A stretch of 64,000 bases of DNA, taken from Fimbriimonadaceae bacterium. Lineage in GTDB: Bacteria > Armatimonadota > Fimbriimonadia > Fimbriimonadales > Fimbriimonadaceae. The notes under the pieces are model-generated. The model saw nothing but the letters and a program-made list of their open reading frames with translations. It was not told where the DNA came from and did no database searches. The position numbers were made by a program, and so were the translations under genes. Position 1 is the first letter of the stretch. Each line of letters starts with the position of its first letter. This document shows positions 1 through 64,000 of the stretch, piece after piece. The stretch lies in contig CP075365.1 of assembly GCA_019454125.1 (NCBI GenBank), positions 2,536,218-2,600,217 of the forward strand, written 5' to 3'.

Positions 1-807
1 GGCGTTCGACGAGACCGACGAGAGGTAGTCGAAGCGGTCGCCCCGGTTGACGTCCAGGCAATGCGCCACCGGGCCGAGGCCGTGGGTGGGATAGAGGTTG
101 CCGTTGCGCCTGGTGTATTCAAGCGTCCGCCAGGAGCCTGTGCCCCGCTCGATCTCCTTCATCTGCCAACGCAGGTCGTGGATGTACGCCGCCTCGGCAT
201 GCAGGAGCTCGCCTAAGACTCCCTTCTGGCAGAGGTTCAGCAGCAGCAGCTCGTCGCGGCCGTAGTTGACGTTCTCCATCATCATGCAGTGGCGCTTGGT
301 CTCCTCGGCTGTGTCCACGAGCTCCCAGCAGCCTTCCACCGTAGTCGCCGCAGGCACTTCGAGGAACGCGTGCTTGCCCGCTTTCATCGCCCCCACCGCC
401 ATCGGCACGTGCTCGGCCCAGGGCGTGGCGATGACGACGATGTCCACGTCGTCCCGCTGGACCATCTCGCGCCAATGCTGCGGGCCGTCGGTGTAGAGCG
501 TCGGCGCTTTGCGGCCCTTGTCGGTGCAGGCCTTGGCCGAGCGCTCCGCCCAGTCCTTGTAAAGATCGCAGACCGCCGTCACCTCGACGCCTTCGAGGAG
601 CAACATCTGCTCGACGTGGCCCGAACCCCGCGCCCCGACCCCGATAAAGCCGACCCGCACCGTCTCCATCGGCTTGTCGGCGAATTGGCTCATGTCACCG
701 CCCGCACGCTTCGGAACTCGGGCGAAAGGCTGGCTTTGCGTCACATAAGGCATCGTGAGGCCGAGGCCTGTCGCGGCCGCGCCGGCGAGGAACTCTCTTC
801 GATCCAC
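1..807 (-). CDS. Gfo/Idh/MocA family oxidoreductase, GH109-like, Tat-exported (partial)
   Basis: NAD-dependent oxidoreductase or glycosidase-like protein. The 3' part lies beyond the left edge; 269 codons are visible. The N-terminus carries a twin-arginine motif (DRREFLAGA) and then a Rossmann start (VGFIGVGARGSGHV). The family signature PTHGLGPVAHCLDVNRGDRF near the cut end is typical of the GH109-like subgroup, whose characterised members are NAD-dependent alpha-N-acetylgalactosaminidases. The substrate here cannot be read from the sequence. The start is GTG 807: it gives the complete Tat signal and has TAAACT 6 nt upstream, so the mRNA is probably leaderless. The preceding M24 peptidase gene ends 36 nt upstream on the same strand. 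Confidence 0.88.
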   Translation of the reverse strand, partial: MDRREFLAGAAATGLGLTMPYVTQSQPFARVPKRAGGDMSQFADKPMETVRVGFIGVGARGSGHVEQMLLLEGVEVTAVCDLYKDWAERSAKACTDKGRKAPTLYTDGPQHWREMVQRDDVDIVVIATPWAEHVPMAVGAMKAGKHAFLEVPAATTVEGCWELVDTAEETKRHCMMMENVNYGRDELLLLNLCQKGVLGELLHAEAAYIHDLRWQMKEIERGTGSWRTLEYTRRNGNLYPTHGLGPVAHCLDVNRGDRFDYLSSVSSNA

Positions 808-843
808 AAGCCGAGTTTAGCCCTGCCCGACCCCAGTCGCGCG

Positions 844-1941
844 CTACACGACCGGTAGCGTCGGGCTTGGCATTTCGTTCAGGCTCTCGAACCCGCCATC
901 GGTCACCGCCACCAAGTTCTCGATCCGGATCCCGAATCGCCCGGGAAGATAGACACCGGGCTCGATGCTAAACACGTTCCCCACGCCCAAGGGCTGCGTC
1001 TCGCCCTCGCAAATGTATGGAGGCTCATGTCCGCGCCGGCCGACCCCATGGCCCAGGCGGTGCACGAAGTTCGGGCCGTAGCCCGCGTCTTCGATCACCT
1101 TGCGCGCCGCCCGATCGACCTCCTCGGCCGGGACGCCGGGACGCACAGCCTCCATCCCGGCCAGGAACGCGGCATGGACGACCTCATACACCCTTGCGAC
1201 CTCGGGATCGGGATCGCCAAAGGCAAGGCATCGGGTGATGTCGCTGTGGTAGCCGTTCACAAGACAACCGAAGTCGAGGAGGGCGACCTCGTTGTCACCG
1301 AGCACCCGGTCCCCCGTCTCGTGGTGGGGCTCCGCCGAGTTTGGCCCGAACGCAGCGATGCAAAAGGTCGGCGTGCCGCCGAGCCTCTCCATCTCCTCCA
1401 GGAGGGCCCTGGCCGCCTGGCGCTCGGTCACACCTGGCTTGATCGCGGTCCCGAGGAGCTTCGGCAGGGCCGCGTCGGCGATCTGGCCCGCCCGTCGCAG
1501 GCTCGCAAGTTCTTCCGCCGTCTTGGCCTTGGTCAGCTCGGCGAGGATCGACGATCCCGGTCGGAACAGCGCGCCGGGCAACAGCTCTTGGAGCTTGAGA
1601 AGCGAGCTGGCCCGCATCTCGTCGTCCACGGCGATCACCGCCGAGCGCAGGTTCCATTCCTCCGCCAGGCGCAGCACGGCTTGGTCCGGCCCTTCAGAAT
1701 CGTGCCATGGCCGCACATCTGTGAGTCCGGCTTTGCGAGCGTGGGTCTCGGTCAAGCTCGGGCAGACCAGACAACCGTTGCCGTCCGCTTTCGTCGCGTG
1801 GAAGAGCAGCCGCTCGTGCCCGTCCTCAGCGAACCCGGTGAGGTATTCGAGCGTCACTTGGGAGCTCGCGAGGAAGACGTCCACCCCGTTGCGCGCGAGC
1901 GCCTTCGCCAGTTGGTCCACCTTTCCAATTGATGCGGCCAC
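844..1941 (-). CDS. pepP: M24 family Xaa-Pro aminopeptidase
   Basis: Cytosolic dinuclear-metal aminopeptidase of 365 aa that removes N-terminal residues before proline. An N-terminal creatinase-like domain (about 1-130) precedes the pita-bread catalytic domain. All five metal ligands are visible: D223 and D234 (LLDFGCLVNGYHSD), H298 (HRLGHGVG), E327 (SIEPGVYL) and E341 (IRIEN). The GTG start has CATAAT 8 nt upstream and no Shine-Dalgarno site. It is transcribed divergently from the protease gene at 1997 and is followed after 36 nt by the oxidoreductase gene. PepQ-type prolidase is an alternative specificity; the fold assignment is firm. Confidence 0.9.
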   Translation of the reverse strand: MAASIGKVDQLAKALARNGVDVFLASSQVTLEYLTGFAEDGHERLLFHATKADGNGCLVCPSLTETHARKAGLTDVRPWHDSEGPDQAVLRLAEEWNLRSAVIAVDDEMRASSLLKLQELLPGALFRPGSSILAELTKAKTAEELASLRRAGQIADAALPKLLGTAIKPGVTERQAARALLEEMERLGGTPTFCIAAFGPNSAEPHHETGDRVLGDNEVALLDFGCLVNGYHSDITRCLAFGDPDPEVARVYEVVHAAFLAGMEAVRPGVPAEEVDRAARKVIEDAGYGPNFVHRLGHGVGRRGHEPPYICEGETQPLGVGNVFSIEPGVYLPGRFGIRIENLVAVTDGGFESLNEMPSPTLPVV

Positions 1942-1996
1942 GTCCTGGCATTATGGCCCCGAAGCCACCCGCCTTCTGTGAACCATAATTGTCCCT
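1942..1996. promoter_or_regulatory. divergent leaderless promoter pair
   Basis: This 55-nt gap carries CATAAT on the minus strand (1955-1950), 8 nt before the GTG of the peptidase gene, and CATAAT on the plus strand (1984-1989), 7 nt before GTG 1997. Neither side has a Shine-Dalgarno site or a clear -35 box. Confidence 0.55.
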
Positions 1997-4900
1997 GTGC
2001 AAGTAGGTTTCACGCCTCCTTGTTGGAACGACACCGTGACTTCTAAAAGAACTTCCCTTGGTCAAGGTCGACTCTACGGCCTGTTCTTCGCCCTTTCCCT
2101 TGTCGCGGCCGCGCCGGCCGTCCAGGAGAAGGTCAAGCTTCAAGTGCTCGGCACCGAGGGCCAGATCGCTCGGTACAAGTCCACCGCGAACGTCCAACTG
2201 GATGCGGGCGGGCAACAGCTGAAGCTTGAAATTAACGAGACCTACAAGGTCACCGTCATGAAATCCGCGGACGGCACCGTGACTTTCGAGCGGCTCACAG
2301 AGTCGAGCTCGCAGTCCATCAACGGCCAGACGATGCCCGCGAGCGAGGAGAAGGAGGCCCCGAGCACGACCGTCGTGCGCGCAGACGGCACCCTGGCCTC
2401 CTATAAGGACTCGCGGTCGGAAGACGACGAAGGCTTCTCCGTCCGGCTCTGGATCGCCCAGCAACCCGTCTTCTCCGAGAAGCCGGTCGGCGTCGGCGAC
2501 AAGTGGAAGTACGACTACAAGGCAGACGCGACGCTGCGGTCCAAGGCGGCCAGCGCGAACTTCGAGCTCGTCGCCTTTGAGGAAGTCGCCGGCGTGAAAT
2601 GCGCGAAGATCAACATGCGCTACACCGAGAGTTCGGGCACGCCTGCCCTGGGCTCAAAATCGGTCCTCTGGGTCGAGGTCGCAACGGGCGACGTCGTCAA
2701 GAACACGTTCGAGCTTTCGAACGTCCCCTTCCCCGGCCCGACCGGCACGATCTATGCCCAGGCGACGGGGACCGGCGAGCGCACCGCGGGCAGCCCGATG
2801 CCGGGTGGCCCGGGCGGCGAGGCCGGGGCCGAGCCGGAAGCCAAGAAGATCGAGGACGTGGTCAAGGGCTACGACAAGCTCGAAGGCTTCGTCACCGCCT
2901 ACACCAAGGACGAAGAAGGACGCAAGTCCATCTACCTCGAGGTGAAGAACGACCAGGTCGGGAAGCTGATGATGCTCCAGGCCACGGCCGGGTCGGGCAA
3001 CTCGGAGCAGGTCGTGACGGGCAACCCGATCAACGACCTCGTCTTTAAGCTCGAGCCGACTTCCAAGGACCGGGTCGCGATGGTCGTCCCGAACCTGAAC
3101 TTCCGCTCCGATGCGAGCCTGCCCATCGATCGCGCGGTGAAGCGGAGCTTCGCCGAATCGTTCGTCGAGCAGTTCCGCGTGGAAGCCCGGTCGAAGGAGC
3201 GGGACTCCTTCCTGATCGACGTAAGTGACCTCTTCAGGGGCGACATCGCGCGCCTCAACGCCTTGTTCCAAGGCGGTGGCGGGCTCATTCCGGGCCTCGG
3301 CGGCGGGTCGAGCTATTCGATGGACCGCGAAAAGTCGTACGTCAGCTCCTTCAAGCTTTTCCCAGAGAACCTCGTCGCGGAGACGGTCTACAACTTCCAG
3401 GGGAGCGGCGGCGGTGGCGGCGGCCTCGCCGATCTGTTCGGCGGCGGCACCAACGCGGACCCGCGCAGCATCGTCGTCAAGGTCGTCTACAACCTCTTCC
3501 CGCTCCCGACCGACAACGGCTATAAGCCGCGCAAGTACGACGCCCGCGTCGGCTATTTCACGGTCGCCTACCAGGACTTCACCAAGGACGCGGACCGCGA
3601 CCAGACCACGCAGTGGATCATCCGCTGGAACCTGCAGAAGAAAGACCCGAGTCAAGCGCTCTCCGAGCCCGTCAAGCCGATCGTCTTCTGGCTGGACAAC
3701 GCCATCCCCACTGACTACCGCGATGCGGTCCGCGACGCGCTGCTCGTCTGGAACCCGGCCTTTGAAAAAATCGGTTTCAAGGACGCCATCCAAGTGAAGC
3801 AGATGCCGGACGACGCCGACTTCGACCCGGCCGATATGCGCTACAACGTGGTGCGCTGGGTGGCTTCGCCCAACGCCGCCTATGCCGTCGCACTGTTCCG
3901 CCCGAACCCGGTCACCGGTGAGATCCTGAACGCCTCGATCCTGGTCGACGCGAACATCGTTCGCGCCACCACCGGCGAGTTCCAGGTCGCCATCGACCCG
4001 GCCAGCGCCGTGACCGTCGAATCGGAGCCTAAGCCGGAATCTCTGGCCGCGCTCCCCTTCAACTGCCGCGCCGCCACCGACGGCCTCCACCAGGCCCACG
4101 TCGGCAACCTCGCGGTCCAGCTCTTGGCCGCAGAACACCCGTGGATGAGCGAAAAGGAGTACCTGAAGCAGTTCATCACCCACGTCGTCGCCCACGAATT
4201 CGGGCACATCCTCGGCCTTCGCCACAACTTCGTCGCCAGCACCGAGTTGGACGCCCACCAGCTGGGTAACCCGGACCTGGTGAGTAAGGACAGCACCTCG
4301 GCGAGCGTCATGGACTACGTGCCGTTCAACCCGTTCGCGCTCTCCGCGCCGGGCACCGCCTTCTATGGCCCCGGCATCGGCAAGTACGACGCCTGGGCCG
4401 TCGCCTATGGCTATAGCGACTTCGGCGGCTCTCGAATCGGCGAGCAGCGCCGCCTGGCCGAAATCGCGACCCAGACTAACTCGCCCGGCCTCGCCTACCA
4501 GAGCGACGAGGTCGCAGACGGCTTCGACCCGTATATCACGCGGTTCGACCTCAGCGCCCAGCCGATCGAGTACTGGACCAAGATGGGGGACCTTTCCAAG
4601 AGCCTCCTCTCCAACCTGAGTTCGAGGCTTCCGCGGAACGGCGAAAGCTACTACAAGTTCACGCGGGACTTCAACTCCCTGCTCTCGTTCCAGACGCGGA
4701 GCGCGAGCCAGCTCGTCCGCTACGTCGGCGCCCTGCGCCGCAACGCCAACTTCCGCGGGGATGCGGGCGAGAAGCCGACCCTTGCCCCGATCCCTCTCGA
4801 AGAGCAACGGCAGGCGCTCCAGGCGCTCGCCCAGACCGCCTTGGCGGAGAACTCGTTCGAGCTTCGCAAGTCGGACCTCGTCTACTTCACCATGAACCCG

Positions 4901-5431
4901 GACGCCGGCCTCATGGAAGGCATGATCGCGGGCTCGAACTCGTTCCCGATCCTCGACCAGCTTTCCGCGGCCCAGAAGGGGATCCTCAACAACCTGATGA
5001 GCCCGGCCCGCCTCTCGCGCGTCGCGAACAACCAGTTCAAAGCGCCGGAAGGCCAGCTCTCCCTCGCCGAGATATTCCAAACCGTCGATTCGGCCGTCTG
5101 GTCCGAAGTCGCCGGCCGACGCCAGGTCACCCAGATCCGACGCGACTTGCAGCGCAACCACGTCGACCTTCTCATGACCTTCATGTTGAGGCCGCAAAGC
5201 GGGCTGCCGAACGACGCGCGCACCCTCGCGTGGGACAACCTGCGCACGCTCGCAGGAAAGCTGGAAGCCGCTGCACCGAAGACCGCGGACACGATGACCC
5301 GGCTCCATTGGGAAGAGACGGCGATGCGCATTCGCCGCGCCCTGGACGCCCGCGAGACGATCGGCGGACAGGGCCAAGCCCCGATGAGCCTGCTCGAGAT
5401 GCTGCTGGGCGGAGGAAGGACGAAGGACTAA
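1997..5431 (+). CDS. secreted zinc-dependent metalloprotease (metzincin-like, DUF4953/DUF5117 type)
   Basis: Large exported protein of 1144 aa. A hydrophobic signal segment ([16 protein letters not shown]) follows a basic N-region. The catalytic zinc site is [11 protein letters not shown] starting at about H733, and a metzincin Met-turn (SVMDYV, about M772) follows. The N-terminal 250 residues are beta-rich and resemble DUF6263-like domains; glycine-rich stretches occur near residues 430 and 480. GTG 1997 has CATAAT 7 nt upstream, favouring a leaderless start. GTG 2036, in frame, would give a more normal-length signal peptide and is a real alternative. The TAA shares 4 nt with the convergent prepilin stop. 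The substrate is unknown. Confidence 0.85.
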
Positions 5432-6117
5432 TTCGGAGTCCGGACGTCCTTTAGGAAGCGGGCGTGGCCGTCTAAGAACAGGCGGTTGCGCCCGCCACTA
5501 TGTACGGCCAAACCTTTGAGCGCGTCGGGCACGCGGTTGATCGTGCGGGGGAAGTACGGATCGACCATAAGCTCGACGTCCGCTTGCCCCTCTGGGACGC
5601 CGATGATCGGGTCGGCCTGCTCCCGCAAGTCGGCCACGGCTTGGTCCGGCGTCTTTCCCCAGAAGTTGTCGCGCGGCACAGGGTCGTCGATCCGGTCATA
5701 GCGCCAGAGCCAATAGGTCGAGGACCCGCCCGGGAACTCTTGGCGCACCTGGACCACGTTTTTGAACTTGGCCAAGGAAGCCGGGCAGGAGAAGACGTCG
5801 ACCGAGTTGCCCGCATAGGGGCGGAGGACCGCTCCCGCCCACCCGGCACGGGGGTCCGAGAGCGGCCACGAGTTCCAAGGCAGGTAGCCCCCAGGCAGGC
5901 TAGACTTCAGGTCGCGCCGGTCCGGCATCCTTCCGTCGCTTTCATCGACGTACATGGTGTGGGCCAGCCCGACTTGGCGCATGTTGCTCAGGCAGGTGGC
6001 GCGGTGGGCCGCCCCTTTCGCCGAGGTGAAGACCGGGAACAGGATGGCGGCAAGGATCGCGAGGATCGCGATCACGACCAGAAGCTCGATCAACGTAAAG
6101 GCCCGCCGCAGCACCAC
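5428..6117 (-). CDS. prepilin-type N-terminal cleavage/methylation protein (DUF1559-like)
   Basis: Pilin-like protein of 229 aa. It begins with a short basic leader and a class III signal ([12 protein letters not shown]) with the conserved Glu at +5, then a hydrophobic helix. The residue before the cleavage site is Ala rather than the usual Gly. The C-terminal motif ([20 protein letters not shown]) is the H-X9-DG element of DUF1559-type proteins. The open frame extends to 6354, but that part overlaps the MinD gene; GTG 6117 (or 6114) directly after AGGAAGG is the sensible start. It lies 37 nt downstream of the MinD-like gene on the same strand, so it may be the last gene of that array. Confidence 0.82.
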
Positions 6118-6154
6118 CTTCCTATACGTTATGGGGGGCCGTGAAAATCGAGGG

Positions 6155-6928
6155 CTACGCCGCCTCGCGGAGAGAGCCGCCGGAACCGCTCGGAGCAAGC
6201 TCGAGCTCTGCACCCGCATTCCGAGGCTGCAAAAGGCCCTTCGCAATCTTTCTGAGCTGGCGTGACGGGCCTGCAAAGGGATGCGCAAGAAGGTAGGGCT
6301 TGCGACGGCGGGCGGCGCGACGGAAGCGCTCGTCCTCCAAGACGTGGCCCGCAAAGCCTGGCTTGACGCTCGACTGCCTCACCGCTTCGGCCGCCAAGGC
6401 TTGGGCCGCGGTCTGCGCCTGGGCCGGCCCCGAGACGCGGTTCACCAGGATGCGGCAGTCTTCCGCGTGGCGAGCGGCTTCCAGGAAGCAAAGCCCGTCC
6501 AGCAAGGCGCCTGGCTCCGGCTCCGTCACCAGGAGCACGACGTCGCAACGTTCGGCGAGCTCGACGGCGCCGTTCGCCAACCCCGTCGCGGCGTCGAAGA
6601 CAGCCACGTCGAACTCACGACCTTCCATCAAGACACGGTCGCAAACAGGGAGGACGATCTCCGCAGAGCGCCTGGGCGAGCCGCCCAAAAGCTCGACCTT
6701 ATCTGCGAGCCGAACGCACGCCTGGGCCAATGTGGCCTCGCCCAAGGCGAAGTCTCCCACCAGCCCCGCCGAGGAGACTCCGGCCAAGACGTCGAGGTTC
6801 GGCAGGGCCATGTCCGCATCGACCAGGAGCGCCTTCTCCCCGAGGTCGCCAAAGGCGAGCGCCAGGTTCAATGCGACGGTCGACTTGCCGACCCCGCCCT
6901 TACCGCTCACCACCGCGATGGACTTCAT
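6155..6928 (-). CDS. MinD/ParA-family P-loop ATPase
   Basis: Deviant Walker A ATPase of 257 aa that in this family dimerises with ATP to position or regulate membrane or polar machines. It shows KGGVGKS (K10-S16) and the A' motif [15 protein letters not shown]. The C-terminal half is shorter than in classic MinD, and no amphipathic membrane-targeting helix is obvious. The ATG at 6928 follows AAGGGGGC and overlaps the previous stop as ATGA, so translation is probably coupled to the MshEN-like protein upstream. FlhG-like or pilus-positioning functions are possible. The neighbouring T2SSE_N domain and prepilin genes favour a link to a pilus or secretion machine (inference). Confidence 0.87.
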
Positions 6929-8148
6929 GCCGCCCCCTTGATCCAAGCCACGAGCTTCGTGACCAGCGACGGGCGGCTGTCTTCCGCGACGGGTTCCGCT
7001 GCCACCGACCGTGCCCCGCCATAGGCGCGGCGCAAGGCTTCGACGATATCCTGGAGGTCGACGGTCTGGGTCTCGACCCTCTTTCCGCTCGCCTTGGCGA
7101 TCGCATCGAGACCTTCCTGGTCGACCGGTTCGCAAACCGCCACCAAGAGCCGGTCGCCATGGACCGAAAGGGGCACGGCAAGCGCGCTGGCCGCGACCGC
7201 CCCCGGCACCAAGCGAAGTGCCGCGTCTCGCGGATGCAGCCCGTGCGCGATCGTCGGAGAGACGAAGGCAGGCACCGAAGCCACCGTCTCGGTCGGCTTA
7301 GGCTCGAAACTGATTGCGGGCTCCTCTTCGACAAAGGTGGGCTCCTCCGCGGCGACAAGCTCCAGCGCCGGCTCCGGGTCCTTCGCCTCGTGGTGCTTGT
7401 CCGTCACCGGGGTGGGGCTAGCCGCGTCACCCGCTTGGGTGTCTGCGAGCAGCGCCTTTATCTCGTCTTCCGATAGGATCGTGCGGTCACTTTCTGGTGC
7501 CATGGCCTTCGGGACCTCCTGGGTGGGTGCGGGTTCAGGCTCGGATGAGCTTTGAGAAACGGCGTCGGTGGCGGCGAAGAGCGCCGCGATCTCTTCGTCA
7601 GTAACCGTGGCGATCACCAGTTCCGCACTGTCTTCTTCCACATCCTCGGCCCCGGCCCCAGCCATTCTAGGCTCCCTTGCGGCGGACGCCCCTTGCCTCT
7701 CGCCGTTGAACCGGTCGATGGCGTCGGCGAGGTCCTGCGGAATCTCCTCGCGAGAGAGGGCCTGCAAAGGAACCTGCTCCTCGGGCACCGCCTCGAAATT
7801 GAAGTCGATCTCTTCTGGGTTGTCCATCGCCACCTGGAGCTCGAGCATGAGGCTCTCCCGGTCGATGGCGATCTCCGCGCCGATCTGATCCCGAATGCGG
7901 GCCAGGACGGATTCACTCTGCTCCTCCACCTCTGGGGCGATCGCGACCGGCGTGGGCGCCTCCGGTTCCAGGACGGCCGCCGGTGCCGGGGCAGCTTGGA
8001 CGGCTTGGCGAAGATCGGTGACGTCCGCCTGCAACGACTGCACCAGGGCCGTCAGCTGGGCTACGGCCTCAAGGGTCTGGGACTCTCCGCCGCGACGCTT
8101 GGTCTTTGGCTTTGGCTCAAGCGGCTCTTCGGAGGCATTTGTCGGCAT
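6925..8148 (-). CDS. acidic linker protein with C-terminal T2SSE_N/MshEN-like domain
   Basis: Protein of 407 aa with no ATPase domain. Residues 1-50 are basic and then coiled-coil-like; roughly 50-300 is a long acidic, Pro/Ala-rich, probably disordered region with two similar short segments (VTDEEIAALFA and LSEDEIKALLA). The last 100 residues match the N-terminal domain of type II secretion/pilus ATPases (LRLVPGAVAASALAVPL, VEALRRAYG). In GspE/PilB/MshE this domain precedes the ATPase, and in some members it binds c-di-GMP. The stop overlaps the MinD start as ATGA. ATG 8148 has GCGGA 9 nt upstream; ATG 8157 is an alternative. The function is unknown; an adaptor role is inferred. Confidence 0.75.
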   Translation of the reverse strand: MPTNASEEPLEPKPKTKRRGGESQTLEAVAQLTALVQSLQADVTDLRQAVQAAPAPAAVLEPEAPTPVAIAPEVEEQSESVLARIRDQIGAEIAIDRESLMLELQVAMDNPEEIDFNFEAVPEEQVPLQALSREEIPQDLADAIDRFNGERQGASAAREPRMAGAGAEDVEEDSAELVIATVTDEEIAALFAATDAVSQSSSEPEPAPTQEVPKAMAPESDRTILSEDEIKALLADTQAGDAASPTPVTDKHHEAKDPEPALELVAAEEPTFVEEEPAISFEPKPTETVASVPAFVSPTIAHGLHPRDAALRLVPGAVAASALAVPLSVHGDRLLVAVCEPVDQEGLDAIAKASGKRVETQTVDLQDIVEALRRAYGGARSVAAEPVAEDSRPSLVTKLVAWIKGAA

Positions 8149-8210
8149 GGCTGGCATTCCGCGGTACCAGTCCGAATTGTCGGAATGGCGCTTCCTGCTC
8201 CACAGTCGAA

Positions 8211-11036
8211 TTACGGGTTGCGTCCGGCCCGCTTCTGTCGCTTCGCGTCCAACAGGCGTCCGGCAGTCGAGCCGGGCGGCGAATCTTGAGGGGCATGGGG
8301 AGTTCCGGCCCGAGGTTCGACCCTTGGAGCCGGGGCAGGAGGCTTCTGGCCCGCGGTCGGGCCAGCCTCTGCGGGCGTCACCCTCGACTTCGCCTGGCGA
8401 AGCCGGGCCATGGTCTCCGGCGCGGTCTGCGGTGCCCTGTTCGGGTGTAGCCGAGCCAGCGCCCCCGCCAGGATCGCCTTCAGCGGCAAGGCCACGCGAC
8501 GCACGCCCACGTCGAACGGTAGCAGCAGCAGGCTGGCAAGGAGGAACCAGGGCCAAAGGTCGGTGAGCGTCTCCCCTGGGTTCGGCACAGGCCGCAGGGC
8601 ATCCACGGGCCGCGCCAGGGCCTCGCCCCCCGTCAGGGCGCTCGCCGCCGTCAGCAGCGCCGAGTTCGCCGCTGCCTGGCGATACTCCGGCGGATAGGGG
8701 ATCGAGAACCCGCTGGTCGCGATCCTCTTCGCTCCCCCGCCGGCCGACTCCGCCACGCTCACGATGTAGCTGCCAAGTTCGTCCGCCTTGAAGTTGCCGG
8801 AGAAAACCCCCGGCGCCTCCTGGTTCAGCGAGACGGACTGCGACTCCCCCGTGGGGGAGCTGACCGTCACTTCGGCCTGGGAGGCGGGCAGCGGATTGCC
8901 CAGTCGGTCGGTCGCCTTGAGGCTGATCCGGCCCTTGCCACCGTCCTGCGCCACCGCGAACTGATAGTCGTTTTGGGTCGAGCGGCGGGCGATCGAGCGC
9001 GCGGCCTGGCCCCAGAACCGCCCAAAACCCGGCCATTGCACCCACCGCGCGGCCCACCGAGACTGGGCGTCGCTGGTGAAGGCCAAGGTCCGCGCCAGGC
9101 CGTATTGCCAGGTGACGAAGACCGGGTCTTTCTTCGGGGAGAGGAGGCTGGCCCTGGCCAGAGGCTTGACGTCCGCGAGGCAATAGGCGAAAAGGGCGGG
9201 AAGCTCGGAAGGGGCGAAGCCCCGCAGGGCCTCCTCGCCGGAGCGCATCTCAGGCACGAACGTGATCTCTTCGATCGCCGACCGGCTCATGACCGCGACG
9301 TCCTGGGTGAAGATCGCGGGCAGCTTCGACGCCTTGTTCGTGAGATAGAAGCGGCCCCCGCCCGCCGCCGCCAACTGCTTCAGGAAAGGCACGTCCTTGC
9401 CGTCGCCGATCGAGACGACGCTCGTGGTCACTTTCTGCAAGAACATGTCCCGGACGATCGCCAGCGAATTGCCGTAAGTGTCGACGTCCGCGCCGTCGGC
9501 CAGCAAGATGAAGTGCCGCACCTTGGTGTCTTCCTTGAGCAACTGCTTTTGGGCGAACTGCATCGAAGGCTCGGCGTAGATCCCGCCTCCCCCCGGACGT
9601 AGCTTCCTGATCTGGCTGATGACGCCGGGTTTGTCCTTCAGGGGTTGGATCGGGGCGACCAACTCGATGCCGTCCGCCGAGCCCGCGACCCCGACCCGGT
9701 CCATCGCGGATAGCAGCTTGACCGTCTCCTCGGCCGCCTTGGCAGCGAGCTGGATCTTCTGTACGCCGTCCTCCGGCATGGCCATTGAGCCAGAAGCGTC
9801 TGCGATCACTAACACCGTGGTCGAGGGGAAGGACTTCCGTTGGCGCACATTGAGGTCCACCGGCAAGGCGTCGGCGACCGGCGTCCCATACCAGCCCCCC
9901 GGCAAGAACGAGCCTTCGCCCCCGACCATGGCCAGCCCGATGCCCGTGTCGCGCGCAGCCGCCCGCAGGATCTGCATCTGCCGAGCTCCCATGAACTTCG
10001 CGTCGAGGTCGTTCAGAAAGACGGCGTCGTACGGCTGAAGGTCTTCGGCCCGCACGGGAACGCCGTCACCCCCGCGAAGGTCCACGTCCAGGCCTTGGCG
10101 CGAGAGCGCCTGGGCCAGGTCTTGGTGGTTCGTGCTGCCTTGCAGCACCAACACCCTGGGCTTGCCCCGGACCGTCGTGAAGGACGCGCCGATGTTGTTG
10201 CGCCGGTCGGAATCGAACTCGGGCTCCAGCGTGGCCCGGTACCGATAGAAGCCCGGGTCCTCCAGCCGCTGGTCCAAGACAATGGAGGTCTTGCCTTTGT
10301 CCAGCAGGACGGGCTGTCTCGAGACCACGGCGCCGTCCCGGTCGATCACGAGCGTCGCCCGTTGCTGGACCGTAGACTCCACCACCACCCGTGCCTCGAA
10401 GGGCTCGGCCGCGCGGCGTTCGCTCGGGGTTGAAAGCTCGACCACGCTCGCCTCGCGCTGTTCGGCCTTGATCCCGAGGGCAAAGAAGTCGAGGGGAACC
10501 CCCTCGCTCGCAGCCACCTCCGCCGCCTGCATGAGGTCGCCCCGGGTCTCGTTCCCGTCCGTGAGCATCACGATACGACGCGCCTTGCCCTCTGGGAAGC
10601 TGGCCGAGGCCAGACGGATCGCCGCCGCAATGTCGCTCGCCGAACCGTCGACCTTCGACTGGACCCCGGGAAAGTCGCGCCTGCCGCCGGGGGCGGAATC
10701 GAGCAGGGGCGTGGCCCCGAAAGCGACCACCCCGGCCATGTCGTCGGGGCCGAGCTTCTGCATCGCCTCCCGCACGAAAGCGTCCGCCCGGTCGCGCTCC
10801 GCGTCCTGGACGCTGTCGCTCCGGTCGACCACGAAGACGGTGGCCATACCCTGGTTCGGACGCCGACTCTGCGGGCCTGCCAGGGCCAAGACGAGCAGCG
10901 CCGCCAGCACCGCGCGCACCGCGAAGGCGAACCGCTTCCGGCCCTTGGCCATGCCGTGCACCGACCCCCAACTCGCCCAGAGCCCTGCGAGGACCGGGAG
11001 GAGTAAGAGCGCGTACCAGGGATCGGTGAACCGCAT
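8211..11036 (-). CDS. membrane protein with two VWA-like domains (Bat-type)
   Basis: Membrane-anchored protein of 941 aa. Two N-terminal TM helices (PWYALLLLPVLAGLW and VRAVLAALLVLALAG) are followed by a first VWA with a DRSDS metal site, a region resembling class I amidotransferase-like domains (about 310-400), and a second VWA with DASGS. A last TM segment lies near residue 840 (WPWFLLASLLLLPF), followed by a long Pro/Arg-rich tail. ATG 11036 follows GAGGAAG and overlaps the previous stop as TGATG. MoxR-DUF58-VWA clusters elsewhere act in chaperone-like metal insertion or envelope stress. The precise role here is unknown. Confidence 0.85.
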   Translation of the reverse strand: MRFTDPWYALLLLPVLAGLWASWGSVHGMAKGRKRFAFAVRAVLAALLVLALAGPQSRRPNQGMATVFVVDRSDSVQDAERDRADAFVREAMQKLGPDDMAGVVAFGATPLLDSAPGGRRDFPGVQSKVDGSASDIAAAIRLASASFPEGKARRIVMLTDGNETRGDLMQAAEVAASEGVPLDFFALGIKAEQREASVVELSTPSERRAAEPFEARVVVESTVQQRATLVIDRDGAVVSRQPVLLDKGKTSIVLDQRLEDPGFYRYRATLEPEFDSDRRNNIGASFTTVRGKPRVLVLQGSTNHQDLAQALSRQGLDVDLRGGDGVPVRAEDLQPYDAVFLNDLDAKFMGARQMQILRAAARDTGIGLAMVGGEGSFLPGGWYGTPVADALPVDLNVRQRKSFPSTTVLVIADASGSMAMPEDGVQKIQLAAKAAEETVKLLSAMDRVGVAGSADGIELVAPIQPLKDKPGVISQIRKLRPGGGGIYAEPSMQFAQKQLLKEDTKVRHFILLADGADVDTYGNSLAIVRDMFLQKVTTSVVSIGDGKDVPFLKQLAAAGGGRFYLTNKASKLPAIFTQDVAVMSRSAIEEITFVPEMRSGEEALRGFAPSELPALFAYCLADVKPLARASLLSPKKDPVFVTWQYGLARTLAFTSDAQSRWAARWVQWPGFGRFWGQAARSIARRSTQNDYQFAVAQDGGKGRISLKATDRLGNPLPASQAEVTVSSPTGESQSVSLNQEAPGVFSGNFKADELGSYIVSVAESAGGGAKRIATSGFSIPYPPEYRQAAANSALLTAASALTGGEALARPVDALRPVPNPGETLTDLWPWFLLASLLLLPFDVGVRRVALPLKAILAGALARLHPNRAPQTAPETMARLRQAKSRVTPAEAGPTAGQKPPAPAPRVEPRAGTPHAPQDSPPGSTAGRLLDAKRQKRAGRNP

Positions 11037-12859
11037 CACGACTTCCTCGCGAAGAGCCACCACTCGCACGCGAGGACGAGCAAGGTCAGGAGGACGATGG
11101 GCTTCCAGACATCGCCGAGCCTCTGGGTCGACTGGGCGGCCGTCACGGTCGAGCCCGCGAGGGCCAGCCGGTCGCGCGGCCTGGTGTCGCTCTCTTCCTC
11201 GTCGCGCAGAACGGCGTAGACCGTCCGCTTCTTGTTGCCGGCGGTGAGCTCATAGACCCCGGCCTTACCAAGCCCGCGAAAGTCGAAGCGGTCGTCCTTT
11301 GCGGCGAGCTCCACCTGTTCGCCTCCCGGCCCGCGCAACCGCGCCTGGGGTTGGCCGTTGGCCGGCAGTGCGAAGGCTTGCCCGACCCGGACGGCGACGT
11401 CGCCCGTGGTCCCCTTGCCGCCAAGATAGTCCAGCACGTTGCCCACGAAGATCGGAAAGCCGACGTTCAACGGGAAGTCCGAGTCGAGCGGGCTGAAGCC
11501 GAGCAACACTTGGCGCGGCCGCCCGTTCGCCACGACCAGGAGCGGGCCGGACTTCGTCTCGGCAAGCACGCTGCCCATCGCCTTCGGCTCAAGCCGCGTC
11601 GCCGTCTCGATGTAGACGCCCGTAAAGTCCACCCCTCTCAGCAGGGGATGGTCCTTGGCCGAGACGAACTCCAAGTTCGTCGCCGTGCCGCCCGCCTTCG
11701 CCGGTGAGGGGGCCCCCGGGACGCCGAGGGTCAAGACCCCCCGCGCCTTGACCGGCTCTTCGGCCGCTCCGTCAAAGATGACGATGTCATAGCCCGTGCC
11801 CGACCCGTCCGGCCGGGCCGATTCCGGAAGCCGCTCCGCGAAGTCGAGCGTCACGCGGGGGTCGAGCGAGAGCGCCTTCTGCAGGAAGACGTCCGCCTTC
11901 CCCACCATCAACACGCGCAGGTTCGCGCCTGGGTCGAGCAGTTCGACCGCGAAATCGTCCGCTTTGAGGACGCCGCCGTTCTCGATCTCGGCTGTCAACA
12001 CCTTTGCCCCCGAGGGCACGTCCACCGTCGTGCCGGAGGTCTGGCCCGGTTCGACGCGGACTTTGCGCGAATCGATGGCCTGGCCGTCCGCCTTGATCGT
12101 CAGCACAGTCTCCGCGGCGGCGAGGCCAAAGTTGCGGACGCCGCAATAAGCTTGCCGACCGCTTGCGGTCGTCGCGCTGCCCAAAGAGGAGACGGCCAGG
12201 TTCTCGCCCGATTGCCCGAACTTCTGGTAGAGCACGCCCGCTTGGCCCGGCGAGAAGTCGTTTACCTGCGGGAACGAGCCGTCGCTCAACACCACGATCT
12301 TGGCCCCTTGGGTGCTGGAGACGAGGCCCGCCGCCAGGCGAAGGGCCTCTCCGAGGTCGGCTGGCCCGTCGGTCACCTCCAGTTCCTTGAGGCGCTGCTT
12401 CTGGCGGGCCGCCTCGGCCCCGAGCGGGAAGACGACGCGAGGGACGGGGCCCGCCTCGATCAGGGCGAGACGGTCGCCCGCGACCGCTTCCTCGATCATC
12501 TTGCCCGCGACCGCACGCGCCGCCTCGAAGCGCGAAGGGCCGACATCGGTCGATCCCATGCTCGCGCTCGCGTCGAGCACGATGACCGTCACCTTTCCCG
12601 CCAGGCCCCGCTCCACCACCTGCGGACGCGCAAAGGCAATCGCGACCAAGGCGAGCGCGAGGAGCTGCAGGACGAGGAGCCAGCTGAAGCGAAGCCGCTG
12701 GAAGAGCGAGTTGGCGCGGACTTCCTCAGTCTGCTGCGGCCAGAGAAAGACGGCGGGCACGCGGACGTTCCGACGCCGCATGCGCAAGAGGTAGAGCGCG
12801 ACCACGACGGTCGCGAGCGGCAGGAACCAAGCCAGCGCGACCGGGTTCTGGAAGTTCAT
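11036..12859 (-). CDS. BatA-like VWA domain membrane protein
   Basis: Protein of 607 aa. An N-terminal BatA-type segment holds two TM helices (VALAWFLPLATVVVALYLL and LVLQLLALALVAIAFA), then a VWA domain with a complete MIDAS (LDASASMGS), a long beta-rich extracytoplasmic region and a final TM (IVLLTLLVLACEWWLFA). The ATG at 12859 follows GGGGTGG and overlaps the DUF58 stop as ATGA. It is the third gene of a MoxR-DUF58-VWA-VWA block and probably assembles with the next VWA protein in the inner membrane. Confidence 0.87.
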   Translation of the reverse strand: MNFQNPVALAWFLPLATVVVALYLLRMRRRNVRVPAVFLWPQQTEEVRANSLFQRLRFSWLLVLQLLALALVAIAFARPQVVERGLAGKVTVIVLDASASMGSTDVGPSRFEAARAVAGKMIEEAVAGDRLALIEAGPVPRVVFPLGAEAARQKQRLKELEVTDGPADLGEALRLAAGLVSSTQGAKIVVLSDGSFPQVNDFSPGQAGVLYQKFGQSGENLAVSSLGSATTASGRQAYCGVRNFGLAAAETVLTIKADGQAIDSRKVRVEPGQTSGTTVDVPSGAKVLTAEIENGGVLKADDFAVELLDPGANLRVLMVGKADVFLQKALSLDPRVTLDFAERLPESARPDGSGTGYDIVIFDGAAEEPVKARGVLTLGVPGAPSPAKAGGTATNLEFVSAKDHPLLRGVDFTGVYIETATRLEPKAMGSVLAETKSGPLLVVANGRPRQVLLGFSPLDSDFPLNVGFPIFVGNVLDYLGGKGTTGDVAVRVGQAFALPANGQPQARLRGPGGEQVELAAKDDRFDFRGLGKAGVYELTAGNKKRTVYAVLRDEEESDTRPRDRLALAGSTVTAAQSTQRLGDVWKPIVLLTLLVLACEWWLFARKS

Positions 12860-13724
12860 TCGAACCACCCCTCTCGCCGAAAGACGTCGCGCACGGTCTG
12901 GACGAGCGGCCGCTCCGCCGGGACCAGGGCATACCGCCCGCCTAGGCGGCGGCACTCCTCCAGTAGCCGACCGTTGTGCTCGGCCAGCCGCGCCCGGTAC
13001 TCGCGCATGGCGAGCGAGTTGACGGTAACGTCCTTGCCGACTTCCGATTCGGAGTCGATCAGGCGCAGGTCGCCTTCTAAGTCCGGGTCGAGTTCGATCG
13101 CGCTGAGCACCTGGAGGAGCCAGACCTCGTGGCCGCGCCCGCCGAGCATGCGCAGGGCATCAAACACCTCAGGGTCCATCCCGTCCGTCACGAGCGCGAC
13201 CAGGCCCGTGCGCGCCCGGCTCTTCACAAAGCTGCGCAACCCTTCGGCCAGGGAGGCGTGCCCCTCTGGCACGACGCCGTTCGCCCAGTTGGCCAACCTC
13301 AAGAAGGCGGCGCGGCCGCGGAGCGCGCCCCGTGGAGTGTCCCGTTCTCCCAGCCGGCGGGGCATCACCGCGTCCCCCCCGTTCAAGGCGACGAGGCCGA
13401 GCGCGCAGGCCAACCCCCGCGCCGCGTCGAACTTCTCGGGCTCCCCGAAGGCCATGCTTTCGCTCGCATCGAGCAAGATGTGGACGGCCAGGTCCTCCTC
13501 GTCGCGGTAGGTCTTCGTCACGGCGTGGCCGAATCGGGCGAGGACGTTCCAATCCAGGTGGCGCAAGTCGTCGCCCGCCGCGTACTGGCGATAGTCGCTG
13601 AACTCGACGCTGATACCGCGCGCCTGGGTGAGCCGCTCGCCGCGGACCCGCCCTGGGAACCGCTTGCGCGGAGAAAGCCGCGCTCCTTCCAGCAACCGCA
13701 GCTCGGCGGGGGCGAGGACCGTCA

Positions 13725-13725
<1 letters not shown>
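12856..13725 (-). CDS. DUF58 domain-containing protein
   Basis: Protein of 289 aa of the DUF58 family, which almost always sits between MoxR ATPases and VWA proteins. The hallmark YAAGDDLRHLDWNVLARF lies at about residues 48-65. A VWA-like core follows with an incomplete metal site (LDASESMAFG) and VTDGMD. It has no TM helix, unlike longer DUF58 proteins. ATG 13725 overlaps the MoxR stop as TGATG; GTG 13728 is a possible alternative start. It presumably works with the MoxR ATPase on the VWA partners. Confidence 0.88.
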
Positions 13726-14725
<1,000 letters not shown>

Positions 14726-14729
<4 letters not shown>

Positions 14730-16513
14730 TTCTTGCCCCCGGTCTCGTTGAGCGAGTCGAAGTACTCGCGGACGCGCTTTTCCTGTTCGCGCGGGATTTT
14801 GTCCGTGTTCATCGCTTTCTCCGCCGCCTTGCGATAGCTGGGCAGCACCTGTCGGTACGGCACGGAGCTTCGGGAGCCGACCTTTGTCGGGGCCTTCACT
14901 TCCAGCGTCCATTCCTGGCCCTTCTCGCCCCATTGGCCCTTGACCGCTGTGCTCGAGCCCTTGCCTTTCGTCTCCATCTCCTTGTCCGATTTGTTGACCC
15001 GCCCTGTGTTTTGGAAGACGTCTTGGCTGCCCGTGCCGCCGTCGCCGTTCTCGCCGTTCCCGTCGCCGCTGTTCTGGCCGCTGTTGTTGCCCGGCCCCAG
15101 TCCCATCGCGGCCATCATCGCCATCGCCGCCTCCATGCTGATGTCGCCCTTCTTCAGCGCCTCCAGCGTCTTGCGCATTTGCTCGAGCACTTCTTGCTTC
15201 AGCTGGGGATCCTGAAGCTGGCCGGCCAGTGCCTCCAGGGCCTTCTGCATCTTCTCGATCTCTTCTTTCGAAGGCGGCTGTCCCTGCTGCATCTGTTGCG
15301 CCTTCTCCGCCATTTTCTCCATCATTTCCCGCAGTTGCTTGGCCTCCGGGCTGTTGGCGAGCTCTTCCAGCGCCTTGCGCGCCTTGTCGCTCAACTTGAG
15401 CGCGTCCATGAGCTTGCTCGCCGTCTCCAGTTGCTTCTTCAGCGCCTCGAGCTCCTTCATGTGCTTGGCGCGCTCTTCCGGGGTCATGGCGTCGATGCGG
15501 TCGATCTCCTTCTGGATGCGCTGCTGCCGCTCCGCCAACGTCTTTTGGAGAGCCTCGACTTGCTGTGGGGTGAGGTTGGCGAGAGTCTCCGCCTCACGGT
15601 CCAGACCCATCCGCGCCAAGTCCTTGGCATTGAACTTCGAGGGCGGGCTCTGGAACCCTTGCTCCTTCATCGTCCGCGCCAGCAACTCCTTCTCGCTGTC
15701 CCCCAGCTTCAGCTTCTCCAGGTCTTGGGCGTCGAGCCCAGCCTTGTCCAACTGCGCCTTCTCCCACTTCGAGAGTACGCTCTCGCCCTTTGCGAGGGTC
15801 TCTTGCGCTTTCTGCGCCTCGTCTTTCACCGCCTTCTCGGCTTGGGCTGCGAGGTCGTTCGCCTTCCGAAGCGCCTCCTCACGGTTTAACTTCCCGTGCT
15901 CGAGCTCCATCGCGAAGCGGTCGAGTTCCTTCGCGGCGTTGCGCGCGTCCGGGTTTTGGTCGAGCACGTCTTGCTTTTGCAGCAACGGCTTGGCGATGCG
16001 ACGGACCTTTTCCCCCATCGCGGCCAGTTCCTTGCGCTCCTCCTCCGTCTTGGGCCCGCGCGCGAGCGGGCTGTTCCCCAAAAGGAAGAGCGCCGTGGAA
16101 GCCACTGCGAGCGCAAGGGCCAGGCCGTGCCAGCGCGTGCCGCGGATGGGATAGAGCTTGGCGGGGCTCGCCCCTTCCAGGCAGCCCTCGGCTTCGCCGC
16201 GTTGCGCCTCGCCAAACTCGCCGGACGGCACGGCCGCGGCCGTGCCGAGCCGGTCCTGCAACCCGGCCCGCCGGTCAAGGCTCCGGGCCAGGGCGGCACG
16301 GTCGAGCTTCCAAGACGCGCCGACGACGGCCCCGAGCACGGCGCCTGCGCCGGCTAACGCCCCAAGGGAGGCCAGGTCGGCATAGGCGATGCGGAGCCAA
16401 TCCAGCCCCGCCCAGACCCCTGCCGCCAGGGCACCGGCGCACAACCCGACCCCAAGCCCGATCCAGGCCCGGACCAATCTCACGCGGAATTCGAACGGCC
16501 TCATCTTCATCAT
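14726..16513 (-). CDS. coiled-coil membrane protein (DUF4175-like)
   Basis: Protein of 595 aa. The first 180 residues hold TM helices (WIGLGVGLCAGALAAGVWAG, LGALAGAGAVLGAVVGA, LALALAVASTALFLL). About 300 residues of charged, Met- and Lys-rich coiled coil follow, then a Gly/Asn-rich low-complexity linker (near 520) and a basic C-terminus. It resembles the DUF4175-type proteins found beside MoxR/VWA genes. ATG 16513 overlaps the permease stop as ATGA (ATG 16510 is equally possible). It may connect the ABC exporter block to the MoxR/VWA block. No enzymatic motif is visible. Confidence 0.78.
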
Positions 16514-18060
16514 AAAACCTGTCGCCTCGCGCCCGCGTTCCGGCGGACGGAATCGGCCCAAGCAAACAGGGCGGCAGCCAGGCCGAACATCACCAGGGCC
16601 TTGATGCCGACTTCTTGGATCGGGCCGGTCAGCGCAAGCGGGTAATAGCGGAGGGTCCAACCCGGCACTCCCCCTTGCAAAGCCGTTGCACTCTCCAAGG
16701 CACCCATGACCGGCCACGGCATCACGAGGACGAGGAAGAGGAACAGCGTGGTGAGGCGACGGGCCGCGTCCGGCCCGGCCGGGCGGCTCTCTCTAGACCC
16801 CATAAACAGCGCCGCCGAGGCGGCCCAACCCAAGGAGTAAAGCAAGAGCCACATCGCGCACACCCCCGCCAAGGCGACAAGGTCTTCCGTCCTCAGCGAC
16901 GAGCCCAAAGCGATGCCCGTGCCGACCGCGCCGCCGATCAGACAGACCAGCAACACCAGGAGGTACGGCAGCGCTCCCGCCGGGCTCCCGCGGAAGGCCA
17001 GCTTAGGCTGGAACGAACCGTTCGGAAAAACCTTTGGGCCGCCGCCCGCCGACCACGTGAAGAGGTGCGGCGCGACAATCAGGAAGAGGAAGCTCACCCA
17101 CTGGATGTTCCCGGCGAACGACAACGAGGCCGGCCCGACCCCAACCACAGAACCCGACCCGGCGAAACCCAAAAGCACGCCGATCAAAAGCGTATAGACC
17201 GCGCCATGGATCCGGAGGCTGCGGGCCTCGGCCGAACCCGCACCGGTCACGATGGTGCCGCCCCCCAGCATCATCAGCTTGGTCACCGCCAGCACACAGG
17301 CAAGGACCAGCAATACGTTCGGGACCGGCACCCCGAAGACCGGCGTCGCGCCGGGCCCTGCCGGAACTGCGAGGAAAGGGCTGAGGGCCAGGTGAAAGGG
17401 CATCGAGCCGCCCATCATCCCGGCGAACCCGCCGAAGGCGGCCAGAACCATGGTAGAGAAAACGCTCCACGCCACGACCGTCAAATAGCTCCAGATCACG
17501 GTGGGCACCGTCTTGATGGCAAGGAAGGCGATCGGGACGGAAATCGAACAATAGAGAAGGCCCCGAGCGGCCAGCACACCATAGACGGCGAGGACGTCCA
17601 TCAACTCCGCGCCGCCCATCACGATGCAGATGGAAACGATCGGGAACGAAAGGGCCAGCAACATCAAGACATAGCGGAAACCGCTCCAAAGCTTGCCCAC
17701 CAAAAAGTACTTGATCGAGGCCGGCGACGAGAAAACGAGGTCGATCGACTGCCGTTGGAACTCCCCCGTGATCGAAGTCGCCACGACCACCGGCGCCACC
17801 AAGGCGAGCATCGCCTCCAGCATCGCCACAAGCGCGAAATAGAAGCCGAGCAGCTCGTTCTGGAGCTGGCTGACGCTCGCCGCGCCTCGGAACCCGAGAC
17901 TGGAATAGAAGGAGAGCGCCATGAGCACCAGCAACCCAAGGTAGCCGCCCATGAGGATCGGGGCGCGATTGCCGCGCATCCAGGTCCTGTACTCGCGGAT
18001 CGAGCAGGCGTTGCCGAAATAGATGCGGCGCTGCTCGCCGAGCCAAGCCGCGGGGTTCAC
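16510..18060 (-). CDS. ABC-2 type transporter permease
   Basis: Integral membrane protein of 516 aa with about twelve hydrophobic helices. Features of ABC-2 permeases include the EFQRQSIDLVFSSPAS region, which contacts the ATPase. The N-terminus is amphipathic (NPAAWLGEQRRIYFGNACSIREYRTW). GTG 18060 overlaps the ATPase stop as GTGA. Together with the ATPase and the second permease it forms a heteromeric exporter. The substrate is unknown. Confidence 0.85.
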   Translation of the reverse strand: MNPAAWLGEQRRIYFGNACSIREYRTWMRGNRAPILMGGYLGLLVLMALSFYSSLGFRGAASVSQLQNELLGFYFALVAMLEAMLALVAPVVVATSITGEFQRQSIDLVFSSPASIKYFLVGKLWSGFRYVLMLLALSFPIVSICIVMGGAELMDVLAVYGVLAARGLLYCSISVPIAFLAIKTVPTVIWSYLTVVAWSVFSTMVLAAFGGFAGMMGGSMPFHLALSPFLAVPAGPGATPVFGVPVPNVLLVLACVLAVTKLMMLGGGTIVTGAGSAEARSLRIHGAVYTLLIGVLLGFAGSGSVVGVGPASLSFAGNIQWVSFLFLIVAPHLFTWSAGGGPKVFPNGSFQPKLAFRGSPAGALPYLLVLLVCLIGGAVGTGIALGSSLRTEDLVALAGVCAMWLLLYSLGWAASAALFMGSRESRPAGPDAARRLTTLFLFLVLVMPWPVMGALESATALQGGVPGWTLRYYPLALTGPIQEVGIKALVMFGLAAALFAWADSVRRNAGARRQVL

Positions 18061-18986
18061 TGGACGGCCCCCGTGGTGACCGTGAGGAAGACGTCTTCAA
18101 GGTCCGCGGAGACTTCGCGGAAGTCGGTCACCCTGTAGCCCGCGTTCACCAGCGACTGGAGCAGGTCGGCTTGGTCCGTCCCATCGCCTGCGAACTCGAT
18201 CTTCACCGTGGTCGAACCCATGAGGTGGGTGCCTGTCACGTGGTTGCGGCCGTGGAGGAAGAGGCTCGCCTCGGACGCTTTGTCGAGGAATCGGACTTCC
18301 AGGATTTTGTGGGCCTGGACGCTGCGCACCACGTTTTCGACCGCCCCCCAAGTCACGAGCTTCCCTTTTTCGATGATGCCGACCGAGTTACAAAAATCGG
18401 CGAGCTCCGGCAGGATGTGGGACGAGACGATGACCATCTTGCCCATCTTTCCAAGCTCCGCGATGAGCTCCTTCAGCTCGGCGCGTGCGCGGGGGTCAAG
18501 GCCGCTGGCCGGTTCGTCCAGCAGAAGGAGCGAAGGGTCGTGCACAAGGCACCTGGCTAGGCTCAAGCGCTGTTGCATGCCGCGTGACAGGGTCGAGGCG
18601 AAGGCGTCCTTCTTGTGGCCCAGGTCAGTGAGTTCGAGAACGTTGTCGATGACGCTCGGCCGGTCGGCGGCAGGGACGCGGTAGAGGTTCGCAAAGAAGT
18701 CCAGGTACTCCCAAACCTTGACGTCGTCATAGAGCCCAAAAAAGTCCGGCATATAGCCGATCATCTTGCGCACGGCCATGGGGTCACGGCGGATGTCGAT
18801 GCCGTTCAGGCGGGCCGTCCCCGAATCCGGCTCCAGCAGGGTCGCGATCATGCGGATCGTGGTGGTCTTCCCCGCTCCGTTCGAGCCGATGAAGCCAAAG
18901 ATGTCGCCAGGCTGCAACGAGAAGGACACGTCCGAGACGGCCTGCAAGTTGCCATACCGTTTGTTCAAGTTGTGGATTTCCAGCAT
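18057..18986 (-). CDS. ABC transporter ATP-binding protein
   Basis: ATPase subunit of 309 aa. Walker A is GSNGAGKTTT, the signature is LSRGMQQRL, and Walker B is LLLLDEPASGLDPRA with the H-loop VSSHILPE. The C-terminal 80 residues form the accessory domain typical of ABC-2 exporters (NodI/DrrA type). ATG 18986 follows AAGGGC, 2 nt after the first permease stop. It energises the two flanking permeases. Confidence 0.93.
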   Translation of the reverse strand: MLEIHNLNKRYGNLQAVSDVSFSLQPGDIFGFIGSNGAGKTTTIRMIATLLEPDSGTARLNGIDIRRDPMAVRKMIGYMPDFFGLYDDVKVWEYLDFFANLYRVPAADRPSVIDNVLELTDLGHKKDAFASTLSRGMQQRLSLARCLVHDPSLLLLDEPASGLDPRARAELKELIAELGKMGKMVIVSSHILPELADFCNSVGIIEKGKLVTWGAVENVVRSVQAHKILEVRFLDKASEASLFLHGRNHVTGTHLMGSTTVKIEFAGDGTDQADLLQSLVNAGYRVTDFREVSADLEDVFLTVTTGAVQ

Positions 18987-18988
18987 CT

Positions 18989-19813
18989 TTAGCCCTTGGC
19001 CCCTTCGTGTTCCCGCTTGAGCCTCTTCGTCGCGAGGAAGAAGCAGACACCGCCGATAAAAAAGTGGACGGAGGGCATCAGAGCGAGTGAAGACCCGCGA
19101 ATCTTGTAAATGTCGGACTGGCCCGGCCAAAGCACCGCGAGCTGGGTGGGGACCGGGTGCCACGCCAAGAACCTGATCGATTCGGGACCGCCCACCATGC
19201 CCGTCAGGGTCATCGGGACGATCGCGTAAGCAATGAAGAGCGCCGCCAGCGTCCCCAAGAGCGCGTTCGCGGTGGTCTTGGTGTGGGCCGAAACGAGCAT
19301 CGTCAGGCCCGCCGTCATGAAAGCGGTCGCGACCAAGATCAAGAGGGTCCCGAGGAACACGAGGATCGAGGGCGTCCCCTCGAAGACCGTATAGCCGCTC
19401 TGCGACTTTGCCACCGCAAGGACGAGCGCCGGAACGGGTAACAGCAGCACGAGGAGGACTACCGGGGGCACCGCGCGGCACGCCTTTGCCGCCACCAGTT
19501 GCGCGGCTGAGACGGGCGCGGCAAGCAAGGTCTCCAAGCTCCGCTTTTCCCGTTCGCCCGCGAGCACGCCGTGGAGCGTCACGCTGACGCCGACCGCGGC
19601 CGCCACAGGGACGACGACCAAGATGATCGCCGGGTCAAAACTGGGCAGATAGGTGATGGCCGAGGCCAAGAGCGCACCGTAAGCGACCCCCACAAAAACG
19701 ATCGCCAGAATGTACGGCGCGGACCACTTACCTGGGCGAAGGAACTGAAGCACGGGCCGTTTCGCTTCCACCATCGCGGGATTATCGAGGAACAGCTCTC
19801 GGGCAAAGCTCAC
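18989..19813 (-). CDS. ABC-2 type transporter permease
   Basis: Membrane protein of 274 aa with six hydrophobic segments. It contains LAGEREKRSLETLLAAPVSA, the conserved ABC-2 coupling region in which ERE(K)xxxTLE contacts the ATPase. GTG 19813 overlaps the upstream stop as GTGA. It differs in length and sequence from the other permease of the cluster, so the exporter is probably a heterodimer. Confidence 0.88.
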   Translation of the reverse strand: MSFARELFLDNPAMVEAKRPVLQFLRPGKWSAPYILAIVFVGVAYGALLASAITYLPSFDPAIILVVVPVAAAVGVSVTLHGVLAGEREKRSLETLLAAPVSAAQLVAAKACRAVPPVVLLVLLLPVPALVLAVAKSQSGYTVFEGTPSILVFLGTLLILVATAFMTAGLTMLVSAHTKTTANALLGTLAALFIAYAIVPMTLTGMVGGPESIRFLAWHPVPTQLAVLWPGQSDIYKIRGSSLALMPSVHFFIGGVCFFLATKRLKREHEGAKG

Positions 19814-21615
19814 GGCCGCGCCTCCTCGCCTGGTCTCGGGCTAAAGACGTAGTAGAGCAGCACCTGGCCCCGATCGTCGTCGCCGCCGATCACGCTCCCA
19901 AGCGGCAAGCCCATGACTTGCGCCCGAACGACGGAGGCCCCCGGCTCCAGCGGGACGTCCGGCGTCGGCTGCGAAGCCGCAGCCGCCTTCAACGGCTTTG
20001 TCTCACCCGGCGCAAGCGCGTCCAACGTGAAGGTCCCTTGGGCGGTGGAGACCACGATCTCGCCAAGCCGATAGCGGCTGTCGTTGGTCAGCTCTCCGCC
20101 CGCTACGAGCGCGGTCGCCTTCAGCCTCCAGTCGATAGGGACACGCTGAGTGAGCCGCATCTCCCGGAACGCCATATTGCTGGTCCGCACGGCAGGGGCG
20201 ATCAGCTCAGGTCCGATGTCGAAGACGTTCTGGTCCCAACCGACCTTTGCGCTCGTCCCTGCAAAGGTCGTCCCCTGGGACGCAGGCATGAGCGTCTCCA
20301 CGCCCTTCAATCCCAAGTCGTAGACCCCCGCCTTCGGGAAGAAAATCTGCTGCTTGCCCGCGAATGTGGCTTCGCCATACCCTTCCTGGACCACGATGAC
20401 CCCTGTGGTCGAACGCGCCGCCGAGCCGGAGGACAGCGTTCCTGCGAAGGAAAAGAGCGCGGCGCCAAAACCCAGGCTCAGGAGAGGGCACGTGACCCAC
20501 GCCCACTCCCGGCGGCGCAGCATCGCCAGGATGAAAAAGTTAAGGGGCACGACCGCTACGAGATAGCCCACCAAGATCATCGCGACCTGAGAGACCGGCG
20601 GGAGCTGGGCTTCGAAAGGGTCGCCACCGGGATCCCGGAAAGGCCCCCGCAAGCGCCGACGCCTTGAGTCGACTTGCTCCAGGTCGCTGCGCGCCTCCCC
20701 ATTCTTGTTCAGGGGCAGGGCGAGGAACAGCTCGCGACGGCCCGGCCACGTAGCGAGCGCACCTTCGAACGGGTTGAACGCCCAATAGACCGCTCGGCCC
20801 ACGCCGAACTGCTTCCGGACGATAAGAGGCACCTGGCCCAGCTTGACCTGCACGGTCGCCCACGGCGCGACCTTTCCGACCGCAAGCGTCACCGGAACCT
20901 TGAGGGGAGTACCCCCAATCGTGGCGAGTTCCGGCAAGGGCCCCGCCTCGCCCGCCCGTGCGCCAAGGACGGGGAGCACGTCCTGCCAGCGCGGGTCGTT
21001 GAGGATCGGGGTCGCGGCTCCTCCCACGAAGACGAGACAGCCGCCGCTCACCGTCCAACGCTTGATCGCCGCCACCGAAGCGTCCGGAAGCCTCTCCGCA
21101 CCCTCGCCCAAAACTAGGGCGGAGATGCCTTCATAGCGGCTCGCCCGGGTCGGGGCGAGCTCAGGGGAGACCGTGACGGGGCTCACCTGCGCCGCCTTCT
21201 TGTCAGTCGAGATGAGAAACCGCAGGACATCGGGCGAGTCGCTGACCGCCCCGATGACGCTCGCGCTGGCCACACCGAACGAGCGTTCGATCGTGACGGT
21301 CTCGGTGCCGACGTTGGTGACGACCTCCGCCAAGGCGTCGCCATACGCGGTGGGGTCGGGAAGGTCCGCCACGAAGGTCTTGACGGAACCGCTCGGCAGT
21401 TCTAACGGGAACGTGGAGCCTGCCTCTCCGACGTGCACGCGAAGTGTCCCGACTGCGTTGGGCCCGCCGTTCGAAACCTGAACGACGTACGGCACTGGGC
21501 CAAACCCCTTGCCCGACCCCTGCCAGAGCGGGGTCGCCATGACCTTGATCTGGCCGAGCGCCCATCCGGAAATGGCGGAGCACGCCAGCACCATGCAGAA
21601 CCGGAAGGCGCCCAT
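19810..21615 (-). CDS. membrane-anchored protein with amidotransferase-like fold
   Basis: First gene of the array, 601 aa. It has a signal peptide (FCMVLACSAISGWALG), a beta-sandwich region, and a Rossmann-like segment (LVLGEGAERLPDASVAAIKR, GGCLVFVGGA) resembling class I amidotransferase-like domains without a visible Cys-His-Glu triad. Two TM helices lie near residues 355-410 (ILVGYLVAVVPLNFFILAML and the next), and the C-terminal half is beta-rich. ATG 21615 follows GAGGAAC. Comparable proteins sit beside ABC-2 genes in gliding/export loci, but I see no specific family match. Confidence 0.75.
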   Translation of the reverse strand: MGAFRFCMVLACSAISGWALGQIKVMATPLWQGSGKGFGPVPYVVQVSNGGPNAVGTLRVHVGEAGSTFPLELPSGSVKTFVADLPDPTAYGDALAEVVTNVGTETVTIERSFGVASASVIGAVSDSPDVLRFLISTDKKAAQVSPVTVSPELAPTRASRYEGISALVLGEGAERLPDASVAAIKRWTVSGGCLVFVGGAATPILNDPRWQDVLPVLGARAGEAGPLPELATIGGTPLKVPVTLAVGKVAPWATVQVKLGQVPLIVRKQFGVGRAVYWAFNPFEGALATWPGRRELFLALPLNKNGEARSDLEQVDSRRRRLRGPFRDPGGDPFEAQLPPVSQVAMILVGYLVAVVPLNFFILAMLRRREWAWVTCPLLSLGFGAALFSFAGTLSSGSAARSTTGVIVVQEGYGEATFAGKQQIFFPKAGVYDLGLKGVETLMPASQGTTFAGTSAKVGWDQNVFDIGPELIAPAVRTSNMAFREMRLTQRVPIDWRLKATALVAGGELTNDSRYRLGEIVVSTAQGTFTLDALAPGETKPLKAAAASQPTPDVPLEPGASVVRAQVMGLPLGSVIGGDDDRGQVLLYYVFSPRPGEEARP

Positions 21616-21768
21616 AGTTCCTCGAGCTTTACATAAGCCGACGCCCGCGCCCATGGCAACTGTTCGGCAACGGGACCTCCCGGGTTGCACTTTCCTGAAT
21701 TTTGTCCCACGATGAACTTAGCCTGCTCGCCACAGAGGCCGGAGTTCCCTAATTTATGGCGCTGGGCC

Positions 21769-21797
21769 TTGTTGTTCTCTGGTAACCGCTTTATAAT
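21769..21797 (+). promoter_or_regulatory. strong sigma70-type promoter for the small lipoprotein
   Basis: TTGTTG (21769-21774) and TATAAT (21792-21797) are separated by exactly 17 nt, one of the best promoters in the window. The predicted leader is about 90 nt and contains a hairpin (GTCCC/GGGAC, 21848-21863). The rest of the 21616-21895 gap shows no gene. On the minus strand, TTGCCA and TTATGT-like boxes around 21630-21660 may serve the array starting at 21615. Confidence 0.7.
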
Positions 21798-21895
21798 TGC
21801 GAGTCACGAGCCGTGCCAGGTCAGCTTGGTGCTGGCTCTGAGGCGGCGTCCCCTCAACGGGACAAGGTCTCAAGCCTTTCGGGAGGTTAAGAACG

Positions 21896-22057
21896 ATGAA
21901 GAAACTGATGGCGATCCTTATGGCGCTCAGCATCCTGGGTGCCTTCGTTGCGGGCTGCGCCCCCGCGGAAGAGGGCAGCGGCACGACTGGTGAGACTGGC
22001 ACCACGGCTGGCGCCGGTACGGCTGGTACTGAAGGCGGCACCACCACCGGTCAGTAA
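21896..22057 (+). CDS. small Gly/Thr-rich lipoprotein
   Basis: Protein of 53 aa. It starts with a lipoprotein signal (MKKLMAILMALSILGAFVAGC; lipobox VAGC, Cys 21). The mature 33 residues are almost entirely Gly, Thr, Ala and Glu, in GTTGETGTTAG-like runs. GGGAGG lies 9 nt before the ATG, and a strong promoter precedes it. A small stem (GTCGGA/TCCGAC, 22065-22082) follows the stop. The function is unknown; composition suggests an abundant envelope tether or spacer. Its short length makes it easy to miss. Confidence 0.8.
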   Translation: MKKLMAILMALSILGAFVAGCAPAEEGSGTTGETGTTAGAGTAGTEGGTTTGQ

Positions 22058-22128
22058 TCTGTAAGTCGGAGTTTCGTCCGACCGACGTCCCGGGCGGCCC
22101 CAAGTCCGCCTCACGACCTGCGGCGTCC

Positions 22129-23061
22129 TCATTCGAGGGCGCCGTATTTGATTTGGCCGACGAGGTCAGAGTCCGCTTTCACCTCGCCGCCGAGCAGGCA
22201 GTGGCGCACCACCCCGTTCACCGTGACGTCGGCCCCGGGCAAGACCACCGAGTCCTCGATGCGCGTGGCGCCCCGGACTTTGGCCCCTGCGCCGAGCACC
22301 ACGTTCTCACCGAGCTCGCCCTCGACCTCCGCCGTCTCGTCCTTCAGGACACCGCCCGCGACCAGGAAGCGCGTCGTCTCTAAAAAGGAGTCGAGCGTCC
22401 CCGTGTCGAACCATTCGCCCTCGTAGATCCCGGCGAGGACGGTCTCCCCCCGGTCGATCAACATCTGGATCGCGTCCGTGATCTCGTACTCGCCCCGCCC
22501 GCTCGGCTGGAGGTCGGGTAGGACAGACCACAGCTGGGGGCCGAAGACGTACATCCCCGCCATGGCAAGGTTCGACTCTGGCTCGGCCGGCTTTTCGACC
22601 AGCCGCACGATCCGCTCTCCTTCCACCGTCGCAACACCGAAACGGCGCGGGTCCTCGACAGGCTTCACCAAGTTCAGGTTCGCGCACTTCGCGTCGCGGA
22701 ACCGTTGCACTTGATCCTTGAACCCTTTGCCATAGATCGCGTCCCCCAGGTACAAGATGAAATCATCGCCCGCGACGAAGTCCTTGGCGAAGCCCACGGC
22801 GTGGGCCAAGCCCTTTGGCTCCACCTGGCGCACGTAGCTGAGGTTGAGGTTGAACGCCGATCCATCGCCCAGGGCCCCGCGCATGGCCGCTTCGCTCTCG
22901 CCGACGACGATGCAGACGTCTTTGACCCCGCACTCCTTCAACCGGTCGAACGCATAGCCGAGGGTCATCCGGTTCGCGATGGGCAAGAGGGGTTTCGGAA
23001 CGGCCTTGGTGACGGGATAGAGCCGAGTGCCCTTGCCGGCCGCGAGGATGACGCCTTTCAT
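22129..23061 (-). CDS. sugar-1-phosphate nucleotidyltransferase (RmlA-like, long form)
   Basis: Cytosolic enzyme of 310 aa that activates a sugar phosphate to an NDP-sugar. The N-terminal domain shows the nucleotide-binding signature LAAGKGTRLYPVTKAVPKPLLPI and the metal-binding YLGDAI. About 80 C-terminal residues show left-handed beta-helix style repeats (GENVVLGAGAKVRGATRIEDSVVLPGA). This long form matches dTDP-glucose synthases and related uridylyltransferases; the base cannot be decided. ATG 23061 begins exactly at the conserved KGVILAAG. GTG 23082 is an upstream alternative. It could feed surface polysaccharide synthesis together with the DegT aminotransferase at 53256. Confidence 0.88.
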   Translation of the reverse strand: MKGVILAAGKGTRLYPVTKAVPKPLLPIANRMTLGYAFDRLKECGVKDVCIVVGESEAAMRGALGDGSAFNLNLSYVRQVEPKGLAHAVGFAKDFVAGDDFILYLGDAIYGKGFKDQVQRFRDAKCANLNLVKPVEDPRRFGVATVEGERIVRLVEKPAEPESNLAMAGMYVFGPQLWSVLPDLQPSGRGEYEITDAIQMLIDRGETVLAGIYEGEWFDTGTLDSFLETTRFLVAGGVLKDETAEVEGELGENVVLGAGAKVRGATRIEDSVVLPGADVTVNGVVRHCLLGGEVKADSDLVGQIKYGALE

Positions 23062-23108
23062 CTGTGGCCCAAATGTTGGCACAGGCAGAGCGATGTAAAC
23101 TGAAGCCC

Positions 23109-24305
23109 GTGCGCCGTGCTCTTGGATGGCTTTTGGCCCTGACTCTCGCGGGGTGTCGGCCAGAACCAGCCCCCGCCCCTTTGCCGAAATTCACGCCCGC
23201 CACTCCGCCCCACGAGGTACGGGAGAACTCGGGGCGCGCCTTCGACGAGTACGTCCTGGCCGGAGAGGAAACGCTCAAGATCGCACCGGACGTGGCAAGG
23301 CGCGTCTCCTTCACGTCCGGAATGCGCAAGAAGGTCGCCAAAGACCTTGCGGCCCCCATGGCGCGGCTCGCCCGGGCCGGCCAACTCCCCTTCGAACCCG
23401 TCGCCCGGCCTCGCACGACCACGGAACCGTTCGAATGGGAGATCGGCCTACGCCTTCTGGGACGCGCCCTTGCGTGGGACGCGAAGGACGCGGTGGAGCA
23501 CGAAGACTGGGACCGGGCCGCGAACCGCGTGGGCACCGCCTACCGCCTCGCCCTCGACCTTTCCCAGGTCGATACGCCGCTCGCCACGCTCGGCGCCGCT
23601 ATCGCCCATGAAGCCTCCGCGACCCTGACTCCCCACATCGGGCGCCTGCCCCTCGAGGTCTCGAAGAAACTCCAGTCCACCTTGGCCACCGCCCTCGCCC
23701 GGCAACAAGGCACGGCCCACTTGGAAGGCGACCTGCTCTCGATGCTGGCGGGGGTGGACACCGTTCGCGAGGCCTACGAGACCCACAAGACCGACGGCCT
23801 TCTCACCACTCTTGGCCGCGACGCCCGGCCCGGCGTGCTCTACCTCCAACGGCTCGCGCCAAAGGACGCGGCCACCTACTTCCTCGGCTTCTCGAACGAG
23901 ATGCAGGATGCGGCGAAGCACTGGGCCGCCCAGGCGGAGCTTCCCGCCATCGACCGCAAGCCCTTCCAACCGACCGGCGAGCGCCCCTGGCGACGCTTGG
24001 CGAGGCACTGGCAAGAGGTGCCCGGGATCGGGCTCAAGACCCGTGACCTGTTGCTTGCGCGGGCGCGCCTCTTCGCGGTCGCCCTCGCCTGCCACCTGCA
24101 GGTGGAGCAGACCGGCAGCGCCCCCGAAAAGCTGGACCTGCCCCCCGCGCTGGTCACCGATCCCTATTCAAAGCAGCCCTTTGTCTACCTCGCAAGCGGG
24201 CCGGACTTCCGACTGTACAGCGTCGGCGAAGACGGAAGGGACGATGGGGGAGACACCGATTCGCTCGGCGTCAGGCCGGACGTCGTGCTCGATCCTGGGC
24301 TCTAG
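23109..24305 (+). CDS. hypothetical lipoprotein
   Basis: Predicted lipoprotein of 398 aa. The signal is RRALGWLLALTLAGC with lipobox LAGC, followed by a Pro-rich spacer (PEPAPAPLPKFTPATPP) and a mainly helical body. The C-terminal motif (VTDPYSKQPFVYLASGPDFRLYSVGEDGRDDGGD) resembles a pseudopilin/DUF1559-neighbour motif often seen in Planctomycete and Armatimonad exported proteins. GTG 23109 gives a clean signal and has TAAACT 7 nt upstream; GTG 23064 would add an odd extension. The stop overlaps the convergent cyclase stop by 4 nt. No function assigned. Confidence 0.75.
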   Translation: MRRALGWLLALTLAGCRPEPAPAPLPKFTPATPPHEVRENSGRAFDEYVLAGEETLKIAPDVARRVSFTSGMRKKVAKDLAAPMARLARAGQLPFEPVARPRTTTEPFEWEIGLRLLGRALAWDAKDAVEHEDWDRAANRVGTAYRLALDLSQVDTPLATLGAAIAHEASATLTPHIGRLPLEVSKKLQSTLATALARQQGTAHLEGDLLSMLAGVDTVREAYETHKTDGLLTTLGRDARPGVLYLQRLAPKDAATYFLGFSNEMQDAAKHWAAQAELPAIDRKPFQPTGERPWRRLARHWQEVPGIGLKTRDLLLARARLFAVALACHLQVEQTGSAPEKLDLPPALVTDPYSKQPFVYLASGPDFRLYSVGEDGRDDGGDTDSLGVRPDVVLDPGL

Positions 24306-25525
24306 ACTGGCCTCGCGGTCAGGGTCTTGGCCGCCACCCGGGCCCTCGGCCGCCAGACCGCCGCGCGCGTCTCATGGGCCTCCACGCGCTCGCTGCTGAT
24401 GCCGTCGAGGCCCCCGGGCAGGTACTGCGCCGTGTGCTCGCTGACGACCAGCGTGCCGGGCTCCCCCGCTTTTTGCAGGTGCGCGCAAACGTCGATCACG
24501 TGGGCGAAGTTGACGCTGACGAGGTCTTGGCCCGGGGCCAGGACGCTCCCCGTGTGGACGCCTGCCCTCAACTCGATCTCACGGTTGAGCTTGTTCCGGA
24601 AGGCGTTGAACTCGAACAACCCGGACAAGACCGCCTTTCCGGCCGCCGCCCCGTGAACGGGGCTTTCAAAGACGCAGGTCACGCCGTCGCCCGCGGTGGA
24701 GTGGAGCCGCCCGCCGTGCTTCTCCGCGACCGTCTGAACGTACCGGTGGTACTCGTTGAACGTGAACTCTACATCTAGGTCGTCGTTGTCCGCCTTGATC
24801 CGGGTCGAACCGACGATGTCCACACTGAGGAAGGTCACGAACCGTTCGTCGCTGCGAAGTTTCTGTTGGATGTCCTGCAGTTGCTGCAGCAGGCTGTGGC
24901 GCTCGTTCACGGCGTCGGCCGTGCTGCTCTTACGGACCCGGCTGTACCAGGCGTTCGCCGCAAGGCCGAGCGCCGCAGAGGCACCCACCGCAACGAGCAG
25001 AAGCGCCGGGGCCGGGCCCTGCGAAGGCACGTTCGGGAGAAGACCGAGCAAGAACGTGAAGAGCGTGAGGGCCACGAACGCGACGCCGCCGAAAACGCCG
25101 CCGCTGATCGCGGCGACCTGGCTCTTCTTCGCCACCGCCGAGTTGGCCAGGGCCGCGATCACGAGCACGAGCCCCAAGGTCCCCATAAGGCCGCTGGCGT
25201 CCTGGATGCCCATGCGGACCGCTTCCATGAGACCCGCGCCCAGCCCGAGCACCCCCGCGATCGCGTGGCGTCGGGTCGCCGGGTCGAACGCCCGGAAGCT
25301 CGACTTGAGCCGGTCGAGGATGGACGCCTTCTTGGGCACGGTCGCCGAACGGACGGCAAGCCGGACGTAGTCTTCGGGCGCACCGGTGGCCTCGGCGACG
25401 GCCTGGATCGCCGCGTCGTCTAACTCCCCCAGCTCCTTGTGGAGACGGGCCGCCAGCTCTTGGATCTCGCCGATCCCGGACAGCTCGAACGTCTCGAAGC
25501 TTTTAAACTCGTTCGTCAGGCTCAC
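24302..25525 (-). CDS. class III adenylate/guanylate cyclase homologue, membrane-bound
   Basis: Protein of 407 aa. The N-terminal 60 residues are helical (LDDAAIQAVAEATGAPEDYVRLAV). Four TM helices lie at about 88-195, then a short coiled coil and a class III cyclase domain (228-390). Both metal-binding aspartates are present (D236 in SVDIVGST and D280 in TAGDGV). At the transition-state positions normally Asn and Arg (VNxAxR), the sequence reads D345 and H349 (VIDVCAHLQ), so activity may be weak or lost. GTG 25525 is the only reasonable start; TAGAAT lies 9 nt upstream. Confidence 0.8.
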   Translation of the reverse strand: MSLTNEFKSFETFELSGIGEIQELAARLHKELGELDDAAIQAVAEATGAPEDYVRLAVRSATVPKKASILDRLKSSFRAFDPATRRHAIAGVLGLGAGLMEAVRMGIQDASGLMGTLGLVLVIAALANSAVAKKSQVAAISGGVFGGVAFVALTLFTFLLGLLPNVPSQGPAPALLLVAVGASAALGLAANAWYSRVRKSSTADAVNERHSLLQQLQDIQQKLRSDERFVTFLSVDIVGSTRIKADNDDLDVEFTFNEYHRYVQTVAEKHGGRLHSTAGDGVTCVFESPVHGAAAGKAVLSGLFEFNAFRNKLNREIELRAGVHTGSVLAPGQDLVSVNFAHVIDVCAHLQKAGEPGTLVVSEHTAQYLPGGLDGISSERVEAHETRAAVWRPRARVAAKTLTARPV

Positions 25526-25579
25526 CCTCCGCGCATTCTACAGCCGAGAGGCCATCCGGTTGCACCCAAATTTTTGCGC

Positions 25580-25596
25580 GGGGCACTTGGTGCCCC
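25580..25596. terminator. hairpin downstream of lipoprotein gene 25598
   Basis: A 7-bp perfect stem (GGGGCAC/GTGCCCC) with a 3-nt loop directly follows the lipoprotein stop. It is not followed by a T-run on the minus strand, so it may be a weak or factor-assisted terminator. Confidence 0.4.
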
Positions 25597-25597
25597 G

Positions 25598-26392
25598 TCA
25601 ATCGGCCAGACACCCAGAAGGCGGAGGCGGTGGTCCGCCCGCCTGCGGCGGGACGAAGAGCGGAGCCGCGAGGCTGTTGTTCTGGCCCGCCTTCACCGTT
25701 CTGACCGGCACCGCACAACCCGGGTCGTCCATCGTGTAAACCTCGTTGATGTAGCGGATGGACTTGAAAAAGTTGGTGGGGATGCTGGCCCCTTTGATCG
25801 AGACCTTTCGCACCGTCGTTGGAATCTTCGCCCGGAAGACCCCGTTGTCGCCCGTCCTCGCGCCAGCCACGACTTCGCCGTTGGCGTTATAGAACTGGAC
25901 CTGGACATAAACCATGCCCGCCGTCGAGCCGTCCGCCCGCACCGTGCCGCTGAAAGTCGTGTTGCCGGTGTCCGCGACCAGCGCGTCCTGCGAGAGCGTG
26001 ACGACCTGCCCGGCAACCGTGGCACGCGCGCCGATCCGGAAGACCCCGGGCGGCTTGGCTAAGATCGTCAGACGCCCGGTCGAGGTGATCGTGGCCTGGC
26101 CCGGACCCGTCGAAATCGTGTAGTTGGTCGCATTCAGGACCGTCCGTTTCCCGGCCGGATCGTAGTTCACGAACTGCACGTTCGCGATATCGCCGACCTG
26201 GAGGTTCATCGGGTCGAGGTTCCCAGACCGGTTCACACCGATGAATTCCAAGTACTGCCCGGCGGGAGGCGCCTGGGTTCCGCCCGAACCGCCCCCGTTC
26301 CCGCCTCCACCCGAACCTCCCCCGCCCCCGCAGGCGACGACAAGCGCGAGCGCGATGAACGCGCAAATGGCTGAGAAGGTCGTGAGTCTCAT
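25598..26392 (-). CDS. hypothetical lipoprotein with Ig-like/carboxypeptidase-regulatory-like domains
   Basis: Lipoprotein of 264 aa. The signal is FSAICAFIALALVVAC (lipobox VVAC), then a Gly-rich spacer with only a few Ser/Asn. The first domain (about 45-140) resembles bacterial Ig-like folds. The second (145-240) resembles carboxypeptidase regulatory-like repeats (FSGTVRADGSTAG, NGEVVAGARTGDNGVFRAKIP). It ends in a Pro-rich tail. ATG 26392 follows AGGA. Probably surface-exposed; no enzymatic motif. Confidence 0.8.
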   Translation of the reverse strand: MRLTTFSAICAFIALALVVACGGGGGSGGGGNGGGSGGTQAPPAGQYLEFIGVNRSGNLDPMNLQVGDIANVQFVNYDPAGKRTVLNATNYTISTGPGQATITSTGRLTILAKPPGVFRIGARATVAGQVVTLSQDALVADTGNTTFSGTVRADGSTAGMVYVQVQFYNANGEVVAGARTGDNGVFRAKIPTTVRKVSIKGASIPTNFFKSIRYINEVYTMDDPGCAVPVRTVKAGQNNSLAAPLFVPPQAGGPPPPPSGCLAD

Positions 26393-26513
26393 GCTGATCC
26401 TGTTCTATTAAAGACGAGCCGGAGCGCGTCTCGCGGAGTCTCGCAGTTCTACCGCTATCCACCGGACGCGTGAGGCCCCTAAAGAGTTCGCCCTCCACAA
26501 GGTCGCGAATAAT

Positions 26514-26547
26514 GAAGGCCCCCCGCGCCAGGGGCGCGAGGGGCTTC
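26514..26547 (-). terminator. terminator of the PEP-CTERM gene 26569
   Basis: A long GC-rich stem of about 15 bp with a 3-nt loop (arms GAAGGCCCCCCGCGCC and GGCGCGAGGGGCTTC) lies 21 nt after the stop; ATTATT follows on the minus strand. The remaining gap up to 26392 holds no gene. Confidence 0.65.
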
Positions 26548-26568
26548 GCTGCTGGAGGGCGGCCTTGC

Positions 26569-27330
26569 TCAGGCCTTCTTGCGGCGGGCCATGAAGGCCG
26601 CGATGCCGGTGCCGAGAGCAAGCATGGTGGCCGGCTCCGGAACGGGTGAAGAGGTGACCGAGATGTCGTCAATCCCGATCCACTCGTCGTTGCCGACGGC
26701 GTTGGTCGTCATGATGCGGAACTGGAGGTTCGCAACGTTGTCAAAGGCGCCGAGGGTCACGCTGACCGGGGTGACGAGACCGCCCTTGTTCGGGCCCTCG
26801 GTCGCATCCGCGACGTAGCCGCCGGCGATGTTCGTCCAGGTGCCCGAGCCGCCGATGCGGTAGTGCACGGCGAGCTGCTGGATCGCATTGTCGCCGCCGT
26901 CCTCAAGGTCGATGACGTTGAAGCTGAGGGTGACGTTCTCGCGGCCCGTGGCGTTCATGAAAAGCTGCAGGTAGGGGGCGTCCGCGGTACCCGAACCCGT
27001 CAGGGCGATGGTCGGATTGGCGAGCTCAAACTCAGTCACGCCGCCCGTGCTGAAAGTGTTGGGGGCCGTCTGGTTCACGTTGACGTCGACGACCGGAGCC
27101 GTGTCTTCCTGGAGCAGCGTCTGGGGGTCGGTGCCGGTGAGGGTCGTGAGGTCGTCGCCTCGGTAACCCATGATGCTGGCCACGCCGGACCAGTTGTCGT
27201 TAGTGTTGAGAGCAGAGGTGTTGGTCCAGTTCTGGAAGAAGTTGCCGGTGCTGAGGTCGTGGACGGTGGTATCGGCGAAAGCGGAAACCGCGCTGAGTGC
27301 GAGCGCAGCGAGGGTGATGTGTCGGGTCAT
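26569..27330 (-). CDS. PEP-CTERM sorting-domain protein
   Basis: Secreted protein of 253 aa. It has a signal peptide (HITLAALALSAVSAFA), a beta-sandwich body without cysteines, and a C-terminal PEP-CTERM signal (VPEPATMLALGTGIAAFMARRKKA: PEP motif, hydrophobic helix, basic end). Such proteins are processed by exosortase and usually associate with exopolysaccharide; no exosortase gene is in this window. ATG 27330 has AGAGGA 6 nt upstream. A strong terminator hairpin follows the gene. The body resembles choice-of-anchor-type extracellular domains. Confidence 0.88.
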   Translation of the reverse strand: MTRHITLAALALSAVSAFADTTVHDLSTGNFFQNWTNTSALNTNDNWSGVASIMGYRGDDLTTLTGTDPQTLLQEDTAPVVDVNVNQTAPNTFSTGGVTEFELANPTIALTGSGTADAPYLQLFMNATGRENVTLSFNVIDLEDGGDNAIQQLAVHYRIGGSGTWTNIAGGYVADATEGPNKGGLVTPVSVTLGAFDNVANLQFRIMTTNAVGNDEWIGIDDISVTSSPVPEPATMLALGTGIAAFMARRKKA

Positions 27331-27416
27331 GTGAGTTCCTCTCGGATTTGGGCCAAAGCCTGAGCCTCTATTGCGTCGAGACCTCAATATGTGACTTGTC
27401 TAGGCCCTTCGGGCAC

Positions 27417-29765
27417 TCACTTGAAGAGGGCGATCGTGACCCCTTCGCCCCCTTCGCCCGGCTCCGCCGTGCGGAAGCTGCGCACATCCTTGTGCTTTCT
27501 TAGCACGTCCCGCGTGACGTTCCGTAGCACGCCCTCCCCCTTGCCGTGCACGATCCGCACCGAAGGGACGCCGCCGAGCACGGCATCGTCCAAGAACCGC
27601 TCAAGTTCCTCGATCGCGTCCTCTGCCCGCATCTGCCGCAAGTGGATCTCTGTGCCCGCCGTCATCGCCTTCTGCAAACCGAGGCTCCGAGTGGGTGTGG
27701 ACCGTTTCGTCGGGGGAGGTTCGACCGGGGTCAGGTCGGCCACCTTGGCCGTCATGCGAAGCGGCCCCACTTGGACGGACACTTGGTTGCCGCTCGGCTC
27801 TTCCAGCACGATGCCGGTCTGGGAGAAGCCCCGGATGCGCACCGTCGACCCGCGCGTGATCTGGACCTTCTTTCGGTCGGAAGCAGGGCGGGGCTTCGGC
27901 TTTGACTCTTCGACGAATTGGCGGCCTACGTCCTGCAATTGCTTCATGCGGTCGCGAGCGCGGTCCATGCCCTTCTGGCTGGGGTCCTTCTTCAACTCCT
28001 CGAAGATGTCGCTCGCCTCCAACCGGATCTCGCGCAGGAGGGCCTCCAGCTCTTCCACCGCCCGCTCCCGGACCTTGGTGCGCGCCTCCTCGGCGGCCGC
28101 GACCTTCGCCTCCGCCTCACGCTCGACTTCGCGCAGACGGGCGGAGAGCCGGTCGGCCTCCCCTTGCGCCCGGGACGCCTGCTTCTGGGTCTGTTCGAGC
28201 TTCTCGATCATCCGCGCGACGTCCTGCTGATCTTTGCTGACCCCACCGACAGCCTCTTCGATCACCGACCGCGGAACGCCGTACCGCTCCGCGATCTTCA
28301 TCGCATGGCTGGAGCCCGGCACCCCCACCAAGAGCCGGTAGGTCGGCCGCAGCGACTTCAGGTCGAACTCCATCGAGGCGTTCAAGAACCCGGGTGCGTT
28401 GCTCGCGAGGATCTTCAGTTCGCCGTAGTGGGTGCTGGCCATCACCTTGGCGCCCGCTTTCTGGAAGGCGAGGAGCAGCGCCCGGGCAAGGTTCGCGCCC
28501 TCGCCCGGGTCGGTCCCCGCCCCGACCTCGTCCAGCAGCACGAGCGCGTCGCGCTTCAGGCCTGCGAGCGCCTCCGAAATGTTCTTGATGTGCCCGCTGA
28601 AGGTGCTGAGCGATTGTTGCAACGACTGCTCGTCGCCGATATCGGCCCAAATCTGGGAGAAGCAGCCGACCGTGACGCTGTCGGCCAGAGGCATCATGCC
28701 CGCCTGGGCCATCGCCACCGCGAGCCCGACGGTCTTGATCGCGACCGTCTTCCCTCCCGTGTTCGGCCCTGTGATCAGGAGCACGTCGACCGAGGGGCCG
28801 CCGGGGTTCGTGCCGAGGTCCATCGAGAGGGGCACGGCCAACTCGCGAGGGATCAAGGGGTGGCGCGCGTTCTTCACTCTCACGAAGGCGCCCTGCGCCC
28901 GCGTCGGGAGGCACCCGCCGGCCTCGCGCCCAAAACGCACCTTGGCGAGCACGAGGTCAAGTTCTGCCGCCGCTTCGAGTCCGTCGCGGATTTCCGCGCC
29001 GACCGCGCCGACCTTCTCGCTGAGCTCGGCCAGGATCCGGGCGATCTCTGCGCGCTCTGCCGCCTCGGCCTCGCGCAGGGCGTTGCCCAGCGCCACCACG
29101 TCCTCCGGCTCCACATAGATCGTGTGGCCGCTTGCGCTGGTGTCGTGGACGATGCCCCGGATCTTGCCCCGGTTCTCCGCCTTGAGCGGGATGACGTAGC
29201 GGCCGTCGCGCACGGTGTAGAGCGGATCGCTCAGCAACGTCCGCGTGGGCCCGCTCACGTAACTCTGGACGCGCTCCAAGATGCGCTGGGCCGCCCCCGC
29301 CTTCCGCGCGCGCAGCTCGCCCAGGGAGATGGAAGCTTCGTCGCGCACCGTGCCATCGCCGTCCAGGCTGTTCAGCAGCCTCTGCTCCAGCCGCTCGTGC
29401 GAGGGGAGTCGCATCGCCAGCAGGCTCAGCCGCGGCATGCTTTCCGCCTTGCGCTCGATGTGCCGCCCCGCGGACCGCATCGCCCTCAAGGACTCGCCCA
29501 CCCTGTAAAGGACCTCCCCGTCCAAGACGGCGCCCTTCTCCGCGACCCGGACTTGCCCGGCGACGTCGCGGACACCGCGCAGGTCCACGGGGTCGGTGGC
29601 CAGCAGAGCGTCGGCCTCCTCCGTCCGCTCCAGCTCGAACGCGACGGCGTCCGGATCGAAGTGAGGCTCGATCTCTAGCGCGGCGTCCCGCCCAGGCACG
29701 GTGTCGCACGCCTCGGCAAGAAGCTGCCGGACGACGTCGAACTCGATCACGCGGAGGGCGTGCAC
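27417..29765 (-). CDS. mutS2: endonuclease MutS2
   Basis: DNA-binding ATPase/nuclease of 782 aa acting against homologous recombination or on stalled ribosomes, depending on species. The order is a MutS core/lever (1-310), ATPase with Walker A GPNTGGKT (333-340) and Walker B LVLLDEVGAGTDPGEG, a long coiled coil (500-640), a KOW-like region, and a C-terminal Smr domain (about 705-782) with the HGKGEGVLR motif. Length is typical. GTG 29765 has CACAAT 6 nt upstream. It is divergent from the DNRLRE-type gene. Confidence 0.95.
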   Translation of the reverse strand: MHALRVIEFDVVRQLLAEACDTVPGRDAALEIEPHFDPDAVAFELERTEEADALLATDPVDLRGVRDVAGQVRVAEKGAVLDGEVLYRVGESLRAMRSAGRHIERKAESMPRLSLLAMRLPSHERLEQRLLNSLDGDGTVRDEASISLGELRARKAGAAQRILERVQSYVSGPTRTLLSDPLYTVRDGRYVIPLKAENRGKIRGIVHDTSASGHTIYVEPEDVVALGNALREAEAAERAEIARILAELSEKVGAVGAEIRDGLEAAAELDLVLAKVRFGREAGGCLPTRAQGAFVRVKNARHPLIPRELAVPLSMDLGTNPGGPSVDVLLITGPNTGGKTVAIKTVGLAVAMAQAGMMPLADSVTVGCFSQIWADIGDEQSLQQSLSTFSGHIKNISEALAGLKRDALVLLDEVGAGTDPGEGANLARALLLAFQKAGAKVMASTHYGELKILASNAPGFLNASMEFDLKSLRPTYRLLVGVPGSSHAMKIAERYGVPRSVIEEAVGGVSKDQQDVARMIEKLEQTQKQASRAQGEADRLSARLREVEREAEAKVAAAEEARTKVRERAVEELEALLREIRLEASDIFEELKKDPSQKGMDRARDRMKQLQDVGRQFVEESKPKPRPASDRKKVQITRGSTVRIRGFSQTGIVLEEPSGNQVSVQVGPLRMTAKVADLTPVEPPPTKRSTPTRSLGLQKAMTAGTEIHLRQMRAEDAIEELERFLDDAVLGGVPSVRIVHGKGEGVLRNVTRDVLRKHKDVRSFRTAEPGEGGEGVTIALFK

Positions 29766-29861
29766 TTTTTGATTGTGACGTCAGCGGACCCAGAGGCACG
29801 GGCGCTTCAAGGGGCCCGGCGAGAGCAGGCGGCATCCCGCGTCGCACGTCAGAATGGAGAC
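29766..29861. promoter_or_regulatory. divergent leaderless promoter pair
   Basis: Minus strand: CACAAT (29777-29772), 6 nt before the mutS2 GTG. Plus strand: CAGAAT (29850-29855), 6 nt before ATG 29862, although the GGAG between them could also act as a Shine-Dalgarno site. Confidence 0.5.
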
Positions 29862-30509
29862 ATGAGCCTCCTGCTTGCGTTCCTCGTCGTCACCTCCGCC
29901 GAAAAGACGGTGACTTTGGATCCGACCGACGACATCTGGGTCTACCAGTTCGCGCAAGACCAGACGTCCGACCCCTACCTGCGGCTTTGGGGCGCGGGGG
30001 ACACGGCCGTGAGCGAGATCACGCCCGGCCATCTCGGCTTCTCCTATTCGGGGCTCAAGTTCAGCCTCCCCGCCGATGCGGACGGCACGCTGAAGTCGGC
30101 CAAACTCGTCCTGACCCATTCCGGCGACCCCGGCTTCGAAGAAGAGGCGGCCAAGGCGAACCCGATCGAGGCGCGCGCCATGTCCGCGAGCTTTGAAGAG
30201 GAGAACTGGGACTACTCGATGGCCGCCAAGGTCCATCCGGTCGTTGAGGACTCGAGCGTTTTCGGGAGCGGCTGGGCCTACGCCCAGTCTGCAGAGACCC
30301 CGTTCAAGATCGAGATCGACCTCCTGAAGGGCCCCAACGACTTCCGCAAGCTCTTGGACAAGGCCCGAGAGGACAGCGGCCGGGCCGTGGTCCTTGCGCT
30401 GACGACGAAGCTCACGCCCGAGCAAGCCGGCGAGTCCTCGATCTATAAGGTCTTTTCCCGATCGGCCGAAGAAGACCGACGCCCGAAGCTGGTCCTGACC
30501 TTCGAATAA
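29862..30509 (+). CDS. secreted DNRLRE/disaggregatase-like beta-sandwich protein
   Basis: Exported protein of 215 aa with a short signal peptide (MSLLLAFLVVTSA). The mature part matches the DNRLRE-type carbohydrate-surface module: conserved DDIWVY near the start, LKFSLPADADGTLKSAKLVL, and the closing RRPKLVLTFE. No catalytic motif. It is convergent with the metal ATPase, with 2 nt between the stop codons. Probably an extracellular adhesive or structural module. Confidence in the exact family is moderate. Confidence 0.78.
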   Translation: MSLLLAFLVVTSAEKTVTLDPTDDIWVYQFAQDQTSDPYLRLWGAGDTAVSEITPGHLGFSYSGLKFSLPADADGTLKSAKLVLTHSGDPGFEEEAAKANPIEARAMSASFEEENWDYSMAAKVHPVVEDSSVFGSGWAYAQSAETPFKIEIDLLKGPNDFRKLLDKAREDSGRAVVLALTTKLTPEQAGESSIYKVFSRSAEEDRRPKLVLTFE

Positions 30510-30511
30510 GC

Positions 30512-32494
30512 CTAACGCGGGCCGCGGAGCAAGCGAAGGCCGTTCAGGATCACGAGGACGGTGGACCCCTCGTGGCCCACGACCGCCAGCGGCAGCACCC
30601 AATTGCTGTGGTTCGGAAAGATGCTGTCGAAGAGCAGCGAGCCCAGCGTGAGGCACGCGATGACGCCGCCTGCGAAGATCAGGTTCGCCCGGATCGTCGC
30701 ATTGGTGGCGCGGCCCAGGCGCAAGAGCTCGGGCAGACGGTTCAGGTTGTCCTGCATCAGCACGACGTCGGCCGCGCTCAGCGCGACGTCGCTACCAAGC
30801 CCGCCCATCGCGACGCCGACATGGGCCCGGGCCAGGCTCGGCGCGTCGTTGATCCCGTCGCCCACGAAGAGGGTCGAACCTGGGGATGCCACCGCCTCCG
30901 CCACGATCTTCTCCTTGTCCTCAGGAAGGAGTCCGCTATGGACCTCGTCGATACCGACCTCCTGGGCCACCGCCATCGCGGTCTCACGGTTGTCGCCCGT
31001 CACCATGGCAATGCGGCTCACGCCGAACTCTCGAAGGCTCTCGACGACCGCCTTGGCCTCGGGCCGGGGGCCGTCCCGCAGCCCGAGCGCAGCCCACGTG
31101 TCCTTGTGCTGCATCACGGCCACGGTCATGCCCTTGCGCTGGATCTCGGCCACATGGCCGAGGAACTCGGCTGGCAGGCCGTCGTCCTCGAAGAAGCGCA
31201 GCTGCCCGACCCGGACGACGTTGCCCTCCACGACCGCGGTCACACCCATGCCGGAGACGGCCCGGCTGTCCGTCGCCTCGGGGACGTCGAGGCCTTGCTG
31301 TCGCGCGCCCGCCACGATCGCCTCCGCGAGCGGGTGCGTGCTGTACTGTTCGGCAGAGGCGGCGACCCTCAGGATGTCCGCCGCTTCGTCCGAAAGCGGG
31401 TCGTGGCCGTTCCAACAGGCCCGCCCCTCCGCGCAATGGTGGTCGCGGCCGGCGGCCACGGGAGTCTTCCCACAAACGCAAATCTCGGAGAGCACGGGGC
31501 GTCCGACCGTGAGCGTGCCGGTCTTGTCGAAAAGCACGGTCTTGACGGTGCCGCTCGACTCGATGAACTCGCCGCCACGAATGAGCAGGCCCTTTCGGGC
31601 CGCCCAGGCAAGGGCGGAGAGGGTAGTCGCCGGGGTCGAGATCACAAGGGCGCACGGGCTCAGCGCCACCAGCAAGGTGAGCGAAGCGTAAAGCGCCTCG
31701 CCGCTCGGCTGGCCGATCAGGAACCTCACTACGACCGAGAGCGACGCCGCGCCGATCACGAAGAACGTGTAGCTCTGGCCGAACCACTGGCTCACCCGCT
31801 CCCCGCTAGCCTTGTTCTGTTGCGTCTCTTGGACGAGGGTCACGATGCGGTCGAGCGTCGTGTCCCCCGAGGGGCGCGTCACCCGCACGACCACCATGCC
31901 GTCTTGGTTCTGGGTGCCCGCGAAGACGTGGTCGCCCAGCGTCTTGGGGACCGGCACCGATTCGCCCGTCATCGCGGATTGGTCGACGCTGGTCTCGCCT
32001 TGCACCACCTCGCCGTCCAAGGGGAAAAGGTCGTAGGGCAGGACGCGGACGCGCTGGTCCACCTTCACCGCGGCCGTCTCCACCGTGGTGTCGCCAGAGC
32101 TCTCCACCAGGAGCGCCTGGTTGGGCCGGAGCTTGATCAAGCCTTCGATCGCAGAGCGCGTCCGGGAGAGGGCGAATTCTTCCAGGGTCGAGGACAGGCT
32201 GAAGAGGAAGAGCAGCACGGCCGCTTCGACAGGGTGGCCCAGGGCGACCGAACCGGCCGCCGCCAGCAACATGAGGACGTTGACGTCGATCCGCCGCTCC
32301 CGCACCGCGTTCCACGCAGCGAGCACAGCGAAGTAAGAGCCGGCGAGGACGGCGACATAGGCAGCGACCGGGGTGACCTCGAAGAAGCTGACGACCAGGG
32401 CCAGGCCGCAGACGACCGTCAGCGCTACCTGGATGTTTCGGGCCCAACTCGACTCCGGGGCTCTTTGACCTGTGTCACAGCAACCCGCTGCCAT
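30512..32494 (-). CDS. P1B-4 type heavy-metal translocating ATPase
   Basis: Inner-membrane efflux pump of 660 aa. It lacks an N-terminal metal-binding domain. It has TGES (177-180), the TM6 metal motif SPC (279-281), phosphorylation site DKTGT (D323), GDGINDAP, and HEGST in the last TM region (about H641). SPC plus HEGST is the signature of P1B-4 pumps, which export Co, Fe or Zn. A Cys/His-rich insertion directly after the DKTGT loop (C339, C341, H352, H353, C354, C360, H364) is unusual. ATG 32494 has TAGAAT 5 nt upstream; another short CC pair lies at residues 5-6. Confidence 0.9.
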   Translation of the reverse strand: MAAGCCDTGQRAPESSWARNIQVALTVVCGLALVVSFFEVTPVAAYVAVLAGSYFAVLAAWNAVRERRIDVNVLMLLAAAGSVALGHPVEAAVLLFLFSLSSTLEEFALSRTRSAIEGLIKLRPNQALLVESSGDTTVETAAVKVDQRVRVLPYDLFPLDGEVVQGETSVDQSAMTGESVPVPKTLGDHVFAGTQNQDGMVVVRVTRPSGDTTLDRIVTLVQETQQNKASGERVSQWFGQSYTFFVIGAASLSVVVRFLIGQPSGEALYASLTLLVALSPCALVISTPATTLSALAWAARKGLLIRGGEFIESSGTVKTVLFDKTGTLTVGRPVLSEICVCGKTPVAAGRDHHCAEGRACWNGHDPLSDEAADILRVAASAEQYSTHPLAEAIVAGARQQGLDVPEATDSRAVSGMGVTAVVEGNVVRVGQLRFFEDDGLPAEFLGHVAEIQRKGMTVAVMQHKDTWAALGLRDGPRPEAKAVVESLREFGVSRIAMVTGDNRETAMAVAQEVGIDEVHSGLLPEDKEKIVAEAVASPGSTLFVGDGINDAPSLARAHVGVAMGGLGSDVALSAADVVLMQDNLNRLPELLRLGRATNATIRANLIFAGGVIACLTLGSLLFDSIFPNHSNWVLPLAVVGHEGSTVLVILNGLRLLRGPR

Positions 32495-32572
32495 ATCCTA
32501 TTCTAGCCCTGATGCAGAGGGGCTCCACCACACTGCGCGGGCGATCCAGCCCCCACCCGTGTAAACTTGGCC
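32495..32572. promoter_or_regulatory. divergent leaderless promoter pair
   Basis: Minus strand: TAGAAT (32505-32500), 5 nt before the ATPase ATG. Plus strand: TGTAAACT with TAAACT at 32562-32567, 5 nt before ATG 32573. No metal-regulator palindrome is obvious. Confidence 0.45.
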
Positions 32573-33232
32573 ATGGCCCTTTCCCGTGACCAGTTGGCAA
32601 TGCGCGCCGCGAAAGAACTTCGTGACGGTTTCTACGTGAACCTCGGGATCGGCATTCCGACCCTTGTGGCGAACTTCATTCCTGCGGGCGTGGAAGTCGT
32701 CCTGCAGAGCGAGAACGGCATGTTGGGCATGGGGCCCTTTCCCTTCGAGGGCGAAGCCGACCCGGACCTCATCAACGCAGGCAAGCAAACGATCACCGAG
32801 ATCCCGGGGACCTCTTACTTTTCCAGCGCCGACTCTTTCGGCATGATCCGCGGCGGGCACATCGACCTCTCCGTGCTCGGCGCCATGGAAGTCAGCGAGA
32901 AAGGCGACCTGGCGAACTGGATGATCCCCGGCAAGATGGTGAAGGGCATGGGCGGGGCGATGGACCTGGTCGCCGGCGTCAAGCGGGTCGTGGTCGTGAT
33001 GGAGCACACGAACAAGGCGGGCGAGCCCAAGATCCTCAAAGAGTGCACGCTGCCCCTGACGGGCAAGGCGTGCCTGGACCTGGTGATCACCGACCTCGCC
33101 GTTTTCGAGGTCGAACGGGGCCGGGGAATGCGCCTGATCGAGCTCGCACCAGGCGTGGAACTGGACGAAGTGAAGGCCAAGACGGAAGCGGCCTTTGAAG
33201 TCGCCCCGAACCTGCAGACCGTCGCGGTCTAG
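32573..33232 (+). CDS. scoB: 3-oxoacid CoA-transferase subunit B
   Basis: Beta subunit, 219 aa, of succinyl-CoA:3-ketoacid/acetoacetate CoA-transferase. The catalytic Glu lies in [10 protein letters not shown] (E47); [11 protein letters not shown] and [11 protein letters not shown] are family signatures. The alpha subunit is encoded 22 kb away at 55163 on the other strand, whereas the two are normally adjacent. ATG 32573 is preferred (TTG 32567 also in frame). The stop shares CTAG with the convergent small gene. Confidence 0.92.
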
Positions 33233-33495
33233 GCCGCTTTGCGCCGGGGCCGGGCTGCGCCGCCGTCCAGCACTTCGAGAGTCGGCCGTTCTGCCGTCTC
33301 ATAGCTCAGGAGCCTTCGGTCCATCCCGAGCTCCGGGATGAGGCCCCTCTCCGTGGTGCCCTCATCGATCCACTCCATCAGCAGCTTCGCGTGGCGACGC
33401 AAGAACTCCGTGTTCGGCTGGATGCCGGAGACCAGGGTGTCGAAGATGTGGTGCTGGATCAGGTCGGCCTCGTTGAGGATGTTTCGAATCGACAT
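33229..33495 (-). CDS. small conserved-looking hypothetical protein
   Basis: Protein of 88 aa with no signal peptide or TM helix. The N-terminal two thirds are predicted helical ([35 protein letters not shown]); the C-terminus is basic (RPRRKAA). A clear GGGAG lies 7 nt before the ATG, supporting real expression. Its stop overlaps the scoB stop by 4 nt. I do not recognise a family; a DNA/RNA-binding or adaptor role is possible but unsupported. The upstream gap 33496-33610 shows no gene. Confidence 0.65.
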
Positions 33496-33610
33496 AGCGC
33501 GCTCCCAATCGATTGTCGGTCGAATAGCCGCGGCAACCCAGCCCCAAGCATAAACAAGGTCTTCGGCCAGATTCCCCAGCGAACCCTGCCCCCGACTGCC
33601 AGAATCCAGG

Positions 33611-34726
33611 TTGGTGGGTTATCCGCTCCGCACCCATATCAGCCGCCTCCACCCCTATTCGCCGGGCAAACCCATCGAGGAAGTCCAGCGCGAGCTGGGG
33701 CTGACCGACGTCGTGAAGCTGGCCAGCAACGAAAACCCCTACGGCCCTTCGCCGAAGGTCGGGGAAGCGCTGCGGGCCGCCGTCGGCTCGCTCCACCTTT
33801 ATCCGGACGCCGGGGCACGGCGTGTCCGGGAGGCGCTTGCCAGCCATCTGGACGTCGCCTTCGACCAAATCGCCCTGGGTAACGGCAGCGACAACCTTAT
33901 CGGCCTCTTGGGGGCGGTCTTCCTGGGCGGCCCCGGAGAAAGCGTCGTCATGGGGACGCCGTCCTTCGTCCGCTACGACGCCTGCGCCGGCGCCGCGGAC
34001 TCCCGGCTCGTCCAAGTCCCGCTTGACTCAAACCAGCGGCACGACCTGCCCGCGATGCGCAAAGCCATTGACGAGACCACCCGCCTGGTCTTCATCGCGA
34101 ACCCGAACAACCCCACCGGCACCGCGGTCCTCGATTCCGACCTCCGAGCGTTCCTGTCCGACGTCCCTGCCACCGCCTTGGTCGTGCTCGACGAGGCGTA
34201 TTTCGAGTACGCCCGGGCAGAGGCTTCCTATTCGAACGGCGTCCGGCTGTTGCAGGAAGGGTTCAGAGTGGCCGTGCTCCGAACGTTTAGCAAGGCTTAT
34301 GGCCTAGCAGGGTTGCGCCTGGGCTACATGGTCGCCGACCACCAAGTCGTGGACGCCATCGACCGGGCCCGTGAACCCTTCAACGTGAACAGCCTGGCCC
34401 AGGTCGCGGCCCTCGCCGCCCTGCAGGACCAAGCTCACGTCGAACGCTGCGTCGCCCTCAACCGGGTGGGCCTAGAAAGAATGGTCCAAGAGGTGCGGGC
34501 CATGGGCTTGGCATGCGTGCCGAGCCTTGCCAATTTTCTCGTCGTGGAGCTCGATCGCGAAGCTGGCCCCGTCTTCCAGGGCCTGCTGGAGCGAGGCGTG
34601 ATCGTGCGAAGCGGAAACGTCCTGGGGATGCCGCGAACAATCCGCGTCAGCGTCGGGACAGAATCAGAGGTGGAGAAGTTCTTGACCGCGTTCACTGAAG
34701 TGATGAAGCTAGGGGTCCCCGTTTGA
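33611..34726 (+). CDS. hisC: histidinol-phosphate aminotransferase family enzyme
   Basis: PLP-dependent fold type I aminotransferase of 371 aa. LASNENPYGPSP, NPNNPTG (164-170) and the Schiff-base lysine K228 (RTFSKAYGLAGLRLGY) are present. HisC makes histidinol phosphate, but many homologues transaminate phenylpyruvate or prephenate. The gene overlaps aroF by 4 nt (TTGA), so an aromatic amino-acid role is as likely as histidine synthesis. Start TTG 33611 or GTG 33614; a CAGAAT box lies 5 or 8 nt upstream. Confidence 0.88.
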   Translation: MVGYPLRTHISRLHPYSPGKPIEEVQRELGLTDVVKLASNENPYGPSPKVGEALRAAVGSLHLYPDAGARRVREALASHLDVAFDQIALGNGSDNLIGLLGAVFLGGPGESVVMGTPSFVRYDACAGAADSRLVQVPLDSNQRHDLPAMRKAIDETTRLVFIANPNNPTGTAVLDSDLRAFLSDVPATALVVLDEAYFEYARAEASYSNGVRLLQEGFRVAVLRTFSKAYGLAGLRLGYMVADHQVVDAIDRAREPFNVNSLAQVAALAALQDQAHVERCVALNRVGLERMVQEVRAMGLACVPSLANFLVVELDREAGPVFQGLLERGVIVRSGNVLGMPRTIRVSVGTESEVEKFLTAFTEVMKLGVPV

Positions 34727-35766
34727 TCGTCGTTATGCGCCCTGGTGCAAACCAGGTCCAAGTCGCCCACGTGTCCGAGAGCCTCGAGCTGCACGGCTAC
34801 GTGGTAAAGCCCATCGTCGGCGCCGAGAAGTCGATCGTCTGCGCGGTCGGGGGCGACGAGCATAAGCAGTACGATTTCCTGGAGCAGTTGAAGTCGTTCG
34901 ACGGCGTCGAGGACGTCCTGCTTATCACCAAGCCTTACAAAGCGGTCGCCCGGGAGACGGTCGGTGGGCGTTCGACCGTCGACGTCGGCGGCGTCCTGGT
35001 GGGCGGCAACGAGGTCGTCATGATGGCCGGGCCCTGCACGGTCGAGAGCGAGGAGCAGACGATGACGACCGCCGCGGCGGTCGCCGCCGCCGGAGCAAAG
35101 ATTCTTCGCGGCGGCGCGTACAAGCCTTCCACATCCCCGTATTCTTTTCAGGGCATGGGCGTGCCGGGATTGGAGATCCTACGCGAGGCAGGGCGTCGAT
35201 TCGGACTCAAGGTCGTGACTGAGGTCATGGATGTCCGCAAGATCGAGATGATCTGCGCCTATGCCGACGTGCTCCAGGTGGGCGCGCGGAACATGCAGAA
35301 CTACGACCTCCTGCGCGAGGTCGGCCAGTGCCGGGTACCGGTGCTGCTGAAGCGGGGCATGACCGCGACCTATAACGAACTGCTGCTGGCCGCGGAGTAC
35401 ATCGCCACCGGAGGGAACGATAAGATCATGCTCTGCGAACGGGGCATCCGAACCTTCGAGTCGTACACCCGCAACACGCTCGACATCGGAGCGGTGCCTG
35501 CCTTGCAGAACCTCTCGCACCTGCCTGTGGTCATTGACCCCTCGCAGGGCACGGGTCGCCGCGACCTTGTCGAGCCACTCTCTCGCGCTGCCATCGCCGC
35601 CGGAGCAGACGCGTTGATCATCGAGGTTCACCCGAACCCGGACGAGGCGCTCAAGGACGGTCCGCAAAGCCTCACCATCGACGGCTTTGTCACCATGATG
35701 CCCGGCCTCGCGCGGGTGGCTGAGGCGGTCGGCCGGTCGATGGCGGTCGGTGCTCCGGTCGGTTAG
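34723..35766 (+). CDS. aroF: 3-deoxy-7-phosphoheptulonate synthase (type I beta)
   Basis: First enzyme of the shikimate pathway, 347 aa, joining phosphoenolpyruvate and erythrose 4-phosphate. The N-terminal 70 residues form the ferredoxin-like domain (MIVVMRPGANQVQVAHV), a likely allosteric site for aromatic amino acids. The TIM-barrel shows AGPCTVES, RGGAYKPSTSPYSFQG, LLKRGM and PVVIDPSQGTGRR. Its TTG start overlaps the hisC stop as TTGA, indicating coupling. Confidence 0.94.
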   Translation: MIVVMRPGANQVQVAHVSESLELHGYVVKPIVGAEKSIVCAVGGDEHKQYDFLEQLKSFDGVEDVLLITKPYKAVARETVGGRSTVDVGGVLVGGNEVVMMAGPCTVESEEQTMTTAAAVAAAGAKILRGGAYKPSTSPYSFQGMGVPGLEILREAGRRFGLKVVTEVMDVRKIEMICAYADVLQVGARNMQNYDLLREVGQCRVPVLLKRGMTATYNELLLAAEYIATGGNDKIMLCERGIRTFESYTRNTLDIGAVPALQNLSHLPVVIDPSQGTGRRDLVEPLSRAAIAAGADALIIEVHPNPDEALKDGPQSLTIDGFVTMMPGLARVAEAVGRSMAVGAPVG

Positions 35767-35805
35767 GCCCGCCCTGCGGTAAGCCCAACGGGCCCTATAA
35801 GTCCT

Positions 35806-37026
35806 ATGCGCCCCGAGGAGCGGGCGCATGCTACGGCCATGCCTGCCCTGCGCGACCGTGTCAGCGCTGACCACGCCTTCCTCTCCGACCTCCGCCACGA
35901 GTTCCACGCCCACCCGGAGGTGATGTACGAAGAAGTCTGGACGTCCGCACGCGTGAAACGGGAGCTCGAGGCGCTGGGTGTCGAGCACGTGGCCGGGCTC
36001 GCCGGGGGCACCGGCATCCTTGCGTGGCTGCCTGCCACCGGTGAGCGCAAAGCGACCGTCGCACTGCGCGCCGATATGGACGCGCTGCCCATCCACGAGG
36101 AGACCGGCCTCCCCTATGCCAGCCAGGTTCCCGGAAAGATGCACGCCTGCGGGCACGACGGGCACACCACAATCTTGATCGGAGCGGTGCGCGCGCTCGC
36201 CCAGGAGGCCGAGCGGCCGAACGAGGTGCTCTTCCTCTTCCAGCCCGCCGAGGAGGGAGGGGCCGGGGCCAAGCGCATGGTCGAGGACGGAGTGCTTGCC
36301 GGGCGGGTGCTGGGCTCAAAGCCGGACGTCATCTATGGCCTCCACGGAAACCCCCTTATCGAGCAAGGCACGATGACGGTCCGCAACGGGCCGATGATGG
36401 CCGCGACGGACGAGTTCATCGTCCACCTCGAGGGCCGGGGTTGCCACGCGGCAATGCCGCACCTGGGCACCGACCCAGTGGTCGCGCTGGCGCAGGTCGT
36501 CACTGCGCTGCAGACGGTGGCCAGCAGGAACGTCTCGCCTCTTGAGAGCATTGTCTTCAGCGTGACGACGCTGACGGGCGGTGCGGCGCACAACGTCATC
36601 CCCGAAGCGGCCATTTTCAGCGGCACCATGCGCACCCTCCGTCCAGAAGAGCGCGAGCTCGGCAGGCGAAGGTTCTATGAGATCGTCGAGGGCGTGGCGG
36701 CCGCAATGGGCTGCTCGGCGACGATCAGTTGGCGGGTCGGCTACCCCGTCACCGCCAACGACCCCTGGGCGACCGACCGGTTCCGACGCATCGCCCGCGC
36801 CACATTCGGCGAGACCCGGATCCAGGAGGAAAGGCACCCGACGATGGGCGGCGAAGACTTCAGCTTTTACGGAGCCGAGTGCCCCGCCTGTTTCTTCTTC
36901 GTCGGCACGCGTCGCCCCGAAGATGAGAGTCCCGCCCTGCTCCACACGCCCCGTTTCGACTTCAACGACTCGGTGATCCCGGATTGCGTCGAAACGATGT
37001 GCCGCCTGGCTTTGGAGGCCGTCTAG
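35806..37026 (+). CDS. M20 family amidohydrolase/peptidase
   Basis: Dinuclear zinc hydrolase of 406 aa of the IAA-amino-acid hydrolase/HipO group, cleaving N-acyl amino acids. Metal and catalytic residues are visible: HACGHDGHT, PAEEGGAGA, GLHGNP and GGEDFSFY. The dimerisation domain lies at about 190-305. ATG 35806 has TATAAG only 4 nt upstream; ATG 35839 would also leave the domain intact. It follows aroF after 39 nt. The first REP element begins 10 nt after the stop. Confidence 0.9.
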   Translation: MRPEERAHATAMPALRDRVSADHAFLSDLRHEFHAHPEVMYEEVWTSARVKRELEALGVEHVAGLAGGTGILAWLPATGERKATVALRADMDALPIHEETGLPYASQVPGKMHACGHDGHTTILIGAVRALAQEAERPNEVLFLFQPAEEGGAGAKRMVEDGVLAGRVLGSKPDVIYGLHGNPLIEQGTMTVRNGPMMAATDEFIVHLEGRGCHAAMPHLGTDPVVALAQVVTALQTVASRNVSPLESIVFSVTTLTGGAAHNVIPEAAIFSGTMRTLRPEERELGRRRFYEIVEGVAAAMGCSATISWRVGYPVTANDPWATDRFRRIARATFGETRIQEERHPTMGGEDFSFYGAECPACFFFVGTRRPEDESPALLHTPRFDFNDSVIPDCVETMCRLALEAV

Positions 37027-37036
37027 TCCCGGCCCT

Positions 37037-37088
37037 TGGAGTGCGGAGGCACAACTCCGCTATGGATTAGCCGGCTTGACGGCTAATC
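37037..37088 (+). repeat. REP element, left copy (two hairpins)
   Basis: Hairpin 1 is GCGGAG-6 nt-CTCCGC (37043-37060). Hairpin 2 is GATTAGCCG-GCTTGA-CGGCTAATC (37065-37088). The unit is repeated in inverted orientation at 37686-37736. The first 34 nt are identical at 30 positions, with three of the four changes in the loop. The stop codon of the transposase gene lies in hairpin 2. Confidence 0.85.
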
Positions 37089-37706
37089 TCTCGGCCTCAA
37101 CGGCTCAAAATCATCGAGCACGCGGACTTGGTCAGTCTTGAACGACTGAACAGTCTTGACGTAAGGCCGTCGCTCTCCAAGGTGGGAGAATGCGAGCGCT
37201 GAGCACCAGCGGTAGTCCTCGGCACGGCTTACAAGTCCATGCCGCACCGGGTTCTCTAGGACGTAACTCAACCTGGCATATCGACTCTTTTCGTCGTCAA
37301 GGAACGTGTCCCAATACTGGTACCAGACTTTGCGACCTGGGCAGTTGTCGGTCGCGTTCACTTGCCGCGCCGTCTGTGTATGGAGGTGTGACAAAAACTT
37401 CGCCAAGGTTTCCGGACGCTCTGTCTCAGCAACAAAGTGATAGTGGTTCGAGAAGACCGCGTAAGCTTCAAGTTTCCAAGCGTACCGATCGGCGAGCGTC
37501 AAGAGGCTATCAACGACAAACGTCAGAAGGACCGCGGTCGGGAAAAAGTGTTGCTTCTTGTAGGTGCCCGCTGTGACAATATAGGATCCCGGCTTGTCCA
37601 GGTAGTGAGTGGGTGCGTGCGGGTACCTCCTTAACCCTTGGCAACGTCTTTTGCTTCGTCCGTCATAGGCGAAACCGTACCCGACATTGGGCGTCAAGCC
37701 GCCCAA
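37083..37706 (-). CDS. REP-associated tyrosine transposase (RAYT, Y1/HUH family)
   Basis: Single-strand DNA transposase-like protein of up to 207 aa. The HUH metal motif is NHYHFV, preceded by YAVFS. The C-terminal catalytic-tyrosine region is YARLSYVLENPVRHGLV, typical of RAYTs. The gene is framed exactly by two inverted REP elements; its stop and its TTG start (37706, or 37697) lie inside the hairpins. A strong AAGGAGGT sits around codon 20 with no ATG/GTG/TTG start at suitable distance, so the real start is unclear. RAYTs are usually domesticated single-copy genes that mobilise REPs, not insertion sequences. Confidence 0.85.
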   Translation of the reverse strand: MGGLTPNVGYGFAYDGRSKRRCQGLRRYPHAPTHYLDKPGSYIVTAGTYKKQHFFPTAVLLTFVVDSLLTLADRYAWKLEAYAVFSNHYHFVAETERPETLAKFLSHLHTQTARQVNATDNCPGRKVWYQYWDTFLDDEKSRYARLSYVLENPVRHGLVSRAEDYRWCSALAFSHLGERRPYVKTVQSFKTDQVRVLDDFEPLRPRD

Positions 37707-37736
37707 TCCATAGCGGAGTCTAGCCTCCGCACTCCA
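37686..37736 (-). repeat. REP element, right copy (inverted)
   Basis: Same organisation as the left copy on the other strand. Hairpin 1 is GCGGAG/CTCCGC (37713-37730). Hairpin 2 is ATTGGGCG-TCAAGC-CGCCCAAT (37686-37707). The hairpin-2 stem differs from the left copy at two base pairs, and both changes are compensated. Confidence 0.85.
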
Positions 37737-37765
37737 CGGACAGCGGAAGGTAGAGTCTTAAAGGC

Positions 37766-39274
37766 ATGGAAGCCCAGCGCGAGCTCGAGGTGTTGATCCG
37801 GGCGAAGTACCCGATCGTTTATGTTGCCTCCTGGGAGGAACGGCGCGTCGAAGAGGCGTTGGCGGAGGTCGCCAAAAAGTTGGAGCGCACGCTCCACACC
37901 TGGAGCGTCACCCAAGGAATGAAGCCGGCCGTCGCCCGGCCCGGAGACTCCGCCAAGCCGAGCGGCCTAGGCCCCGAGTTGGCCGCGCTGGCCGTCGTCC
38001 ATGAGGCGCCGGAGTTCACGATGTTCCTGTTGCGCGACTTCCACCCCTACATCAAGGACAACCGCGTGGTGCGCCTTCTCCGCGACCTGGCCGGCAAGCT
38101 GCGCGGCGCGGCCAAGACCCTCTTCATCGTCTCGCCGATGCTGAGCCTGCCGCCCGAACTTGAGAAGGAGGTGACCGTGGTCGAATTCCCCCTGCCCGAG
38201 GCGGCCGACATCGAAGCGCAGATCGACCGCATCGTGGAGGCCGTGAAGGGGAACCAGAGCTTGGACACCACGCTGACCCCGGAGAAGCGCGAGGCTATCG
38301 TGCGCTCCGCCCAGGGCCTCACGACCGATGAGATCGAGTCCGCCCTGGCCCGTAGCTTGGTCGAGACCAAGAGCCTCAGCATCGACCAGATCATCGAGGA
38401 GAAGAAGCAGATCGTCCGCAAGACCGGCATGCTTCAGTTCTATCCGGCCGACGCCAAGCTGGAGGACGTCGGTGGCCACGACCTGCTGAAAGAGTGGCTC
38501 ATCCAGCGCAAGAAGAGCTTTACCGACGCGGCCCGCGAGTTCGGCATCCCCTATCCAAAGGGGATCTTGCTGCTCGGCGTGCAAGGCTGCGGCAAGTCGC
38601 TCGTGGCAAAGGCGGTGAGCGCCGCGTATGGCCTGCCGATGTTGAAGATGGACGTCGGCCGTATCTTCGGCTCGCTGGTCGGGCAGAGCGAGGACAACAT
38701 GCGCCGAGCGATCCGCATCGCCGAGTCGCTCGCGCCCTGCATCCTCTGGATCGACGAGTTGGAGAAAGGCTTCGCCGGCATGAGCGGCAGCGGGGTCAGC
38801 GACAGCGGCACCACCGCCCGCGTCTTTGCCAGCTTCCTCACATGGATGCAGGACAAGACTAAGCCCGTCTTCCTCGTCGCGACCGGCAACGACGTCTCGC
38901 TGCTCCCTCCAGAACTCTTGCGCAAGGGGCGTTTCGACGAGATCTTCTTTATCGACCTGCCGGATGAGAAGGAGCGGCAGGACATCTTCAAGATCCACCT
39001 GAAGAAGCGGGGCCGCGACCCCAAGAAGTTCAAAGTGCCGGAGCTCGCCAAGCAGACCGACGGCTACAGCGGGGCAGAGATCGAACAGGTCGTGGTCGGC
39101 GCGCTGAACCACGCGTTCTACGACGGTCGCGAACTCACGGTCAAAGACCTGACCGACGAGGCGAAGGCGCAAGTGCCCCTCAGCCGCATGATGGCGGAGG
39201 ATATCGCCGCCCTTCGCAACTGGGCGAAGCTGAGGGCCAGGCCCAGCGCGAAGCGCGCCCTGGATCCGGCTTAA
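37766..39274 (+). CDS. Ycf46-like AAA+ ATPase
   Basis: AAA ATPase of 502 aa matching the cyanobacterial/plastid Ycf46 family in length and order. The N-terminal 220 residues are a degenerate Rossmann/AAA-like region. The catalytic AAA module has Walker A GVQGCGKS (271-278), Walker B CILWIDELEKGF (D330, E331) and the RKGRFDEIFF second-region/arginine-finger segment. Ycf46 affects CO2/photosynthesis regulation in cyanobacteria; here no photosynthesis genes are visible, so the role is open. The ATG has TAGAGT 9 nt upstream and AAAGG close by. Confidence 0.88.
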   Translation: MEAQRELEVLIRAKYPIVYVASWEERRVEEALAEVAKKLERTLHTWSVTQGMKPAVARPGDSAKPSGLGPELAALAVVHEAPEFTMFLLRDFHPYIKDNRVVRLLRDLAGKLRGAAKTLFIVSPMLSLPPELEKEVTVVEFPLPEAADIEAQIDRIVEAVKGNQSLDTTLTPEKREAIVRSAQGLTTDEIESALARSLVETKSLSIDQIIEEKKQIVRKTGMLQFYPADAKLEDVGGHDLLKEWLIQRKKSFTDAAREFGIPYPKGILLLGVQGCGKSLVAKAVSAAYGLPMLKMDVGRIFGSLVGQSEDNMRRAIRIAESLAPCILWIDELEKGFAGMSGSGVSDSGTTARVFASFLTWMQDKTKPVFLVATGNDVSLLPPELLRKGRFDEIFFIDLPDEKERQDIFKIHLKKRGRDPKKFKVPELAKQTDGYSGAEIEQVVVGALNHAFYDGRELTVKDLTDEAKAQVPLSRMMAEDIAALRNWAKLRARPSAKRALDPA

Positions 39275-39313
39275 AAAGAATCCCGGGCGGGACGAGGACT
39301 ATACTAGGCGCAC

Positions 39314-40360
39314 ATGCCGCGCTTCGACGTGTCCATCGACTACTTGGTCTCGTTCTTGCAGGACCTGATCAACACGCCCAGCCCGACCGGAGACACGGAA
39401 TGGGCGGCGGGCTTCGTCCAAAACGAGATCGAGTCGATGGGCGTGCCCTGCATGCGGACGACCAAGGGCGCCGTCGTCGCGACCTTTGAGGGCCTGCGCA
39501 ATGACAAGCCCCGCGCCCTCACCGCCCACATCGACACGCTCGGGGCCATGGTCGCCGAGATCAAGTCGAACGGTCGGCTGCGAATGACGCCCCTGAACGG
39601 CGTGATGTGGCCTTCGGTCGAGAGCGAGGGCGTCGTGGTCCGGACCCGCAGGGGTGCGCAAGTCCGCGGCTCCATCGTGCTGAAGAACGGCGCGGCCCAC
39701 GTCAACCGCGACGCGCGCACCGCCCCGCGCGACGCCGACAACCTTGAGGTGCGCCTGGACGAGCGCACGACCAGCAGAGAAGAGACGCGGCTCCTGGGCA
39801 TCGACGTGGGCGACTACGTCGCCTTCGACCCTCGGTTCGAGGCCGGAGAAGCCGGGTTCGTCCGCGCGCGTTTCTTGGACGACAAAGCCGCCGTCGCCTG
39901 CGTGATGGCGGCGGTCAAAGCCCTGACCGAGGCAGGCGTGAGCCCTGCCCAGCGCACCCACCTGCTCTTCAGCAACTTCGAGGAGGTCGGGCACGGGGGC
40001 ATGGACGGCCTTCCCGAGGACCTGCACGAGTTTCTCGTGGTCGATATGGCGTGCGTCGGCGAGGGCCAGAACGGGGACGAGTTCCACTGCTCGATCTGCA
40101 CCAAGGACAGCAGCGGCCCCTATAGCCATGATTTCTCAGACCAACTCCGCAGCATCGCAGACCGGGCGGGGATCGAGCTCCGGCCGGACGTCTATCCCCA
40201 CTACGGTTCAGACGGATCAGCCTATTGGGCTTCCGGCGGAAAGGCGAAGGTGGCCCTCATCGGGCCGGGCGTGGACACCAGCCACGGATACGAGCGCACA
40301 CATCGCGAGGCGCTGCGTGACACCGCGTTGCTGATCGCCGAGTACTTGATCGAAGAATAA
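39314..40360 (+). CDS. M42 family metallopeptidase
   Basis: Dinuclear-metal aminopeptidase of 348 aa (TET/glutamyl-aminopeptidase type), cytosolic. Metal and catalytic residues are in TAHIDTLGAMV, FLDDKAAVA, FSNFEEVGHGG, VDMACVG and SHGYERTH. An inserted PDZ-like oligomerisation domain lies at about 75-165. ATG 39314 has TATACT 8 nt upstream. A strong bidirectional terminator follows. Confidence 0.9.
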   Translation: MPRFDVSIDYLVSFLQDLINTPSPTGDTEWAAGFVQNEIESMGVPCMRTTKGAVVATFEGLRNDKPRALTAHIDTLGAMVAEIKSNGRLRMTPLNGVMWPSVESEGVVVRTRRGAQVRGSIVLKNGAAHVNRDARTAPRDADNLEVRLDERTTSREETRLLGIDVGDYVAFDPRFEAGEAGFVRARFLDDKAAVACVMAAVKALTEAGVSPAQRTHLLFSNFEEVGHGGMDGLPEDLHEFLVVDMACVGEGQNGDEFHCSICTKDSSGPYSHDFSDQLRSIADRAGIELRPDVYPHYGSDGSAYWASGGKAKVALIGPGVDTSHGYERTHREALRDTALLIAEYLIEE

Positions 40361-40364
40361 GCCC

Positions 40365-40391
40365 GCGGCTGGCGGAATCCCCGCCAGCCGC
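40365..40391. terminator. bidirectional terminator between convergent genes
   Basis: A perfect 11-bp stem (GCGGCTGGCGG/CCGCCAGCCGC) with a 5-nt loop lies between the M42 peptidase and the WD40 gene, serving both strands. No long T-run is present. Confidence 0.7.
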
Positions 40392-40404
40392 ACAAGCCCA
40401 GAAC

Positions 40405-41358
40405 TTACTTCTGCGGCGGGTTGACCGCGAAGATCTTCAGCGTGCCGAGGCCCGCGGTGGTCGCGAAGAAGCGGCCGTCGCCCGTGAATGCGACCGGAGA
40501 GCCTTCGTTTCCGGTGTCCGGAATCTTCGCGATCGTCTTCATGGTCTTCGTGTCCCAGATCACAACTTGGCGGTCGCTGCCCGAGCTCGCCGCGACCTTA
40601 GAGTTCGGGGCAATGGCGACGCGGACGGCCCAGTCTTCGTGGAACTTGCCGCTCCCGATCTGCTTCCGCGCGGTCGGGTCGAACATGCGCACTTTTCCGT
40701 CACGCCCCGCGACCAAGGCGAGGCGGCCGTTGCCGTTCACCGCGATCGAGTTGATGCCGGCCGCGCCAGGCGTCTTCATCTTGGCGGCCACTGCATACGT
40801 CTGCGCGTTGTAAAGGCGGAACTCGTCCGTCAAGGTGCCCACGACAAAGCCGCCGGACGGGATGAAGCCGATGCCGTAGAAATTCTCGCCCACTCCCTGG
40901 ATGCTGCCGACCGGGTTACCGCCGGCCGTGTTCCAAATCTTGATGGACTCGTCCTCGCCGACCGAGGCGATCCGGGTGCCGGTCGGGTTGAAGGCGACGA
41001 AGGAGATGCCGCGCTTGTGGCCCAGGTCGCGCGGGAATTCACGGATCTTCTTCCCCGTCTTCATGTCCCAGATGTAGAGGCGGGCGGATTCGTCCGCGGT
41101 CGCCAGGCGCGTGCCGGTCGCGTCGAACGCGATGGCCGTCACCGCAAAGGGGTGGCCCTCCAGTGCGAAGACGGTCTGCATCTTCGTTGTGTCGAAGACG
41201 CGGACCTTGGAATCTTCCGTGGCGAACGCGATGCGTGGGCCCGTCGGGGCGGCGGCTAGGGCGGAAACGAGGAACTGGTCGAACGTCTTAACGCTCTTGA
41301 CCGTGATGGCCGGGGCGGCCGGGTTCAAAACGAGGGCGGCTATTGCTGTGGTGAGCAT
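40405..41358 (-). CDS. WD40 repeat protein, exported
   Basis: Beta-propeller protein of 317 aa. The N-terminal segment (MLTTAIAALVLNPAAPA) is a likely signal peptide. Seven WD-like blades follow, for example LEGHPFAVTAIAFDATGTRLATADESARLYIWDMKTG split over two repeats, and SDRQVVIWDTKTMKTI. No enzymatic domain is fused. ATG 41358 has TAGTTT 8 nt upstream. Presumably a periplasmic scaffold; the partner is unknown. Confidence 0.88.
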   Translation of the reverse strand: MLTTAIAALVLNPAAPAITVKSVKTFDQFLVSALAAAPTGPRIAFATEDSKVRVFDTTKMQTVFALEGHPFAVTAIAFDATGTRLATADESARLYIWDMKTGKKIREFPRDLGHKRGISFVAFNPTGTRIASVGEDESIKIWNTAGGNPVGSIQGVGENFYGIGFIPSGGFVVGTLTDEFRLYNAQTYAVAAKMKTPGAAGINSIAVNGNGRLALVAGRDGKVRMFDPTARKQIGSGKFHEDWAVRVAIAPNSKVAASSGSDRQVVIWDTKTMKTIAKIPDTGNEGSPVAFTGDGRFFATTAGLGTLKIFAVNPPQK

Positions 41359-41415
41359 CCTTTCTCAAACTACCTCCGACTGTCAGACGAACCAGTGAGG
41401 CCAGGAGTAGGCTCC

Positions 41416-42360
41416 TTAGGGCTTCTTTGCAGTCGCGGGAATGATAAAACTCTTGTCCGGGTGCGAACCACCGAACTGCCATTGGCCGGACCAACTGATC
41501 GTGTCCTTGTGGCCGCCGCGTACCCTGATGTACCGTGCGCTCACCGGGAGATTCCGCTTTTCGTCGATCACCAGCTCGAACCGGTCGCCCTGCTTCGACT
41601 CGGCGAAGACCCGTTTATAATCGCGGGACTGTCCTTGGAACTCGACCTTGCGCTCCTCGCTCTGCGCCTTGAAGCCTCCGACGCCGCTCTCCAGGGCCTG
41701 CAGCACGGGCCCAAGGCTCGGACGCCCGTCCGCCAACGTCGCCAGCACTGAACGGGGCAGCGCCATCATCCAGGCTTCGAGCTTTGCCGCGTCGTACGGG
41801 GGCTCGGCGATCGGCCGGGCCGCGCTCCACTCCTCGCCGCGCAGCTCCACCTTCGTCTTGCCGTCCGAGATCACGCGGTCGAGGTCGCCCTTCGTCTCCG
41901 GAAGCGAGTATTCGATGTTGAACGTGGTGCCGTTGCGGATCCGGGTGACGGGGCGCCCTGTATAGATGTTGCCGCCGACCTCGTAGGCGACCCGTGTTTC
42001 CAGGCGCGCCTCCTTGACGCCGGCCATCGCCTGGTCCACCTTGTCGCCCAACGCGACCAGGCCCGACTTCGAGGCTTTCCAGCCGTTCGTCTTCGGTGGC
42101 ACCACCTCGAACGTCCTGGGCGGGATCTTTATTTCGGAGACGCCCGGTAATGCGGGTTCGCCGCCCGGCTTCGTTTCCGGCCCACTCGTCGGGTTTGCTC
42201 CGCCCGGCGCCGGGTTTTGACCGGCGGGGGCGGTCGATCCCGGGTCGGGCGACTTGATCCCGCTCGTATCGGTCTTGGGCGCACAACCGCAAAGGCAGAG
42301 GGCGATTAACGCCGGCCACCACTTCACACCAGCATTGACGTTCCTCAGGAGGTGAATCAT
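41416..42360 (-). CDS. hypothetical lipoprotein (LolA-like shape)
   Basis: Lipoprotein of 314 aa. The signal is WWPALIALCLCGC (lipobox LCGC), followed by a 60-residue Pro/Gly/Thr-rich spacer. The folded part consists of long alternating beta-strands (AYEVGGNIYTGRPVTRIRNG, KVELRGEEWSAARP, SARYIRVRGG) reminiscent of LolA/outer-membrane carrier-type domains, without a clear match. It starts 4 nt after the stop of the GH57 gene, so the two are co-transcribed. ATG 42360 follows AAGGGA closely; TTG 42372 is an alternative. Confidence 0.75.
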   Translation of the reverse strand: MIHLLRNVNAGVKWWPALIALCLCGCAPKTDTSGIKSPDPGSTAPAGQNPAPGGANPTSGPETKPGGEPALPGVSEIKIPPRTFEVVPPKTNGWKASKSGLVALGDKVDQAMAGVKEARLETRVAYEVGGNIYTGRPVTRIRNGTTFNIEYSLPETKGDLDRVISDGKTKVELRGEEWSAARPIAEPPYDAAKLEAWMMALPRSVLATLADGRPSLGPVLQALESGVGGFKAQSEERKVEFQGQSRDYKRVFAESKQGDRFELVIDEKRNLPVSARYIRVRGGHKDTISWSGQWQFGGSHPDKSFIIPATAKKP

Positions 42361-42364
42361 TCCC

Positions 42365-44071
42365 TTAAACAAAGGCCGCGGGACTCAAGGGCACGTCCAG
42401 GCTCGCCCAGTAGCCGAGGTCAATCTCTTGGAACGGGGCGTCCTTCTCCTGGCACTCGCGCAAGAACTCGAGCTCCTTTTGCGAGAGTTCCCCGCCTTGC
42501 CCGACCCGCTCGGCCATCTCTGCGAGGCGGTTGAACCGCTCGATGTGGTCCCCGAAACGGGCTTCGGCATAGTCGCGCGCGGCCCAGGTCGAAATGAGGA
42601 ACTGCCAGTCGCTGGCTTCCGCCAGCAACATTTCCCGGGCGCACTGCTCGACGATCTCGCGCGAGAGGCCGTCCTTAACCGACTGCACCAGCTCGCGGAA
42701 CCGCCTCTCGACGGGGTACAGCTCCTTCCACGTCCAGAAGTTGTCCTCGTTCAGCCACACGGTGTGGTAGCCACCTTCTCCCCAAGAGCCTTCGGGCAAG
42801 TGGATCAAGTGGGTCGCGGGGTCGCGGTCGACGACGTCTCCCCCGCTGCACATCTCGATGAGCCCGCTCCGGTGCATCTCCAGCGCCGATTCGTAAAGAA
42901 ACTCCGGGCCTTCCCACCACCAGTGGCCGAAAAGCTCCGTGTCGTACATGGCCACGAGGCACCCATCGCGGTTCGCCTGGCCCCGGTAGTTCGAAAGCAC
43001 GCTCGCGACCATCTGCACGAAGTCCTTGGCGTGGGCGTGGATGCTGTCATAGGCCACCCAGGGGTCGTACGCCTGCTTCTTGCCCAGGTCGTCCTTTTGC
43101 TCGCTGATGCGCCAATAGCGCAGGCGACCGGGGTAGAGCTGCTTGTGGAACTCCAGGTAGTACGGGTCGCCCGGGTACCCGACGTCTCCGGACCAAACCT
43201 TGACCGTTGTCTCCGGGTCCCGGGCAAAGATCGTGGGCCCGCTGGGGATCGCATAGTGCTCGTATTCGCTGCGGAACTCGGTCGGCGGCGTGAAGAGGTG
43301 CTTCGTCCGTGCGAACATCTCCGCGAGCTGCGGAAACTTCTGCCAATAGGTACCGAGCGGCTGGCCCCCACGGATCAGGTGCGAGTCCACAAAGAAATAC
43401 TCGATCCCGTTCTCCCGCACAAAGTCGCCGACGTCCTTTCGCGGCCAAGGCTCCTGGTCTCCGGTGGGCGGCTTCCACTCATATCCCGGCCGATACGCGC
43501 ACTCCGGCAGCCAGATCCCGCGCGGCTTGCGGCCGAACCGCTTTTCGTGGCTACTGACCGCAAGCTTCACCTGGGCCTGGACACTCTCGTCCGTGCCCAG
43601 CAACGGAAAGTATCCGTGCGTCGCGCCGCAGGTGATCAGCTCGATCATCCCTTCGTCCTGCATGGCGCGGAACCCGCCGCAGATCGAACGGTTCCACTGG
43701 TGCTTGAAACTGACGAGGGCGCGGGTGTAGTACCGTTGCCACATCGCCGCGATTCCGACCATTTTAAGCTGGCCCTCCGCCTCGAACTTCTCCTGGTCGC
43801 CGATCGCGAAGTCGATCTTCTCCTGGCAGTAGTCCTCGAACCCCGCTTTGAAGCTCGGATCGTCGAGCTGCTCGGCCAGGATCGGCGTCATGTTGATCGT
43901 CCAGCGCGGCTTGACCCCCTCGTGGCGCAACCGGTCGAGCGCGTCCAAGATGGGCAGGTAGCACTCTGCCGCGCTCTCGAAGATCCAGTCCGTCCCGTGC
44001 GGCGACTTGCCGTGCGAGAGGACGTACGGCATGTGCGAGTGGAGCACGAGCATGAAGCGGCCGACGGACAT
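42365..44071 (-). CDS. GH57 1,4-alpha-glucan branching enzyme
   Basis: Glycogen branching enzyme of the GH57 family, 568 aa, cytosolic. It opens with LHSHMPYVLSHG. The nucleophile is E190 (GIWLPECAY) and the acid/base D377 (AMYDTELFGHWWWEGPEF). A C-terminal helical domain (about 420-540) is as in Thermus/Thermotoga branching enzymes. Length is normal. ATG 44071 has CACAAT 6 nt upstream. It is divergent from the TetR regulator gene, which might control it. Confidence 0.9.
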   Translation of the reverse strand: MSVGRFMLVLHSHMPYVLSHGKSPHGTDWIFESAAECYLPILDALDRLRHEGVKPRWTINMTPILAEQLDDPSFKAGFEDYCQEKIDFAIGDQEKFEAEGQLKMVGIAAMWQRYYTRALVSFKHQWNRSICGGFRAMQDEGMIELITCGATHGYFPLLGTDESVQAQVKLAVSSHEKRFGRKPRGIWLPECAYRPGYEWKPPTGDQEPWPRKDVGDFVRENGIEYFFVDSHLIRGGQPLGTYWQKFPQLAEMFARTKHLFTPPTEFRSEYEHYAIPSGPTIFARDPETTVKVWSGDVGYPGDPYYLEFHKQLYPGRLRYWRISEQKDDLGKKQAYDPWVAYDSIHAHAKDFVQMVASVLSNYRGQANRDGCLVAMYDTELFGHWWWEGPEFLYESALEMHRSGLIEMCSGGDVVDRDPATHLIHLPEGSWGEGGYHTVWLNEDNFWTWKELYPVERRFRELVQSVKDGLSREIVEQCAREMLLAEASDWQFLISTWAARDYAEARFGDHIERFNRLAEMAERVGQGGELSQKELEFLRECQEKDAPFQEIDLGYWASLDVPLSPAAFV

Positions 44072-44161
44072 CAACCCATTGTGGCACCGAGCTTGGCCCC
44101 GATTCCGCGGCCAACACGCCGAGGACAATGTATATGGCACGAACATCGTATAATGCCAAGT
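44072..44161. promoter_or_regulatory. divergent promoter region between GH57 and TetR genes
   Basis: Minus strand: CACAAT (44083-44078), 6 nt before the GH57 ATG. Plus strand: a perfect TATAAT (44149-44154), 7 nt before GTG 44162; this box overlaps the alternative ATG 44153. Two direct GTATA(A)TGSCA motifs (44130-44138 and 44148-44158) could be a TetR operator. This part is speculative. Confidence 0.5.
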
Positions 44162-44755
44162 GTGGGCGTCGTCAACACTGCCTCGAAGAAGAGGCCGGGG
44201 CAATACCACCACGGGAGATTGGCGGATGCGCTCTTGGATGCGGCCGCCGCCGTGGTCGCCGCGCGCGGCCCCGACGCTGTCTCGCTCCGCGAGCTTGCGC
44301 GCGAAATCGGAGTCTCGCCCAACGCACCCTACCGCCACTTCGCCGACCTTGACAGCCTCCTCTCCGAGGTCGCCGGGCGCGGATTCGACGACCTGGCCCA
44401 GCAGTGCCTTGAAGGCGGTGCCCTCGAAGACGGGCTCTTGGGTATGGGCACTGCCTACATCAGTTTTTCGGCCCGGAACCCAAACCTCTATCGCCTGATG
44501 TACTCGGGTCGGCTAGACGTCACACGGCACGACCGCTTGGCGCGCAGCGCCGGGACGGCGTGGTCCGTCCTCTGCGCGGGCATCGTCCGAACGGGGTTGC
44601 GCGGCGAGGCGGCCGAGACCGCCGCAGTCGCAATGTGGTCGCTGCTCCACGGCTATGCCTTGCTCCAGCTTCATGGCCTCGTCGGCGAGCGGCGCCCGCC
44701 GGACGGGGCCGAGGTCAAGCGCCTGCTCGGCGCCCTGAGTTTCGGGGCGGGTTAG
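44162..44755 (+). CDS. TetR/AcrR family transcriptional regulator (WHG domain)
   Basis: DNA-binding repressor of 197 aa. The helix-turn-helix is [21 protein letters not shown] in the N-terminal 60 residues. The C-terminal ligand domain resembles the WHG-type ([29 protein letters not shown]). ATG 44153 overlaps the TATAAT box, so GTG 44162 is the more coherent start. Likely targets are its own promoter and the divergent GH57 gene (inference). The stop shares TTAG with the convergent gdhA stop. Confidence 0.88.
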
Positions 44756-45993
44756 ACCCAGCCGCGAATGCGGCACGCTTCCGCCACCCGTTGAACCGCG
44801 ACCAGGTACGCCGCGAGCCGGGTGTGCACGCGAAGCGACTCGCGTTGCTGGTGGACGTCGCGGAAGGCGTTGGTCATGATCTCGTCCAGCTTCGCTTCGA
44901 CCCGGTGCCGGTCCCACTTGTCGAGCCCCGCGTTCTGCACCTGCTCCATCCAGCTCACGGTGACGCCGCCCGCATTGCAGAGGAAGTCCGGGAGGACGTA
45001 GACACCCCGTTCAAAGAGCACTTTGTCCGCGTCCGGCGTCGTCGGACCATTGGCCAGCTCCGCGACCACCTTCGCCTTGATCCTGCCCGCGTTCTCACCC
45101 GTGACCACATTCTCCAAGGCGGAAGGCAACAGTACGGTGACGTCCAGTTCCAACAACTCTTCGTTGGTCACGGTCCTTGCACCCTTGAAGTTGACGACCG
45201 AACCGGTCTCGCTCTTGTGCCGCATCAGTTCGGCATGGTCCAGCCCGTCCGGGTTATAGACGCCGCCCTTCGAGTCGCTCGCCGCGACCACCGTCGTCTT
45301 GAACAGGCTTTCCAGCAACTTGTGCGCGAAGTGGCCCGCGTTGCCATAGCCCTGGATCGCCGCGGTCGAGGAGGCTAGGTTCGTGCCCGTGGCAGAAGCC
45401 CATTCCCGCAGCACGAACATCCCGCCCCGCGCAGTGGCGTCGTCGCGCCCGTTGATCCCACCGACCTCCAACGGCTTGCCCGTGATCACGCCCGCCTGGT
45501 GCTTGCCCTGGGTGGCTTCATATTCGTCCATCATCCAGGCCATGATCTGGCCGTCGGTGTAGACGTCGGGGGCCGGCACGTCGCGCTCGGGGCCTAGCAC
45601 GTTGCTCAACTGGCGGATGAACCCACGCGCCAGCCGCTCTTTCTCGCCCATCGACATCGCCTTGGGGTTGCAGATGACGCCGCCCTTGCCGCCACCGAGC
45701 GGGATCCCCACGACCGCCGTCTTCCACGTCATCCAAGCCGCAAGCGCCCGGACCGTGTCGATCGTTTCCTCTGGGTGCCAGCGGAGACCGCCCTTCGCGG
45801 GCCCCCGGGCATCGTTATATTGGACACGGAAACCGCGGAAGACATTCACCGATCCATCGTCCATCCGGACCGGAATGCGCACGTGGTATTCGCGCATGGG
45901 CCATCGGAGGAACTCGTGGGTCGCGGGATCAAGGTTGAGGACGGCGGCAGCTTCGTCGAGCTGCGCCTGCGCCGTTTCAAACGGGTTGTTCAT
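44752..45993 (-). CDS. gdhA: Glu/Leu/Phe/Val dehydrogenase (glutamate dehydrogenase)
   Basis: NAD(P)-dependent oxidative deaminase of 413 aa. Substrate-binding and catalytic lysines lie in [15 protein letters not shown] (K91, K103), with [20 protein letters not shown]. The Rossmann dinucleotide site is [14 protein letters not shown]. Length and motifs fit hexameric GDH of the small class. ATG 45993 has TATACT 10 nt upstream. Confidence 0.93.
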
Positions 45994-46048
45994 GCCGGGC
46001 CCAAGTATATGTCCAAGGCGAACGATACGGCCAAGCACAGACCAGGGT

Positions 46049-46879
46049 CTAGAGTGAACGCAAGGTGAGGAGGGCCACCTCAGGGGGACAGAACGCCCTA
46101 CGGCTAACCCCGACCACACCGACACCGCGCGAGACGTAGACCGGAACCGGCGCATCCGGATAGAAGCCCCGCTTGTACGTGCGCCCGCCATAGGGCGTGT
46201 GGAGCGGGATGCCGAAAGGCAGGCAGACCTGGCCGCCGTGGGTGTGCCCGGCTAGCATCACCGAGCACCGCTTGTCGATTCGGCTCACGAAGTCGGGCTC
46301 GTGGAACAGGCAAACGACGTTCTTGTCGTCTTGCGGGCGGAGGACGTCGTGCCGGTCGCGCTTCGCGATCCCATCGTCGACGCCCAGGACGCGAACCCCG
46401 TCGACCTCCACCGTCTCGTTCCGGAGCAGGCCGGACCGCGGCCCGCGCAGCGCCCTTTCAAAGCTGCGCACCACCCGTGGGGTGGACCGCAACCAATAGT
46501 CGTGGTTGCCAAGGACTCCATAGGTCGGCACGCCGCTGGCGGCGGCCTCGCGCAGGGCTTTGAAGGCCAACTCCTGGGCGTGAGGGTCTTCGGTGCTGAG
46601 GAAGTCGCCGCCGAGCAGGAGGACGTCCGGTTTCTGGGCCACGGCTAGGGCTATCGCGCGACCGGCAAGGCTCGCCTTCCACACGCTGTCCATGTGGAGG
46701 TCCGTGACCAGGGCGACTCGGAACCCGTCCGCGTCCCACCGCGGGAGGCGCAGTTCATGGTGCTCCAGCCGCAGGTCGCTGCGGTTGCCCAGTTGGGCGA
46801 AGGAGACCCCGCCCGCGAGGGCAAAGCCAGCTCCCATCGAGAGCCGTATGAATTTGCGACGCGAAAGCTTGCGGCCCAT
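46049..46879 (-). CDS. Tat-exported metallophosphoesterase (YkuE/YaeI type)
   Basis: Calcineurin-like phosphoesterase of 276 aa. The twin-arginine signal [13 protein letters not shown] directs export of the folded metalloenzyme. Metal ligands are VTDLHMD, GGDFLS, GNHDYW and GHTHGGQV, all intact. Related enzymes hydrolyse UDP-linked lipids or phosphodiesters. It is 43 nt downstream of a small membrane-protein gene on the same strand and may be in its operon. No Shine-Dalgarno site is obvious. Confidence 0.9.
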
Positions 46880-46922
46880 GGAGTCGGGTGCGGCCGCCGA
46901 CCTGGGTCGCGCGATCCGACCC

Positions 46923-47186
46923 TTAGTGACGTCCCGTTCTGCCGGCAGGTTTCGAAAGCAACCCCGCCAGACCGGTCTGTAGGCCGTATAGCACGGCGAA
47001 CGTCGCGGCGCACGCGAAGAACTCCAGCGTGAAGCTGTGGAGCTTGTAGAACAGCTCCGTCACAGTCAAGGCGACGAGCAGGCTGGGGGCCACGCGGAGG
47101 ACGTCCTTTGCCCCGCTTTGGGCCACGGCTACCGGTCTCATTGCGGCCAATGGTACTTCATGGCCCATGGCCGTCTGGTTGCTCAC
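46923..47186 (-). CDS. small two-helix membrane protein
   Basis: Protein of 87 aa with two predicted TM helices (VLRVAPSLLVALTVTELFY and LEFFACAATFAVLYGLQTGL) and a basic C-terminus. GTG 47186 overlaps the stop of the PEP-CTERM gene as GTGA and has AAGGG nearby, so coupled translation is likely. ATG 47168 or 47141 are shorter alternatives. I recognise no family. Its place between a PEP-CTERM gene and a phosphoesterase gene suggests an envelope role. Confidence 0.62.
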   Translation of the reverse strand: MSNQTAMGHEVPLAAMRPVAVAQSGAKDVLRVAPSLLVALTVTELFYKLHSFTLEFFACAATFAVLYGLQTGLAGLLSKPAGRTGRH

Positions 47187-48001
47187 TCGCCCTTGCGTCG
47201 AGAAGCGGCGGCGATCAGGCCGATGCTCGCCAACGCGAGGCTCGGCTCGGGCACCGGCTTCGTGTCGCCGCTGCCCGAATGCGAAAGCACCGCGATCAGC
47301 CCATAGAGCACCGGCAGCGATCCGAAGAGGCCGGCCCTCCCAAGCGCACCGCTGACTTCCGGCCCGTTCCAGCCGGGAGGCTCTACGCCGGGCGGAACCG
47401 TCTCCAATCCAGAGGTGGCGAGGAAGCTCGCCTCGGACGGGAGCGCCGGGCCGGTCTCGACCTTGGCGAACTCGATCCTCGGCTGCACGGCTGCCGAGAC
47501 GGTCGTCGTGGTCGGCTCGGAGAGGCTGACCCGGTCTTGGCCCGCCGCGTCCTCGTCCCCAGCCGCCGCCATCGCGGAAGTCTCCTCAACCGGCACCGCT
47601 TCGGACTCGTCAACTGCGATGCGGGGGTCGCCTGCGGCGCCCACGGCCGCCGGGCGTTGGGCCACCTTCGGCTGCGGCTGCACGGCCCGCACGATGAACG
47701 CGTCCCGCCTCAGCGAGTAAACGGCGGTGCCGTCGCGTTGCACGAGGACCGGCTCCCCCTGTGGGAGCAGCATCTCGGTCGGCTCGCCGCTTGGCTGAGA
47801 AACCAAGAACAAGCCCCCCAAAGCAAGACGCCCTTCCGAGAGACCGCCGAGTTCTCTCCCGCGGCCCAAGCGCGTTTCGAACTGACGGGCGAAGCCGGCT
47901 TCCGTCCGAAGCCGCTCGCGGAGCTCGGCGACGGAAACCGCCCATGAGGAGACCGCGGCACAAGCCGCAACACCAGCCAGGATCGATCGGGCCTTTAACA
48001 T
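47183..48001 (-). CDS. PEP-CTERM-like secreted protein
   Basis: Secreted protein of 272 aa. It has a signal peptide (ARSILAGVAACAAVSSWA), an N-terminal charged region that seems to end in a beta module (EPVLVQRDGTAVYSLRRDAFIVRA), then a disordered Ala/Glu/Thr-rich stretch. A C-terminal PEP signal (VPEPSLALASIGLIAAASRRKGE) follows a second hydrophobic stretch (GSLPVLYGLIAVLSHSGSGDT). The layout mirrors that of the next gene upstream (48337-49083). ATG 48001 has GGAGAGG 6 nt upstream and is preferred over ATG 48016. Confidence 0.78.
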   Translation of the reverse strand: MLKARSILAGVAACAAVSSWAVSVAELRERLRTEAGFARQFETRLGRGRELGGLSEGRLALGGLFLVSQPSGEPTEMLLPQGEPVLVQRDGTAVYSLRRDAFIVRAVQPQPKVAQRPAAVGAAGDPRIAVDESEAVPVEETSAMAAAGDEDAAGQDRVSLSEPTTTTVSAAVQPRIEFAKVETGPALPSEASFLATSGLETVPPGVEPPGWNGPEVSGALGRAGLFGSLPVLYGLIAVLSHSGSGDTKPVPEPSLALASIGLIAAASRRKGE

Positions 48002-48016
48002 TCTGAACCTCTCCAT

Positions 48017-48283
48017 AGCACGGCCCCAAAACGCCGGCCGGAAAGCAACTGACGCCCAAAGATTAGCATTGCCCCCATAAGAAGCGGTGCGAATTTTTAC
48101 CGGTATCTACCGATTAAGCAAGCGAGATAGACCTTCGCTTACTCGATTACTCTCGCAATCTCGCCCGCCATTTTAACTCTGTGCATTATTGAACTATGAA
48201 CTGTAATTCTCAAGGCAAGACATCCCAATGCATTATAGGATAACAGGCGTGATATGAGATTCTATTAACCGTAAAGAAGTCGA
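48017..48283. other. AT-rich intergenic region
   Basis: This stretch is strikingly AT-rich compared with its surroundings (for example around 48060-48270) and has no plausible gene on either strand. A TATAAT on the minus strand (48237-48232) could start a long leader (about 230 nt) to the PEP-CTERM gene at 48001. No perfect DnaA box or iteron was seen. Confidence 0.5.
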
Positions 48284-48312
48284 GGCCCGGGTCCGCCTTG
48301 CGGAACCGGGCC
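48284..48312 (-). terminator. terminator of the PEP-CTERM gene 48337
   Basis: A stem of 13 positions with one mismatch (GGCCCGGGTCCGC / GCGGAACCGGGCC) and a CTT loop lies 24 nt after the stop. On the minus strand a pyrimidine-rich CTTCTTT follows a few nt later. Confidence 0.65.
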
Positions 48313-48336
48313 AGCCCCAAGAGGCGGGTTTCGAAC

Positions 48337-49083
48337 CTAGTTCGAGGCCTTTTGTGCCGAGCGGCGGCGAGAGACCATGGTCACGAGGCCCACGGTCGCG
48401 GCGATCATGAGGCCGGGCTCCGGGATCGGAGGAGTGTCGCCACCGCGGAAACCGAGGGCGAACCCGCCGAGGACCGGGACAAGCCAACCGAGGCCGCTGT
48501 TGCTCGTGCCGACTGGCACGAGCGGCGGCGCGACCGAAACCAGGGCCATAGGCCCCGATTCAGGCAGGGGCGGAAGGGTCAGTCCAGTCTCCGCAGCCAT
48601 CAAACTGGAGTCCGGCATCGCGATCGAGACTGCTTGGCCAGGCGCGGCGACACCCACCAGACCGGGCTTCACCGGGTTGGCCTGGGACACGAGGTCGGTC
48701 CCGCGGACCATTGGGTTACCGCACCGCGTGCGGAGGATCGGACGCCCATCGGCGTCTTCCCAGACCGGCATGCCCTTCTTGAAGTACATGACCCGCGATC
48801 GAACTTCGCCCGAGTCCGGCGAGTTGTAGACCAGGTACGGGCCGGTCTCCTTGAGGGTGCCGGGCCGCAGGCTCGTGAGCAGCTTCATGACCTCGTCCTG
48901 GGTCATCCCAAAGTGCCGCATGAAGCGGCCCATGACAAGCGGCTCCTCCTTGCACTGCTTCACCAGGCTCGGCACGTTGTTCGCGGGCCGGACCAGGAAG
49001 CTGTTGGGCTCCATCTGTGCCTGGGCGAGCGCACAGATGGCTACCGCTGTCGCAACGACAGCGAATCGAGTTCTACAATTCAT
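48337..49083 (-). CDS. PEP-CTERM-like secreted protein
   Basis: Secreted protein of 248 aa with signal peptide RFAVVATAVAICALAQA. The N-terminal region is helical (EPLVMGRFMRHFGMTQDEVMKLLTSL), followed by a short beta module (TGPYLVYNSPDSGEVRSRVMYFKKGMPVWED) and a low-complexity stretch. A hydrophobic segment (GWLVPVLGGFALGFRGGDT) precedes the PEP signal IPEPGLMIAATVGLVTMVSRRRS. GAGAGG lies 9 nt before the ATG. On the minus strand upstream, TTGGCA (49178-49173) and TATTAT (49157-49152), 15 nt apart, may form its promoter. Confidence 0.82.
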   Translation of the reverse strand: MNCRTRFAVVATAVAICALAQAQMEPNSFLVRPANNVPSLVKQCKEEPLVMGRFMRHFGMTQDEVMKLLTSLRPGTLKETGPYLVYNSPDSGEVRSRVMYFKKGMPVWEDADGRPILRTRCGNPMVRGTDLVSQANPVKPGLVGVAAPGQAVSIAMPDSSLMAAETGLTLPPLPESGPMALVSVAPPLVPVGTSNSGLGWLVPVLGGFALGFRGGDTPPIPEPGLMIAATVGLVTMVSRRRSAQKASN

Positions 49084-49218
49084 GTCTAGTTACCTCTCTT
49101 TGAGCCGAGCGCCTGCATCCCTGCGCAACGGTCAAGATCCAACGTCGATGAATAATACGACATCCAGAAAGATGCCAATGTTCACGGGAGGGGGGAAACC
49201 AGTACGTTTGGCGGGTGG

Positions 49219-49938
49219 CTAGAGCAGTCCACCCTTGTCCGCTAAATCACTAGCGACAAGTTCTCTGGCTTTTCGGGCGCGTTCGATAACTTCCAAGGCG
49301 TCCTTTGCGGCGGCTTGCTCCGCCTCCTTCTTGCTGCGGCCGGAACCTTCGCCCATAACCTCGTTGTCGAAAAGCACGTGCACCCGGAAACGGCGCTCGT
49401 GGGCAGAGCCGCCTTCCCCTGCCACGCGATAGAGCGGAGTCCGCCTCCAGAGAGCCTGGGCGACTTCCTGGAGCCTGGACTTGTAGTCGTGGGGGCTGAC
49501 GTCCCCGGCGCTCACCTGCAGCAGGAAGCCGTCCAGCTGCTCCAGCACGAACCACCGGGCCTTCTCCAATCCCGACTCCAAGTAGATCGCTCCGACCACG
49601 GCCTCGAAAACGTCGCAGAGGACGGACGGGCGCAGTCGCCCTCCGGCGGCTTCTTCACTGGTGCTCAGTTCGATATCTTTGTCAAGTCCCAGCCGCAACG
49701 CGGTATCCGCCAAAGGTCCCTCTTGGACGACGCTGGAGCGTGCCTTGCTCATCATCCCCTGATCCCAATCCGGGTGGTTCTCATAGAGGAACTCCGCGAC
49801 GATCAGGCCGAGCACCGAGTCTCCGAAAAACTCAAGGCGCTCATAGCTGTCGCGGACTCCGTCGGGCGCGGCTGATCGGTGCCGGAGCGCGAGCCTGTAA
49901 AGCTTCTCGTCCTTCAGTGGGATCTTCTTTGGGATCAT
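49219..49938 (-). CDS. rnc: ribonuclease III
   Basis: Double-strand RNA endonuclease of 239 aa. The signature is ERLEFFGDSVL (33-43). Catalytic E36, D40, D109 and E112 (LCDVFEAVVGAIYL) are all present. The C-terminal dsRNA-binding domain (about 155-228) ends in GRSKKEAEQAAAKDALE. The ATG overlaps the aminotransferase stop as ATGA, so it is the second gene of that operon. Confidence 0.95.
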   Translation of the reverse strand: MIPKKIPLKDEKLYRLALRHRSAAPDGVRDSYERLEFFGDSVLGLIVAEFLYENHPDWDQGMMSKARSSVVQEGPLADTALRLGLDKDIELSTSEEAAGGRLRPSVLCDVFEAVVGAIYLESGLEKARWFVLEQLDGFLLQVSAGDVSPHDYKSRLQEVAQALWRRTPLYRVAGEGGSAHERRFRVHVLFDNEVMGEGSGRSKKEAEQAAAKDALEVIERARKARELVASDLADKGGLL

Positions 49939-51119
49939 GTGGCCCTTTCAAGGCAGTCGGCGAGCCGCTCCAAGCCCCGACTGATGTCCTCGCGGCTGGC
50001 TGCGTAACTCAAGCGGATGTGGCCCGGCCCCTCGAAAACGGAGCCCGGGATCGTGGCCACGAGGGCCTCTTCGAGCAAGTGCTTTGCCAATTCGGCGTCG
50101 TCGGCGAACCTCCCGCCGAGATAAGGCGAAACGTCGGGGAAGCAATAGAAGGCGCCCTTCGGCGGCACGGTCTTCACTCCCGACAGGCTGGCAAGCCCTT
50201 CTAGCATCAGTTCCCGCCGAGCGGCGAACTCGGCCCGCATTGATTGTACGGTGTCGTCCGGCAGTTTTAACGCGACAAGCGCGCCACATTGCGCGAAACT
50301 GGTCGGGTTGCTGGTGACCTGGTCCTGCAAGGCGGAGATCGCGGTCGCCACGGGGAGCGGCGCGGCCAGGTAGCCGATGCGCCACCCAGTCATCGCGTAG
50401 CTCTTGCTGCACCCGGAGATGGTCACGGTGCGGTCGTAGACCTCCGACCCGAGGCTGGCAGGACTCACAGGCTCGAAATCGTAGACCAGGTGCTCGTAGA
50501 TCTCGTCGCTGATGATCCAGAGATCGTGCCGCAAGGCGAGCGCGGCCAACTCCTTGACCACGCCCCTATCGAACCCGGCGCCGGTCGGGTTGCTCGGCGA
50601 GTTGACGATGACCGCCTTCGTCCGCGGGGTGACCGCGGCCTTGAGGCGGTCGAAGTCGGGCTGGTAGTCATTAGCCGGGTCGCAAGGGACGACGACGGGC
50701 TGGCCACCGGCCAGGCGGATCTGGTCCGCATAAGTCATCCAATAAGGGGCCAGGAGCAAGACTTCGTCGCCCGGCTCTACGAGCACCTGCAACGAGTTGA
50801 ACACTGCCTGCTTGGCGCCGCACGTGACGATGACCTGCCTGGGATCGTACCGAAGCCCGTTCTCCCGCCAGAACTTGGCCGCCACGGCCTCGCGCAGCTC
50901 GGGAGTGCCGGCCGAGGCCGTGTACTTCGTAAAGCCCCGGTCGAGCGCTTCTTTGGCGGCGGTGCACACCGCCTCCGGCGTGTTGAAGTCAGGCTCTCCG
51001 GCCGCGAACGAGATGACGTCCTTGCCTTCGGCCTTCATCTGTTTCGCCCGGGCCGTGATCGCCAGGGTCGGCGAGGCTTGCAGGAGGGCAGTACGACTGG
51101 CCAAGGCACGGGTCGGCAC
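49935..51119 (-). CDS. aspC: pyridoxal-phosphate aminotransferase (aspartate aminotransferase family)
   Basis: Fold type I aminotransferase of 394 aa of the Iγ/1b class found in thermophiles, rhizobia and Armatimonadota relatives. SPTLAITARAKQMKAEG, NSPSNPTG (173-180), SDEIYEH and the PLP lysine K239 (SGCSKSYAMTGWRIGY) are intact. Aspartate, prephenate or arogenate are likely substrates. GTG 51119 has TAACCT 7 nt upstream; longer starts would run into the divergent permease gene. It is followed by rnc with a 4-nt overlap. Confidence 0.9.
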   Translation of the reverse strand: MPTRALASRTALLQASPTLAITARAKQMKAEGKDVISFAAGEPDFNTPEAVCTAAKEALDRGFTKYTASAGTPELREAVAAKFWRENGLRYDPRQVIVTCGAKQAVFNSLQVLVEPGDEVLLLAPYWMTYADQIRLAGGQPVVVPCDPANDYQPDFDRLKAAVTPRTKAVIVNSPSNPTGAGFDRGVVKELAALALRHDLWIISDEIYEHLVYDFEPVSPASLGSEVYDRTVTISGCSKSYAMTGWRIGYLAAPLPVATAISALQDQVTSNPTSFAQCGALVALKLPDDTVQSMRAEFAARRELMLEGLASLSGVKTVPPKGAFYCFPDVSPYLGGRFADDAELAKHLLEEALVATIPGSVFEGPGHIRLSYAASREDISRGLERLADCLERAT

Positions 51120-51179
51120 GGGCCAGAGGTTACCCCTGGCCCCTCCGCACCAAACGGCCACGACCGACATAATCGGCCC
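51120..51179. promoter_or_regulatory. divergent leaderless promoter pair
   Basis: Minus strand: TAACCT (51132-51127), 7 nt before GTG 51119. Plus strand: CATAAT (51168-51173), 6 nt before GTG 51180. The whole intergenic distance is 60 nt. Confidence 0.5.
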
Positions 51180-52181
51180 GTGGCAAACCATCGTCGGGGA
51201 ACCGTCCTGTTCTGGCTGGGGCTTGCCATGCTCGCCGCCTTTGCCGTCCACCTCATTGCCGGGGGCAGCGCTGGGCTTCCCATCGGCCGTGTGCTTGCCG
51301 AACTCGCCGCTGGCGACACAGGCCGCACAACCCCCGAGAACCTTATCGTCTGGCGCCTGCGCTTGCCCCGCGCGTGCGCCGCGCTCTTCGTGGGGGCCAT
51401 CCTTGGCGCGGTAGGCTCGGCGTTCCAGGCCTACTTCCGAAACCCTCTCGCCGAACCCTACGTCGTGGGCGTTTCGAGTGGGGCGGCGGTCGGAGGCGCC
51501 TTGGCCGTTTTCCTCGGGCTGGAGTCAGGGCTTGGGCTCTTGGGGTGGTCGTTCCTGGGCGGGGCGCTTTCGCTCGGGCTCGTGCTGACCCTCGCGGGCG
51601 GCTGGAAGTCGCCGAACGTGAACGGGCTTCTTGTGGCGGGCGTGGTGATCGGTGCGATGCTCTTCGGCGTCACGACGCTCGTCCTCGGCCTGGCGGGGCA
51701 GGATTCGGGGCGCATTCTGCGCTGGCTGCTCGGCAGCACCACCCCGATGTTTTGGGACCGCGTTGCCGTCCTCGCGGGGTTCGTCGTGGTCGGCGTCCCT
51801 CTGCTCTGGAGCCAAGCCCGCCCCCTCAACGCGATGGCCCTCGGCGAATTCTCCGCCCAGCGCCTGGGCGTAGACCCCTTTCGAACCCTCCTGCTCGTCC
51901 TGGGGGCAGGGACGGCGATGACGGCGGCCACGGTCGGCAGCGTCGGGATCGTCGGGTTCGTCGGCTTGGTCGCCCCCCACCTGGGGCGACGCCTGGCGGG
52001 CTCCGACGTCCGCTGGTGCCTGCCCGCGTCAGGGCTCATCGGCGGCTCGTTGCTCCTGCTTTCGGACGTGCTGGCCCAACGCATCCAACCCGGTACAGAA
52101 CTCCCGCTCGGCGCAGTCACGGCCGTCATCGGCGCCCCCGCCCTCTTGCTCTTGATGCGGAAGAGGGAGGCTACTCCTTAG
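51180..52181 (+). CDS. FecCD-family ABC transporter permease
   Basis: Membrane subunit of 333 aa of an iron-siderophore/cobalamin-type importer (BtuC/FecD fold, ten TM helices expected). Family signatures are RLPRACAALFVGAILGAVGSAFQ, NPLAEPYVVGVSSGA and VGFVGLVAPHLGRRL. No ATPase or binding protein is encoded next to it. GTG 51180 has CATAAT 6 nt upstream. The 3' end overlaps the convergent TIGR03790 gene by 11 nt. Confidence 0.9.
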   Translation: MANHRRGTVLFWLGLAMLAAFAVHLIAGGSAGLPIGRVLAELAAGDTGRTTPENLIVWRLRLPRACAALFVGAILGAVGSAFQAYFRNPLAEPYVVGVSSGAAVGGALAVFLGLESGLGLLGWSFLGGALSLGLVLTLAGGWKSPNVNGLLVAGVVIGAMLFGVTTLVLGLAGQDSGRILRWLLGSTTPMFWDRVAVLAGFVVVGVPLLWSQARPLNAMALGEFSAQRLGVDPFRTLLLVLGAGTAMTAATVGSVGIVGFVGLVAPHLGRRLAGSDVRWCLPASGLIGGSLLLLSDVLAQRIQPGTELPLGAVTAVIGAPALLLLMRKREATP

Positions 52182-53259
52182 AGTAGGGGTTGCACAGCGG
52201 GTCACCGATGACGACGTCCTTCCACTTTGTCACGAGCGAGGCCATGTAGAAGCTTTCGGCGAGGTTGAAACCGCTCGTGTAGCGGTCGAAAAGGATCTCC
52301 GGCCTGGCCAGGGCGAAGGTGTATGGCTCGCTGACATAGCCTTTCACGCCGGTCACACCTTGGGCGATGAGGTCGGCGACGAGGCTCTGCCCGACCGTCG
52401 GCTTGGCAAACGTCCGGCCGCTCGTCGAGACAAAGGTCTCACAAACCGCGCCCGGCTGAAACTTCAAGGCATGGTACGACTCAGCCGAGAAATTGCTGTC
52501 GTTGCTACCCCAGCTGCAATAGCCCATAAGCGCTTCGCTCGGTGCGACAAACGCGGAGGTCGATTCCAGCGCTGCCTTGAACTCTTTCTTCTTCATGATC
52601 GCGGCCGCCGTCTCCAAAGCTTTGTTCAGTTCGCCGTAGCCTTGGTCGGTGCGGTTCGCCGCCTGGTCGAAGAAGAAGGGGCCCTTGCTGGGCTTGGCCG
52701 CTAACGAGTTGTCCACGAGCTTCTTGGCGTCTGCAAGCGTATAACCGTCGAGCCGCGTCACCAAGTACATATTAAACTTGCTGCTGTCAAAGTGCTCGTT
52801 CTTATTAAAGTAGGGGTTGAGCGAGCGCTTGATCTGTTCCGGTTCGGGCTGCTCCATCGCTTTGAAGTCCATCCGCATAGCCGCGAGTTGACTGTCCACG
52901 GCCCGCCCCCAGTCATCGATCATACGGATCGGGACGCCTTTCGTCATCACGATAAAGTCGATCCTATGCTCGCTTTTGCCCAACCTCGCCTTGATGGGGT
53001 CCTCGATCTTCTTGATGTAGTCATCGAGCGACACATTGTCCTTCGGTTCGACGTCCAGCGTCACAAGGTTTTCCGGTGGGATCCGGCGCTTCTCCCGGTA
53101 ATACTTTGAGAGCTCCAAACTGTCCTTGCTCGCTTTATTCTCGACGACCAGGACCCGTTTGGAATCGGCCGGATACTCGCGCGGAGCCTCGGGGGCGGCG
53201 GCGCAAGAAACCGCGATGAAGAGAGTCAGGGGAAGACCGATGATCAAGCTAAACCTCAT
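52171..53259 (-). CDS. TIGR03790 family lipoprotein
   Basis: Protein of 362 aa whose opening (VLVVENKASKDSLELSKYYREKRRIP) and FIVMTKGVPIRM are characteristic of TIGR03790, a family of unknown function common in PEP-CTERM-rich genomes. The signal is LPLTLFIAVSC, with a plausible lipobox (AVSC). ATG 53259 overlaps the DegT stop as ATGA, so the two proteins are translated together. Conserved SxGxTFA and GVTGVKGYVSEP regions are visible near the C-terminus. Confidence 0.85.
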   Translation of the reverse strand: MRFSLIIGLPLTLFIAVSCAAAPEAPREYPADSKRVLVVENKASKDSLELSKYYREKRRIPPENLVTLDVEPKDNVSLDDYIKKIEDPIKARLGKSEHRIDFIVMTKGVPIRMIDDWGRAVDSQLAAMRMDFKAMEQPEPEQIKRSLNPYFNKNEHFDSSKFNMYLVTRLDGYTLADAKKLVDNSLAAKPSKGPFFFDQAANRTDQGYGELNKALETAAAIMKKKEFKAALESTSAFVAPSEALMGYCSWGSNDSNFSAESYHALKFQPGAVCETFVSTSGRTFAKPTVGQSLVADLIAQGVTGVKGYVSEPYTFALARPEILFDRYTSGFNLAESFYMASLVTKWKDVVIGDPLCNPYSKE

Positions 53260-54377
53260 GGACGGGCCGCGGGAGCGAGGGCGAACGCGTTAACGGTTTG
53301 CACCACGAACTCCGCCTGCTCGTCCGACAGGTGCGGGTGGACGGGGAGGCATAAGCACTCCCGGCACACCTTCTCTGTCAGAGGCAAGGATCCCGCCCCA
53401 CCGCCATACTTCTTATACGGCTCGTGCATGTGTAGCGGGACGGGATAGTAGATCGCGGAGTCGATTTCGTGCGATTTCAGATATGCGGCAAGCTCGTCGC
53501 GCCGCTCGTGCATCACCGTGTACTGGTGCCAGGTGTGGTTGTTCCCGGGGGCGATCACGGGAAGCCGCACGCCCTCGGCCACGATCTTGTCCGTATAGAT
53601 CGCCGCGATCGCGCTCCGCCGCGCCGTCCAGTCCGCAAGCCGGTCCAGCTTGGCGCAGAGCACAGCCGCCTGCAACTCGGCCATGCGGCTGGTGTAGCCG
53701 ATGTCATCGTAGTAGTAACGCTCGCGCCCCATACCGTGGATGCGCAGGCTCCGGCTCCGCTCGGCGACCTCGTCGTCGTCGGTCAGGACCATGCCCCCGT
53801 CCCCGGCCGCGCCGAGGTTCTTGGTGACATAAAAGCTGAGCGCCGCCGCCCGCCCCCAGCGCCCCGTGGGAACTTTGTCGCGCTCGTTCAGGACGGCTTG
53901 GGCCGAGTCTTCCAACACGAAGATGCCGTGGCGCTCGGCGATTTCGCGGATGGACACCATGTCCGCCATCTGGCCGAAAAGGTGGATTGGCAGAACGGCC
54001 TTCGTCTTTGGCCCGATCGCCTCTTCCAAGTGGTTGGGATCCAAGTTGAACGTGGCCGGGTCGATCTCCACCATGACGGGGACGGCCCCGAGTTGGACGA
54101 TCGTCTCGATCGTCGCGACAAAGCTGAACGCGGTCGTGACGACCTCGTCGCCAGGCCCGATGCCGCAGGCCTGCATCATGATGCGCAGGGCGTCCGTCCC
54201 GCTGTTGACGGCGATGCCGTGCTTCACTCCGTGCTGGGCCGCGAGCCGCTCTTCGAGAGACCGGTTGTGCTTCCCAAGGACATAGGCTCCGGTGGCAAAG
54301 ATTTCGGCCACGTCGGCATCGACCCGCTCCTTCACCTCGCGGTACTGGGCGGTCAAGTCAAGGAAGGGAACACGCAC
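53256..54377 (-). CDS. DegT/DnrJ/EryC1/StrS sugar aminotransferase
   Basis: PLP enzyme of 373 aa that makes amino sugars on NDP-keto sugars. It has NSGTDALRI (58-66), the EDSAQA loop and the PLP lysine K186 (SFYVTKNLGAAGDGG). The C-terminal YPVPLHMHEPYK and LCLPVHPHLS are typical. GTG 54377 has TACACT 6 nt upstream. It shares a 4-nt overlap with the TIGR03790 gene. With the nucleotidyltransferase at 22129 it points to surface glycan synthesis. Confidence 0.9.
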   Translation of the reverse strand: MRVPFLDLTAQYREVKERVDADVAEIFATGAYVLGKHNRSLEERLAAQHGVKHGIAVNSGTDALRIMMQACGIGPGDEVVTTAFSFVATIETIVQLGAVPVMVEIDPATFNLDPNHLEEAIGPKTKAVLPIHLFGQMADMVSIREIAERHGIFVLEDSAQAVLNERDKVPTGRWGRAAALSFYVTKNLGAAGDGGMVLTDDDEVAERSRSLRIHGMGRERYYYDDIGYTSRMAELQAAVLCAKLDRLADWTARRSAIAAIYTDKIVAEGVRLPVIAPGNNHTWHQYTVMHERRDELAAYLKSHEIDSAIYYPVPLHMHEPYKKYGGGAGSLPLTEKVCRECLCLPVHPHLSDEQAEFVVQTVNAFALAPAARP

Positions 54378-54426
54378 CCCGCCAGTGTATCCCGTCCGTA
54401 GGGAGGCGGGGCGGCGCGCCCAGGCG

Positions 54427-55107
54427 CTAAATCCGCTTGACTGTGAAGGAGAGCTTCACGCCGCGGCCGTTCTCACCGTACGTGACGCTGCCCTTGCCAG
54501 CCTCGGTCTCCCCCGTCCTGGTGTCGAACCAGATGGTCGTCGGTTCCAGTGCGGTCACGCCTTGGCCCGGATCGTACTGGCCCTCGACCCGACCCAGCTC
54601 GCGGCCGTTGCGGTTCTCGATGGCCTTGAGCGTATAGGTGACGCCGATCTTCTTTCCACCGACCGAAATGTCGATCTTCCAGCGACCGCCGACCGGGATC
54701 GGCCTGCCTGGGAAAACGAGGTTTGGGGTCTCGGAATTGGCGGAGAGGGCCTCGTTCTTCTCGTAGCGCAGGACCGCGCCAAGGTCGTTCGTGACGGCGA
54801 TGAAGTTAAAGCCGTCGACAGCCTTGATGTTGTCGGCGAAGCCTTGGAAGACGCCGGTGCCCTGGGCCGACCGCACGGTCGTGGTGTGGTGCCACTTCAG
54901 TTCCTGGCCCTTCTTGCCAAGGAACTTGGACCGGACCGTCGCGGCGAAACCAGCCTTGCCCTCAGCCCCGATCGGCGTCATCTCGGTCGAGATCGCATAG
55001 GTGGTGATCTGGCCGGGCGTGGGGCGGAGGCGAAAGTCGTAGGTCTTCGCTTTGTCCGTGTGGCCCAGGCCCGAGAGCACGGCGGTAGCCATCAGAAGTG
55101 TGGTCAC
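54427..55107 (-). CDS. hypothetical exported beta-rich protein (DUF6263-like)
   Basis: Protein of 226 aa with a short hydrophobic N-terminus (TTLLMATAVLSGLG). The body alternates beta-strands (FRLRPTPGQITTYAIS, GGRWKIDISVGGKKIGVTYTL, GSVTYGENGRGVKLSFTVKR), resembling DUF6263-type domains and the N-terminal part of the protease at 1997. GTG 55107 or ATG 55092 start. It lies 55 nt downstream of scoA on the same strand. No specific function. Confidence 0.7.
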   Translation of the reverse strand: MTTLLMATAVLSGLGHTDKAKTYDFRLRPTPGQITTYAISTEMTPIGAEGKAGFAATVRSKFLGKKGQELKWHHTTTVRSAQGTGVFQGFADNIKAVDGFNFIAVTNDLGAVLRYEKNEALSANSETPNLVFPGRPIPVGGRWKIDISVGGKKIGVTYTLKAIENRNGRELGRVEGQYDPGQGVTALEPTTIWFDTRTGETEAGKGSVTYGENGRGVKLSFTVKRI

Positions 55108-55162
55108 ACCGAGAATGCTCGGACAACCTACGGTCTGGCAACCCGAGAAAGAAACCGGTTCC

Positions 55163-55864
55163 TTATTCTTTTGGCCGCGTGGTCAGCCGTTCGATCCGCT
55201 TTTCGAACTTGTCGCCCACGACGATCCGATCCACAAAAATGCTGGGGGTGTGGATCTGGTCCGGGTCGAGGGCACCGACCTCGACAAGTTCCTCGACCTC
55301 CGCCACACAGACCTTCCCCGCTGCCGCCACCATCGGGTTGAAGTTGCGGGCCGTCTTGCGATAGACCAGGTTCCCCCACCGGTCGCCCTTCCAGGCCTTC
55401 ACGATCGAGAGGTCGCCCCGGATCGCCTTCTCCATGACGTAGTCCTCGCCCTCGAACTGCCGCGTCTCCTTGCCTTCCGCCACCATCGTTCCGAAGCCGG
55501 TCTTGGTGAAGAATGCGGGGATTCCGGCACCGCCGGCCCTCAGCCGTTCGGCCAGCGTTCCCTGTGGGTTGAACTCCAGCTCCAACTCACCGTTCAAGAA
55601 CTGCCGCTCGAACTCGGCGTTCTCGCCGACATAGCTGCTCAGCATCTTCTTGATCTGGCGCGTCTGCAAAAGCAGCCCAAGTCCAAAGTCGTCCACGCCG
55701 CAATTGTTGCTGACGACGGTGATGTCCTTCACGCCCGTATCGCGCAACGCGGCGATCAGATGCTCGGGGATGCCGCACAGGCCAAACCCGCCGGAGAGGA
55801 CCGTCATGCCGTCGAAGACCAACCCCTCAAGGGCCTGGCGCGCGTCGGGATAAACCTTGGTCAT
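55163..55864 (-). CDS. scoA: 3-oxoacid CoA-transferase subunit A
   Basis: Alpha subunit of 233 aa. It has the CoA-binding [13 protein letters not shown] glycine loop, [12 protein letters not shown] and [12 protein letters not shown], all typical. The partner subunit B is at 32573 on the other strand. ATG 55864 has TAGACT 7 nt upstream and no Shine-Dalgarno site. Together the subunits interconvert acetoacetate or 3-oxoacids and CoA esters. Confidence 0.92.
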
Positions 55865-55923
55865 AGCGCTTAGTCTACTGAAAGTCCGGCGTCACACGCA
55901 CCTCGAAGGGCACAATCGTCGTC
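55865..55923. promoter_or_regulatory. divergent leaderless promoter pair
   Basis: Minus strand: TAGACT (55877-55872), 7 nt before the scoA ATG. Plus strand: CACAAT (55911-55916), 7 nt before the maf GTG 55924. Confidence 0.55.
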
Positions 55924-56508
55924 GTGCGTGGACTTCTGTGGCCGGTCGTGCTCGCGAGCGCGTCGCCTCGCCGCTCGGATCTGCTCCGGGAGCTCGTCGA
56001 GAGCTTCACGGTCGACCCGGCCGACATCGACGAGGATGCGATGACCGACCCCGACCCCTGGATCACGGCCCAGCGTCTCGCGCGGGAGAAGGCCTTGGCC
56101 GTGCAGAGCCGGCACCCGGAAGCGCTCGTCATCGGGGGGGACACCGTGGTCGCCCTGCCGACGGGGATCGACACTTACGAGCAGCTCGCAAAGCCGACCG
56201 ACGAAGCCGACGCCCGGCGCATGCTGGGCCACCTCTCCGCCAAGACCCATCTCGTCGTGACCGGCGTGTGCCTCGCCTGGCCCGGCGGCCTCTCCGCCTT
56301 CACCGAGACCACCAAGGTCACGTTTCGGGCGATGTCGGCCGACGAGATCGCCGCCTACGTCGCGACGGGGGAACCTCTCGATAAGGCCGGCGCCTACGGC
56401 TTTCAGGGCGGCGCACGGCCGTTCGTGCAGCAGGTCGAAGGAAGCGTCTCGAACGTGATCGGCCTGCCGATGGAACGCTTGGAGGAAGCCCTGCGGTCGC
56501 TCCGCTAG
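55924..56508 (+). CDS. maf: Maf-like nucleotide pyrophosphatase
   Basis: House-cleaning nucleoside triphosphate pyrophosphatase of 194 aa acting on dTTP/UTP or modified nucleotides. Signatures are LASASPRRSDLL, IGGDTVVALP, KPTDEADARRML and YVATGEPLDKAGAYGFQG. The size is normal. GTG 55924 has CACAAT 7 nt upstream. It is convergent with mtnA, 13 nt between stops. Confidence 0.93.
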   Translation: MRGLLWPVVLASASPRRSDLLRELVESFTVDPADIDEDAMTDPDPWITAQRLAREKALAVQSRHPEALVIGGDTVVALPTGIDTYEQLAKPTDEADARRMLGHLSAKTHLVVTGVCLAWPGGLSAFTETTKVTFRAMSADEIAAYVATGEPLDKAGAYGFQGGARPFVQQVEGSVSNVIGLPMERLEEALRSLR

Positions 56509-56521
56509 GAGCAACCCCCTT

Positions 56522-57484
56522 CTAGAAGCGGTACGGAGGTCGATGGACGCCGGACTCCGTCACGATCGCCGTGACGAGCCCGCCCGGAGTGACGTCGAAA
56601 GCGGGATTGAAGACCTCGCACCCGGCCGGGCCCAAGCTCACGCCCTCGATCTCGGTGAGTTCGCGCGGGTCGCGCTCTTCGATAGGGATCCCTGCCCCGT
56701 CCGGAGTCGCCGGGTCGATGGTGGAGCATGGCGCGGCGATAAAGAAGGGGATCCCGTGGTGCCGGGCGAGGACGGCTAGCATATAGGTGCCGATCTTGTT
56801 CGCGGTGTCGCCGTTCGCGGCGATACGGTCTGCCCCCGCGACCACCAGGTCGACTTTCCCTCCCTGCATCAGGCTCGCCGCCGCCGAGTCCGCCAGGCAA
56901 CTGAAAGGAATGGTCTCGTAGGCAAGTTCGAAGGCGGTCAGGCGTAAGCCCTGTTGCCGGGGCCGTGTCTCGCAGGCGTAGACGTGCGCGACCTTGCCCT
57001 CGCTGTGCGCGGTGCGCACGATGCCAAGGGCCGTCCCGTGGCCGGCCGTCGCGAGGGCGCCTGTGTTGCAGATGGTCAAGATTCGGGCCCCGTTCGGCAC
57101 GAGGGCGGCGCCATGCCGGCCTATCGCCAAGTTCATCTCCAAGTCTTCTCGTTCGATCGCTTTGGCCTCGTTCAGCAGGGCCTCGGGAGACTGGGGAGAG
57201 ACCCGGGCCATCCGTTCAACCGCCCAAAACAGGTTCACGGCGGTCGGCCGTGAGGACGCCAGTCCAGGATAGGCGGCCTCCAAGTCACCCTGCATCGCCG
57301 CCAAGGCGACGCCATAGGCCGCCGCAACCCCGATCGCCGGCGCGCCCCTCACCGCCATGTCCCGGATGGCGTCGTGGACTTCTTGCCAGGAGCGAAGCTC
57401 CAGCCACGCTTGGCGCATGGGGATTTGGCGTTGGTCCAGCAGGCGCATGTGGTCGCCCGCCCATTCCAAAGGTCGCAGGGCCAT
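56522..57484 (-). CDS. mtnA: S-methyl-5-thioribose-1-phosphate isomerase
   Basis: Methionine-salvage isomerase of 320 aa (aldose to ketose form of methylthioribose-1-phosphate). Catalytic C139 (ICNTGALAT) and D219 (GADRIAANGDTANKIGT) are present, with VRGAPAIGVAAAYG. ATG 57484 begins at the family-typical ALRPLEW and has TACGAT 7 nt upstream; ATG 57493 would add three residues. No other salvage gene is nearby. Confidence 0.93.
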   Translation of the reverse strand: MALRPLEWAGDHMRLLDQRQIPMRQAWLELRSWQEVHDAIRDMAVRGAPAIGVAAAYGVALAAMQGDLEAAYPGLASSRPTAVNLFWAVERMARVSPQSPEALLNEAKAIEREDLEMNLAIGRHGAALVPNGARILTICNTGALATAGHGTALGIVRTAHSEGKVAHVYACETRPRQQGLRLTAFELAYETIPFSCLADSAAASLMQGGKVDLVVAGADRIAANGDTANKIGTYMLAVLARHHGIPFFIAAPCSTIDPATPDGAGIPIEERDPRELTEIEGVSLGPAGCEVFNPAFDVTPGGLVTAIVTESGVHRPPYRF

Positions 57485-57521
57485 CTCGAGCATCGTACCG
57501 GTTGGGAGTAAGTTGCTTGGG
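57485..57521. promoter_or_regulatory. very short divergent leaderless promoter pair
   Basis: The two starts are only 37 nt apart. Minus strand: TACGAT (57497-57492), 7 nt before ATG 57484. Plus strand: TAAGTT (57509-57514), 7 nt before ATG 57522. Confidence 0.45.
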
Positions 57522-57848
57522 ATGCGAGTCCTCATCGTCGACGACAACCTGCTCTGGAGCGACCGCCTTCGCCGCTGTGTGGCCTCCTTGGGTTACGATG
57601 CTTCCGTCGACCCGACCGGCGAGGAAGAGGGCGGGGCCGACGTCGTCATCGTCAACCTCGGCAGTCCCGAGCTCGACGTGGCAAAGATCGTGCAGCGCCA
57701 CCCCGGCGCCACCGTCATCGGCCGGTGCGGACATAAAGAGGCCGCCCTGAGGGAAGCGGCGATGGCCGCCGGGTGCCACCGCCTTGCCACGAACGGTGAG
57801 CTCAGCCGGGCGCTACCGAGATTCTTGGCCAGTCTCGACCCCTCGTAG
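57522..57848 (+). CDS. stand-alone pseudo-receiver domain protein
   Basis: Protein of 108 aa with a response-regulator receiver fold. VLIVDDN supplies the acidic pair (D7, D8), but the phosphoacceptor position is Asn 45 (VVIVNLGSPEL) and the conserved Lys-Pro near the end is missing. It therefore probably cannot be phosphorylated in the usual way. No output domain is present. ATG 57522 has TAAGTT 7 nt upstream. Partner unknown. Confidence 0.75.
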   Translation: MRVLIVDDNLLWSDRLRRCVASLGYDASVDPTGEEEGGADVVIVNLGSPELDVAKIVQRHPGATVIGRCGHKEAALREAAMAAGCHRLATNGELSRALPRFLASLDPS

Positions 57849-57891
57849 AAAAATCTAGCAACAACACCTGTCACTGTGTGATAGAAAATTA

Positions 57892-57919
57892 TTGCAAGCA
57901 AGGTGAAAGTGTCTATAAT
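57892..57919 (+). promoter_or_regulatory. sigma70 promoter of PEP-CTERM gene 57958
   Basis: TTGCAA (57892-57897), 16 nt, then a perfect TATAAT (57914-57919). The leader is about 33 nt and ends in GGGAGAAC before the ATG. The preceding gap after 57848 is AT-rich. Confidence 0.75.
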
Positions 57920-57957
57920 AGAGTCGCGGGGAGTCATGGCCCCGTTGGGAGAACTTT

Positions 57958-58593
57958 ATGAACAAGTTTGCGATTATCGCGTTGACCAGCCTTGGTGCCT
58001 CTTTCGCAATGGCTGGCTCTATCACCACCACGTTCGCCGGCGGCAACAACGGTGCTTCGCTCTGGACCAACTATTTCGACGCAAATGTGACCAACGCCAA
58101 CGGGCTCCTCGTCACCGACTTGGTCGTCAACACGCTCGAGGCGGGCGCCTCCTTCCGAGTCGACGTCTACACCCGGGTCGGCACCTATAACGGTAACGAG
58201 CGAAACGGCGGCGCGGGGTGGAGCCTCGTGTCTTCCGGAACCGGCATCAGCAATGGCAATGGAAGCAACCTCGGTGGCCTCCAGAGCCCAGTTGACGTCA
58301 GCGACTTCGTCCTCGGGCCCGGCCTCACCGGCATCGCGATCCGCTATACCGGCGCTTCCCCGGTCTACTCAAACGGCAACGGCTCGAACCAGAACTATAG
58401 CAACGCCGACTTGGCCCTGACCCTCGGCTCGGCCGCGTCGACGACGGTCGCGCCGTTCGATCCGGGCTCGGGCCTCTTTACCCCGCGCGTCTGGAACGGC
58501 ACGATCAACTACCAGGTCGTCCCCGAGCCGGCCACCATGGTCGCCCTGGGTGCGGGCCTCGCCGCTCTCGTCGCTCGCCGCCGCAGCAAGTAA
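57958..58593 (+). CDS. PEP-CTERM sorting-domain protein
   Basis: Secreted protein of 211 aa. It has signal peptide FAIIALTSLGASFAMA, a Gly/Asn/Ser-rich beta-sandwich body, and the C-terminal signal VPEPATMVALGAGLAALVARRRSK, nearly the same as in the protein at 26569. GGGAG lies upstream of the ATG. Promoter and rho-independent terminator are both textbook, suggesting strong, isolated expression. Likely an extracellular matrix protein; no enzymatic motif. Confidence 0.9.
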   Translation: MNKFAIIALTSLGASFAMAGSITTTFAGGNNGASLWTNYFDANVTNANGLLVTDLVVNTLEAGASFRVDVYTRVGTYNGNERNGGAGWSLVSSGTGISNGNGSNLGGLQSPVDVSDFVLGPGLTGIAIRYTGASPVYSNGNGSNQNYSNADLALTLGSAASTTVAPFDPGSGLFTPRVWNGTINYQVVPEPATMVALGAGLAALVARRRSK

Positions 58594-58617
58594 GCTCGGC
58601 AACGTTAAGACAGGAAC

Positions 58618-58653
58618 GAGCCCGGGATGTCCTCCCGGGCTCTTTCTCTTTTT
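58618..58653 (+). terminator. rho-independent terminator
   Basis: A perfect 10-bp stem GAGCCCGGGA/TCCCGGGCTC with a 5-nt loop, then TTTCTCTTTTT. The T-run touches the stop codon of the convergent RND gene. Confidence 0.9.
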
Positions 58654-61600
58654 ATGGCACGAGCGGCTCGTCAAGCGTCGGCAAGGGTCGACGCCGCTTC
58701 AACACCCGGCCGAGTGTGTCGGCGAGGTCGTCGAAAATCGTGTACGAGCACGGAATGATGAGCAAGCTGAGGATGGTCGAGAGGATCGTGCCGCCGATGA
58801 TCGTGATGCCGATCGTCTCGCGGAACTCAGACCCGCGTCCAATCGCCAAGGCGATGGGCAGCATGCCGACGACCAGAGCCAAGGTCGTCATCCAGATCGG
58901 CCTCAGGCGCGTCTGCCCGGATTCCAGGAGCGCTTCCCGCCGCTCAAAGCCCCGGGCCCGCAACGTGTTCGCATAGTCCACGAGCAGGATCGCATTCTTG
59001 CCCACGAGGCCGACGAGGGCGATGATCCCGATGAAGCCGATGATGTTGAACGCCTTGTCCGTGAGAACGAGCGCCAAGATCGCCCCCACCATCGCCTGGG
59101 GCTGCGCAAGCTGGATGATGAAGGGATAGAGCAGGTTGTCGTAGAGCGAGGCAAGGACCATGTAGACCAGGATGAGGCCGAGGCCGAGCGCCCCGAAGAG
59201 GTAGCCCACCTCCCGCGCCTGGGCGTCCGCCTGGCCGAGCGGCCGATAAGTCACCTGCTCCGGCAATAAGTTCTCCTTCTTCATCCAGTTGTCGATCTCG
59301 CCTTGGACCGTCCCAGCCGCATAGCCGGGGAGAAGGTCCGCGGAAAGCAAGATCTCCTCCTGGCGGTCACGGCGGTCGATCTTGTCCAAGCCGCGCCCCC
59401 GCTCGATCGAGGCGACTTCCGTAAGGTAGACGGGATCGTTGCGCCGGAAGGCGATCGGAATTTTCGCCAAGGTTTCGGGATCGTCGCGGTCGAGCCGGTC
59501 CATCATCACGCGGATGTCGTATTCCTGGCCGCCGGTCCGGAACTTGGTCGTATCGTCGCCCTCGTACATCACGCGCAACGCCCCGCCAACCTCGGCCGCG
59601 GAGACGTCGGCATAGGCCATGCGAGCGCGGTCCGGAACCACGCGAAGCTCGGGCTTGCCCGCCTTGGAAGAAAGGTCGGGCGAGACCACGCCCTTGATCG
59701 CACCTGCGGCGAGCAACTCGCGGACTTTCTCCGCGGTGGCCAGGAGGCGCTCGCGGTCGTCCGACCGGAAGGACATCTGGATCGCGGCGCCAAAACCGAA
59801 TCCGCTTCCTGCGGTCACGGTGACGCGGGCTCCCGGAACCTTGCCGATCTGTTGCAGCAAGTCGCCGGCGACGCTCTGGTCCGAGACATACCGGAGTTTC
59901 TCGTCGTGCTTCGACCAAGGGAGCCGGTCGAGCAGCGCCGCTTTATCGTAGAGCGTGACCGTCAAGAGGGCAAAGTTCGTGCCCGAGGAGGATGCGCCGA
60001 AGCCGGCCGAACGCGAACCCAGGCTCGAGACGACATAGTGCACCTGGGGGTGCTTCATCACGATCTCCTCGATGTCTTTCACGACCGCCGAAGTCGCCGC
60101 GAGACTGGAGCCCGTCGGCAAGTCGACGTTGACGAGGACCTGCGCCGCGTCGCTCGGGGGCAAGAACGCGAACTTGAACACGGACTCGCCTTTCCAACTT
60201 CCATAGGCGAAGCCGGCCACCGCCGCCGCCGGAAACGCCAGGCCATAGAGAGCGCCCGCAAGCAAGAGCTGGGGCATAAACCGGCGCTGCGCCAGAAGCG
60301 TCACGATCATGGCGACCAGGCCGATGACGGTCGTGACCACGATCATGCGGACTTGGCCCATGGCCGCGGCCTGTGCGCTGGGGGCGAAGCTGCCGCCGAT
60401 GAAAATGAAGAGCGAGAAGAGCGCCGTGAACCCGAGGTTGAACACGAACCAGCGGTGGTCCAGGCACCAGGCGAGCGTGTTTCGATAGGCGACCGAGAAG
60501 CGGTGCCAGTTCCGCTCGAACCACCGGGCGAAGCGGCCCTGCGGATGCTCCCAGTCCTCGCCCTTGCGGTACCACCGGCTCGCCAGCATCGGCGTGACCG
60601 TGAACGAAACGAGCAGCGACAGCATGACCGCCACTGCATAGCCAATGCCGAGCGGGCGGTAGAACTGGCCCACGATGCCGCCCATGAAGCCGATCGGCAG
60701 AAAGACGACGACGTCGGCAAGGGTGATCGCGATCGCCGCGAGGCCGATCTCCGAACGACCGTTGATGGACGCTTCGACCGGCTCTTCGCCCATGGTCAAG
60801 TGCCGATAAATGTTCTCGATGACGACGATGGAGTCGTCGACCATGACGCCCACCGCGAGCGAGATGGCGAGCATTGAAAGGTTGTTGATGGTGAAGCCGA
60901 ACGCCCAGAGCGCGACCAGGGTCGCAAAGATGCAAAGGGGGATCGAGACGGCCACGATCAACATCCCGCGAAGGTTGTGCAGGAAGACGAAGATCACCGC
61001 CATGACCAGCAAAACGCCGAAGCCGATGGCGAACTGCACGTCGAAAAGCGACTCGCTGATCTGCTTGGCGGCGTCCGTCGTCACCACGAACTCGATGCCG
61101 TAATCTTGCTCCAGCCTCTCGATGAGGCTGGGATCGCCGGTGCGGATCGCACTGCTGATCTCGACCGCGTTGCCCGCCTTCGCCTTCTGGACCACCATCG
61201 AGACGGAGTCGGAGCCGTTCAGCCGGCTAAAGGAGCGCCTTTCGACGTTCGTGTCGACGATGGTCGCGATATCTCGCAGCTTCACCGCCGTCACAGGCGC
61301 GTTCTGCTGGCTGCGGTCGCTGAGGCTGACCCACATCTCGCCGATCTGGTCGGGCGTCTTGAACTCGCCCAGCATGCGGACCGTGTACTCCTCGTCGCCC
61401 GCGACGATGCGGCCGCTCGGCACGTTCAGGGCCGCGTTCTGGACCGCGTTGCGGACGTCGATGATGCCGAGCCGATAGGCCTCGAGCTTGTCCGGCCGCA
61501 GGCGCACCTGGATCTCACGGACCTCGCCGCCGCCGACGCTCACGTTTGCGACGCCCTTGACCCGGGCGAACTGGTCCTTCAGCTTGTTCTCCGCGAGGTC

Positions 61601-62062
61601 GCGGAGCTGGCGGTTGCTGAGCGTCTTGCTCCGCAAGATCATGGTGAGCACTGGGTCGGCGCTCGTGTCGAACTTGTCGACGATCGGCTTTTCGATCTCG
61701 CGGGGGAGCTCGCCGACCACGGAGTCGACCTTTGAGCGGACCTCGTTCAGGGCCGCTTCCTGATCCGCGCCGATCTCAAACCGGACGGCGACAGAAGAAA
61801 CGCCCTCCTGCGAGGTGCTCGTCACCTCTTGCAGGTTCGCGACGCCGGAGACGACCTCTTCGATCGGGCGCGTCACCAGCGTGTTCACTTCGTCCGGGCT
61901 CGCGCCAGGATAAACGGTCGTGATCGTGACGAGGCCGAAGCTCACGTCCGGGTTCAACTCGACCCGCATGCTGCGGTAAGCGATGATGCCGAAAAGTAGC
62001 ACCAGGCACATGCACATGAAGATGAACACGGGCCTTGTGATGGCGATGCGGGTTAAGCCCAA
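58652..62062 (-). CDS. RND efflux pump inner-membrane permease (HAE1/AcrB family)
   Basis: Proton-driven export pump of 1136 aa. Proton-relay residues are present: GVMVDDSIVVIEN (D409, D410) in TM4 and VGLVGKNAILLVDYAN in TM10. The porter-domain architecture is normal on both halves. Between TM7 (WFVFNLGFTALFSLFIFIGG) and the second porter domain, about 70 extra residues (558-628) carry two more hydrophobic helices. The start is TTG 62062, with GGAGAG 6 nt upstream and AGG directly before it, 3 nt after the adaptor stop. The substrate is not readable. Confidence 0.93.
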   Translation of the reverse strand: MGLTRIAITRPVFIFMCMCLVLLFGIIAYRSMRVELNPDVSFGLVTITTVYPGASPDEVNTLVTRPIEEVVSGVANLQEVTSTSQEGVSSVAVRFEIGADQEAALNEVRSKVDSVVGELPREIEKPIVDKFDTSADPVLTMILRSKTLSNRQLRDLAENKLKDQFARVKGVANVSVGGGEVREIQVRLRPDKLEAYRLGIIDVRNAVQNAALNVPSGRIVAGDEEYTVRMLGEFKTPDQIGEMWVSLSDRSQQNAPVTAVKLRDIATIVDTNVERRSFSRLNGSDSVSMVVQKAKAGNAVEISSAIRTGDPSLIERLEQDYGIEFVVTTDAAKQISESLFDVQFAIGFGVLLVMAVIFVFLHNLRGMLIVAVSIPLCIFATLVALWAFGFTINNLSMLAISLAVGVMVDDSIVVIENIYRHLTMGEEPVEASINGRSEIGLAAIAITLADVVVFLPIGFMGGIVGQFYRPLGIGYAVAVMLSLLVSFTVTPMLASRWYRKGEDWEHPQGRFARWFERNWHRFSVAYRNTLAWCLDHRWFVFNLGFTALFSLFIFIGGSFAPSAQAAAMGQVRMIVVTTVIGLVAMIVTLLAQRRFMPQLLLAGALYGLAFPAAAVAGFAYGSWKGESVFKFAFLPPSDAAQVLVNVDLPTGSSLAATSAVVKDIEEIVMKHPQVHYVVSSLGSRSAGFGASSSGTNFALLTVTLYDKAALLDRLPWSKHDEKLRYVSDQSVAGDLLQQIGKVPGARVTVTAGSGFGFGAAIQMSFRSDDRERLLATAEKVRELLAAGAIKGVVSPDLSSKAGKPELRVVPDRARMAYADVSAAEVGGALRVMYEGDDTTKFRTGGQEYDIRVMMDRLDRDDPETLAKIPIAFRRNDPVYLTEVASIERGRGLDKIDRRDRQEEILLSADLLPGYAAGTVQGEIDNWMKKENLLPEQVTYRPLGQADAQAREVGYLFGALGLGLILVYMVLASLYDNLLYPFIIQLAQPQAMVGAILALVLTDKAFNIIGFIGIIALVGLVGKNAILLVDYANTLRARGFERREALLESGQTRLRPIWMTTLALVVGMLPIALAIGRGSEFRETIGITIIGGTILSTILSLLIIPCSYTIFDDLADTLGRVLKRRRPLPTLDEPLVP

Positions 62063-62065
62063 CCT

Positions 62066-63541
62066 TTACTCTCCTTGGGGTTGCGCTTGGCGCGCCTGGG
62101 TCGTGCCAGAAGCCGGCTGTTCGATGCGAACGGGGGTGTCCTCGGCGACTTGGGTCTGCCCTCGCGTCATGACCTGGTCGCCAGTGGAAAGGCCGCTGAT
62201 CTCAATCCGATTGCCCTGCTCGATGCCGAGCTGGACCTTCTTGCGCTTGGCTTTGCCGTCGACCACCACGAAGACGTAAGCGGTCTCACCGTCCCGGATG
62301 ATCGCTTCCGAAGGCACCGTGAGGGCGCCCGTCCGCACGCCGGTTTGGATGACACCCTTGGCGAACATGCCCGGCTTCACCGCGTCCATGCGCTCGTCGA
62401 TCCCGATACGGACGCTCACGAGGCGGCCCGGCCCTGTCGCCGAGGGCGAGACGGCGCGGACCGAACCGCGCAAGACGGTGTCCGGCAGAGCGTCCAGCCG
62501 CACGTCCACGGGCATGCCGACGCTCACCGAGCGGATCCGCGTCTCGGGCACGTTCGCATCGAAGTAAGACCCCGCCGCACCGACGATCTTCGCCACCACC
62601 GAACCCGGTGCGACGTAGGTGCCCGGCTGGACCGGACGACCCTGGACACGGCCGCTGAAGGGCGACCGGATCGTGGCGTCGCTCAATGCCTTCCGGGCGA
62701 TCTGGACGGCTTCCTCGGCGGCGCGAAGGTTCGCCTGTGCGGACTGGACCTGTTGCCGGGCGATCTCGTCGCCAGACCGGTCCGCCTTCGCGAGCCGCAC
62801 GTTCTCCTCGGCCGCGCGGACTTCCTGTTGCGCGGACGCCAGGTCTTCAGGGCGCGTCGCATTTTGCACAAGGCTCTGGCTCTGAAGCGAGGCTTCATAA
62901 GCGGCGAGCGCGTTGGCATAGGCGTTCTGAGCCTGCTCGACTTCGACCTCGGCAATCGCGCCCTCGCGGAAGAGCCGTTGGGCGCGGTCGAGCGCCGCCT
63001 TGGCCGTGTCGAGGTCGGACTTGGCGCGCCGCACGGCCCATTCGGCTTGCTCGCGCTCCTGTGTCCGGGCGCCGTTCCGCGCCTTTTCGAACTGGGACTG
63101 AGCCTGGGCCAGCCGCGCCTCGGCCGCCCGCACGGCAGCGGAGGTCCGTTGCGGCGAACGGTTCGCTTCCACCCGCGCTTGGTTCAAGGCGCTGCGCGCG
63201 GCCGAGGCCTGGGCAAGGACCTGCCGAAGCTGCGCGTTGAGGCTTGTCGTCTCCTGGGTCGCGATGGTTTGGCCCGCCGTCACCTGCTCCCCTTCTCGGA
63301 CGAGCACGGAGACCAGCCGCCCCGGCACAGCCGGCCCGACGTCCGCCTCGTCGCTCGTGGCGATCGAGCCTGCCACTTCGATCGTCTCGCGCAGGTCCTC
63401 GATGCGGACCGCGGCGACCGTCACCGGGACGGTGGGGTCTTTGACAAGGGCTTCTGTCTGCTTTGCCTGCTCTTGGGCGGCGCGGTCGACACAGCCCGCT
63501 GCGGCGAGCAGGGCCAGAAAAACGAGCGAGAGGTTCCTCAT
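62066..63541 (-). CDS. RND efflux periplasmic adaptor (membrane fusion protein)
   Basis: Lipoprotein adaptor of 491 aa. The signal is LSLVFLALLAAAGC (lipobox AAGC). A biotinyl-lipoyl half (GRLVSVLVREGEQVTAGQTIA), an unusually long alpha-hairpin coiled coil (about 95-280), then the barrel and membrane-proximal domains follow (GRVQGRPVQPGTYVAPGSVVAKIV, DVRLDALPDTVLRGSVRAVSP). The ATG overlaps the TolC-like stop as ATGA. It bridges the RND pump and the outer-membrane channel. Confidence 0.93.
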   Translation of the reverse strand: MRNLSLVFLALLAAAGCVDRAAQEQAKQTEALVKDPTVPVTVAAVRIEDLRETIEVAGSIATSDEADVGPAVPGRLVSVLVREGEQVTAGQTIATQETTSLNAQLRQVLAQASAARSALNQARVEANRSPQRTSAAVRAAEARLAQAQSQFEKARNGARTQEREQAEWAVRRAKSDLDTAKAALDRAQRLFREGAIAEVEVEQAQNAYANALAAYEASLQSQSLVQNATRPEDLASAQQEVRAAEENVRLAKADRSGDEIARQQVQSAQANLRAAEEAVQIARKALSDATIRSPFSGRVQGRPVQPGTYVAPGSVVAKIVGAAGSYFDANVPETRIRSVSVGMPVDVRLDALPDTVLRGSVRAVSPSATGPGRLVSVRIGIDERMDAVKPGMFAKGVIQTGVRTGALTVPSEAIIRDGETAYVFVVVDGKAKRKKVQLGIEQGNRIEISGLSTGDQVMTRGQTQVAEDTPVRIEQPASGTTQARQAQPQGE

Positions 63542-64000
63542 GGACTGTCCGGTTGCTGTTCCTTTTGGTTTGGAAGGGCGTCGCGCCCGAGAGCGCGCAA
63601 GAGGGCCGAGTATTCGGCCAGCACGTTGTACTTCGCTTGCTGGACGTTGCCTTGGGCGGCGGTCAGGTCGGCCTGCGCCTGGATGACGTCGAGCAGGATG
63701 CCCGCGCCCTCGTCATAGCGCAGCTGGGCGAGCCGCAACGCTTCGCGCGCGAGCCGCTCGCTGTCCAGGGCCACGGTGTAAGTCCGTTCTGCGGTCAGGA
63801 ACCGGGTGTGGGCGCCGAGGGTCTCCAGCGCGACCCCGAGGGCCTGCTGCTCCAGCCCGATGCGGGCCTGGCGCTCGTCTTCCCGGGCCGCGTCGACCCG
63901 GCCGCGCGTGATGCCCGAATCGAACACGGGCCACGAGAACGCCAGGGTCCCGATCGTTCCGTTGTCGTCCTGGCCGGCGGCAGGGTCGAAGACCCGCGTG
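63538..64000 (-). CDS. TolC-family outer membrane efflux protein (partial)
   Basis: The C-terminal 153 codons of an outer-membrane channel; the start lies beyond the right edge. It contains the characteristic FSWPVFDSGITRGRV followed by long amphipathic helices (EALRLAQLRYDEGAGILLDVIQAQADLTAAQ) and the ALLRALGRD end, typical of TolC repeats. It is the first gene seen of the efflux operon and overlaps the adaptor gene by 4 nt. Confidence 0.9.
   Translation of the reverse strand, partial: TRVFDPAAGQDDNGTIGTLAFSWPVFDSGITRGRVDAAREDERQARIGLEQQALGVALETLGAHTRFLTAERTYTVALDSERLAREALRLAQLRYDEGAGILLDVIQAQADLTAAQGNVQQAKYNVLAEYSALLRALGRDALPNQKEQQPDSP

Follow-up and report, generated by a model that had tools for sequence, protein, structure and literature searches.

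Organisation of the locus

The window (the whole stretch of 64,000 nucleotides analysed here, C1:2536218-2600217 in a 2.65 Mb single-contig genome, G000) contains at positions 37038-37735 a RAYT-type (REP-associated tyrosine) transposase gene enclosed by two inverted two-hairpin REPs, with an M20 amidohydrolase gene on one side of the unit and an AAA ATPase gene on the other. The RAYT / TnpAREP frame (37083..37706, minus strand) comprises 207 codons from TTG to TAG, the conserved part starting at about codon 27. An earlier note on this DNA had described a RAYT gene framed by two inverted REPs, and this arrangement is borne out by sequence and alignment.

Both REPs, which were also recovered by DNA folding and as covariance model matches, follow the same plan of 50-51 nt: the tag GGAGT is followed by hairpin 1 (6 bp, 6-nt loop), and after TATGG comes hairpin 2 (8 bp, also with a 6-nt loop). 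The left REP (37038..37087, plus strand; tag GGAGT at 37038-37042, hairpin 1 at 37043-37060, hairpin 2 at 37066-37087) reads GGAGT GCGGAG gcacaa CTCCGC TATGG ATTAGCCG gcttga CGGCTAAT. The inverted right REP (37686..37735, minus strand; tag GGAGT at 37735-37731, hairpin 1 at 37730-37713, hairpin 2 at 37707-37686) reads GGAGT GCGGAG gctaga CTCCGC TATGG ATTGGGCG gcttga CGCCCAAT. The earlier description of the stems proved exact on direct reading: hairpin 1 has the same stem in both REPs, with three differing positions in its loop, and in hairpin 2 two stem pairs are exchanged between the copies (A-T to G-C and C-G to G-C), both with compensation, around a constant loop. Folded as single-stranded DNA, both REPs form two hairpins (z -4.3 and -5.2), a result equalled by none of 200 dinucleotide shuffles. 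The pattern TGCGGAG-N(2-8)-CTCCGC is found in the 64 kb window at the two REP sites only, with 0.12 occurrences expected.

The RAYT protein

The protein carries the HUH motif NHYH at residues 87-90 (37437..37448, minus strand), invariant or nearly so in relatives, and the catalytic tyrosine Y148 within YVLENP (37263..37265, minus strand), invariant in relatives. These correspond to the HUH motif and the single catalytic tyrosine in Y---NP of a class 2 RAYT, Y---NP being the class 2 Y1 signature (PMC6006769). The NCBIfam model REP_Tyr_transpos (NF047646) scores the window RAYT at 81.0 bits, a narrow pass of its cut-off of 80, and the relatives at 79-98 bits; Pfam Y1_Tnp stays slightly under its cut-off. 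The top solved structural match of the predicted structure (mean pLDDT 83.8) is 4ER8, the E. coli TnpAREP-REP complex (E 1e-8, 15% identity), followed by IS608 and ISDra2 TnpA. Sequence motifs and the structural model thus place the protein in RAYT / TnpAREP, class 2 Y1 HUH.

Start and stop of the window's RAYT

The stop codon TAG (37083..37085, minus strand) falls within hairpin 2 of the left REP, in its 3' arm. At the other end, hairpin 2 of the right REP contains both in-frame TTGs, the first (37704..37706, minus strand) in its 5' arm and the second (37697-37695, minus strand) in its loop, and there is no in-frame ATG, GTG or TTG between the right REP and the conserved domain. Orthologs start at an ATG just upstream of the conserved PHAP. 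Alignment with L014 and L015 places the ATG that matches the start of the same-genus ortholog at 37664..37666 (minus strand), where it is out of frame and opens an 11-codon frame to TAA. With no in-frame start before the domain and the orthologous ATG out of frame, the window RAYT possibly yields no protein, and since the counterpart of that ATG persists out of frame, the apparent start inside the hairpin is perhaps just the product of a frameshift.

Three claims of the earlier note therefore need some adjustment. Possible starts do lie inside the hairpins, in the literal sense that the two TTGs are there, but they may lack function; the proposed overlap of mRNA ends with the transposition substrate is established for the stop codon only; and the description of a 'complete, self-contained' REPtron is weakened by the out-of-frame start region, which makes the protein doubtful.

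The start may have been lost through a small indel located between the ancestral ATG and the domain; the gene would then be a decaying copy and the REPs here relics of past activity. We give this possibility somewhat less than an even chance. Besides the displaced ATG and a stretch between REP and conserved domain that offers no usable start, it is favoured by residues 1-33 of the TTG reading, which are unstructured in the model (pLDDT below 50), and by the small number of REPs, five in the own genome versus 29 in a sister species. On the other hand, the remainder of the frame is uninterrupted and keeps every catalytic residue, in-frame TTG starts exist, and the assembly may contain a base error. 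The window RAYT may thus be start-defective, by mutation or assembly error, and inactive, or its true start may lie inside the REP.

Conservation and covariation of the hairpins

About 20 RAYT orthologs (39-59% identity) were found in 85 genomes of the family, which belongs to the phylum Armatimonadota, mostly flanked by like hairpins in inverted orientation, so that the hairpins are indeed kept beside orthologous genes, a point on which the earlier reading depended. Across these orthologs, the foot pairs GCG/CGC of hairpin 1 are invariant and the tag nearly so, and the next three pairs are free yet always compensated (100% of cells paired; 44 double changes versus 10.5 in shuffles). Stem quality had played a part in choosing the hairpins of this set. 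The test was for this reason run again with only the tag and foot fixed, and 184 of 216 inner pairs formed, versus 99.4 +/- 6.1 in shuffles (72 distinct matches among those listed). In the window's REP type, covariation is seen in hairpin 1 and hairpin 2 alike. The earlier note had taken the stem covariation as a sign of selection on the fold; two pairs alone are thin evidence, but the relatives, in the family and across phyla (see below), make it strong.

When the 85 genomes were divided by RAYT presence, ignoring kinship, the median hairpin count was 17.5 with a close RAYT and 0 without. Several RAYT-bearing genomes score few hairpins because longer loops escape the pattern, and four family genomes carry at least six copies but no RAYT match. 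One genome, G022, has about 40 GGAG-type REPs and no RAYT match at E <= 1e-5; its transposase may have been lost or fall into an assembly gap, or the REPs may be mobilised by another protein.

It could be argued that the hairpins are kept chiefly for an RNA or regulatory role, such as forming transcript ends, stabilising mRNA or repressing the RAYT start, the link to the transposase being secondary. The stop codon and the TTG starts within the hairpins would agree with this, as would the known involvement of REPs in mRNA stability and termination (PMC3733652). Yet the conserved GGAGT is on one strand only and is placed in a fixed order with respect to the gene, with both REPs facing tag-outward; the RAYT mRNA reads one REP tag-first and the other tag-last, and an RNA role therefore leaves their orientation unexplained. 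Given also that copies occur in frame inside genes and that the tag beside the RAYT gene is conserved across phyla, we consider a primarily RNA-based explanation improbable.

Dispersed copies and movement

With a covariance model of the full REP, we obtained five matches in the own genome; the same-genus genome G053 gave 29, G004 14 and G072 59. Further copies of the hairpins in the genome, whose absence would have spoken against the earlier reading, are thus present. Their number in the own genome is far under the >100 usual for REPs; in several relatives, cognate REPs are dispersed in 14-59 copies, as in REPtrons.

A flavoprotein gene of the own genome (L009 1501-1575; C1:1900485-1900553) contains one REP in frame, together with 24-nt partial copies in tandem. 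Nine relatives align on both sides of this site without the insert; they have nothing in its place, except for the sister species, where a short unrelated sequence is found. The tandem units are joined exactly as CGC|TGGAGT, which hints at cleavage at C^T on the 3' side of hairpin 1, while no single junction form dominates at other loci. A further own-genome copy is in frame in the variable linker of a two-domain paralogous protein. This two-domain family (L011 1067-1897 and its paralogs) has 18 matches in G000 and 35 in G053, and its linker gathers palindromic repeats in frame. In-frame copies are already known for GTAG REPs and for the Rickettsia RPEs (PMC3733652).

The unit as a whole also varies in its position. 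The M20 and AAA genes lie side by side in G053 and G029, with no REPtron between them, and the RAYT of G053 sits on a different contig from this site, so the REPtron has been gained, lost or moved within the genus. None of the window's neighbour genes was seen at the 21 other RAYT loci of the family (flanks up to 1.5 kb).

The absence of the unit from this site in G053 and G029, the common protein superfamily and the hairpins at both ends would also suit an IS200/IS605 insertion sequence whose ends are formed by the inverted hairpins. We regard this as very unlikely, as the tyrosine signature is Y---NP instead of the class 1 Y----Q, the NCBIfam IS200 model gives no match at E <= 0.001 whereas REP_Tyr_transpos passes its cut-off, the REPs are inverted and are dispersed without the gene, and the sole other Y1 gene of the own genome is only 31% identical.

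We are highly confident that the locus is best explained as a REPtron, i.e. a RAYT (TnpAREP) gene with an inverted cognate REP at each end, in which the RAYT most likely spreads the REPs via a folded single strand. The REP is a tandem of two short hairpins. Hairpin 1 bears GGAGT as its 5' tag and has three basal pairs, GCG/CGC, that are fixed; hairpin 2, in the window's type, is preceded by GGA, one further variable base and T. By analogy with E. coli and Stenotrophomonas TnpAREP, from which single-stranded binding, cleavage and strand transfer are carried over here, the RAYT, a Y1 HUH endonuclease, would bind the REP as folded single-stranded DNA and would recognise the GGAGT tag and the GCG foot of hairpin 1. 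Its tyrosine would cut adjacent to the hairpin and join the hairpin elsewhere. REPs would in this way be propagated as short non-autonomous elements, some of them landing in frame within genes.

A GGAG tag across phyla

The conserved GGAG tag, which stands in place of GTAG and is spread across phyla, was missed by the earlier note and is the more interesting part of the system. We took 80 RAYT relatives from a protein-alignment scan, DNA playing no part in the choice. They come from Acidobacteria, Planctomycetes, Verrucomicrobia, Kiritimatiellales, Chlamydiae, WOR-3, KSB1, Omnitrophota, Hydrogenedentes and others, according to the titles of records that are mostly MAGs, such that single assignments may be wrong. 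GGA[G/C]TGC occurs <=300 nt from the RAYT in 78 of the 80 (reversed-motif control, 12), and an inverted motif pair is present at 53 of 80 (control, 0). At these loci, chosen by protein only, 241 of 255 cells paired in the hairpins when the inner pairs were left free, versus 147.5 +/- 5.5.

Hairpins following GGAG near clade RAYTs numbered 227, versus 16 in reversed sequence, and those following GTAG, GTGG or CGTC were not above control (CGTC, 17 versus 25 reversed). The inverted pair was absent at eight more distant RAYTs of the same family. The REPs lack the GT[AG]G at the 5' foot of the hairpin that marks the GTAG superfamily, having GGAGT instead, and equally the CGTC at one end that marks the CGTC superfamily. 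A reading of GGAG as a shifted GTGG tag (the right REP reads GTGGAG) was rejected, as the preceding base varies between T, C, A and G.

A candidate for a residue that reads the tag may be found in the protein. In E. coli TnpAREP, W94, Q95, E100, H101 and R104 have been discussed as contacting or reading GTAG (PMC6006769, PMC8266576). The residue that follows VW in the window's clade aligns with Q95 and is H, Y, F or W, never Q, in 97 of 97 members scored; the other RAYT of the own genome keeps WQ. NHYH was part of the peptide patterns behind the cross-phylum set, and its conservation in this set is therefore partly built in, whereas the residue after VW was absent from the patterns. These alignments fit a joint change of tag and reader residue relative to the GTAG lineage. 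We lean, with some reservation, towards a separate, phylum-spanning REP lineage, with the tag TTTGGA[G/C]T-GCG-variable stem-CGC-TTT, a RAYT clade with NHYH and VW[HYFW], and tag and putative reader changed together, that would form a third tagged REP superfamily.

Comparison with known systems

The GGAG-tagged REPtron lineage is a variant of the known RAYT/REPtron kind. With known RAYT / TnpAREP genes and REPtrons (Nunvar 2010, PMC2817692; 4ER8; PMC8266576) it has in common the Y1 HUH protein with Y---NP, two inverted REPs, REPs elsewhere in the genome, compensatory stem changes and 4ER8 as best structural match. It departs from them in having GGA[G/C]T for GT[AG]G and H/Y/F/W for Q95 and, in the window's type, two hairpins per REP and a low copy number in the own genome. 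The GTAG and CGTC superfamilies (Di Nocera 2013, PMC3733652) likewise consist of short tagged palindromes with clusters, in-frame intragenic copies and REP-supplied stop codons, but neither tag is enriched before hairpins near the window's RAYT clade, and CGTC repeats were reported without a transposase partner (PMC3733652), whereas the element of the window has one. That REPs show compensatory changes, occur in frame and contain stop codons is thus prior knowledge (PMC2817692, PMC3733652).

Compared by motifs alone, TnpAREP subclass 2.8 (Quentin 2018, PMC6006769), with its published NHYH and W[YH], comes closest to the window's clade; unlike the latter, it is reported from Cyanobacteria, with long REPs tagged GT[AG]G and with an N terminus rich in proline. 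The class 3 Y1 proteins with CnGA-footed hairpins (PMC6006769) share the presence of non-GTAG hairpins by a Y1 gene and, in part, the occurrence in Planctomycetes and Acidobacteria, but have Y----Q and NHVH where the window's clade has Y---NP or NA and NHYH.

Searching Rfam with the REP gave no match at E <= 1. In the literature searched we found no description of a GGAG tag or of an Armatimonadota REPtron, in agreement with the earlier remark that such a unit is 'little described for this kind of organism', a statement that is itself beyond proof. No published mention of GGAGTGCG as a palindrome or repeat was found in a search outside figures and supplements, so an earlier description is possible.

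REP elements are among the commonest bacterial short repeats. In the literature examined, the biochemistry of RAYT recognition is that of proteobacterial proteins with GTAG-tagged REPs, and a deep lineage pairing a different tag with a different tag-contacting residue would offer a natural test of how the tag is read. On a practical level, the GGAG motif provides a simple DNA handle for mobile hairpins in phyla with scarcely annotated repeats.

Other repeats in the genome

The second, distant RAYT of the own genome (31% identical; G000 C1:1376029-1376322, L001 1255-1917, minus strand) is flanked on both sides by a palindrome family of its own, GCCTCGGCACG-NNN-CGTGCCGAGGC. This pattern has 30 own-genome places with <=3 mismatches, and the reversed control has none. 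Another palindrome-like repeat, CCCTCACCCC...CCCTCTCCC...GAGGGG, lies inside coding regions (L001, about 2222-2270; L009, about 1200-1260), where it is read in frame as LAPLGERG-like or PSGGEG-like peptides.
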